This document shows positions 1 through 40,599 of a stretch of 40,599 nucleotides of DNA, piece after piece. A program made the translations under genes and the position numbers. Below the pieces are notes generated by a model, which had not been told where the DNA came from, searched no databases, and saw only the letters and a program-made list of their open reading frames with translations. The stretch's first letter is position 1. The number at the start of each line of letters is the position of its first letter. This DNA comes from Methanolinea sp. (GTDB lineage: Archaea > Halobacteriota > Methanomicrobia > Methanomicrobiales > Methanospirillaceae): positions 1-40,599 of the forward strand of contig JASEES010000046.1 of NCBI GenBank assembly GCA_030019395.1. The letters run 5' to 3'.

Positions 1-1453
1 CCAGCCAGTTGATGCTCTCACCTGATGGTTCTGATGCAGAAATATCGCGGGTTAATATGAAATATATCCTCTTTCCCTTATTTTTCTGGACTGCTTCTTC
101 CAATTCCCTGATATTGGACGCTCCAAACTGCGTTGTATTATCCATCGATGGATTGTAATAATAATTGAACGGGTAGTGCAGATAAGCAGGTAACAGGATT
201 ACAACATCTCCATCGTTCGTGTTTTTTTCAAATTCATGTGAAAAATCCCGCCAATTCTCTTTTGTATAGACCATGTGAGTGGTTATCAGGAGAGGAACAT
301 GTACTAATGCTATTCCAATAATCATAATGATGACAACCATCCTCTTTTTAAAAATATGGCAGAATATACGTGTCGAATACGCAATTCCCAAAAACAGGAA
401 AGGTATCATGATATAAAAAAACCTTAATTCAAAAGGCATCTTAAAAGAAACGAAATAACTAATTATGAGGATAGTCACAATTCCAAAAAATAAAAATATT
501 CCTTTTTTCCTCTCTTCAAAGAGACACCAGATAACCCCGATAATGAAGAATATTGACAGGATTCCAACAAGAAGGAGATCACCTCCCAATAGAGCAGGTA
601 TGGCATAAATAAGGACTATAATCCCACTGAATCCATAGGTTGGACTTTCAGCAGTTCTCTTCAAAAATAAGTCGAATGTGACAATTATCAAGGGAAGTGT
701 AACAACAATGAAAGAAACCAAAAATATTCCGAGATTCTTCACATATTCTTTCTTTTCCTCCTTATCGAAAATGATGAGAAATAGGCCAAAGAAAAGGAGG
801 AACCCCGTGATTATTGCCGTATAAAAATGCGTCCATAATGCCAGTCCGGAAAAAACTCCACAGAGAACCCAATGAGACACGAGGTTGCGTTGATATCCCG
901 TGAAAAAGAAAAGGATAGCAAGAGAAACAAATAATAAAGCAAGACTATATGCCCTTGCTTCCTGGGAATAGTAGATTAAAAAGATTGAAAATGTCGCGAG
1001 AGTGGCACATATTAAACCAGAATTCTTATCCCTGAACTCTTTCCCCAGCAGGTAAAAGACGGGTATCAGGAGTGTCCCGGCAAGCCCGGGAATTGTTCTC
1101 AATATTGCTTCGGAATTCCCAAAACGGAGCATGAGAGACTCGAGGAAATAGAAGAGGGGGGGGTTAAACTCAGTCCCTGTTTCAAGGGATCTCCAGAGTT
1201 CAGAGTAGGGTAGGGAGGCAAAGTGGTATGTCACTGCTTCGTCAAGCCAGAGGGAATTGAAACTAATATTTGAAAATCTCAATAAAAAACCGGTTAATGT
1301 AAGAAGAACCAGGATTTGTACATATCTGTCTTTCATCAGGGAGGAGGTAATGCCCTGAGTGGACCATGTGAAAGAATCCGGCGGGTTTGTATTCAAATCA
1401 CATGGATTTTCCGTCTTTTTTTCAACTCCTGAACGTCCCCTTCTACCTGCCAT
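1..1453 (-). CDS. GT39/ArnT-like membrane glycosyltransferase, C-terminus beyond window
   Basis: The frame is open from an ATG at 1453 to the left edge (about 484 codons), so the 3' end is missing. After a polar N-terminus of about 45 residues comes a chain of hydrophobic segments typical of a polytopic membrane protein. The first loop holds LWLDEA, the acidic motif of GT39/PMT/ArnT-type enzymes, which move a sugar from a polyprenyl-phosphate carrier to an acceptor outside the membrane. Later segments include QEARAYSL and WTHFYTA, also typical of this group. A TATA-like CTTTATG about 27 bases upstream suits a leaderless transcript. Base composition is much more AT-rich than downstream genes, which suggests a variable or transferred surface-glycosylation region. 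Donor and acceptor cannot be told from sequence. Confidence 0.85.
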   Translation of the reverse strand, partial: MAGRRGRSGVEKKTENPCDLNTNPPDSFTWSTQGITSSLMKDRYVQILVLLTLTGFLLRFSNISFNSLWLDEAVTYHFASLPYSELWRSLETGTEFNPPLFYFLESLMLRFGNSEAILRTIPGLAGTLLIPVFYLLGKEFRDKNSGLICATLATFSIFLIYYSQEARAYSLALLFVSLAILFFFTGYQRNLVSHWVLCGVFSGLALWTHFYTAIITGFLLFFGLFLIIFDKEEKKEYVKNLGIFLVSFIVVTLPLIIVTFDLFLKRTAESPTYGFSGIIVLIYAIPALLGGDLLLVGILSIFFIIGVIWCLFEERKKGIFLFFGIVTILIISYFVSFKMPFELRFFYIMIPFLFLGIAYSTRIFCHIFKKRMVVIIMIIGIALVHVPLLITTHMVYTKENWRDFSHEFEKNTNDGDVVILLPAYLHYPFNYYYNPSMDNTTQFGASNIRELEEAVQKNKGKRIYFILTRDISASEPSGESINWL

Positions 1454-1459
1454 GACATG

Positions 1460-1570
1460 CTATAATGAATCGGATTTCATAAAGATATCCAATTTTTTAT
1501 TCTCCCGGCTTTTTGAAGGATAATCTTTGAGAACCTCATCGACTTGGTTCAATAGGATACTTTCCTTCAT
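1460..1570 (-). CDS. Possible 36-residue protein, unrecognised
   Basis: This short frame starts with an ATG that overlaps the TGA of the upstream desulfidase/deoxyribosyltransferase gene (ATGA), just after a GGAGGTGA sequence. It ends 6 bases before the glycosyltransferase start. The product is lysine-rich and probably helical, with no motif I recognise. Coupling and the Shine-Dalgarno-like sequence argue for translation. Against it, GGAGGTGA is also the natural coding sequence for the last residues of the upstream gene (LEVK), and the 3' half contains the probable TATA element of the glycosyltransferase. It may be a real small protein, a gene remnant or chance. Confidence 0.3.
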   Translation of the reverse strand: MKESILLNQVDEVLKDYPSKSRENKKLDIFMKSDSL

Positions 1571-2436
1571 TTCACCTCCAGTTTTCCTGCTCGTAACACA
1601 GATGGCGCCTTGAGCACCTGCAGCAGCTCCTCCTCGTTCCGGACGACCCGTGACGACTGCTCGAGCATCAGGTTGACATGTTCGTGCATCCCTGCCCGCC
1701 GGAAATCCGTCCTTAACGCAACGACCGGGATCCCACGGGCATAAGCATACCCCATCTCCCATGACGTGCCGGAGTCTGCATCTGCCCCGTCGATGACGGC
1801 AACGACAATGTCACTTTCGGCTATCTCCCTGCAGCACCGGGAAAAAATAGCCTTCTGCGATTCCTCGTCGCGGTGGCTGCTGTCATCGCCTGCCTCCTGG
1901 GGGAGGAAGACCGAGAAAAAGTGTGCAGTGAGAATATCCCTGAGGTGGGCATTGTATCGCCTCTCTGCAGCAGAAAAGAGGGGGGCAGCAAGGTAGATGC
2001 GGTACCGGCAAAAGTCAGTGACATCGACTGCCGGAATGGTAGGGAATCTTGCCAGGAAGACACCCCTTCCTGCCCGTCGGGCAGGGCCCTTCCCGTCATC
2101 GCCATAGTATGTTGTATCCACCCCGCAGGCAGGAGAAGAGTTGACACCAACGATGCAGAGCGGCGGTCCCCGTGCCCTGATGCTATCTTTTACATCCCTT
2201 TCAAGCCGGTCAAGAAGATGGAAAAAATTTCCCGTGTTGAGGCGTTCGAGGAACGTCCCCGGTTCCCGGTCCCTTCCCAGAAAGAGGGTTTCCGGACAGG
2301 GGAGGAAAACGACATCCAGTCCACATTCCCTGCAGCGGCGGAGTGCCTTCTCAAAAGCCCGGAGGTCGGATTCCCGCGTTATCCCCCTGGCTCTCAGTCC
2401 CGGGTCTTGGATACAGGGGCACATCAACACGTACAT
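1567..2436 (-). CDS. TudS-like desulfidase domain fused to nucleoside 2-deoxyribosyltransferase
   Basis: 289 residues in two domains. Residues 1-140 resemble TudS/DUF523-type thiouracil desulfidases: CPC (6-8), PCPET (46-50) and NSSPACGV (99-106) supply three separated cysteines of the kind that hold a [4Fe-4S] cluster, plus the family's SPxCG motif. Residues 145-265 are a nucleoside 2-deoxyribosyltransferase: IYLAAPLFS opens the fold, D216 lies in VIDGAD, and E227 in SGTSWEMGYA is the expected nucleophile. Family knowledge gives removal of sulfur from thiolated pyrimidines for the first domain and cleavage or exchange of deoxynucleoside bases for the second. The joint role, salvage or clean-up of modified bases or nucleosides, is inference. 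It diverges from tsr3 with 30 bases between starts. MCPCIQ at residue 5 is an alternative start. Confidence 0.8.
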   Translation of the reverse strand: MYVLMCPCIQDPGLRARGITRESDLRAFEKALRRCRECGLDVVFLPCPETLFLGRDREPGTFLERLNTGNFFHLLDRLERDVKDSIRARGPPLCIVGVNSSPACGVDTTYYGDDGKGPARRAGRGVFLARFPTIPAVDVTDFCRYRIYLAAPLFSAAERRYNAHLRDILTAHFFSVFLPQEAGDDSSHRDEESQKAIFSRCCREIAESDIVVAVIDGADADSGTSWEMGYAYARGIPVVALRTDFRRAGMHEHVNLMLEQSSRVVRNEEELLQVLKAPSVLRAGKLEVK

Positions 2437-2466
2437 TGATAGAAAATGGAGAGGAATGATACATAG

Positions 2467-2958
2467 ATGATCCCCCTCCTTGCCTTCCGGGATAACAGCT
2501 GCGACCCCCGGAAGTGCACGGTCCGCAGGCTCGAGAGGGCCGGGCTCATCCGGGTCTTTTCCCAGATGTCACGGCTGCCCCGGAATACCCTTCTCCTCGA
2601 CCCGACCGCCGGCCGGGCCCTCTCTCCTGCCGACAGGAACCCCCGTTCACTCTCTGTCCTCGACTGTTCCTGGGAGGTTCTCGAAAATATCCCCCTCGGC
2701 TCATGGCGTCACCGGAGGGCCCTCCCCTTTCTCGTTGCCGCAAACCCCGTCAATTTCGGGAGGCCCTGGCGTCTCTCCTCTGTCGAAGCCCTTGCTGCTG
2801 CGCTCTTCATCATCGGGGAGAGGGATCAGGCAGGGGAAATCCTTGGCACGGTACCGTGGGGAAGGCGCTTCCTCGAATTGAACGAAGAGCCCCTTGACCT
2901 CTATTCAAAGGCACGCGACAGCCAGGAAGTCCTCGAGGTCCAGAACCTCTACTATTGA
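2467..2958 (+). CDS. tsr3: Tsr3, 16S/18S rRNA aminocarboxypropyltransferase
   Basis: 163 residues, a normal archaeal length. Tsr3 moves the 3-amino-3-carboxypropyl group of S-adenosylmethionine to a hypermodified uridine in the small-subunit rRNA P site (in eukaryotes m1acp3-psi). Diagnostic segments are DCSWE (66-70), AANPVNFGRP (91-100) and LSSVEALAAAL (103-113), all conserved in the SPOUT-like Tsr3 family. The ATG at 2467 is the only good start; its promoter must overlap the start of the divergent gene. Other small-subunit maturation genes (RIO1 and the KH protein) lie 7 kb downstream. Confidence 0.93.
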   Translation: MIPLLAFRDNSCDPRKCTVRRLERAGLIRVFSQMSRLPRNTLLLDPTAGRALSPADRNPRSLSVLDCSWEVLENIPLGSWRHRRALPFLVAANPVNFGRPWRLSSVEALAAALFIIGERDQAGEILGTVPWGRRFLELNEEPLDLYSKARDSQEVLEVQNLYY

Positions 2959-3055
2959 TCTTCTCCCGGAAAATGCAGTTCCCGGTACATCTTCCCCCGC
3001 TGCCTCCGGCCCTTCTCTCCCGATACCCGAAAGCCTTGTTCCCGAACGGTATTTT

Positions 3056-5182
3056 CTACTGCATCGAGCCCCTGACCGGGAGAAATTCCCGTGCCTTTTT
3101 CCATTCTGAAATGTCCCTGAACGACTCGATTGCCCCGATGATGTTTCCTTCCCCGTCAAAGAGAGGTGTCGCCTTGGCCCAGAGGAGCCTCTCTTTCCTG
3201 TCGTTGTGCGCAGGAATGGTCGCTTCGGCATAGATGCTGTCACCGAACTTCCTGACCGACGGCCAGGTTTTTGCAAGCTCGTGTGCAGGGAGGTCCAGGA
3301 TATCAACGAGGACAGGCATTGTTCCCTGCAGGAATTCCAGGGCATCTCCATACCTGTCAGAACCGATGACCTCGTTACTCCTGACTCCTGTCAGTACCTC
3401 CATGGCCCTGTTCCATGCAATCACCTTCCCCTCCCTGCCGATGATGAATGTCGGGTCAGGCATGAACTCAACGGCTTCCTGGAGTTTCTCGTACGTCGTC
3501 TTGAGCGCCTTTTCTATAACCTTCTGGGCCGATGTTTCCATCATGACACCGATGATGCAGAGGGGCTGCCCCCTGTCATCTCTGACGAGAGTCATCGAGA
3601 CCTGGAAAAACCGGGGAGATCCCTCTCCTTTCTGAATCCGGACTTCTCCGTTCCATACCCCGGTCCGTATGATTTCTTTCCTGATTTCGTCAATGGACGG
3701 GAAGAAGTCCCGGGTAACCGTCCAGAAGTCTTCCATGTGGTTCTCCTGCATGTCGCGGAGGTTCCGTGCCCCGAACAGGGAAAGGAAGACCCGGTTTGCA
3801 TAGATCAGGTTTTCACCCGTATCAAAAATCATAATGGCATTCGTTGCAGACTCGACTGCAACATTTTTGATGCGGATTTCCCTTTCCGCTTCGATCTTGT
3901 CGGTTATATCAATAAAGGAGGCCATGGTTGCGATAGGGTTTCCGGAAGCGTCCTTAACGAGGTTTGACGTGTGGTGGGTATAGACAGGGCTTCCGTCTTT
4001 CCGGTGGATCACGACCTCGCCGTTCCACTCTCCCTTCTCGTAGAGTTCCCTCATTGCTTCCCTTATCCCGACTTCGGGCGTACATGACGAGGCAAGGGAT
4101 TCGATGGGCTGCCCGATGATGTCCTCAGGACGGGAAATTCCAAACATCCTGAGAAATGCCGCGTTTGCATACGTTATGCGACCGTCAAGGGTGGCAATGC
4201 CAATGCCATTGATGGAGGACGATACGGCCATATCCAGAATCCGGAGTCTCTCCTCGGCAATTCTCTTCTCGGTGATATCCCTTCCGACGCCCTGGTACTC
4301 AACAATCCTCCCGGAAGAATCTGTGATCGCCCGGTTCGTCCACTGGTGCCACCTGGTTTCCCCCGACGGGTCAATAACCCTGTGTTCATGGGTCATCACC
4401 TCGTGACCGGGCGCAAGGGAGAGGATGTTTTGCCTGACCCTGTCCCTGTCGTCGGGATGGACAAACGAAAGCATGTTTTTCCCAAGAATCTCCCCGGCGG
4501 GTTTCCCGAAAAACTTGCTCACAGCACCATTGACAAAGGTGAAGGAAAAACCCGGATCGAACCTGCAGATGAACTCCGTCTGGTCCTCGACGATTGCCCG
4601 GTACCTCTCCTCGCTCATCTTCAGTTTCTTCTCGAAGTCGCGGGAAAGGGTTACGTCCTCGAAAATGAGGGTATATCCCCTGCTCCCGTCGTCAAAGACG
4701 GTGGGGACGACCTTGTATGCAAGGATGTAGTCTTTCCCGGAAAGGCACAGGTTCACTTCATTTTTGCTTTCCGCACGGAAGACGTCCTCTCCGGGGATTG
4801 TCCCTGGGAAGATCGCCCTGATTCCCGGGATCGGAGAAGTCCTTATGTCACTTCCCATCAGGTCGTCCTTATTGAGCGAGAAAAAAGTGAGGAAGTTATC
4901 GTTGACATCAATAATCCGGAATTCCGAATCGAGTATGAGGATGAGTTCCGTTGCAAACTTGAGGATCGAGGAGATGGGTACCCGCTGGGCAAGGGAATAG
5001 ACCTTGGCATTGCCATAGAGCCGGACCTCGACCTCGCCCGTGATGAGGAGGATCTCCAGGTACTTTGCGACAGAATTCCGGTTTAACTTCAGGGTATGGG
5101 AAATATCCGAAATAGTGAGGCCTTTGGGCCTGCTTTTCAGCAATTTTTTTATCCTTATGATTTTTTCCTGGTCCAGAATCAT
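3056..5182 (-). CDS. HTH and five-PAS-domain sensor/regulator without kinase domain
   Basis: 708 residues from the ATG at 5182. Residues 1-65 form a helix-turn-helix (LTISDISHTLKLNRNSVAKY) typical of Methanomicrobiales PAS regulators. Five PAS modules follow at roughly 70-185, 190-315, 315-435, 440-565 and 570-700, each ending in a recognisable PAC stretch such as YQGVGRDITE or MASFIDITD. No histidine kinase, GGDEF or transmembrane part is visible, so it is probably a cytoplasmic ligand- or redox-sensing DNA-binding protein. Ligands are unknown. I chose 5182 over an upstream in-frame GTG at 5275 because the conserved HTH starts here and ATATCTTTATG (5211-5221 on this strand) is a plausible TATA element. 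It diverges from the receiver gene at 5370. Confidence 0.85.
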   Translation of the reverse strand: MILDQEKIIRIKKLLKSRPKGLTISDISHTLKLNRNSVAKYLEILLITGEVEVRLYGNAKVYSLAQRVPISSILKFATELILILDSEFRIIDVNDNFLTFFSLNKDDLMGSDIRTSPIPGIRAIFPGTIPGEDVFRAESKNEVNLCLSGKDYILAYKVVPTVFDDGSRGYTLIFEDVTLSRDFEKKLKMSEERYRAIVEDQTEFICRFDPGFSFTFVNGAVSKFFGKPAGEILGKNMLSFVHPDDRDRVRQNILSLAPGHEVMTHEHRVIDPSGETRWHQWTNRAITDSSGRIVEYQGVGRDITEKRIAEERLRILDMAVSSSINGIGIATLDGRITYANAAFLRMFGISRPEDIIGQPIESLASSCTPEVGIREAMRELYEKGEWNGEVVIHRKDGSPVYTHHTSNLVKDASGNPIATMASFIDITDKIEAEREIRIKNVAVESATNAIMIFDTGENLIYANRVFLSLFGARNLRDMQENHMEDFWTVTRDFFPSIDEIRKEIIRTGVWNGEVRIQKGEGSPRFFQVSMTLVRDDRGQPLCIIGVMMETSAQKVIEKALKTTYEKLQEAVEFMPDPTFIIGREGKVIAWNRAMEVLTGVRSNEVIGSDRYGDALEFLQGTMPVLVDILDLPAHELAKTWPSVRKFGDSIYAEATIPAHNDRKERLLWAKATPLFDGEGNIIGAIESFRDISEWKKAREFLPVRGSMQ

Positions 5183-5369
5183 GACTGATGGTTGATCTCG
5201 TCCACCCTGCCATAAAGATATGCCATTCAGATGGCTCCCCCTCACGAAGGGGTGTCCCGACCGGTAGTACAACACCTTTCAAAGACGGTCCTTTCCATGC
5301 GACCGGGCCCTTCGGGCAGGGGCCTTGTGACACAAAAAATATTTCGTTACCTGTGGTTCATGCTTATCA

Positions 5370-5831
5370 ATGGAGCCCCCTGGGAAGAGTGCCGAGATTC
5401 TCCTTGTCGAGGACAATCCCAATGATGTCGAGCTCATCCTCCATGTTTTCCAGTGGTGTAACCTTTCTGAAAGGGTCCATGTTGCGTGGAACGGTGAAGA
5501 GGCCCTCGATTATGTGTTTGGAACTGGTCCCTACAGGGAGAGAGACATCAATACCCAGCCAAACGTCATCCTCCTTGACCTCAAACTCCCCAAGGTCGAC
5601 GGTATCGAGGTCCTCAAACGCCTGAAAGGTGACCCGAAAACCCGGACCATTCCCGTTGTGGTGCTGACATCCTCCCGGGAAGAGCGGGATATCGTGGAGA
5701 CCTATGGCCTCGGGGTGAACAGCTACATCGTAAAGCCGGTGAAATTTGATGATTTTGCAAATGTCATCCGGGAACTTGGACTCTACTGGAGGATGATCAA
5801 CCAGCCGCCAGTCAGGGGAGACAGGGAGTAG
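5370..5831 (+). CDS. Stand-alone response regulator receiver protein (Rcp1-like)
   Basis: 153 residues forming one receiver domain and no output domain. The acidic pair is in LVEDNPND (12-19), the phospho-accepting aspartate in LLDLKLPKVDG (near residue 70), the conserved Ser/Thr in VLTSSREE, and the switch lysine in IVKPVKFDDF. The pattern VEDNPNDVEL with a long loop before the phospho-site is typical of Rcp1/CheY-like receivers, which relay signals from PAS- or phytochrome-type kinases. No kinase gene is adjacent. The divergent HTH-PAS gene is the obvious functional neighbour, but it has no kinase domain. Confidence 0.92.
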   Translation: MEPPGKSAEILLVEDNPNDVELILHVFQWCNLSERVHVAWNGEEALDYVFGTGPYRERDINTQPNVILLDLKLPKVDGIEVLKRLKGDPKTRTIPVVVLTSSREERDIVETYGLGVNSYIVKPVKFDDFANVIRELGLYWRMINQPPVRGDRE

Positions 5832-5834
5832 GTA

Positions 5835-6110
5835 TTACTCTTTCCCTTCTTCGTCCATGTACTGCTGTATCTTTTTTTCTTCCCATTCCCTTGTCAGTAT
5901 TTTTCCCCTTCCAAAGATGTGTGCGGCATGGAAAAGAAGTGCGATTCCCCATGCCAGTGTTATCCAGTAAAACCACCAGTAACCGGGCGAGGTGACGTAG
6001 TTTATGATTACCAGGAGCAGGTTGATGAGCAGGAAACCTGACAGGTGGGAATAGAATCCCTTGAGTTCTCCAACCCGCTGCATTGCCCGCTCCCTTCTCT
6101 CATCGGTCAT
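5835..6110 (-). CDS. 2TM-domain membrane protein
   Basis: 91 residues from the ATG at 6110. A basic, polar N-terminus (MTDERRERAMQRVGELKGF) is followed by two hydrophobic helices, FLLINLLLVIINYV and WWFYWITLAWGIALLFHAAHIF, joined by a short SPGY turn, and an acidic, lysine-rich tail. This is the layout of the small 2TM family (PF13239), often found next to or fused to sensor kinases and regulators. It converges on the receiver gene with 3 bases between stops. A TTG at 6143 could add 11 residues, but the polar stretch conserved in the family begins at the ATG. Function unknown. Confidence 0.75.
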   Translation of the reverse strand: MTDERRERAMQRVGELKGFYSHLSGFLLINLLLVIINYVTSPGYWWFYWITLAWGIALLFHAAHIFGRGKILTREWEEKKIQQYMDEEGKE

Positions 6111-6481
6111 CCTTTTTTCCGTCCTTCCTGTACTTTTTATCAATGCCTCGTCTTCAATTTTATCCCATGACCCCCGGATCAGTCATTGCTCTTCCGAAGA
6201 CAAAAATGGAAATATTCCCTGCCTCCTGCCAGCCGTTGGAGTTGTGCAAGTCATCAATAGTCTTACCCTACTCCTGCTGCCTCATGGAGATGAGTGTCTG
6301 GTATGTCCCGTGGAAAAACCCCGATATGCCCTTCCCGTGAGTTTTCTGTGCAGCCAGTGCCTGCACTCCTCCTTTCTCTGCGACCACGGGAAAGGCAGTG
6401 ACGTATGTTTTTTTCCTTCGCCCTTCTTCCCGCCCTCGCTACCCCGGCGGCTCTCCCTCTTCAAAACGGAGAGGAGAACGT
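6111..6481. other. Gap without a recognised gene (371 bp)
   Basis: No confident gene lies between the 2TM gene and the glycosylase gene. The minus strand has two protein-like pieces: an ATG at 6485 overlapping the glycosylase stop (ATGA) and running to 6282, and a second frame open from 6438 to a TAG at 6268 without its own ATG, which begins to look coding just after a run of seven A at 6408-6414. They could be one small gene with a frameshift or slippage site, or a remnant. Plus-strand frames look like noise. Confidence 0.3.
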
Positions 6482-7423
6482 TCATGACGTATGATCCCTT
6501 CGGCTTTGCGATGCACTCTTCATTTCGTGCTGGTCTGCGACGAGGAGGTAGTATGCTGCAAGTCCCTTCCATTCCCCCCACTGCCGGGAGATCTCCCTTG
6601 CCCGTGCCGGGCTGACTTCCTCCCCCGGACAGTAAAGATGGCCAATCGCACGCCTTATCCCCAGATCATCTGCAGGGAACGAGTCCAGACGATGGAGCCC
6701 CCGGAGCAGGACGAACTCCGCTGTCCACCGTCCGATCCCCTTCAGCCGGCACAGATCCCGGATCAGGGTGTCTGAATCGCCTGTGCCTCTGAGCGATTCG
6801 AGATCAAGTGCCCCGTCCCTCACCATGCACGCAAGAGATGTAATATATCCGCCCTTCCGGGCAGAAAGCCCGCAACTCCGGATTTCAGCCGGATCGGCAT
6901 CGGCGAGATCTTCAGGGCGGGGATACGCGTAGTACGTCCTTTTGCCAGCCCTCACTTCCTCTCCGAACCGCTTCACCAGTCGGGCCTCGATCTTGCGTGC
7001 AACCGGTGTCGCAATCTGCTGCTCGATGATCGAGGTCACGAATGCCTCAAAGAGTGTCTCTGACGAGGGCATTTTTAAGCCGAATAGTGCCGAGTTGACA
7101 CGGGCAAGAACGGGGTCTGCCTCCGTTGCCCGGTAATAGCTGTTCAAGTCATCGTCAAGGCCCAGCAGGTGGGAGATGCATCTCCCCACGTCTTCTGCGC
7201 AATACTCATACTCTTCTTTCCCGGGAAAGACATCGACGGCAAGGACCGAATCGCTGTCCTCCCCTACATCCCGGATACGGATGACAACCGGTGCGCCCCT
7301 GACCCGGATGGCCTGCGAGAAGATACCTCTGTGAAAAGTCCTGAATGCCGGGTCTCCCCCGGAAAAGACCCTGCAACTGAGGGAGAAGTCATACGGGGCA
7401 ATCGGGCGGATGAGGAGGGCCAT
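6482..7423 (-). CDS. AlkA-type DNA-3-methyladenine glycosylase (HhH-GPD family)
   Basis: 313 residues. The N-terminal 110 residues match the accessory domain of AlkA/OGG1-like enzymes, and FEAFVTSIIEQQIATPVARKI (126-146) starts the helical glycosylase core. The helix-hairpin-helix is LKGIGRWTAEFVLLRG (228-242), followed by FPADDLGIRRA (249-259) with the catalytic aspartate (D253 by analogy with AlkA). There is no C-terminal iron-sulfur cysteine cluster. The enzyme should remove alkylated purines as the first step of base excision repair. The exact substrate range cannot be read from sequence. Confidence 0.9.
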   Translation of the reverse strand: MALLIRPIAPYDFSLSCRVFSGGDPAFRTFHRGIFSQAIRVRGAPVVIRIRDVGEDSDSVLAVDVFPGKEEYEYCAEDVGRCISHLLGLDDDLNSYYRATEADPVLARVNSALFGLKMPSSETLFEAFVTSIIEQQIATPVARKIEARLVKRFGEEVRAGKRTYYAYPRPEDLADADPAEIRSCGLSARKGGYITSLACMVRDGALDLESLRGTGDSDTLIRDLCRLKGIGRWTAEFVLLRGLHRLDSFPADDLGIRRAIGHLYCPGEEVSPARAREISRQWGEWKGLAAYYLLVADQHEMKSASQSRRDHTS

Positions 7424-7532
7424 TCCGGGTAATCCAATGGATGGGACAGGAGAAAAGAATGGTGGTATTTTCCTTCACCTTTTCCTCACATTTGGCAACC
7501 TTTAATGCCCCTCATTCCCACTCCCTCACCAT

Positions 7533-8555
7533 ATGATCAAAGTTGCCATCAACGGGTACGGGACGATTGGAAAGCGCGTTGCCGATGCAGTGGCTGCCCA
7601 GCCCGACATGAAAGTGGTGGGGGTATCCAAGACGAGACCAAGCCACGAGGCGTTCGTGGCAAAGTCCAGGGGTTACCCGCTCTATATCGCCGATCTCTCC
7701 AGGAAGGATACCTTCGAGAAGGCCGGTCTGCCTGTCGCAGGGAGCGTCGAGGACATGCTGAAAGCTGCAGATATCGTGGTGGATGCAACGCCGGGCGGTA
7801 TCGGGGAGAAAAACAAGCCACTCTACGAGAGAGCCGGTGTGAAGGCCATCTGGCAGGGTGGAGAGGAGCACGAGGTTGCCGGATTCTCCTTCAATTCCGA
7901 CTGCAATTATACCGAGGCCATCGGGAGACAGTTTGCACGGGTTGTCTCCTGCAACACCACGGGACTGTGCCGCATCATCAACGCAATGGACAAAAATTTT
8001 GGCGTTGAAAAGGTCCGGGCGGTGATGGTCCGGCGGGGCGGGGACCCTGCCGATATCAAGCGGGGGCCGATCGATGCCATCGTGTTAAACCCCGTCCACA
8101 TCCCGAGTCACCACGGGCCGGACGTCCGGAGTGTCCTGCCCCACATCAACATCGTGACGCTCGCGATGATCGTCCCGGTGACGATGATGCACATGCATGT
8201 TGTCCAGATGGACCTGAAAAAGGCGGCCACGCGTGAGGAAGTCATCAGGATCATCGAGAAGAATCCCCGCATGGGGCTTGTCCGGAAGGCCACCGGGATC
8301 ACGAGTACGGCCGAGCTGAAGGAATATGCAATGGACATGGGAAGGCCCCGCTCGGACCTCTGGGAAAACGGTATCTTCGAGGACTCGATCTCCTGCACGG
8401 GCAAAGAACTCTACCTTTTCCAGGCGATTCACCAGGAGGCAGACGTTGTCGTCGAGAACATCGACTGCATCCGGGCAATGACAGGAATCGAGAAGGACCC
8501 TGCAAAATCCATCGCCATGACAAACCAGGCATTGAAATTTGTTGCAATCAGGTAA
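7533..8555 (+). CDS. gap: Type II glyceraldehyde-3-phosphate dehydrogenase
   Basis: 340 residues, the usual length of the archaeal phosphorylating enzyme. The Rossmann motif INGYGTIGKRV (7-17) binds NAD(P), and SCNTTGLCR (139-147) holds the catalytic C140. It interconverts glyceraldehyde-3-phosphate and 1,3-bisphosphoglycerate, in methanogens mainly for gluconeogenesis. The ATG at 7533 follows CCATAT, and the N-terminus MIKVAINGYG is the conserved family start. A T-run at 8562-8567 just after the stop is a plausible terminator. The gene appears monocistronic. Confidence 0.97.
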   Translation: MIKVAINGYGTIGKRVADAVAAQPDMKVVGVSKTRPSHEAFVAKSRGYPLYIADLSRKDTFEKAGLPVAGSVEDMLKAADIVVDATPGGIGEKNKPLYERAGVKAIWQGGEEHEVAGFSFNSDCNYTEAIGRQFARVVSCNTTGLCRIINAMDKNFGVEKVRAVMVRRGGDPADIKRGPIDAIVLNPVHIPSHHGPDVRSVLPHINIVTLAMIVPVTMMHMHVVQMDLKKAATREEVIRIIEKNPRMGLVRKATGITSTAELKEYAMDMGRPRSDLWENGIFEDSISCTGKELYLFQAIHQEADVVVENIDCIRAMTGIEKDPAKSIAMTNQALKFVAIR

Positions 8556-8748
8556 CCACCCTTTTTTCCGCTGTCATGGTTGAGGCCGGCAGCGCATTTT
8601 CGTAACCTGCAGAGAGAGACAGAGTACATGACCACCCCGGTTACCGGCTGGTTCCGCCGGATTGCCCCCATGTGCATTCAACAGGTTTTTTGCACGGGGG
8701 CAGGCACCCACACAAGCATTAACACCCTGCATTCCCCATTTTGTACGA

Positions 8749-9690
8749 ATGGATGCGTATGCTCTTGCGACGAGGAACACGGTTGAAGTCGTCACGACCG
8801 ACGAGCTCCGCGAACTCCTCAAAAAGGATAAAAAGAGGGTATATGCCGGGTATGAACCGAGCGGCGAGATCCATCTCGGTCACCTCGTGACAGTCAACAA
8901 GCTTATCGACCTCCAGGCGGCCGGGTTCGAGGTCGTCGTCCTGCTCGCTGACCTCCATGCATTCCTGAACAGGAAAGGAACGATGGAAGAAGTCCGGGAA
9001 CTGGCCGATTACAACAGGCGGTGTTTCGAGGGGCTCGGTCTTTCCGGTGTCAGGTACGTCCTCGGGTCTGACCTGCAGCTTGACAGGGACTACGAACTGA
9101 TGGTGCTCCGGCTTTCGCAGCAGATCACGCTGAACAGGGCCACCCGGAGCATGGACGAAGTGGGGAGGCAGATGGACAATCCCACCGTCTCCCAGATGAT
9201 CTACCCGATCATGCAGATGGTGGACATTGCACGGCTCGGTGTCGAGGCTGCAGTCGGGGGCATAGACCAGAGGAAGATCCACATGCTCGCGAGGGAACAC
9301 CTCCCCTCCGTCGGTTACCCGGCACCCGTCTGCATCCATACGCCGATACTCAACGGCCTCGACGGCAGGAAGATGTCTTCCTCAAGCCACAATTACATAT
9401 CCGTTGCAGACAGCGTCGAAAATATCGAGAAGAAGTGCCAGAAAGCGTTCTGTCCCCCGGAGTGCGAGAACAACCCCATACTCCAGATCCTCCAGTACCA
9501 TATCTTCCCACGCGTACTCCGGGTCGAGGTGCGCCGGCCCGAAAAGTTCGGCGGCGACCGTGAGTTTGCCAGCTACGCCGAGCTCGAGGATGCGTACAGG
9601 AAGGGGGAAATACACCCCCTCGACCTCAAGAAGACGACTGCCCGGTACCTCGCGGATATCCTCGCAGGAGTCAGGGACCACGTTTCATGA
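8749..9690 (+). CDS. tyrS: Tyrosyl-tRNA synthetase, archaeal type
   Basis: 313 residues from the ATG at 8749. It charges tRNA-Tyr. The class I signatures are IHLGH (41-45, the HIGH motif) and KMSSS (208-212). YAGYEPSGEIHLGH and QMVDIARLGVEAAVGGIDQRK are typical of the compact archaeal/eukaryotic TyrRS catalytic core, and there is no bacterial S4 domain. An in-frame upstream ATG at 8662 would add 29 residues (PPCAFNRFFARG...) that do not fit the family. The gene is followed 15 bases later by rio1. Confidence 0.95.
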   Translation: MDAYALATRNTVEVVTTDELRELLKKDKKRVYAGYEPSGEIHLGHLVTVNKLIDLQAAGFEVVVLLADLHAFLNRKGTMEEVRELADYNRRCFEGLGLSGVRYVLGSDLQLDRDYELMVLRLSQQITLNRATRSMDEVGRQMDNPTVSQMIYPIMQMVDIARLGVEAAVGGIDQRKIHMLAREHLPSVGYPAPVCIHTPILNGLDGRKMSSSSHNYISVADSVENIEKKCQKAFCPPECENNPILQILQYHIFPRVLRVEVRRPEKFGGDREFASYAELEDAYRKGEIHPLDLKKTTARYLADILAGVRDHVS

Positions 9691-9705
9691 ACGGGTGAGT
9701 ATCAC

Positions 9706-10512
9706 GTGAGCATCGACCGCATCGAGAACAGGTTCGACCGGAAGATTACGGAACTCGGGGTCCGCGTCCGGGACATGGACCAGCTCAAGGTGCGGGAAGA
9801 CGTCTTTGACGAGATCACACTCCTTTCCCTGTACCGCCTCGTCCATAAGGGCTGGATTACCGCTATCGGGGGATCGATCTCGACGGGGAAGGAAGCGAAC
9901 GTTTTTTTCGGTGAACGGAACGAGATGGACCTCGCCATCAAGATCTACCGGATCCGGACGGCCAACTTCAATGCCATGAGCGAGTATATCATCGGTGACC
10001 GGCGGTTTGCAGGAATCCGGAGGACCCGCAAGGACATCGTCTTTGCATGGACGCGGAAGGAATATTCCAATCTCCTGCGTGCCCACGAGGCGGGTCTTCC
10101 TGTCCCAAGGCCTCTTGTCTGGGACCGAAACATTCTCATCATGGAGTTCCTCGGGGAGGATGAACGCCCGTATCCCCAGCTCCGCGTCGCTGAAATGGAG
10201 GACCCGGTCCCTGCATACAGCGAAATCCTCGACGATATCAGGGTACTCTACCAGAAGGCCGGCCTTGTCCATGCCGATCTTTCGGAATACAACATCCTCG
10301 CAGGTGACCGCCTCTATATCATCGACATGGGGCAGGCGGTCATGCAGGATCACCCCCGGGCACTCCACTTCCTTGTCCGGGACATCGCCAACATCAACAG
10401 GTTTTTCCGGTCAAAGTGCCCTCTCCGTGATGAAAGGGAATTCTTTTCGGAAGTGACCGGAATTCCGCTCCACGGGAAAGCCCCTGGTGAAGGGGGGAAT
10501 GAAAAGACATGA
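9706..10512 (+). CDS. rio1: RIO1-type serine kinase/ATPase
   Basis: 268 residues. RIO1 is an atypical kinase needed late in small ribosomal subunit maturation. The winged-helix N-terminus leads into the RIO-specific P-loop STGKEANVFFG (59-69), lysine in AIKIY (near 79), catalytic loop HADLSEYN (189-196, D191) and metal-binding IDMGQAV (206-212). The start is a GTG at 9706 with GGGTGA 6 bases upstream. The stop overlaps the ATG of the KH-domain gene (ATGA), so the two are probably co-translated. Confidence 0.95.
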   Translation: MSIDRIENRFDRKITELGVRVRDMDQLKVREDVFDEITLLSLYRLVHKGWITAIGGSISTGKEANVFFGERNEMDLAIKIYRIRTANFNAMSEYIIGDRRFAGIRRTRKDIVFAWTRKEYSNLLRAHEAGLPVPRPLVWDRNILIMEFLGEDERPYPQLRVAEMEDPVPAYSEILDDIRVLYQKAGLVHADLSEYNILAGDRLYIIDMGQAVMQDHPRALHFLVRDIANINRFFRSKCPLRDEREFFSEVTGIPLHGKAPGEGGNEKT

Positions 10513-11048
10513 TACAGGAACTGAAAGTAGCCCAGAACCGACTGGGTGTCCTGATTGGGAAGGGCGGCCAGGTAAAGAAGGACCTGGAAGAGAAGACAGA
10601 AACCAGGATAAGTATCGACAGCCAGGAAGGGTTGGTCAGGATCGAAGGAGAATCCGCAGTACCTTTCCTCCGGGCAGTCGAAGTCATCAATGCCATAAAC
10701 CGGGGTTTTTCACCCGAACGGGCCTTTTCCCTTCTCGATGATGAGGACCTCCTCCTCGAGGTGATTGACCTTTCGGGGATTGCTGACACCCCGCGACAGC
10801 TGGACCGGCTCAGGGGACGGATCATCGGCCGGGACGGCAGGGCACGGGAGCAGATCGAACACATGACAAACACCCAGATCTCGGTTCAGGGAAAGACAAT
10901 CGCTCTCATCGGCCTGCCTGAACAGCTCAAAATTGCCCGGACCGCCATTGACATGCTGATCGAGGGCGCCCCCCACGAGGCAGTCTTCTCCTTCCTCGAG
11001 AAGAAGAGACAGGAATCGCGGCAGAACATGGTCGATTATTACTACTGA
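10509..11048 (+). CDS. Two-KH-domain RNA-binding protein, Dim2/Pno1-like
   Basis: 179 residues with two KH modules. The first has VLIGKGGQVKKDLEEKT (14-30), and the second has RIIGRDGRAREQIE (near 104-117), a slightly degenerate GxxG. The tail ends in QNMVDYYY. This is the archaeal relative of Pno1/Dim2, which binds the 3' end of small-subunit rRNA during processing. Archaeal members are known to work with RIO1 and the Nob1 nuclease. The 4-base overlap with rio1 supports a joint ribosome-maturation role. Confidence 0.92.
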   Translation: MIQELKVAQNRLGVLIGKGGQVKKDLEEKTETRISIDSQEGLVRIEGESAVPFLRAVEVINAINRGFSPERAFSLLDDEDLLLEVIDLSGIADTPRQLDRLRGRIIGRDGRAREQIEHMTNTQISVQGKTIALIGLPEQLKIARTAIDMLIEGAPHEAVFSFLEKKRQESRQNMVDYYY

Positions 11049-11156
11049 ACCGTGCATGGACTATGGATGCTACCCGCATGACGTACAAAAGCCTGTAAGG
11101 CATTATTTCCAGTGCAGGTGAATACCGGACGATGGCCTGGTTTTTATTGAGATCGG

Positions 11157-11165
11157 ATTATAATG
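11157..11165 (+). promoter_or_regulatory. Probable TATA element of hel308
   Basis: ATTATAATG is the best TATA-like stretch upstream of hel308. A start of transcription about 25 bases on (near 11188) would fall inside the ORB-like site and leave a leader of roughly 10 bases. Confidence 0.5.
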
Positions 11166-11170
11166 AGCTC

Positions 11171-11192
11171 TGTGGAGTGGAAATAAAGGGGT
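11171..11192 (+). promoter_or_regulatory. ORB-like element over the hel308 ribosome-binding region
   Basis: The core GAGTGGAAATAAAGGGGT matches the origin-recognition boxes found at 14.7-15.7 kb, including the G-run end, with only three mismatches in the first five bases of the 22-base box. It ends 6 bases before the hel308 ATG, so its AAAGGGG can also act as the Shine-Dalgarno sequence. It is 4.5 kb from the origin and therefore looks like a satellite Orc1/Cdc6 site or a regulatory site. Confidence 0.55.
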
Positions 11193-11197
11193 TATAA

Positions 11198-13375
11198 ATG
11201 AAGGTAAGAGATCTCCCTCTTCCGGGATACCTTCAGGACATCTATGCCGACCTTGGCATCAATGACCTCTATCCTCCCCAGGCAGAGTGCGTCAATAAAG
11301 GACTCTTCGAGGGAAAGAACATTCTCCTCGCAGTCCCCACTGCAAGCGGAAAGACGCTGGTCGCCGAGATGGCCATGCACCACCATATCTCCCGGGGTGG
11401 GAAGTGCCTCTACATCGTCCCCCTCAAGGCCCTGGCAAGCGAGAAATACGAGGACTTTGCCCGGAAACAGGTCAGGGTAGGTATTTCAACCGGTGACTTC
11501 GACAGACGTGACGAAAACCTCGGGCGGAATGACATCATCGTGGCCACGAGCGAGAAGGTTGACTCGCTGATACGCAACCGTGCACACTGGATACCGTCAA
11601 TCACGCTCCTCGTCGTGGACGAGGTGCACCTCATCGACGAACCCCACAGGGGGCCGACGCTCGAGATGGTTATTACGAAGATGCGGGCAAGAAACGGGAA
11701 CATCCAGGTTATCGCCCTTTCCGCGACGATAGGAAACCCTGGTACACTTGCAGGATGGCTCGATGCCGAGGTGGTGACAGGGTCGTGGCGCCCGGTCGAC
11801 CTCCGCCAGGGGGTCTATTGCAATGGTGCGATCTCTTTTGGCCGGGAAACCCGGAAAGTGCCCCCCGTTTCGAAGAACGAGGATGTCAACCTCCTTCTCG
11901 ACACGGTTGCGGAGGGCGGGCAGTGCCTTGTCTTCGTCGCGTCGCGCAGGAATGCCGAGGCATATGCGAGGAGGGCGGCAGCAGCACTCAAATGCACGGA
12001 CCCGGCTCTCGAAGAGTACGCTGCCCGCTTGAAGAAGGCCGCCCTGACCGGCAACGAGGAGTCCCTTGCCTCCTGCGTTGCCCTGGGTGCGGCGTTTCAC
12101 CATGCCGGGCTCTCCCGGGAGTCCCGGGCAATCGTGGAAGAGGGGTTCAGGAAGGGCCTGATCCGGTGCATCGCTTCCACCCCGACTCTGGCTGCCGGGT
12201 TGAATCTCCCTGCCCGGCGGGTCATTGTCCGGGATTTCCGCCGGTTCGAGGCCGGGCAGGGAATGGTCCCCATCCCGGCCCGCGAGTACCACCAGATGGC
12301 AGGCCGGGCAGGGAGACCGGGTCTTGATCCTTACGGGGAGGCGGTGCTCATCGCAAGGGATACAGAGGAGGCACGGGAACTTGAAGAATTCTACATTAAT
12401 GCCTCTCCCGAGGATGTGCACTCCCGGTGCGCTGACGAGTCCGCGCTGATAACACATATCCTGTCACTGATTGCATCCGGATTTGCCCGGACCCACGATG
12501 ACTTAATCCGGTTTCTGAGGCGGACATTTTACCATTACCAGCACAAGAAGAGCAGCATTCTGGAGGCTGTCACGAAAAAGTCACTTGATTTCCTCGGGAA
12601 GGCGGAAATGATCACGAACCTTGCCGGTCAGCTGGCTGCAACAGAGTACGGAAACCTGGTCTCCCTCCTCTACATAGACCCGCGAGGTGCAGAGACTATC
12701 GTCTCGGGGATTGCTTCGGCAGAAAACTACTCGGATATGGGCCTCCTCCACCTCATCTGCAGCACACCGGACATGTTCTGCCTGTATGTCAGCAACAGGG
12801 ACCTCCCCGTGCTGGAGAGGTACCTGCTCGAGAACGAGGATGAACTCTGGCTGACACTGGGCTTTGGCGAGGAGGAGCCTTTCTTCCGTGCCCTCAAGAC
12901 CGCCCTCGTCCTCCGGGACTGGGCGGGTGAAGTCCCCATCGAGACCATTTGCGAGAGGTACTCCATCGGGCCGGGAGATGTCCATGCCCTCGTCGAGAGC
13001 TGCAACTGGCTCCTCCATGCCGCGAGCCGCCTTTCCTCGTTAAGTGCGCCCCGCTTCACCCGGGCAATCCGCGAGTTCGAGACCTGCATGAAACATGGTG
13101 TCAGGCGGGAACTGCTGCCACTCGTCAGGCTGCGCAATATCGGCCGGGTACGGGCAAGGAGCCTCTATTCCAACGGGATAACGTCTCCGGACGCCATTCG
13201 TGCTGCCGATCCGAGGGTGCTTGCATCCATCCTCGGCCGCGGGATTGCCCAGTCTGTCCTGCAGCAGCTGGAACAGGAAGGTAACGGGAACGGAGACAAT
13301 CGCACAGGGGACGAAGGGGAAGAGAATGGTCTTTACGGCCAGTCGCGACTCGACGCCTTCCACGGGGTAATCTGA
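11198..13375 (+). CDS. hel308: Hel308 superfamily 2 DNA helicase
   Basis: 725 residues, normal for Hel308/Hjm. This 3'-5' helicase unwinds lagging strands at stalled forks. Visible are the Q-motif region YPPQAE, Walker A PTASGKT (47-53), DEVH box (141-144), [27 protein letters not shown], the winged-helix and ratchet domains, and a C-terminal helix-hairpin-helix ([17 protein letters not shown]). After it, an acidic Gly/Asn/Asp/Glu-rich linker leads to QSRLDAFH (715-722), a good PCNA-interacting peptide at the very end. The stop abuts the cgi121 start. Confidence 0.96.
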
Positions 13376-13888
13376 ATGGAGACGTTCTCCATTCGGAAGG
13401 TAAAGGTCACAATCGATGACCTGGATGCGTTCCTCCAAAAGATCAACGGTATCGCAGCGAGGGCAGGGACACATATCATCATCTTCGATGCAGGCAGGAT
13501 GGCCGGAATAGCCCATGTCATGTCTGCCCTCCGCCATGCCTTCAGGGCACGGGACAACGGCACGATGATCTCGGCGAGAGTGGAAATGGAGGCCCTCCTC
13601 TATGCCGCAGGATCACGACAGATCGTGGAGGGAACGCGGTTTGGTGTTCACGCGGGTGAGAACCAGGCATACCTCTGCCTCTGCCCGGAGAACGATGCGG
13701 CATGGAGGGAACTTGCACCCCTTTTTTCTCCTGCCGATGACGAGGACTGGGAGACCATTACTCCGGAGAAAGCAGACCTTCTCTGTTCGCTCTTCTCCAT
13801 CACCGCACCTGAGCTCGAAGTCTGCGGGATCGGGCGTTTGCCGGACCTTGTGTTGGAGAGGGTGGCACTCCTCGAAGTATACCGGTAA
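13376..13888 (+). CDS. cgi121: KEOPS complex subunit Cgi121
   Basis: 170 residues. Cgi121 is the small KEOPS subunit that binds Bud32 and recruits tRNA for N6-threonylcarbamoyladenosine (t6A37) formation. The family pattern is seen in the N-terminal beta-alpha region with HVMSALRHAFRA, in AALLYAAG-like EALLYAAGSRQI, and in the strand GTRFGVHAGENQAYLCLCP. The ATG follows the hel308 TGA with no gap, indicating one transcript. No other KEOPS gene is in the window. Confidence 0.88.
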   Translation: METFSIRKVKVTIDDLDAFLQKINGIAARAGTHIIIFDAGRMAGIAHVMSALRHAFRARDNGTMISARVEMEALLYAAGSRQIVEGTRFGVHAGENQAYLCLCPENDAAWRELAPLFSPADDEDWETITPEKADLLCSLFSITAPELEVCGIGRLPDLVLERVALLEVYR

Positions 13889-14136
13889 AAGAGGTATGCC
13901 GGCTGGAGGAGTGGGTAAACCTATCCTTCTTTTTCATTATCTGCCCTGTTTTCCCGCACTAATCCTGCCTGATTCAGGACCACAAGACAACACGATGGGG
14001 CCAGGAATCGTCCATGGAGCGATTTTTTTACAAGGTTCATGGAGTATCCATGGAGAGGGAAGAACGTGACCGGAAAAAAGATTCCGGAAATCATAGGGGC
14101 ATGATTCGGAACTGGCGATGCCGGACCCTCGTGAGA

Positions 14137-14634
14137 TCAATGATCTCTCCTTTTTGCATGCGACACGAGGTGGCGTAATTCCGGAAGAATGATCTCTTTC
14201 ATGGCAAGTGTCACTGCCGGCGTCGACCCCGGAAGGCAGAAGATAATTCTCTCCCCACATGTCCCGGCGAGGGCTCTCGATAAAATTGCTGCCGTGCCGA
14301 TATCTGCATAACTTTTCTGCCTGAATATCTCTCCAAATCCATCGATTATCTTGTCCAGAACGGGAACCACCGCTTCAATGGTACAGTCATCGGGCGAGAT
14401 CCCCGTTCCCCCGTTGATGATGATGCAATTGCAGTCATCGAGCACCGCATGGAGCTCTCTCCTGATCATCACGATATCATCTTTGACGAGAGAATAATGG
14501 AGAACGGGTATATTTTCCCCTTCCAGGAGGGATAGGATAGCCTTTCCACTCCCGTCTGTATCCCTGGTCCGCGAGGTGGACACGGTGATCACTGCCGCCC
14601 TGATGTCCACGGGTTTTTCGTGTTCTTTTTTCAT
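14137..14634 (-). CDS. moaB: MoaB/MogA-family molybdenum cofactor protein
   Basis: 165 residues. The family adenylylates molybdopterin before metal insertion. Hallmarks are AVITVSTSRTRDTDGSG (14-30) and NGGTGISPDD (74-83), the molybdopterin-binding loop, followed by LSRALAGTCGERIIFCLPGSTPAVTLAM. CAGGTAA just before the ATG at 14634 may be a weak ribosome-binding site. The gene faces away from the origin region. Methanogens need tungsto- or molybdopterin for formylmethanofuran dehydrogenase, which fits. MoaB versus MogA cannot be settled by eye. Confidence 0.92.
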   Translation of the reverse strand: MKKEHEKPVDIRAAVITVSTSRTRDTDGSGKAILSLLEGENIPVLHYSLVKDDIVMIRRELHAVLDDCNCIIINGGTGISPDDCTIEAVVPVLDKIIDGFGEIFRQKSYADIGTAAILSRALAGTCGERIIFCLPGSTPAVTLAMKEIILPELRHLVSHAKRRDH

Positions 14635-14718
14635 CGTTACCTGATTCGTTTCTTCGAAAGATTAACAATTTTCCTCTGTGCTGAACGGTTTTTCGACCAC
14701 GATTGAGGACAGGAACAG

Positions 14719-14740
14719 ACCCTCTTATTTCCACTGGAGA
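14719..14740 (-). promoter_or_regulatory. Origin-recognition box 1
   Basis: Read on the minus strand the core is CCAGTGGAAATAAGAGGGT, preceded by TCT. It is an outlying box, 585 bases left of the next, and keeps the dyad-like CCAGTGG part and a GGGT end. Confidence 0.75.
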
Positions 14741-15324
14741 TTGGAAGGTGCCTGTGATGTTTTTTCTGACAGGATACCGTAGATGTCCAACATGGAACCT
14801 GTTCAGGCGAGAGTGCGGGGGTTTTTCTCCGGGACAAGCCTCCCCTCCAAGCTTTATAGATAAGGGTACCAATGGGGGGAGTCACCTGTCCGAGGTGCCT
14901 TCCCATAAAACCCTATACATACAGGGAGTCAGATGAAGCGGTCCACCCTGGAGGACCTGCACCCTCTCCAAATCAGCACATATAAGGGAGAATGTCCCGG
15001 AGCACCGCATTTTTCTGTAACAATGTTACCACAAAGAAAATAGTTTACCAGGATCTCATCAGGTCACTCCAAGGCGCAAATAGAGGTTTCTCTTCGAAGA
15101 GAGAAGACAGAATGCCAACAGAGTGCGTTGGGTCATTATTTTCGTTTAATAAGCACTTCATGAAGATTATTCAGGTGCCAGTCCATCAAAAGGCCGGATA
15201 GTGAAAAGGTCGAAATCAAAGATTCTATATTTTTACATGGTATCTCTATTCAAGTGAGATTTCCTACAATATTTATAGAGTTTTTTGGACTCTGTGATAT
15301 CTATCCATGTTTCAATTCTGGGGA

Positions 15325-15346
15325 ACCCCTTTGTTTCCACTGGAGA
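15325..15346 (-). promoter_or_regulatory. Origin-recognition box 2
   Basis: On the minus strand the core is CCAGTGGAAACAAAGGGGT, preceded by TCT. With the box at 15662 it is the closest match to the canonical archaeal ORB, including the full G-run. It forms the left flank of the AT-rich core. Confidence 0.85.
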
Positions 15347-15529
15347 ATGAAGATGCGATCACTTTTTCCTTGACTTTTTTTATCACATCACTATAGAGTC
15401 ACGGGGTGTTTCATGTATATCCCCATTGAGTTCCGAATCATTTCATTAAGATTTTATAAAAGAAAAGTGGAACATTAAATGACTTGTTCTCCTGTAAAAT
15501 CAACTTCATATTATGAAGTTCACATCCAT
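15347..15529. other. AT-rich candidate duplex-unwinding element
   Basis: This stretch between the two inner, outward-pointing ORBs is AT-rich, with runs such as GACTTTTTTTATCACATC and GATTTTATAAAAGAAAAG. It also contains the perfect palindrome at 15502-15520. Its position between inverted ORBs makes it the likely site of initial melting; that is inference. Confidence 0.6.
15502..15520. repeat. Perfect 9-bp inverted repeat inside the origin
   Basis: AACTTCATA and TATGAAGTT are exact reverse complements separated by one T. The repeat sits 10 bases left of the plus-strand ORB at 15530. It could be a dimeric protein site or extrude as a cruciform. Confidence 0.7.
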
Positions 15530-15551
15530 TTTCCAGTGGAAATAACAGGGT
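15530..15551 (+). promoter_or_regulatory. Origin-recognition box 3
   Basis: The core CCAGTGGAAATAACAGGGT lies at 15533-15551. The first half is identical to the other boxes; the G-run is weakened to AGGGT. It forms the right flank of the AT-rich core. Confidence 0.75.
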
Positions 15552-15576
15552 CCCCCCCTTGAAAGAAATATCCGGG

Positions 15577-15598
15577 ACTCCTGTGGAAACAAACGTTT
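15577..15598 (+). promoter_or_regulatory. Degenerate ORB
   Basis: CTCCTGTGGAAACAAACG keeps most of the first half of the box (one change, CCTGTGG for CCAGTGG) but lacks the G-run. It is like the mini-ORBs seen in several archaeal origins. Confidence 0.45.
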
Positions 15599-15650
15599 TT
15601 CACGTCAGACTAAAATTTTATAAAAATCGATTTTTTCTCACAAGACCCTC

Positions 15651-15658
15651 TTATATAA
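15651..15658 (+). promoter_or_regulatory. Probable TATA element of cdc6
   Basis: TTATATAA is followed after 3 bases by the ORB at 15662. Transcription would start near 15680, inside that box, so Orc1/Cdc6 bound there would be expected to block its own promoter. GGTTTATATC at 15681-15690 is an alternative TATA. Confidence 0.5.
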
Positions 15659-15661
15659 CTC

Positions 15662-15683
15662 TCTCCAGTGGAAATGAAGGGGT
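15662..15683 (+). promoter_or_regulatory. Origin-recognition box 4
   Basis: The core CCAGTGGAAATGAAGGGGT lies at 15665-15683, preceded by TCT, with a full G-run. It is the box nearest to cdc6 and overlaps its probable transcription start. Confidence 0.85.
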
Positions 15684-15753
15684 TTATATCAGGTTCAAAC
15701 AGCTGACTTTTTGAGTATTGGCAGGGATATGATTATCTCCCAGGGGGTCAGGG

Positions 15754-17037
15754 ATGTCAGACGACCAGAGTGCAGCAGTCGGGCTTTTCAAAAAATATCT
15801 GGAGACAAACAGGATATTCAAGAACAGGGAAGTCCTGCGCCATTCCTACAGGCCCCACATCCTTCCCCACAGGCGGCCTCAGATAGACCAGGTCGCAGCA
15901 ATCCTTGCACCCTCCCTCCGGAACGAGACCCCCTCGAATATCCTCATCTACGGCAAAACGGGGACGGGGAAGACAGCGGTCGTCCGTTACGTGGGGTCGG
16001 AACTCGAGACGGCAGGGGGCCACATGGGGATGATTTGCAGGGTCGTGCACCTCAACTGTGAGGTGATCGACACCCAGTACCGTGTTCTCGCGCAGATTTC
16101 AAAGACGCTCCTTGGCGAGGACGAAACGGCAAGCGACAAGGCCCGGACCCACATCCCCATGACGGGGTGGCCGACTGACCAGGTCTATGCCGAACTCAAG
16201 AACCAGCTCGAGGGTATGGGAGGAGTCCTCATCATCGTTCTCGACGAGATAGACAAACTCGTCAAGAAGAGCGGTGACGAAACCCTCTACAATCTCTCCC
16301 GTATCAACTCCGACCTGAAAAAATCCAAAGTGAGCATGATCGGGATCTCGAATGACCTCTCCTTCAAGGACTTCCTCGACCCAAGGGTCCTGTCCTCCCT
16401 CTCCGAAGAGGAACTCGTCTTCCCGCCCTACAATGCCCCCCAGCTCTGTGATATCCTGAAGCAGCGCGCAGAGATAGCCTTCCTCGAGGGAGTCCTCGAC
16501 GAGAGTGTAATACCGCTGTGCGCGGCGCTCGCGGCCCAGGAACACGGGGATGCGCGCCGGGCCCTCGACCTTCTCCGCGTATCGGGAGAGATTGCCGACA
16601 GGGAAGAGGCCAGCCGCGTCACGGAGGCTCATGTGAAGATGGCCCAGGCAAAGATCGAGACGGACTCGATGATTGAGTGTATCGCGACACTGCCCACCCA
16701 GAGCAAGGTCGTCCTCTACGCCATGCTCCTCCTCGACCAGATGGGCCAGACCATCTTCACGAGCGGGGAGGTGAGCAGGATCTACAAGGAGATTGCACCC
16801 TCTCTTGACCTCGATATCCTCACGCACCGGAGGATCACGGACCTCATTTCCGAGCTGAACATGCTCGGGGTCATCAACACCCGCGTGGTGAGCCGGGGTC
16901 GCTATGGCAGGACAAAAGAGATGTGGTTTGATACGAATACACGTAAGATATGGGATGTGATCACCTCGGATGCCCGCTTAAGTGCCCAGGGTATCGCCGA
17001 GAGGGACGTCCAGTGGTGCAGATCCCTTTTCAGGTGA
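15754..17037 (+). CDS. cdc6: Orc1/Cdc6 replication initiator
   Basis: 427 residues. This AAA+ protein binds ORBs, melts the origin and helps load MCM. Walker A is GKTGTGKT (67-74), Walker B is IVLDEIDK (161-168), sensor 1 lies near MIGISNDLSF, the lid has HGDARRALDLLR, and a winged-helix DNA-binding domain fills the last 120 residues (e.g. GVINTRVVSRGRYGR). The ATG at 15754 has CAGGGGGTCAGGG just upstream. The stop region AGGTGA serves as the ribosome-binding site of the following Lrp gene. The gene lies directly beside the ORBs, the typical initiator arrangement. Confidence 0.97.
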   Translation: MSDDQSAAVGLFKKYLETNRIFKNREVLRHSYRPHILPHRRPQIDQVAAILAPSLRNETPSNILIYGKTGTGKTAVVRYVGSELETAGGHMGMICRVVHLNCEVIDTQYRVLAQISKTLLGEDETASDKARTHIPMTGWPTDQVYAELKNQLEGMGGVLIIVLDEIDKLVKKSGDETLYNLSRINSDLKKSKVSMIGISNDLSFKDFLDPRVLSSLSEEELVFPPYNAPQLCDILKQRAEIAFLEGVLDESVIPLCAALAAQEHGDARRALDLLRVSGEIADREEASRVTEAHVKMAQAKIETDSMIECIATLPTQSKVVLYAMLLLDQMGQTIFTSGEVSRIYKEIAPSLDLDILTHRRITDLISELNMLGVINTRVVSRGRYGRTKEMWFDTNTRKIWDVITSDARLSAQGIAERDVQWCRSLFR

Positions 17038-17044
17038 AACAGTC

Positions 17045-17536
17045 ATGGATGAAAGAGACCTTCTCCTGCTCCAGCTCCTCGAGGAGAACAGCCGCCTGAC
17101 CACGCAGGATCTGGCAGTCATGACAGAGATGACGCCGGAAGAGGTTTCAGCACGGGTGGCGGCACTGGAAGCCTCAGGCGTGATCCGAAGCTATACTGCA
17201 GTTATCGACTGGGAGAAGGCAGGAAACGGCGAGGTGTCTGCAATCATCGAGCTGAAGGTGAACCCCGAGCGGGACTATGGATACGACCGGATCGCCGAGA
17301 GGATAGCCAGGTTCCGTCAGGTCAGGTCCCTCCGGCTCATCACGGGGGCGTACGACCTCCAGCTCACCGTCACGGGCAGGAACATGCAGGAGGTTGCACG
17401 GTTCGTGTCCGAGTACATCGCCCCGATGGACAGGATACGGGAGACTGCAACCCACATCATCATGAAGATCTACAAGGAGAACGGTCGCACCTTCTGCGAA
17501 AAGGAAGAGGGCGAACGTATCCCGTACTCGCTGTGA
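17045..17536 (+). CDS. Lrp/AsnC-family transcriptional regulator
   Basis: 163 residues from the ATG at 17045, with AGGTGA 7 bases upstream. The N-terminal helix-turn-helix (LLLLQLLEENSRLTTQDLAV... VAALEASGVIRSYTAVID, 1-60) is followed by a RAM/ligand-binding domain (VSAIIELKVNPE ... LRLITGAYDLQLTVTGRNM). Such proteins sense amino acids. It is 7 bases from the downstream aminotransferase, which it probably regulates, and follows cdc6 by 7 bases, so a three-gene transcript is likely. The family is also known to autoregulate. Confidence 0.93.
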   Translation: MDERDLLLLQLLEENSRLTTQDLAVMTEMTPEEVSARVAALEASGVIRSYTAVIDWEKAGNGEVSAIIELKVNPERDYGYDRIAERIARFRQVRSLRLITGAYDLQLTVTGRNMQEVARFVSEYIAPMDRIRETATHIIMKIYKENGRTFCEKEEGERIPYSL

Positions 17537-17543
17537 GGTTACG

Positions 17544-18743
17544 ATGAGGGACTTTGTCTCCCGGAAGGCAAGGGAGATTCCCCCTTCCGGCATCCGCAGG
17601 TTCTTTGACCTCGCCCTCACCATGGACGGGGTCATCTCGCTCGGCGTGGGGGAACCGGACTTTTCAACGCCCTGGAACATCTGCGAGGCAAGTATTTACT
17701 CCATCGAGCAGGGAGGAACATCCTACACGCCGAACAGGGGGATCAAACCTCTCCGGGAGGCACTGTCCCGCTGGCTCCGCGACCATTACGGGCTCTCCTG
17801 CGATCCTGAAACCGAGATGATCATCACCACCGGTGTTTCCGAGGGCCTTGACATTGCGATACGGGCAATTGTCGATCCGGGGGACGAGGTCCTCGTTGCA
17901 GAGCCCTGCTATGTCTCTTACTCTCCCTGCGTAACACTGGCGGGAGGAAGACCGGTCCCCGTCCCCTGTGTCGAGAAGGACAGGTTCAGGCTCAATCCCG
18001 ACAGGCTGATGGAGAAAATCTCGAAAAAGAGCAAGGCACTCATCATGAACTTCCCGAACAACCCGACGGGGGCAGTCATGGAGAGGGCAGACCTCAAGGC
18101 AGTCGCCGATATCGTCTGTGACCATGACCTGGTGCTGGTGAGCGACGAGGTATACTCGGAACTGACCTACAGCGGGAACCACGTCGCGGCCGCAACCGTG
18201 GGTGACCTTGCCCCGCGCACGATAACCCTGAACGGTTTTTCGAAGGCTTATGCAATGACGGGGTGGCGGATCGGGTACCTCTGTGCACCGCAGGAGATCT
18301 GCGATGCAGCCCTCAAGATTCACCAGTATGTGATGCTCTGTGCCCCGGTCATGGGCCAGGTCGCGGCCCTCGAGGGGATACGGAGGGGCGAGGAGGAAAA
18401 GGACAGGATGGTCAGGGAATACCGCGTGCGCCGCAACCTCTTCGTCGAGGGGCTGAACCGGATTGGGCTTTCCTGTCACCGTCCCGAGGGTGCCTTCTAC
18501 GCGTTCCCCTCCGTTACAGAAACAGGACTTTCAGACCAGGAATTTGCCGAGGGACTTCTCCTCGAGAAACACGTGGCCGTCGTTCCGGGCAACGTCTTTG
18601 GGAGCGGTGGGGAAGGGCACGTCCGGTGTGCCTACGCGGTCTCGCGGGAGGATCTCGCGCGGGCTCTGCAGCGGATGGAGGAGTTTGTCACGGGTTGCAA
18701 AAAGAAGGCAATCCCGCTTGTCCGGTCCGGTCACAATCCCTAA
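17544..18743 (+). CDS. Class I PLP aminotransferase (aspartate/aromatic type)
   Basis: 399 residues. Fold type I markers are [10 protein letters not shown] (34-43), [10 protein letters not shown] (169-178), [10 protein letters not shown] (200-209) and the PLP-lysine motif [13 protein letters not shown] (230-242, K234). GAGGT is 4 bases upstream of the ATG. It converts an amino acid and 2-oxoglutarate to oxo acid and glutamate; the substrate cannot be fixed by eye. A second gene at 39006 has the same lysine position and motif and is a paralogue. The C-terminal 15 residues, rich in K/R, are extra relative to that paralogue. Confidence 0.9.
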
Positions 18744-18816
18744 CCGGGCAGGCGTCCCTTTCCCATCAGTTTTTTGCAGGTCCTGGTACCCCGCCTTGCG
18801 AAGGTGTGGGAACAGT

Positions 18817-18861
18817 GTCGGACAGGGATCCCTTGCGGGTATCCCTGCACATCCGTCCGAC
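18817..18861 (+). ncRNA. Candidate structured element (16-bp hairpin)
   Basis: Three stacked helices fold this stretch: GTCGGAC (18817-18823) with GTCCGAC (18855-18861), AGGGAT (18824-18829) with ATCCCT (18841-18846), and CCC with GGG closing a TTGC loop. A single T bulge and an 8-base bulge (18847-18854) remain. It lies between a T-run likely to end the aminotransferase transcript (near 18769-18774) and the purA TATA element (near 18924), so it belongs to neither leader nor coding region. ACA follows the stem immediately, as in H/ACA guides, but no target pocket is clear. Confidence 0.35.
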
Positions 18862-18963
18862 AGTCCGGAAAACCATCCTGCACTTCACCCGCATGAGGGC
18901 ACGGGCACGTCTCCCACGATAGTCTTTTATCCGGTATCCGGATGTATAGTATATGGTTGTACC

Positions 18964-19974
18964 ATGAGTTGCACCATAGTCGTGGGCGGTTTTTTTGGTG
19001 ATGAAGGGAAGGGCAAGATCGTTGCACACCTTGCCTACCAGGACCACCCCTCCATCATCTCCCGGGGAGGGGTCGGTCCGAATGCCGGCCACACGGTAAA
19101 GATGGGAGAGAAGGAGTACGGTGTGCGCATGGTCCCATCGGGGTTCGTATATCCCCATGCCCGCCTCATGATTGGAACCGGTGTCCTGGTGGACCCGAGG
19201 GTCTTTGCCCGCGAAGTCGAGATGCTCGGGGTCGGGGGAAGGATATTCGTCGACTACCGGTGTGCCATCATCGATGAAGGTCACATCGAGAGGGACAGGT
19301 CAAGTTCCCACCTCGCAAAGACAATCGGGAGCACGGGGAGCGGGTGCGGCCCTGCAAACGCAGACCGCGTCCTCCGCGTGGCGAGGCTGGCAAGGGACAT
19401 CCCCGAGCTCGGTGACTACATTGCAGATGTGCCCCTCGAGATCAATTCAGCTCTTGACCGGGGCGAACACATTCTCCTTGAAGGGACACAGGGATTCGGG
19501 ATATCGCTCTATTATGGGACCTACCCGTATGTGACGAGCAAGGATACGTCAGCGTCCCAGATAGCGGCCGATAACGGGGTGGGACCGACACGCATCGATG
19601 ATGTCGTGGTCGTCTTCAAGGCCTATCCGACAAGGGTCGGCGAGGGGCCGTTCTCGACTGAAATGGAAAGGGAGGTCTCCGACCGCATGGGCATCCGGGA
19701 ATTTGGTACCGTCACGCACAGGCAGAGGAGAATAGGCCAGTGGGACGGAAGGATGGCGCGGTATTCTGCCATGGTGAACGGTTGCACCCAGGCCGCGATC
19801 ACGGGGATCGACCGGGTTGACAGGGAGTGTTTTGGAATAACAGAGTACGATCGGCTGACGAAAAAAGCCCGTGATTTCCTCGCCCAGGCAGAAGAGGATA
19901 TTGGATGCCCCATTACCCTCATCTCGACGGGGCCGGACGTCTCGCAGATTATCGACATCAGGGGCGAGATATGA
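18964..19974 (+). CDS. purA: Adenylosuccinate synthetase, short archaeal form
   Basis: 336 residues, matching the short archaeal form rather than the roughly 430-residue bacterial enzyme. It makes adenylosuccinate from IMP, aspartate and GTP. The P-loop is [10 protein letters not shown] (9-18), with [11 protein letters not shown] for IMP binding, EGTQGFGIS, and [13 protein letters not shown]-like CTTTTAT at 18924-18930 gives a leader of about 10 bases. The stop overlaps the ATG of the Trm112-like gene. Confidence 0.96.
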
Positions 19975-20159
19975 AGCGCACCCTCCTGCCCATCCTCTGC
20001 TGTCCCGTCTGCAAGGGGGACCTCACACTCCGGGTGACACTCGAGGACGAAAAGGAGATCATAGAGGGGGTACTCCAGTGCCCGGCCTGCGGGGTGGATT
20101 ACCCGATTGAGGAGGGTATCCCCGACCTGCTCCCCCGGGAAAAAAAGTCAAAAACCTGA
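19971..20159 (+). CDS. Trm112-like zinc-ribbon protein
   Basis: 62 residues from the ATG at 19971, overlapping the purA stop (ATGA). [10 protein letters not shown] and [21 protein letters not shown] give two CxxC pairs and the Trm112/UPF0434 signature end (GIPDLLP). Archaeal Trm112 proteins activate several SAM-dependent methyltransferases acting on tRNA, rRNA or release factor. The partner is not in the window. Confidence 0.88.
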
Positions 20160-20266
20160 GCAGGAAAGCCTGGAAAGAATAAAAAGGGCAGATTCCGCGT
20201 GGGGATGACGCACCATGCCCGGCGCACCTGCCTCCACCCCGGTAGTAACCCTGCCTGTCCCCAACC

Positions 20267-21190
20267 ATGCTCATCGCACGCATTGCAGTCATTCCCCTCT
20301 CCCTCCTCGTCGACAGGGTGACAGGAGACCCCCGTTCCCGTTTCCACCCTGTCGCACTCGTGGGGCAGTTCATCGCGTTCTGGGGCGATCCGCGGAAAAT
20401 CCGGCCGTCACTGCAACGGGCTGCCGGCGTGGTCATGTGGGTTGCAACGGTGGCCCTCTTCTCGTTTCCCTTTTACCTCGCCGAGGCCTTCCTGCCATGG
20501 TATGCCCTCCTGGTCGCCGCACCCGTCCTCCTGAAAGTATGCCTTGCCTGGCGTTCACTCGAGGAACACGTGGATGCGGTGGAACGGGCCCTCTCCGCCA
20601 GCCTGCCGGAGGGAAGGGAAAAGGTCAGCTACATGGTGAGCAGGGACCCGCGGGAACTCTCCGCGGACCAGGTCCGTTCAGCCGCGTACGAATCGCTCTC
20701 CGAGAACCTGGTGGACAGCATCGTTGCACCCCTCTTCTACTATGCCCTGTTCGGCCTTGCCGGTGCCGCGGTCTACCGGGCGGCAAACACGATGGATGCA
20801 ATGCTCGGGTACCGTGACGAGAGGGAACGAATCGGGTGGTTCCCGGCCCGGGCTGACGATGTCCTGAATTATGTCCCGGCCCGCCTGGCATCCGGAATCC
20901 TCCTCCTCTACTTTGCAGCCCGGGGACGGTATACACCGGCATTACGGTGCCTCCGGCAGGATGCAAAGAAACGCCCGGGTTTCAATGGCGGGCTTCCCAT
21001 GGCAGTGATTGCGGGCGGGTGCGGTGCCCGGTTCGACAAGCCCGGGGCCTACACGATCGGTCCGGGCGAGCGGAGCCTGTCGGATGCGGGACGGGATATC
21101 ATTGGAGCCGTCCGGGCCTGCACTCTCGCAAGTGCCGCCCTCTTTATGCTGATACCAATATTTTTGGCCCTGTTCATCCAATTCATATAA
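20267..21190 (+). CDS. cbiB: Adenosylcobinamide-phosphate synthase CbiB
   Basis: 307 residues, a polytopic membrane protein. It joins the aminopropanol (or its phosphate) arm to adenosylcobyric acid in cobamide synthesis. Family motifs are [22 protein letters not shown] (start), [35 protein letters not shown], and [33 protein letters not shown]. Methanogens need cobamides for methyl transfer to coenzyme M. No strong ribosome-binding site precedes the ATG; a TATA-like GAATAAAAA lies about 90 bases upstream. Confidence 0.95.
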
Positions 21191-21194
21191 ACAT

Positions 21195-22091
21195 ATGAAA
21201 CTCGAGGAACTGAGATTTGGCACCGAACTCCTGAAACGCGGCTTTGCATCCATGCAGAAGGGAGGGGTGATCATGGATGTGGTCAACGCAGAGCAGGCCC
21301 GGATCGCGGAAGATGCAGGTGCCGTCGCGGTCATGGCGCTGGAGCGCGTCCCCGCGGATATCAGGAAGGCAGGCGGCGTGGCGAGGATGGCCGACCCTGC
21401 CATCATCCTCGAGATCATGGACGCAGTCTCGATCCCCGTGATGGCAAAGGTCCGCATCGGGCACTTCGTCGAGGCCCAGATCCTCGAGTCCCTCGGCGTT
21501 GACATGATCGACGAGAGCGAGGTGCTCACACCTGCCGACGAGGAGTACCACATCGACAAGAAGGCGTTTTCTGTCCCCTTCGTGTGCGGGGCCCGTGACC
21601 TTGGCGAGGCACTCCGCCGTATCCACGAGGGCGCGGCGATGATCCGGACGAAGGGGGAGGCCGGGACCGGGAACGTGGTGGAGGCAGTCCGCCACATGCG
21701 CAACATCATGGGCGAGATCCGGGCCCTCCAGGGGAAGACACCGCAGGAAATCACCAGCCGGGCACGGGAACTCGAGGCACCGCCCGATCTCCTCCTCGAG
21801 ACGGTGAAGATGGGCCGCCTGCCTGTCGTCAACTTCTCTGCGGGTGGGATTGCAACACCTGCAGACGCCGCCCTGATGATGCAGATGGGGGCAGACGGGG
21901 TCTTCGTGGGGTCGGGGATTTTCCACTCGGGCAACCCGGAGAAGATGGCCCGTGCCATCGTCGAGGCCGTGAACCACTACGACGACCCGAAAGTGATCGC
22001 AGAAGTGAGCAGGGGACTCGGCCAGCCCATGAAAGGGATCGACGTCCATACCCTCCGCGAGGACGAGGTGCTCCAGTACCGTGGGTGTTAG
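21195..22091 (+). CDS. pdxS: Pyridoxal 5'-phosphate synthase, PdxS subunit
   Basis: 298 residues. PdxS condenses ribose 5-phosphate, glyceraldehyde 3-phosphate and ammonia to [22 protein letters not shown] (K85, Schiff-base lysine), [10 protein letters not shown] (K153) and [18 protein letters not shown] are the family blocks. The start lies 4 bases after cbiB, and the gene overlaps pdxT by 11 bases, so cbiB-pdxS-pdxT form one transcript. Confidence 0.97.
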
Positions 22092-22671
22092 GCTCGGGGT
22101 GCTGGCTCTCCAGGGAGACGTGAGCGAGCACATCCTTGGTTTCGAACGGGCGCTCAGGGTTATGGGGGAGGCTGATTGGGCTGTCATCCCTGTCCGGAAG
22201 CCAGGGGATCTCGAAGGTCTCCACGGCCTTGCCATTCCGGGCGGGGAGTCCACCACCATTTCCCGCTTGATCGGGAAGAATGGGTTATTCGAACCCCTCG
22301 CCGGATTCGAAGGCGGCATCTTTGCCACGTGTGCGGGAATGGTGCTCGTGGCAGACCGGGTGGACGACCCCCGCGTGAAGCCTCTTGGCCTCATTGACAT
22401 GGCTGTGCAGAGGAACGCGTTCGGGCGCCAGAGGGAGTCATTCGAGGCTGACATTAGTGTCAGGGGACTCGGGCGACCCTACCGGGCATACTTCATCCGG
22501 GCCCCGGTTGCGACGGAGACCGGCAGAGGGGTCGAAGTGCTTGCCAAAATCGACGCAGGTGTGGTAGCCGTGAGGAAGGGAAAGCACATGGCCCTCTCCT
22601 TTCACCCCGAGCTCGGCAATGATCCGGGGATCCACGTAATGTTCCTGGAACACCTTTTCACAGGAAAATGA
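22081..22671 (+). CDS. pdxT: PLP synthase glutaminase subunit PdxT
   Basis: 196 residues. PdxT releases ammonia from glutamine for Pdx[17 protein letters not shown] (53-58), the nucleophile C84 in FATCAGMVL, and the His-Glu pair in SFHPELGND form the glutaminase triad. It starts with GTG at 22081 inside the end of pdxS, consistent with translational coupling. Confidence 0.96.
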
Positions 22672-22710
22672 GGGCTGCCCTGTCCATCCGGGAATAATCG
22701 TTCCAAGAGT

Positions 22711-22729
22711 GTTTTTAAAAAGAAAAAGT
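22711..22729. terminator. Bidirectional T-rich terminator between pdxT and hppA
   Basis: GTTTTTAAAAAGAAAAAG lies between convergent genes. It reads as a T-run on the plus strand and as CTTTTTC plus TTTTT on the minus strand, which suits factor-light archaeal termination of both transcripts. Confidence 0.6.
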
Positions 22730-22739
22730 TTCCGGGATA

Positions 22740-24770
22740 CTATACAAGGAACAGCGGGGCAAAGACCACCGAGACGATGGCCATCAGTTTCAGGAGGATG
22801 TTGAGGGCCGGTCCCGCAGTGTCCTTGAACGGATCCCCGACCGTGTCACCCGTGACCGCTGCCTTGTGGGCAGAAGACCCTTTTCCTCCCAGGTGGCCCT
22901 GCTCGATGTACTTCTTGGCGTTGTCCCAGGCACCACCCGTGTTTGCCATCATGACGGCCACGATGAACCCTGACGCTATCGATCCGACGAGGAGACCGGC
23001 GAGTGCATGGGTACCGAGGGTGAGGCCGACGACAAGGGGTGCGGCAATGGCAAGCACGCCCGGAGCAATCATCTGCCTGAGAGCGGCGTTCGTGGAGATG
23101 GTAATGCAGGCGCCATAATCAGGGTCGGTCCTGCCTTCCATAAGCCCCGGGATCTCCTTGAACTGGCGCCGGACCTCCTGGACGATGTAGCCCGCAGCCT
23201 TTCCGACCGCAGTCATGGCAAAGGAGCAGAAGAGGAAGGGGAGCATGGCACCGATGAGCACGCCGACGAAGACGACCGGCTCGAGCATGTTCACGATCTC
23301 GAGCCTGACAGCCTGGGAGTAGGCTGCAAAGAGACCGAGCGCTGTGAGTGCAGCCCCGCCGATTGCAAAGCCCTTGCCGATGGCGGCCGTCGTGTTTCCA
23401 ACTGCGTCGAGGGTATCGGTAATCGCCCTGACCTCCTTGGGCTGGTGGGACATCTCGGCGATACCACCGGCGTTGTCCGCGACCGGCCCGTACGCGTCCA
23501 CCGAGAGGGTGATCCCGAGCGTCGCGAGCATCCCGACACCCGCGATGGCAACGCCGTAGAGACCGGCCTGCTGTGCGGCGACCAGGATGGCAACGACAAC
23601 GATCAGGACAGGGAAGAGGGTGCTCTCGAACCCGACGGCAAGGCCGGTGATGATGTTCGTTGCAGCACCCGTCTCGCTCGCCTTTGCAATCTTCTGGGTC
23701 GGTGACCGCTCGTAGGATGTGTAAAACTCGGTCACGAGCCCGATGAGGAAACCTGCGACGAGGCCGGCGACGGTCGCGACAAAGACGCCAATGTACTGGG
23801 GACCAAGGAGCGTTGTCACGAGGTAGTACACGGCTGCCACCGTGAGGAGGAGGCTCACGAAAGTGCCCGTGTTGAACGCCTTGTGAATGGCACCACTCTC
23901 GTTCTTCGAGCTCCGGACAAAGAAACTCCCGATGATGGACGCGATGATACCAAGGCCTGCGATCAGCATCGGAAGGAGCACGAGGTTCATGGTGGCGACT
24001 CCCGCGAACTTTGCAGCTGCAAGGACGGAGACTCCCATGAGCATCGTTGCAACGATGGAACCCACGTACGACTCGTAGAGGTCTGCTCCCATCCCGGCGA
24101 TGTCCCCGACGTTGTCCCCGACGTTATCAGCGATGACTGCCGGGTTCCTCGGGTCGTCTTCCGGGATGCCGGCCTCCACCTTGCCGACAAGGTCTGCACC
24201 CACATCCGCAGCCTTCGTAAAAATACCGCCACCGACACGGGCAAAGAGAGCAATGGAACTGGCACCGAGTGAGAACCCGGACAGGATGCTGATGATCTCG
24301 GATAGCCCCAGCGTGGTGAATGAATTCAACGCGAGGAAGAGGAGGGAGAGACCCATGAGGCCAAGGCCGACGACAGTCAGTCCCATCACGGTCCCGGACG
24401 CGTAGGAGACCCGGAATGCCCGGGCCATCCCTTCGCGTGCCGCATTCGTTGTCCGCACGTTCGCCATCGTTGCCGCTGACATCCCGATGAACCCTGCCGT
24501 TGCGGAAAGGGCGGCACCCACCAGGAACGCGACTGAAGTCAGGGGGTGAATGCCCGGTATGATGTAGAGCACAATGGCAAGGACGATCACGAAGACTGCG
24601 ATTGCCTTGTACTGGCTCCTCAAATAGACCATCGAGCCAAGCCGGATGGCACCGGCGATTTTCTGCATCAATTCAGTCCCTGTACCCTCCCTCTTCATGA
24701 CGGTGAAGGAGTACCCGGCAAACACAAGGCCGAGCAGGGCACAGACAGGAACAATGAGGAACATATCCAT
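22740..24770 (-). CDS. hppA: Membrane-bound ion-pumping pyrophosphatase
   Basis: 676 residues with about 16 membrane helices. It couples pyrophosphate hydrolysis to export of H+ or Na+. The catalytic block contains [19 protein letters not shown], and further motifs are [18 protein letters not shown] and [27 protein letters not shown] has alanine where K+-independent enzymes carry lysine, so it should be of the K+-dependent subfamily; whether it pumps Na+ or H+ is open. The ATG at 24770 was chosen because GGAGGT lies 8 bases upstream; an upstream in-frame ATG at 24806 would add 12 residues. Confidence 0.96.
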
Positions 24771-24862
24771 AGCACAGAACCTCCGGAGAACCCAACCGGT
24801 CTCCACGCATACCTGTTGCGTCTGAGATCAATTGATTCCCGTGCATAAAAAGGCGGCTGATA

Positions 24863-26260
24863 TCAGTTGAAGTCGAGGACACTGTAACCCAGTGTCTGGA
24901 GGTCGAGGAGAACCGCACGGCCTGGCGTCGGGGTGATGTTCATCTGCTTCTGGAACGCCGTTTGTGACTGCCAGGTTCCCGAGTTCACGCAGAGAACACC
25001 CCTGTAGTCAGAAACCCCCATGATGTGGATGTGCCCGGTGTGGAGAACTTCCGGGATGGGGTCGATGATCAGGGGGTCTTCCTTCCCGGCTGCAATCGGG
25101 GTCCTCTTTCCGTAGGTGGGTGCGAGGTGGCGACGCTGCAGCATACCGGCCATCACGGGGGCAGAGTTGTCGTAGCTCGCACCGGGGATCAGGCTGATGA
25201 AGTCATCGAGTGACCTCCCGTGGTACATCAGGACCCGTACGCCCTGGAGGCTCACCATCGCCGGGTTCTCGACCATGATGCAGTTTTTGGGGAAATTCGC
25301 GGAAAATTCGGGGGGTATGGCAGGTTGGGGCTCGGCCTGCCTCACCACATCGTGGTTGCCGGGAGAGATGATGATCTTCATCCGGGAGGGGAGATCCCGG
25401 AGCATTGACCCGAAAACCTCGTACTGCTCGTAGATATTCTTTATCGTCAGTTCATGGTCCTGGTTCGGGTAGACGCCAATCCCGTCGACGAGGTCGCCTG
25501 CGATGAGCAGGTAGGAGACATCCGAGCCGGAGAGCCAGTCGGCAAAACGGTTCCACGTCTCCTCGAGGAACGTATTGCTCCCGACATGGACATCGGAGAT
25601 GAGGACTGCCTGCCCGGGTTTTTCGCTCCGGAACGGTGCATGGGAGAGCGGGATATCGGGCCGGAACATCTGTTCGGCAAAAAAGAGTCTTCCGTCACCG
25701 GACAGCGTTCCCCGGACGCCGATGACCTCGTCGGGGACAAGCGTCTCGGCTTCCGCGAACTGGGGCCGGTCCTTGTGGAAGAGGACCTGGATGGAGGAGG
25801 TGGGATCTTCCACCTCCACCATGCGATGGCCATTTGCCGTGGTCCGGTTCTCCACGACAAGCCCCATGATCGAGCATGCCTCCTGACGGTAGCGTGATCC
25901 CTTCTTTAATGCCTCGATTGGCATGGGGGCTGCCCTTGCCCGGATGCACTCGCCCAGGCGCTGGTACCTGTCCCTGAAATAGGCAGAATAATCTGCAACG
26001 CTCGCAATGGCCCGGGATGAACCGGCTGTGCCCCTGATCACCTCGCACTCGGGGTCGGTCAGGAACCGGCTCCCGTCACGGCCAGGGTGCAGACCGGGTA
26101 TGTGCCTGACCGAGACCACGACGGCATCGCCGGGCACGTTTGCAATGATGCGGTCGATAAGACCGGGATCGTCCTTTTCGGCGATGTACCGGACGACCTC
26201 CGGGTGTACCTGGAGCTTCGTCTCGAGGAAACGCTGGACGATGGTTGCCGCATCGAGCAT
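24863..26260 (-). CDS. polB: DNA polymerase II (Pol D) small subunit DP1
   Basis: 465 residues. DP1 is the 3'-5' exonuclease subunit of the archaeal replicative polymerase D. After an OB-fold region (SIMGLVVENRTTANGHRMVEVED) comes a calcineurin-like phosphoesterase with ISDVHVGSN, AGDLVDG, SPGNHD and HTGHIH, all metal ligands present, so the nuclease should be active. The large subunit DP2 is not in the window. The location 9-11 kb from the proposed origin is worth noting. It lies upstream of hppA on the same strand with a 92-base gap, so co-transcription is possible but hppA has its own ribosome-binding site. Confidence 0.95.
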   Translation of the reverse strand: MLDAATIVQRFLETKLQVHPEVVRYIAEKDDPGLIDRIIANVPGDAVVVSVRHIPGLHPGRDGSRFLTDPECEVIRGTAGSSRAIASVADYSAYFRDRYQRLGECIRARAAPMPIEALKKGSRYRQEACSIMGLVVENRTTANGHRMVEVEDPTSSIQVLFHKDRPQFAEAETLVPDEVIGVRGTLSGDGRLFFAEQMFRPDIPLSHAPFRSEKPGQAVLISDVHVGSNTFLEETWNRFADWLSGSDVSYLLIAGDLVDGIGVYPNQDHELTIKNIYEQYEVFGSMLRDLPSRMKIIISPGNHDVVRQAEPQPAIPPEFSANFPKNCIMVENPAMVSLQGVRVLMYHGRSLDDFISLIPGASYDNSAPVMAGMLQRRHLAPTYGKRTPIAAGKEDPLIIDPIPEVLHTGHIHIMGVSDYRGVLCVNSGTWQSQTAFQKQMNITPTPGRAVLLDLQTLGYSVLDFN

Positions 26261-26432
26261 CGATCATATATGGACAGTGCCCGATATAGGGTTTTCACTC
26301 CTGCTCCATGGGACCCGGGAAACACTCCCGAATCGCTCCCTCTGTAAGAGAACGGTTAGACCCCGGACGGGATATGCCGTTCCGGGTGCGATTCCTTATC
26401 ATGCCTGGAAAAAAATAGATCAGGGTCCAGGA

Positions 26433-27287
26433 ATGTCGCACGAAGAAAAAAATGACACTGAAAAGGGCCTCCTGCAGAGATTTCTCACGAGCAGCAACCG
26501 CTGGGTCTCCCTTGCCCGCGAGCTTGCATGGGTGGCCGCGGTGGTTGGAGGAATCGCCCTTGCACTGTTCCTCGTTTCGGGCACGTGGCCCGCGGTCGTG
26601 ACGATAGAATCGGAAAGCATGGTCCCGCACATGAATGTCGGTGACCTGGTCTTCGTGGTCAGCGCCGACCGGTTCGGCGAACTCCAGACGTGGACGACCG
26701 GGAAGGAGACCGGGTACCAGAAGTTCGGCGACTACGGCGACATCCTCATCTACCGGCCCAACGATGCACCCAATCCCCCCGTATCCATCCCGTTCATCAC
26801 GGGGGGTGTCCACCCCATCATCCACAGGGCGATGGATAAAATCGGGGAGGGCGAGACCATCCCCAAGTACTACAATGTCTACCGTGGGCAGGCAACACCT
26901 GCCCGGTACGTCCCGGCGACCATCCGGAACAACAGCCTCGTTCTCATGGACGGGACTGTCGTAACACCACAGAATGCCGACCCGCTGGTCGGATACGTGG
27001 TGCAGACAGCAATAAAGAGCCCGCATGCCGGGTACATCACCAAGGGAGACAACAACCTCGTCAGTGACCAGGGGGGGTATCTCTCCTCCGTGTCCGGGCA
27101 GGTCATCATGCCCGTCCGGGAGGACTGGGTGGTTGGCAAAGCCCTGTTCACAATACCACTCCTGGGATACCTGCCCCTCAACATCGTCCCGGTGGCAGTC
27201 ATCCTCATCGCGTTCATGATTGTATGGGAATACCACTCGAAGAAGAAGGAACGCAGCGCTGGAAAGAAAGGGAAGAAGAAGAGGTGA
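26433..27287 (+). CDS. Signal peptidase I, archaeal Sec11-like with insertion
   Basis: 284 residues from the ATG at 26433. It removes signal peptides outside the membrane. A charged N-terminus is followed by a transmembrane helix (LAWVAAVVGGIALALFLVSG, 31-50), the nucleophile S62 in SESMVPHM, the general base H131 in IIHRAM (Sec11-type His rather than bacterial Lys), and aspartates D206 and D212 in YITKGDNNLVSDQ. Between the His and Asp motifs lie about 70 residues, clearly longer than in compact Sec11 enzymes. A second membrane helix (IPLLGYLPLNIVPVAVILIA) and a lysine-rich cytoplasmic tail end the protein. Confidence 0.92.
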   Translation: MSHEEKNDTEKGLLQRFLTSSNRWVSLARELAWVAAVVGGIALALFLVSGTWPAVVTIESESMVPHMNVGDLVFVVSADRFGELQTWTTGKETGYQKFGDYGDILIYRPNDAPNPPVSIPFITGGVHPIIHRAMDKIGEGETIPKYYNVYRGQATPARYVPATIRNNSLVLMDGTVVTPQNADPLVGYVVQTAIKSPHAGYITKGDNNLVSDQGGYLSSVSGQVIMPVREDWVVGKALFTIPLLGYLPLNIVPVAVILIAFMIVWEYHSKKKERSAGKKGKKKR

Positions 27288-27309
27288 GAAGAGGGGGTAA
27301 GGGGAAAGA

Positions 27310-28395
27310 GTGCGGGCGATAAAGGAGATACTTGCCGGTGCCCGTGCAGGTGACCGGTTAACTGAAGGAGAGGCCCTCACCCTCCTGTCGGCGAAGGGCC
27401 GCGAAATATTCGATATTTGCAGAGCAGCGGACGAGCTGCGCGAGGAGAAGGTCGGACCAACCGTGACCTTCGTCCGCAACCAGAACATTCACCTCACGAA
27501 TATCTGCAAGAACCTCTGTGGTTTCTGCGCATTCGGCCGGCGGGCAACAGACGAGGGGGCATTCTGCGATGATCCTGAAACCCTCCGGAACAAGGTCCGC
27601 CAGGCCCGGAAGAACAGGGTTACCGAGATCTGCCTCCTCTCCGGCGTCCACCCGGACTTTGATGCCAGCCGGTATGCCGGGATCCTCTCCTGTGTCAGGG
27701 AGACCGCCCCGGGGATCCACATCCATGCATTCTCTCCCGACGAAGTGAGCCATGCCGCAGCACGATCGGGGCTTACGACCCGGGAAGTTCTGGAAATGCT
27801 GAAAAACGCAGGACTCGGCTCACTCCAGGGAACGGCCGCCGAGATTCTCGTGGACAGCGTGAGGGAGGTCATCTGCCCGTCCAAGGTTTCCACAGCAGAG
27901 TGGGTGCGGATCATACGCGAGGCGCATGCACTGGGCATTTTTTCCACTGCAACAATCATGTACGGGTCGTGTGAGACCGCTGCAGACCGGATCACGCACC
28001 TTTCCATCCTGCGGGATATCCAGGACAAAACGGGTGGTTTCTCAGAGCTTGTCCCCCTCTCCTTTCTCCACCAGAACACGAGACTCTACCTGCAGGGGCT
28101 CGCTCCTGCGGGAGCGACGGGAAGGGAGGATCTCCTCATGATCGCTGTCTCCCGGCTGTTTCTCGATAATTTCCAGAACATCCAGGTTCCCTGGGGGAAG
28201 GTCGGGCTCAAGCTGGCCCAGCTTGCGCTCCAGTCTGGTGCAAACGATCTGGCGGGAACAATGTTTTCCGATGATGTATCCGGGAGTGCCGGGGCGTTGG
28301 GGGCGGATTATTTCGATCCGGCAGAGATGGAACGCATCTGCCGTGATATCGGCCGCACTCTCCGGCAGCGGCTCACGGATTATACGCTGGTCTGA
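27310..28395 (+). CDS. cofH: CofH-type FO synthase subunit (first copy)
   Basis: 361 residues from a GTG at 27310 with GGGGAAAGA in front. CofH is the radical SAM enzyme that joins 5-amino-6-ribitylaminouracil to the tyrosine side chain on the way to the F420 chromophore FO. The cluster motif is CKNLCGFC (C66, C70, C73), preceded by RNQNIHLTNI. HAFSPDE, GTAAEIL, IMYGSCET and VPLSFLHQNT are family blocks. It is close to the second copy at 32186 through most of its length. It lies 22 bases after the signal peptidase gene. Confidence 0.9.
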   Translation: MRAIKEILAGARAGDRLTEGEALTLLSAKGREIFDICRAADELREEKVGPTVTFVRNQNIHLTNICKNLCGFCAFGRRATDEGAFCDDPETLRNKVRQARKNRVTEICLLSGVHPDFDASRYAGILSCVRETAPGIHIHAFSPDEVSHAAARSGLTTREVLEMLKNAGLGSLQGTAAEILVDSVREVICPSKVSTAEWVRIIREAHALGIFSTATIMYGSCETAADRITHLSILRDIQDKTGGFSELVPLSFLHQNTRLYLQGLAPAGATGREDLLMIAVSRLFLDNFQNIQVPWGKVGLKLAQLALQSGANDLAGTMFSDDVSGSAGALGADYFDPAEMERICRDIGRTLRQRLTDYTLV

Positions 28396-28398
28396 TCG

Positions 28399-29340
28399 TC
28401 AGTCCCCGGACCAGGAGTAGAAGGTGCCTCTTGCCTCCCGGCGTGTTTTCAGGCGGGGATCGACGGAAAGGGCGCGGAGAAGCTTGATCACTTCCTGGCG
28501 GTGCAACCCCGTTAAGGCCACGAGGTCTTCGAGAGTACCCGGGCGCCTCCTGATCGCCTCGATGATGACGGATTGTGCATCTTCCGGGGGCCGACCATGG
28601 ACCTCCCCATACCGGAGCGGGAGAAATGCCTCCTCTTCTCCGATACCAAGGATGCGGGCAGCCCGTTGCAAATCACCGGTGCCTGCCGCACGGACCCGGG
28701 GTTCCGGTCCCGGACGGTCGAGGGTGTTCAGTTGCACCCTGTCCGGCCGTATCTTCCCGATCACTTCCTTGAGGGCATACAGGGCGTCGTCTCCCGTGTT
28801 GAGGCCGGGAACAAGGAAAACCTCGAGCCAGATCTCCCCGGGATACGTCTCCCGGAACCGGCACAGTCCCTCGATGATGGCGCGGACAGAGACCCCCGCC
28901 ACAGGCCTGTGGATTTTCTGGAACGTCTCCTCATCGACTGTCGAGAGTGTGGGTAGAACCACGTCGGCCGGGCGCAGCGCATCCTGGACATCGCCATTCC
29001 CAAGCAGGCTCCCGTTTGTGAGAACTGCAACCCTGTAACCCGGAAAGGTGTCCTTGATGAAGCGGATCACCCTCCCGATAGAGAGGGACAACGTCGGCTC
29101 GCCCGATCCCGAGAAGGTAATAAAATCAAGGTCCGGCCGTGAGGAAAGGAACGTGAACAGCTCACACTCGACCTCTTCCGGCGGGAAGAACTCCTGCCGG
29201 GAAATAGTCTTCAGGGTTGTCCGGCCAACTTCGCAGTACACGCAATCAAAGGAACAGACCTTGTGGGGGACAAGGTCAATGCCGAGGGAACGACCGAGGC
29301 GCCGGGACGCAACAGGGCCGAAGATGTGCATATACTTCAT
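28399..29340 (-). CDS. Radical SAM protein, COG0731/Taw1-related
   Basis: 313 residues. VCSFDCVYCEVG (C29, C33, C36) binds the radical SAM [4Fe-4S] cluster, ITFSGSGEPTLS is the SAM-contacting GGEP-like motif, and the last 80 residues form a small helix-turn-helix-like tail (TLEDLVALTGLHRQEVIKLLRAL). It belongs to the broad group of the tRNA wyosine enzyme Taw1 but is shorter and lacks the Taw1 N-terminus, so the substrate is unknown. It is divergent from the NifX-like/MinD-like operon with 163 bases between starts and may belong to the same metal-cofactor function. Confidence 0.85.
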   Translation of the reverse strand: MKYMHIFGPVASRRLGRSLGIDLVPHKVCSFDCVYCEVGRTTLKTISRQEFFPPEEVECELFTFLSSRPDLDFITFSGSGEPTLSLSIGRVIRFIKDTFPGYRVAVLTNGSLLGNGDVQDALRPADVVLPTLSTVDEETFQKIHRPVAGVSVRAIIEGLCRFRETYPGEIWLEVFLVPGLNTGDDALYALKEVIGKIRPDRVQLNTLDRPGPEPRVRAAGTGDLQRAARILGIGEEEAFLPLRYGEVHGRPPEDAQSVIIEAIRRRPGTLEDLVALTGLHRQEVIKLLRALSVDPRLKTRREARGTFYSWSGD

Positions 29341-29479
29341 GGCAATCGTGGGATGGACCGGTTTTGCGGGTGATCCTCATCACAATCAACGAGATGAGAT
29401 GTACCTGAGCATGGTCTCTTTTCAAGTGGTTCTGTTCCGGGGTGTACCGGTGGGAATGTACCATCTCTATCTATTTATG

Positions 29480-29500
29480 CTCATATGAGTAAAATAACTC
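29480..29500. promoter_or_regulatory. Palindromic operator candidate before the NifX-like gene
   Basis: CTCATATGAG (29480-29489) is a perfect 10-base palindrome, and a second ACTC half (29497-29500) follows, giving GAGT...ACTC. It sits between a TATA-like CTATTTATG (29471-29479) and the ATG at 29504, where a bound regulator would block transcription. Confidence 0.4.
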
Positions 29501-29503
29501 ATC

Positions 29504-29839
29504 ATGATTATCTGCATCACGTCCAAAGGTCCGAAGTCCACGGATCCTGTGGAAGAGCGGTTTGGGAGATCACCCTATTTCCTCTTTCATGACACGGAAA
29601 AAGGCGACTTTGATCCTGTCACAAACAAGTTCGCCGATGCAGCCGGCGGTGTCGGCCCGCGTGCGGCACAGGTCCTGATAGATCGCGGCGCAAAGGTCCT
29701 GATAACCGGGAACGTTGGGGGGAATGCCCTTTCGGTGATCCAAGCCGCCGGAATCGAGGTGTTCCGGTACAGGGATGGCGGATCGGTAGAAGACGCGTTT
29801 CAGAAGTACCAGAAAGGACTCCTCGGGAAGATGGCGTAG
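29504..29839 (+). CDS. NifX/NifB-C-like dinitrogenase cofactor-binding domain protein
   Basis: 111 residues comprising one ribonuclease H-like NifX/NafY domain. IICITSKGP, VEERFGRSPYFLFHD, GPRAAQVLIDRGAKVLITGNVGGNAL and AAGIEVFRYRDG match the small stand-alone methanogen proteins of this family (MTH1175-like). Members bind Fe-S or Fe-Mo type precursors. No nitrogenase structural gene is in the window, so the role is more likely Fe-S or metal handling together with the two ATPases downstream, 9 bases away. Confidence 0.88.
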   Translation: MIICITSKGPKSTDPVEERFGRSPYFLFHDTEKGDFDPVTNKFADAAGGVGPRAAQVLIDRGAKVLITGNVGGNALSVIQAAGIEVFRYRDGGSVEDAFQKYQKGLLGKMA

Positions 29840-29848
29840 GAGTGCAGG

Positions 29849-30700
29849 ATGCGGGTCGTGGTTGCCAGCGGGAAAGGGGGTACGGGAAAAACCCTCGTTG
29901 CAGCGAACCTGGCAGCCGTGGTTGCCTGTTTATGCGACGTCGTGCTCGTCGACTGTGACGTCGAAGAGCCGAACCTGCACCTGTTTTTCCCCTCGGAAAA
30001 AAAGCTGCTGCCCGTGCTGGCAGACGTCCCGGTATTCGATACGGTCCGGTGCGACCATTGCGGGGAATGTGCGCGGACCTGCCAGTACGGGGCCATTGTC
30101 GTTCTGTCGCAAAAGAATCTTTTCTTCCCCGAGATGTGTCACGGGTGCGGGGGCTGCGAGATAGTCTGTCCGCAGGGGGCCATCACGATGGGAAAGAGGG
30201 AAGTGGGAAGGATAGAATTTTCCAGGCCCCGGGCTGGTCTCACCCTCGTCTCCGGCGTTCTGAACGAAAGAGAGGTCGCAGCACCCCGCGTCATCCGCGA
30301 GGCACTACGCTATGCGGCAGGTCACCCGCTCGTCATCTGCGATGCACCGCCGGGAACGGCATGCCCGCTCGTCGAGACCCTGGAGGGAGCGGATTTCTGC
30401 ATCCTTGTCACGGAACCGACGCCCTTTGGCCTCCACGACCTCTCCCTTGCTGCAGGGGTGGCCGGGGTTCTCGGTGTCCCGGCAGGTGTCGTCATCAACC
30501 GGAGTATAGGAGAAGACGAGATTATATGGAGGTTCTGCCGTTCGGAAAACATCCCGGTGCTCTGGACGATTCCCTTTGAGAAGCGGATAGCAGAACTTGC
30601 AAACGAAGGGAAGGTCCTTACGGACGAGATTCCGGAGATGAAGGAACTTTTCCTTAGGCTCTTTGCGGAGGTCCGACACCGGGGTGAGGCGGGTTTATGA
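29849..30700 (+). CDS. MinD/ParA-like ATPase with inserted two-cluster ferredoxin domain (first)
   Basis: 283 residues. The deviant Walker A is SGKGGTGKT (7-15), and the switch region DCDVEEPNLHLFF matches the MinD/Mrp/NubA group. Between residues 60 and 110 is an inserted ferredoxin with CDHCGECARTC and CHGCGGCEIVCP, enough for two [4Fe-4S] clusters. CDAPPGTACP (near 168) is the switch II segment. Such proteins (COG1149) usually come in pairs beside NifX-like proteins; the task is unknown but Fe-S cluster transfer is plausible. The stop overlaps the second copy's ATG. Confidence 0.93.
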   Translation: MRVVVASGKGGTGKTLVAANLAAVVACLCDVVLVDCDVEEPNLHLFFPSEKKLLPVLADVPVFDTVRCDHCGECARTCQYGAIVVLSQKNLFFPEMCHGCGGCEIVCPQGAITMGKREVGRIEFSRPRAGLTLVSGVLNEREVAAPRVIREALRYAAGHPLVICDAPPGTACPLVETLEGADFCILVTEPTPFGLHDLSLAAGVAGVLGVPAGVVINRSIGEDEIIWRFCRSENIPVLWTIPFEKRIAELANEGKVLTDEIPEMKELFLRLFAEVRHRGEAGL

Positions 30701-31599
30701 TACAGGTTGCAGTCCTCTCCGGGAAAGGTGGTACTGGCAAGACCGTTGTGACAGGTGCCCTTGCAGAGTTCCTGCCTGGAAAGAAGGTATTTGCTGATTG
30801 TGACGTGGAGGCCGCAAATCTTGCTCTCATCCTCTCACCACGCGAAAGGGCCCGTATCCCCTTTTTCGGACTAAAAAAAGCCACGATAGAGAAAAAGTCG
30901 TGTGTTGCCTGCGGACTCTGCGCACATGCATGTCGCTTCGGCGCAATCAGGAATGGGATCGATGGTTCCTTTTATGTCGATCCGGTCCGTTGCGAGGGGT
31001 GCGGTGTCTGTGCGGGCGTCTGCCCCGAGAGAGCGATTGTTCTTTTGAAGAAACAGGATGGTGAGATTATTTGTGCGGATACGGACCTTGGGCCTCTCGT
31101 GTATGCGGAGTTGAGTCCCGGTTCGGGCAACTCCGGTCTTCTGGTCCACGAGGTGAAAAAAGAGGCGCAGAAGGAAGTCCGGGATCACGACCTTCTCCTG
31201 ATCGATGGACCCCCCGGTATCGGGTGCCCTGTCATCTCGACGATGAGCGGAATAGATACCGTGGTCATCGTCACGGAACCAAGTATCGCGGCGATGCATG
31301 ACCTCAAAAGACTCGTTATGGTCTCACGTGGTTTTTCTCTCTCCCTGTGTGCCATCATCAACAGGGCCGACCTCCACGGAGGGTATGCACAAACGATCGA
31401 GAGGTTCTGTGCAGACGAAGGGATATCCCTACTCGGAAAGGTCCCCTTCGACCCAACCATCCAGGACGCAGTCAGTAAGGGGGTCCCCGTCACGCGGTTT
31501 GGATGTCCTGCAACAGTCGCATTCCGCGAAATAGCAGCGAATCTTTCAGGAATTCTCGGAGAAAAGGCTTCGGATCGTTTGAAAGGCCGGAATGAATGA
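30697..31599 (+). CDS. MinD/ParA-like ATPase with inserted ferredoxin domain (second)
   Basis: 300 residues with the same order as the preceding gene: SGKGGTGKT (7-15), DCDVEAANL, ferredoxin insert CVACGLCAHAC and CEGCGVCAGVCP, then DGPPGIGCP. The pair probably forms a heterodimer, as MinD-type ATPases dimerise across the nucleotide; this is inference. ATGA overlap with the upstream gene indicates coupled synthesis in equal amounts. Confidence 0.93.
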   Translation: MIQVAVLSGKGGTGKTVVTGALAEFLPGKKVFADCDVEAANLALILSPRERARIPFFGLKKATIEKKSCVACGLCAHACRFGAIRNGIDGSFYVDPVRCEGCGVCAGVCPERAIVLLKKQDGEIICADTDLGPLVYAELSPGSGNSGLLVHEVKKEAQKEVRDHDLLLIDGPPGIGCPVISTMSGIDTVVIVTEPSIAAMHDLKRLVMVSRGFSLSLCAIINRADLHGGYAQTIERFCADEGISLLGKVPFDPTIQDAVSKGVPVTRFGCPATVAFREIAANLSGILGEKASDRLKGRNE

Positions 31600-31799
31600 A
31601 CGGGGGGTTGCCGGAAGAGTCCCGCGTCTCCTGATCCCCGGGCCGCTTCACCCGCCCGGGAAAAATCAACCATTCCGGATGATTCCAGTGCGAAAATGTC
31701 CCCCCGGCACAGAAGGGATGAAAAGACAGGGAAACGTTAAAAACAGGTGAGGAAACGCCTCCTGTCCGGGTCCAGTAATGCGTGCTGGAGAAGAGATCT

Positions 31800-32102
31800 T
31801 TACGAGAGGTGGTCGAGTGCTTCCCTGCCGGTCATCCCCTCGCGGACTCCGAGACCCTGCGCATTGCTGTTCGCTTCCTTGACAATTCCTGCCAGCAAGT
31901 CTCCGATGGTTGCAATGGAGGGACCGGTGGAAGGTCTGACGCGGGCAGCAGGATATCCGAACCTGTCCAGGGCAGCGACATCGACTGCCCCGCACCCGAC
32001 CATACCGTTCCTTGCCACGACACCGACGAGGTTCACCGGGCCGAGGGGGATCACGAACCCCTCACCGACCGAGTTCCGGAGTGGAACGCGTTCTGTCTGC
32101 AT
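31800..32102 (-). CDS. DUF1805 (YunC-like) protein
   Basis: 100 residues. NGMVGCGAVDVAALDRFGYP and the following stretch ending in GPSIATIGDLLAGIVKEAN are typical of DUF1805, a small family found in methanogens and Bacillus (YunC) with no firm function. GMVGCGA suggests a reactive cysteine. It is divergent from the second cofH gene; no partner gene lies on its strand. Confidence 0.8.
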   Translation of the reverse strand: MQTERVPLRNSVGEGFVIPLGPVNLVGVVARNGMVGCGAVDVAALDRFGYPAARVRPSTGPSIATIGDLLAGIVKEANSNAQGLGVREGMTGREALDHLS

Positions 32103-32147
32103 GTTTTAAGAGAGGAGGGGCAGGGCTAAAAATGTCATGGAAGCGGG

Positions 32148-32155
32148 TTTTATAT
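32148..32155 (+). promoter_or_regulatory. TATA element of the second cofH
   Basis: TTTATATA, preceded by GCGGGT, would set transcription near 32178-32182, a few bases before the ATG at 32186. This supports that start over upstream in-frame codons. Confidence 0.55.
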
Positions 32156-32185
32156 AGTGAGTCCTCCCAGTCTGTCAGAGGACGC

Positions 32186-33319
32186 ATGTCAACGGATAGC
32201 ATGGCCCTTTCAGCGACACTCTCCGGAAAGGAGCTCTCCACTCTCCTTGACGACGTGCTCGCAGGGCACCGTCTCACTGTCGGGGAGGCGGCAGGCCTCT
32301 TCAGGGTGAAGGGGAGGGACGTCTGGCGCGTCGCAGAGGCCGCTGACGAACAGAGGGCCCGCACGGTGGGCGACACCGTCACATACGTGCGCAACCAGAA
32401 TATCAATGTCACGAACCTCTGTATCAATTCCTGCGGATTCTGCGGTTTCTCCCGGAAACCCGGCGACCCCGATGCCTACCACCATTCTGCCGACATCGTG
32501 CGGAAAAAGGCTGCAGAAGCACTGGCACGGAAGGTGACCGAGATATGTACCGTCTCAGGCCTGCATCCGGACTTCGACGCAGAGTCCTACCTCCGAATCC
32601 TTTCAAGTATCCGCGAGGGGGCCCCCGGTGTTCACATCCATGCAAGCAACCCTATGGAAGTTGCGTACGGGGCGAAGAAGAGTGGTATTTCCACGCGCGA
32701 GATGCTGTCCCGGATGAAGGACGCGGGGCTCGGGTCGCTCTGCGGGACGGCCGCCGAGATCCTTGCCGATGACGTGCGGAAGGTCATCTGCCCGGGAAAG
32801 ATCCCGAGCGCGGAGTGGGAGAGGATCATCAGGGAAGCACACGCCCTGGGCATCCGGACTACGGCCACCATCATGTACGGGCACTGCGAGACCGCGGAAG
32901 ACCGGGCCCGGCACCTCGGCATCCTGCGCAGCATCCAGGACGATACAGGGGGGTTTACCGAGTTCGTCCCACTCAGTTTCATCCATTACCAGACTCCCCT
33001 CTACCGGAAAGGCATTGCACGGGCAGGGGCGACGGGGAGGGAAGACCTCCTCATGATTGCCGTCTCCCGCCTCTTTTTCGACAATATCCCCCACATCCAG
33101 GTATCCTGGGTCAAGCTCGGCCTCAAGATGGCCCAGATAGGCCTCCTTGCCGGCGGCGATGACCTCGGCGGCACCATGTTCGAAGAGAGCATCTCCAAGG
33201 GCGCCGGGGCGAGTGGCACAGATTACCTCGACCCGGCAGAGATGAAACGGGTCGTCGAGGATGCCGGACGCGTCCTGCGCCAGCGGACGACGCTTTATAG
33301 GATCCTGCCCGGTACATGA
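32186..33319 (+). CDS. cofH: CofH-type FO synthase subunit (second copy)
   Basis: 377 residues from the ATG at 32186. The cluster motif is CINSCGFC (C79, C83, C86), preceded by RNQNINVTNL as in the first copy. HASNPMEV, GTAAEILADDVRKVICPGK, IMYGHCET and VPLSFIHYQTPLYRKG follow the family. The two copies agree over most of the core but differ in motif surroundings (for example FLHQNT versus FIHYQT). Several methanogens are known to carry two CofH; whether both feed F420 synthesis here is unclear. An ATG at 32201 is an alternative start. Confidence 0.9.
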   Translation: MSTDSMALSATLSGKELSTLLDDVLAGHRLTVGEAAGLFRVKGRDVWRVAEAADEQRARTVGDTVTYVRNQNINVTNLCINSCGFCGFSRKPGDPDAYHHSADIVRKKAAEALARKVTEICTVSGLHPDFDAESYLRILSSIREGAPGVHIHASNPMEVAYGAKKSGISTREMLSRMKDAGLGSLCGTAAEILADDVRKVICPGKIPSAEWERIIREAHALGIRTTATIMYGHCETAEDRARHLGILRSIQDDTGGFTEFVPLSFIHYQTPLYRKGIARAGATGREDLLMIAVSRLFFDNIPHIQVSWVKLGLKMAQIGLLAGGDDLGGTMFEESISKGAGASGTDYLDPAEMKRVVEDAGRVLRQRTTLYRILPGT

Positions 33320-33396
33320 GGCGGGTATCATTCCCCGCTAAAGGTTTTGGGGAGAAAAAAGGCAGGAATCCCGGCAGGGATGAAAAGGGATAATTT

Positions 33397-33948
33397 TCAA
33401 TCGGAGGGCTTGAGAAGCTGGACGATCTTGTCCCCCACTTCCCGGGCACGTTTCAGGCCGCGTTTGTCCTTCTCGATGTCCCCTTCGAGGTACCCCTTGC
33501 CCCTGACCCAGCCCAGGTACGCAAACTCGTGCGAGTTCAGGAAGCCCTCGAGCGTCTCGATGGTACGGGCACCTCCCTTGTTGGCACAGACCGCGACGGC
33601 AACCGCTTTCCTTCCCGCGAGTTGTCTCCTGTGGTACAGGGAATAACTCCTGTCGATGAAATTCTTGAGGTGACCGCAGACATCGTAGTAGTACGTGGGT
33701 GATCCGATGACGAGGACCTCGCATTCGAGGACCTTCTCCATGATGGCGCTCCAGTCATCGTTTTTGATGACGCACCAGTCGTTTTCCTTGCACTTCTCGC
33801 AGCCCAGGCAGGGTTTTATCTCTTTTCCGGCAAGCGAGATGAACTCGGTCTTGATGCCGGCACTCTCGCAGCGCTCGAGAACTGCCCTGATCAGGCGGGA
33901 TGTATTCCCGTTTTTCCTCATGCTCCCAGAGATTCCAAGCACGCTCAT
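33397..33948 (-). CDS. Iron-sulfur flavoprotein (Isf-like)
   Basis: 183 residues. The flavodoxin-like fold opens with LGISGSMRKNGNTS (4-17, FMN phosphate loop). The compact cluster motif CLGCEKCKENDWC (C47, C50, C53, C59) marks the Isf family of methanogens, which carry FMN and a [4Fe-4S] cluster and pass electrons, for example to O2 or peroxide. SPTYYYDVCGHLKNFIDRS binds the flavin ring. It lies on the minus strand, 15 bases beyond the DUF123 stop. Confidence 0.92.
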   Translation of the reverse strand: MSVLGISGSMRKNGNTSRLIRAVLERCESAGIKTEFISLAGKEIKPCLGCEKCKENDWCVIKNDDWSAIMEKVLECEVLVIGSPTYYYDVCGHLKNFIDRSYSLYHRRQLAGRKAVAVAVCANKGGARTIETLEGFLNSHEFAYLGWVRGKGYLEGDIEKDKRGLKRAREVGDKIVQLLKPSD

Positions 33949-33963
33949 GGACTAACACTCACC

Positions 33964-34401
33964 TTATGGGTTTTTGATAGTTTTGCTATGGACAGATAGC
34001 GAGAGTATTGCAGCGGCTTTTCCAATCTGCGCAGCAGGATGGGTTGAATAGAAAAAGAGGTGCGAGTGGCACCTGCAGTCGCTGCAGCCGAACCGGGGGA
34101 TGGGAATGCCTGAAAGGAGAGATGCCAGGCGGCATTCGGCACGTTCCCCTGTCGGAAAACAATACACGGTCTCCAGGGAAAATGACGGGCTGCAAAGGAG
34201 GTAGTCAATGTGCCAGCGTGGCCGGGATCCGGGTCTCTTCGAGAGCCGTATGTGGCGGGTGACCCGGGAGAGTCCCCCCGGCCCCAGTGCTGACCCGACG
34301 TATACGTAATACCCTCCGGGAAATGCAAGTTCCCCCAGTGCACCCACGTGCACTCTGCAGGATTCGGACGAGAGGACGAGGCAGTAAGTGCCCTTAATCA
34401 T
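33964..34401 (-). CDS. DUF123 GIY-YIG-like protein
   Basis: 145 residues. GTYCLVLSSES opens the family, GGYYVYVGSALGPGGL (29-44) is the GIY-YIG-like core, RHIRLSKR and WHIDYLL follow, and a Cys/His-rich stretch (RFGCSDCRCHSHLFF) ends it. DUF123 proteins are predicted endonucleases, often called Uri-type, found in archaea and fused to endonuclease III in some species. The activity is unproven. The start overlaps the MBL gene by 8 bases, so the two are co-translated. Confidence 0.85.
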   Translation of the reverse strand: MIKGTYCLVLSSESCRVHVGALGELAFPGGYYVYVGSALGPGGLSRVTRHIRLSKRPGSRPRWHIDYLLCSPSFSLETVYCFPTGERAECRLASLLSGIPIPRFGCSDCRCHSHLFFYSTHPAAQIGKAAAILSLSVHSKTIKNP

Positions 34402-34996
34402 ACGACAGCCGGAGGAGTTCCCGTGCGGCCTGGATGTGGCGGCTCCCTCCCCGTTCAACGGGTGATCCATGCCCCGGGTAGAGGCCCTCGATGGTGAGCC
34501 CCGCGAGCCGCCCGATGGACTTCTGGAGGGCGGATCGGCTCCCGCCGGGGAAATCGTACCTCCCGAAACCGCCGTCTGAAAAGACGGTATCTCCCGAGAT
34601 GAGGGCATGCTCCGCTTCGTGCAGGAGGCAGATGCTTCCCGGAGTGTGACCCGGCGTGTGGATGACAAGGAGATCCCCGATGCGGTCCCCGTCGGCGAGT
34701 ATCCTGTCCGGCGGGTGCATCGGGGCACGTGCACCGAAATGAAGCGACAGGGATTCTGCATCGCTCGAGAGACCGGGAGCGTCCAGTCCGTGGATGCTGA
34801 CACGGGCGTTGCACATCCGGGCAATCTCGTTGAGGTGGGCGACATGGTCGAAATGGCAATGGGTAAGGACGATCTCTGTGATCGTGTCCCTGTATCTCTC
34901 GAGGGCAGTGGGAAGAACCCCTGCATCCACCAGGACATGACCGACGATGTAGGAGTTGCCGAGGAAGCCACTGCCTGGAATCCACCGGACCGGCAT
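34394..34996 (-). CDS. Metallo-beta-lactamase-fold hydrolase
   Basis: 200 residues from the ATG at 34996. THCHFDHVAHL (45-55) is the HxHxDH zinc motif, with later ligands in HTPGHTPGS, SGDTVF and YPGHG. The compact size and GHTPGS pattern match glyoxalase II-like thioesterases and related hydrolases; the substrate is unknown. TAATTATTCTACC just upstream may be the promoter of a leaderless transcript. An extended frame to 35179 would run into the thiC gene and is unlikely. Confidence 0.85.
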   Translation of the reverse strand: MPVRWIPGSGFLGNSYIVGHVLVDAGVLPTALERYRDTITEIVLTHCHFDHVAHLNEIARMCNARVSIHGLDAPGLSSDAESLSLHFGARAPMHPPDRILADGDRIGDLLVIHTPGHTPGSICLLHEAEHALISGDTVFSDGGFGRYDFPGGSRSALQKSIGRLAGLTIEGLYPGHGSPVERGGSRHIQAARELLRLSYD

Positions 34997-35023
34997 GGTA
35001 GAATAATTAGGTTCTCCCACCCA

Positions 35024-36304
35024 ATGTCTGTTATGCCCAGCCTCATCCATGAATGCCTCTCCGGTCTGTCCGAACTGGTGGAGGATGTGGCAAGGAAGGA
35101 GGGGATCAGCCCGCGGATAGCCGCCCGGTCCGTTGCAAGGGGAAGGCTGGTAATCCCTGCAAACCCCAACAGGCACCACCGCACCTGCGGTATCGGCGAA
35201 GGCTGCCGTGTCAAGGTCAACGTCAACGTGGGGACGTCGGGGCCCCTCTGTGACCTTGCGCTCGAGGAGGCAAAGGCACGTGCCGCCCTCGAGAACGGTG
35301 CGGACACCTTAATGGACCTTTCCACGGGCGGGGACCTCCGGGCAATCCGCCGGATGCTCCTCTCCCTCGATGTCCCGGTTGGCACGGTCCCTGTCTACGA
35401 GGCTGTTCGCCGCGCGGGGAGTGCGGCCGATGTCGATGCCGACCTCCTCTTCTCCGTGATCAGGGAACACTGCCGGGACGGTGTCGATTTCCTCACTCTC
35501 CACTGCGGGGTCAACCGGGACGTCCTTTCCGCGCTCCGCACCGATCCCCGCATCATGCCCGTTGTATCGAGGGGCGGGGCATTCCACGTGGCCATGATGG
35601 TCCAGCGGGACGAGGAAAACCCGCTCTACGAAGAATTTGACTACCTCCTCGAGATCCTCTCGGAGTACGGAGTCGTGGCAAGCCTCGGGGACGGTATGCG
35701 CCCCGGATGCCTCCAGGACGCCGAGAGGCATGCAAAGACAGTCGAGTACCTGACCCTCGGGAGGCTGGCCGGCCGGGCCCTCGAGGCAGGTGTCCAGAGG
35801 ATGATCGAGGGACCGGGTCACGTGCCCCTCCCGCAGGTCCCCTGCAATGTTCAGACGATCAAGGAGCTCTCCAACGGTGCACCTCTCTACCTGCTCGGGC
35901 CCATTGTCACGGACCTTGCCCCGGGATACGACCACGTCGTTTCTGCCATCGGGGGAGCAGTCGCCGCGATGCAGGGGGCAGACTTCCTCTGCATGGTCTC
36001 CCCCAGCGAGCACCTCGCCCTGCCGAACGTTGATGACATCGTGGAGGGGACGAGAGTTGCCCGTATCGCGGCCCATATCGGGGATATTTCCCGGCACAGG
36101 GAAGGGTACAGGGCTGCACGGGAGCTTCAGATGGCAGAGGCACGCCAGAAACTTGACTGGAACGCCATGTTCTCCCTTGCCCTTTTTGGCGACCATGCCC
36201 GCAGGATCCACGAGCGTGATGGCGAGTCTGAAACGTGCTCGATGTGCGGGGATCTCTGCGCCGTCAAACTTGTCCGGGAGATATTCAGGAGGAAGGGGGA
36301 GTAA
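35024..36304 (+). CDS. thiC: Phosphomethylpyrimidine synthase ThiC
   Basis: 426 residues, the archaeal length (bacterial enzymes have an added N-terminal region). ThiC rearranges aminoimidazole ribotide to the thiamin pyrimidine by radical SAM chemistry. NVNVGTSG, DLSTGGDL, PVYEAV, CGVNRD, SRGGAF, EGPGHVP and LGPIVTDLAPGYDH are family motifs. The C-terminal cluster motif is CSMCGDLC (C405, C408, C412), with 3 residues in the last gap where bacterial and plant ThiC have 4. An ATG at 35033 is also possible. The divergent MBL gene starts 27 bases away. No TPP riboswitch fits in that space. Confidence 0.95.
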   Translation: MSVMPSLIHECLSGLSELVEDVARKEGISPRIAARSVARGRLVIPANPNRHHRTCGIGEGCRVKVNVNVGTSGPLCDLALEEAKARAALENGADTLMDLSTGGDLRAIRRMLLSLDVPVGTVPVYEAVRRAGSAADVDADLLFSVIREHCRDGVDFLTLHCGVNRDVLSALRTDPRIMPVVSRGGAFHVAMMVQRDEENPLYEEFDYLLEILSEYGVVASLGDGMRPGCLQDAERHAKTVEYLTLGRLAGRALEAGVQRMIEGPGHVPLPQVPCNVQTIKELSNGAPLYLLGPIVTDLAPGYDHVVSAIGGAVAAMQGADFLCMVSPSEHLALPNVDDIVEGTRVARIAAHIGDISRHREGYRAARELQMAEARQKLDWNAMFSLALFGDHARRIHERDGESETCSMCGDLCAVKLVREIFRRKGE

Positions 36305-36497
36305 GTCGCAAAGCACTTCCCCTCCTCTTTCCTACCACAAGATGGAGCAATTCATTCTCCGGCATCCGGTTTACTCACGGTAAAAAATGCACTTTTTGAG
36401 CTGAAGTCCGGGCAATTCGAATCCGGAAGGGGAAATGAGGAAGGATATCCGGATCTGTTAATCGTGAAAGACCACGCGGGCACCAACCCTTGCGGGA

Positions 36498-36893
36498 TCA
36501 TTCCTTCAGGAGAGAGAGGATGCGGATAGCGAGGAAGGCTGCATTCTCGCCGTTATCCACGCCGACGCATGCAACCGGGACGCCCCTGGGCATCTGCACA
36601 ATGGAGAGGAGGGCATCGAGACCGCCCATCAGTTTCCCGCTCACCGGAACCCCTATAACAGGGCGTGTTGTCCGGGAGGCCACGACTCCCGGGAGCGCTG
36701 CCGAGAGTCCGGCAACTGCGATGAAAACCTTGCATTGACATTCGCGGATGTATGTATCGAGGACGTCCGGTTCCCTGTGTGCCGAGATGACCCGTGCCTC
36801 CCATGAAACAGAATGTTCGTTCAGGACTTCCGCGACCTTCTGGACGACGGATGCATCCGAGGCTGATCCGCTGAGAATCGACACGTCAACCAT
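36498..36893 (-). CDS. purE: PurE, AIR carboxylase / N5-CAIR mutase family
   Basis: 131 residues from the ATG at 36893. PurE acts in purine synthesis at carboxyaminoimidazole ribotide formation. ILSGSASD (6-13), ISAHREP (36-42) and [13 protein letters not shown] are the substrate-binding blocks. The absence of the GGAAHLPG histidine seen in bacterial class I enzymes hints at a class II-like direct AIR carboxylase; this is tentative. CATATAAG 18-25 bases upstream puts transcription close to this ATG, suggesting a leaderless message; in-frame GTG (36911) and ATG (36905) are less likely. Confidence 0.92.
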
Positions 36894-36910
36894 GGCATTC
36901 GCCATCCACA

Positions 36911-36918
36911 CTTATATG
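36911..36918. promoter_or_regulatory. Shared TATA element of divergent purE and aminotransferase genes
   Basis: CTTATATG on the plus strand is CATATAAG on the minus strand. Counting about 26 bases each way places starts near 36941 (plus) and near 36890 (minus), matching the gene at 36952 and purE at 36893. AATACTATG at 36932-36940 is a second, plus-only candidate. Confidence 0.5.
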
Positions 36919-36951
36919 CCGCGGTTGTAAAAATACTATGGGCTGGTTTTT

Positions 36952-38540
<1,589 letters not shown>

Positions 38541-38601
38541 CCTGCCCCGCACGGGATATGGTTATCAGTCTGCAGAGTCGAGATAGTTAGAGGAGGAAAG
38601 A

Positions 38602-39009
38602 ATGGGAATCCGCCTGGGTTTTGTGGTCTCGGAGTTCAACCGGGATATCACCTACATGATGGAAGTGGAGGCACGGGAACACGCAGCTTTTCTGGGAGCG
38701 GAAGTGACAGAGTGCCGGTACGTTCCCGGGGCGTATGACATGCCCCTTGCGGTCAAGAGGATGCTCAAGGAGGGGAAGGTGGATGCCGTGGTCACCATCG
38801 GGTGCGTGATCGAGGGTGCAACGCAACACGACGAGATCGTCGTCCAGCACGCGGCACGAAAGATCATCGACCTCTCGCTCGAGTTCGACAAGCCCGTGAC
38901 TCTCGGGATATCCGGTCCCGGAATGACGCGGCTCGAGGCGACTGAGCGCATCGATTATGCCAGGAGAGCGGTCGAATCAGCAGTCAAGATGGTCCAGAGA
39001 TTGAAATGA
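38602..39009 (+). CDS. ribH: 6,7-dimethyl-8-ribityllumazine synthase
   Basis: 135 residues. RibH joins 5-amino-6-ribitylaminouracil (also the CofH substrate) to dihydroxybutanone phosphate. FVVSEFNRDIT, VPGAYDMPLAVKRM and GCVIEGATQHDEIV (67-80, H76 the proton-transfer histidine) are typical. GAGGAGG stands 6 bases before the ATG. The end overlaps the next aminotransferase by 4 bases. Confidence 0.96.
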   Translation: MGIRLGFVVSEFNRDITYMMEVEAREHAAFLGAEVTECRYVPGAYDMPLAVKRMLKEGKVDAVVTIGCVIEGATQHDEIVVQHAARKIIDLSLEFDKPVTLGISGPGMTRLEATERIDYARRAVESAVKMVQRLK

Positions 39010-40139
39010 GGGAGCTCTCCCGCAAGCTTGCAGGCATTCCCGCCTCAGCCACGCTCGAGATCTCGAACCTCGCCCGGCAGATGGAGAAGAAGGGTATCCC
39101 GGTCATCTCGCTCTCCATCGGTGAACCCGATTTTGATACCCCGCGCCATATCAAGGACGCGTGCATCAGGGCACTCCTTGCAGGAGAGACCCACTATGCG
39201 CCGAGCAACGGCATCCCGGAGCTCCTGGAGGCGATTTCGTCCAAGATCTCGGGGGAGAACGGATTTCCCTGCACGCCGGAAGAGGTCATCGTGACCTGCG
39301 GTGCAAAGGATGCGATTTACGACGCGATGGAGGCCGTGCTGAACCCCGGCGAGGAAGTCATCATCCTCGACCCGGCCTGGGTCTCGTACGAGCCGTGCGT
39401 CATGATGGCGGGGGGAAAACCGGTCCACCATCCTCCCGATGAAAAGACGTTCCAGATCGATGACAGCGTCCTCGAGAGGATTTCTCCCCGGACAAAGATG
39501 ATCGTGGTCAACTCGCCGTCAAACCCATCGGGTGCGGTCCTCGACAAAAGGTCGCTCTCCCTCGTCGCAGACATGTGCACAGATTTTGACCTCATCGCCC
39601 TCTCGGACGAGATCTACGAGAAACTCACCTATGGGAAGAAGCACCTGTCGCTTGCGTCAATCGGTGATATGGCCGGGCGGACGATCACGGTCAATGGTTT
39701 TTCCAAGGCATATGCAATGACGGGGTGGAGGCTCGGGTACGCTGTTGCACCCCTTCCCATCATCCGGAACATGGCAAAGGTCCAGCAGCACTCCGTCAGC
39801 CACCCGACGACTTTTGCCATGTATGGCGGTGTTGCTGCCCTCACGTCCGATCAGTCGTGTGTCGAGGAGATGAGGGCCGAATTCCAGAGGAGGAGGGATT
39901 ACATCGTCAGGGAACTCCAGATGGCGGGATACAGGGTCGCACCGGCAGACGGGGCGTTCTACGCGTTCGTCCGGGTTGAAGGAGACGACGTGGAGGTTGC
40001 CCGCCGGTGGCTCGAGGAGCTGCACGTGGCAGTAACACCCGGATCCGCCTTCCATACGCCGGGATGGGAGCGGCTCTCGTATGCCACATCGATGGAGAAC
40101 CTCGAAGAAGCAATCCGCCGGATTTGCCGGGCGTCCTGA
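39006..40139 (+). CDS. Class I PLP aminotransferase (aspartate type)
   Basis: 377 residues. SIGEPDFDTP (37-46), NSPSNPSGAV (169-178), SDEIYEKLTY (200-209) and [13 protein letters not shown] (230-242, K234) mark fold type I. It is a paralogue of the gene at 17544. It overlaps ribH with ATGA. The true amino acid substrate (aspartate, aromatic or other) is not readable. Placement in a riboflavin operon may be only co-transcription. Confidence 0.92.
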   Translation: MRELSRKLAGIPASATLEISNLARQMEKKGIPVISLSIGEPDFDTPRHIKDACIRALLAGETHYAPSNGIPELLEAISSKISGENGFPCTPEEVIVTCGAKDAIYDAMEAVLNPGEEVIILDPAWVSYEPCVMMAGGKPVHHPPDEKTFQIDDSVLERISPRTKMIVVNSPSNPSGAVLDKRSLSLVADMCTDFDLIALSDEIYEKLTYGKKHLSLASIGDMAGRTITVNGFSKAYAMTGWRLGYAVAPLPIIRNMAKVQQHSVSHPTTFAMYGGVAALTSDQSCVEEMRAEFQRRRDYIVRELQMAGYRVAPADGAFYAFVRVEGDDVEVARRWLEELHVAVTPGSAFHTPGWERLSYATSMENLEEAIRRICRAS

Positions 40140-40300
40140 TCACGCTCAATAAAATTCCGAATGTTCCGTTCACCAACCCGCCTCTTTTTCCACCACGGCT
40201 GCCCACCCGTATCAGGTCCCCAAAACCGCGAATGAAATCCCGTGATTTTGGGAAGGAACGATACGGTGCTTTTATCGAGGGGTCGTGCGCAGGTACCCGC

Positions 40301-40599
40301 ATGTTTGTTTGGCATGTTGCCGGATGCACGCGTGAGCGTGCAGGGGATGGATCACTTCTCTGCGAACTGGTTCATCCCCACCGGGAAAGGAATACGATTC
40401 CTTTCCGGGCAAGCGTTGCCCATGCCATCGTCCCACCGGGGGAATCAACCCTCCCGCACAGGCTCCGGCAGTCAACAGAGGTCTACTGCATCATCACCGG
40501 TCACGGCAGGATGCATATCGATGGCGAGACCGGCGAGGTGGGGGAGGGCGACGCAGTCCTGATACCCCCGGGGGCAGTCCAGTGGCTTGAGAACACGGG
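40301..40599 (+). CDS. Cupin-domain protein, C-terminus beyond window
   Basis: The ATG at 40301 opens a frame that runs to the right edge (99 codons). AHAIVPPGESTLPHRL, TEVYCIITGHGRMHIDGE and GDAVLIPPGAVQWLEN are the two cupin motifs of small metal-binding beta-barrel proteins of the sugar-isomerase or mannose-6-phosphate isomerase-like type. A TATA-like TTTTATC at 40270-40276 gives a very short or no leader. Function unknown. Confidence 0.85.
   Translation, partial: MFVWHVAGCTRERAGDGSLLCELVHPHRERNTIPFRASVAHAIVPPGESTLPHRLRQSTEVYCIITGHGRMHIDGETGEVGEGDAVLIPPGAVQWLENT

Follow-up and report, generated by a model that had tools for sequence, protein, structure and literature searches.

The gene-free gap at positions 14635-15753 of the window (the whole stretch of DNA analysed here, 40,599 nucleotides of a Methanolinea genome) is very probably a chromosomal replication origin (oriC), at which Cdc6 would bind four origin boxes (ORBs), an AT-rich core would open and MCM would be loaded; this high confidence attaches to the origin and not to the candidate hel308 operator treated further below. 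We adopt this reading because four of the five matches to the box pattern in the genome fall in the array, the boxes match a published motif, the adjoining gene encodes Cdc6, boxes and box pairs recur throughout the order Methanomicrobiales, and the GC skew turns close to cdc6 in three relatives (G004, G007 and G009). What is observed comprises the boxes and their inversion, their concentration next to cdc6, their order-wide conservation and, in one congener, a skew minimum at the orthologous position; the array is an ordinary, textbook cdc6-ORB origin of an already known type. Its features are as follows, with box sequences given 5'-3' on their own strand.

14719..14738, minus strand: ORB1, outer box, TCCAGTGGAAATAAGAGGGT, 29.2 bits
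15325..15344, minus strand: ORB2, left inner box, TCCAGTGGAAACAAAGGGGT, 36.5 bits, fits the published Methanomicrobia consensus in full
15345..15531, no strand: AT-rich core separating the inner boxes, 187 nt, 67.9% AT, candidate unwinding element
15532..15551, plus strand: ORB3, right inner box, TCCAGTGGAAATAACAGGGT, 27.2 bits
15579..15598, plus strand: degenerate ORB-like box without a G-string, 9.3 bits, absent from the earlier note
15664..15683, plus strand: ORB4, proximal box, TCCAGTGGAAATGAAGGGGT, 34.2 bits, full match to the published consensus
15683..15689, plus strand: TATA-like run TTTATAT abutting ORB4, candidate cdc6 promoter
15754..17037, plus strand: orc1/cdc6, initiator protein of 427 aa, assigned by Pfam domains, NCBIfam and structure comparison

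The gap of 1.1 kb extends from the start of a moaB/mogA-like gene on the minus strand (14137-14634, with the start at 14634 forming the left edge) to the cdc6 ATG at 15754, and its AT content is 58.3% against 42.8% for the whole window. ORFs of at least 25 aa in the gap are short, overlapping or extend into the neighbouring genes, and none of them makes a convincing gene; the one that was tested (14477-14872) has no Pfam match, and Rfam at gathering scores and ARAGORN found nothing over the whole window. The earlier note had described an AT-rich, gene-free gap of this size with cdc6 immediately downstream, and four strong repeats in it, two per strand, with the G-strings of the inner pair facing outward around an AT-rich core; both descriptions hold and can be read directly, the inner boxes being inverted (minus, then plus) around the core. 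Matches to sigma-70-type promoters were discarded as meaningless in an archaeon. At the contig start (window 1-1500), GC is low (0.37-0.41) and there is no ORF of at least 90 aa before 1460.

The Methanomicrobia ORB motif has been published as TCCA[GC]T[GT]GAAA[CT][AG]A[AT]GGGGT (PMC4164010), from which, in the form given there, ORB1 and ORB3 deviate at two positions. When the window's own assembly (G000; 1,805,353 bases, 50 contigs, 95.76% complete) was searched with the 20-nt pattern TCCAGTGGAAATAANGGGGT and up to three mismatches allowed, five matches were obtained, namely ORB1-4 and a box at 11173-11192, and the reversed pattern gave 0 matches under the same conditions. A pattern with variable spacing returned the same four boxes, one of them twice in overlapping registers, plus a weak site on contig C7, and its reversed control returned one match. 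Boxes of equal quality scattered over the genome, which had been named beforehand as evidence against an origin, are therefore excluded in this assembly, with four of the five matches in the array and the fifth 3.5 kb away, and the array is not a product of chance. Moreover, with a weight matrix built from 112 of the order's origin boxes, ORB1-4 themselves among them, the four boxes scored 27.2-36.5 bits against a best score of 13.8 in 1.31 Mb of far sequence from four genomes (G004, G006, G024 and G028), in which nothing reached 15 bits. Between ORB3 and ORB4 (window 15579-15625), the sequence TCC(T/A)TGGAAA followed by TTTCAC is largely retained among 11 aligned Methanolinea-like sequences.

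The initiator encoded next to the array has the Cdc6 lid and winged-helix domains and falls within the NCBIfam ORC1-type equivalog NF001625. Its nearest solved structures, 2qby_A and 2v1u_A, are both named Cell division control protein 6 homologues, and its nearest named relatives come from Methanolinea and related Methanomicrobiales MAGs (best 99% identity, several at 90-93%). A distant cdc6 paralogue with 26% identity lies on contig C45 of the own assembly and may use other boxes, and a second origin could be missing because the assembly is 95.8% complete.

All 41 genomes searched, 40 relatives besides the window's own, contain boxes with at most two mismatches, which add up to 209 against 15 for the reversed control. 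Among 59 named loci examined out of 79, some of them with less than 2 kb of upstream sequence, 57 have at least one box (up to four mismatches) upstream of cdc6; at the same threshold none lies directly upstream of cdc6 in L074 (Candidatus Methanofilum arcanum) and L075 (another MAG). G013 (L135) also lacks a box directly upstream of cdc6; among the matches listed for it are perfect boxes on two other contigs. An adjacent pair of a minus and a plus box within 1.5 kb upstream of cdc6 is present in 31 of 37 genomes, a set that leaves out G013 for its missing box and G001, G014 and G021 for lack of a cdc6 start. The six genomes without such a pair are G025, G030 and four with 345-862 nt of upstream sequence each (G015, G016, G018 and G022).

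A turning point of the GC skew at the array had been proposed as a check, and the relatives support it better than the window does. On a 233-kb contig of a congener (G004:C25), cumulative G-C is lowest at position 126,240, which falls between the inner boxes of that contig and precedes its cdc6 start by 312 nt; in G007 and G009 the minimum lies inside cdc6, 0.8 and 1.1 kb from its start. Thus, the minimum is within 1.2 kb of the cdc6 start on the contigs of three of five relatives; in the other two it is 8.2 kb off (G006) and 24.5 kb off (G019, where the curve still falls past cdc6). In the window itself the minimum is at 7553, about 7 kb left of the array, and the curve is fairly flat up to about 16.5 kb and then rises steadily. 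For two relatives whose contigs are long, skew was sampled in 20 stretches each; it was roughly consistent with a turn near cdc6 in G024 and had no clear pattern in G028. The skew of one relative gives strong support for an origin near cdc6, and that of others gives loose support; what counts against oriC is the position of the window's own minimum, the offsets in G006 and G019, the pattern in G028, and the lack of boxes in G013, L074 and L075.

At the array, Orc1/Cdc6 from the adjoining downstream gene would bind the four ORBs, its monomers would be placed with a set polarity, and MCM would be recruited to the AT-rich core framed by them, which would then open. We infer this course of binding, unwinding and firing because known archaeal origins work in this way, as far as they are described in PMC4010727 and PMC7776575. 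The same ORB consensus, G-string, AT-rich core and directly downstream cdc6 characterize the single cdc6-adjacent oriC of Pyrococcus and the Methanomicrobia origins predicted in DoriC/Ori-Finder 2 (PMC4010727, PMC4164010); from the origins as outlined in these sources the present one does not differ in kind, and its box number and spacing are those of the window's genus. The locus is hence a firm candidate for the start of replication in mostly uncultured methanogens, which is useful for coverage-based estimates of growth rate.

The TTTATAT run is a probable cdc6 promoter, and because ORB4 abuts it, Cdc6 probably damps the expression of its own gene: once on ORB4, it would hinder the basal transcription factors. 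A TATA-like run within 14 nt after the proximal plus box is found in 21 of 37 genomes, and in the window it follows immediately (GGGGTTTATAT). This arrangement would also suit ORBs that act mainly as operators for cdc6 autoregulation with replication starting elsewhere, but such a role is highly improbable, as a spread over 1 kb, the use of both strands, the conserved inverted pair and the AT-rich core exceed the needs of an operator, such boxes occur at no other place in the own assembly, and the skew of G004 turns inside the core.

The fifth match in the own assembly precedes a helicase gene and is the feature that may be new:

11173..11192, plus strand: ORB-like box in the hel308 leader, TGGAGTGGAAATAAAGGGGT, 23.6 bits, absent from the earlier note
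11198..13375, plus strand: Hel308-family helicase gene, 725 aa, within NCBIfam NF002654 and below the cut-off of NF040935

The wording 'Hel308-family' is used because the protein reaches the family of ATP-dependent DNA helicases (NF002654) and scores below the cut-off of the Hel308 family proper (NF040935). The box ends 5 nt upstream of the hel308 ATG, about 3.5 kb from the array, and is separated by 8 nt from a preceding TATA-like TTATAAT (11158-11164). A hel308 start was available in 42 members of the order; these are not independent cases because they are related, 12 of them belonging to the window's genus. Within 60 nt of the hel308 start, a box above the 99% level of a first null is present in 38 of the 42, always on the strand of the gene, and 37 of these 38 boxes are at -24 to -32 and one is at -43; no box above this level was found in G016, G023, G026 and G031. 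The upper end of the first null held true boxes near cdc6, which raised its 99.9% level to 36.3 bits, and a cleaner null was taken from the 1.31 Mb of far sequence mentioned above. Against the latter, boxes pass the 99.9% level (4.1 bits) in 37 of the 42 and the 99.99% level (10.5 bits) in 31, with the box of G127 lying between the 99% and 99.9% levels; those of several congeners (G002, G004, G008 and G011) are weak, at 4.4-7.2 bits.

In an alignment of one genome per genus (17 genera with a box), columns of the box carry 1.31 bits on average and those of the left flank 0.15, a contrast that is somewhat favoured by anchoring on the best box and in which one flank column reaches 0.92. At positions 2-3, the hel308 boxes of many genomes depart from the origin consensus, with TGG, TCG, TGC or TAG in place of TCC. 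Outside the order, no box with up to five mismatches was found in the 75 nt before hel308 at any of ten loci drawn from 96 such genomes, and the approximately 5 kb covered at each of these loci held a single 12.4-bit match elsewhere, in one of the ten (L240).

The box also goes with hel308 independently of its distance from the origin, as seen in four genomes in which the gene has moved, two of them with a weak box. In G027 and G032, where hel308 sits 10.8 kb upstream of cdc6, a box of 30.7 bits is found at -24; the hel308 of G007 is about 22 kb downstream of cdc6 with a weak box (10.4 bits) at -25, and that of G004 is about 27 kb away on the other strand, again with a weak box (4.4 bits) at -25.

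The leader box is a candidate Cdc6 operator. Our preferred reading, which we hold tentatively and at slightly less than an even chance, is that Orc1/Cdc6 of the Methanomicrobiales is also a transcription factor for hel308: bound to an ORB variant over the start region, often with an altered first half-site, it would hold this fork-repair helicase down until the initiator falls or is released, and so initiation would be coupled to the rescue of forks in a DnaA-like manner. Since the box begins 8 nt after TTATAAT, it probably covers the transcript start, which would fit a repressor, and the altered positions 2-3 would suit a weaker site. A link between ORBs and hel308 control was not found by title or abstract in the literature searched, a body with most subscription journals outside it.

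Two known systems resemble this reading. Sulfolobus Orc1-2, a regulator of the DNA-damage response, is likewise an Orc1-family protein that acts on gene leaders, but in the account of PMC9738581 it is not an initiator, whereas the hel308 box belongs to the ORB type of the initiator itself. For bacterial DnaA, too, boxes occur at the origin as well as in the leaders of genes, that of the initiator gene among them (PMC8203912); as described there DnaA is a bacterial initiator with other boxes, whereas the target here would be hel308. If the reading is true, the hel308 box is an ORB that serves as a conserved gene switch, and it makes directly testable whether an archaeal initiator itself, and not just a paralogue without initiator function like Orc1-2, has control over a gene of replication and repair.

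The main rival, which we consider rather unlikely, takes the leader element for a ribosome-binding site or a piece of the core promoter whose likeness to an ORB is incidental, with GGGGT as a Shine-Dalgarno-like motif. This GGGGT ends 4-5 nt ahead of the start codon in many genomes, and it could presumably pair with the tail of 16S rRNA with one wobble. However, TGGAA further upstream is conserved as well, and boxes at -30 (G030, 34.2 bits), -32 (G035, 23.6 bits) and -43 (G142, 31.8 bits) stand at distances unsuited to such pairing, which speaks against a Shine-Dalgarno role as the sole cause. Moreover, none of 151 leaders of five other genes reaches the cleaner null's 99.9% level (cgi121 0/40, moaB 0/37, lrp 0/20, aat 0/37 and cobD 0/17; highest 1.5 bits); a single moaB leader exceeds the first null's 99% level.

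It is less probable still that the box is an outlying component of the origin, where it would act as a distant ORB in looping or titration and have no link to hel308 function. In most genomes examined the box is indeed only 3.6-5.6 kb from cdc6, several families have other outlying ORBs downstream of cdc6 at about 3.0-3.7 kb from its start, and oriC2 of Haloarcula hispanica is under the negative control of an ORB cluster lying downstream, which likely titrates Cdc6 (PMC3936714). The boxes 24-25 nt before the moved hel308 of G027, G032, G007 and G004 argue against such a component, those of G007 and G004 being weak. The oriC2/oriC2D system also has ORBs outside the origin proper and near cdc6; oriC2D as reported there is an intergenic cluster of 11 boxes downstream of cdc6E, whereas the window has a single box in a gene leader, and this box moves with the gene (PMC3936714).

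An additional cluster of three ORBs next to purO and cgi is given by Ori-Finder 2 (PMC4164010); this cluster presumably belongs to Haloferax volcanii and adjoins hel308. In the present genomes, further ORBs were observed away from the upstream side of cdc6. In L068, L069 and L144 (G026), 4-5 tandem minus-strand ORBs lie downstream of cdc6, about 3.0-3.7 kb from its start, mostly 177-185 nt apart with one gap of about 283, and recall the Cdc6-titrating cluster oriC2D of Haloarcula hispanica as presented in PMC3936714. In L156 (G038), a second inverted ORB pair is placed at about +3058 and +3277 relative to the start of cdc6; such a pair, absent from the window, also occurs downstream of the cdc6-lrp-aminotransferase block in many further loci of Methanoculleus. 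The stray ORB at C13:17602 of G007 was rejected as a marker of the moved hel308, as it is inside another ORF and the hel308 of G007 is on C29. Ten gene neighbours of stray boxes in G018, G020, G032, G038 and G040 had no common function by Pfam. Among the matches listed, perfect ORBs far from cdc6 are present at G032:C1:323973, G038:C1:459654 and G040:C11:317740 and on contigs C26, C31 and C62 of G018; several of them sit between ORFs, and they are possible second origins or remnants of mobile elements.
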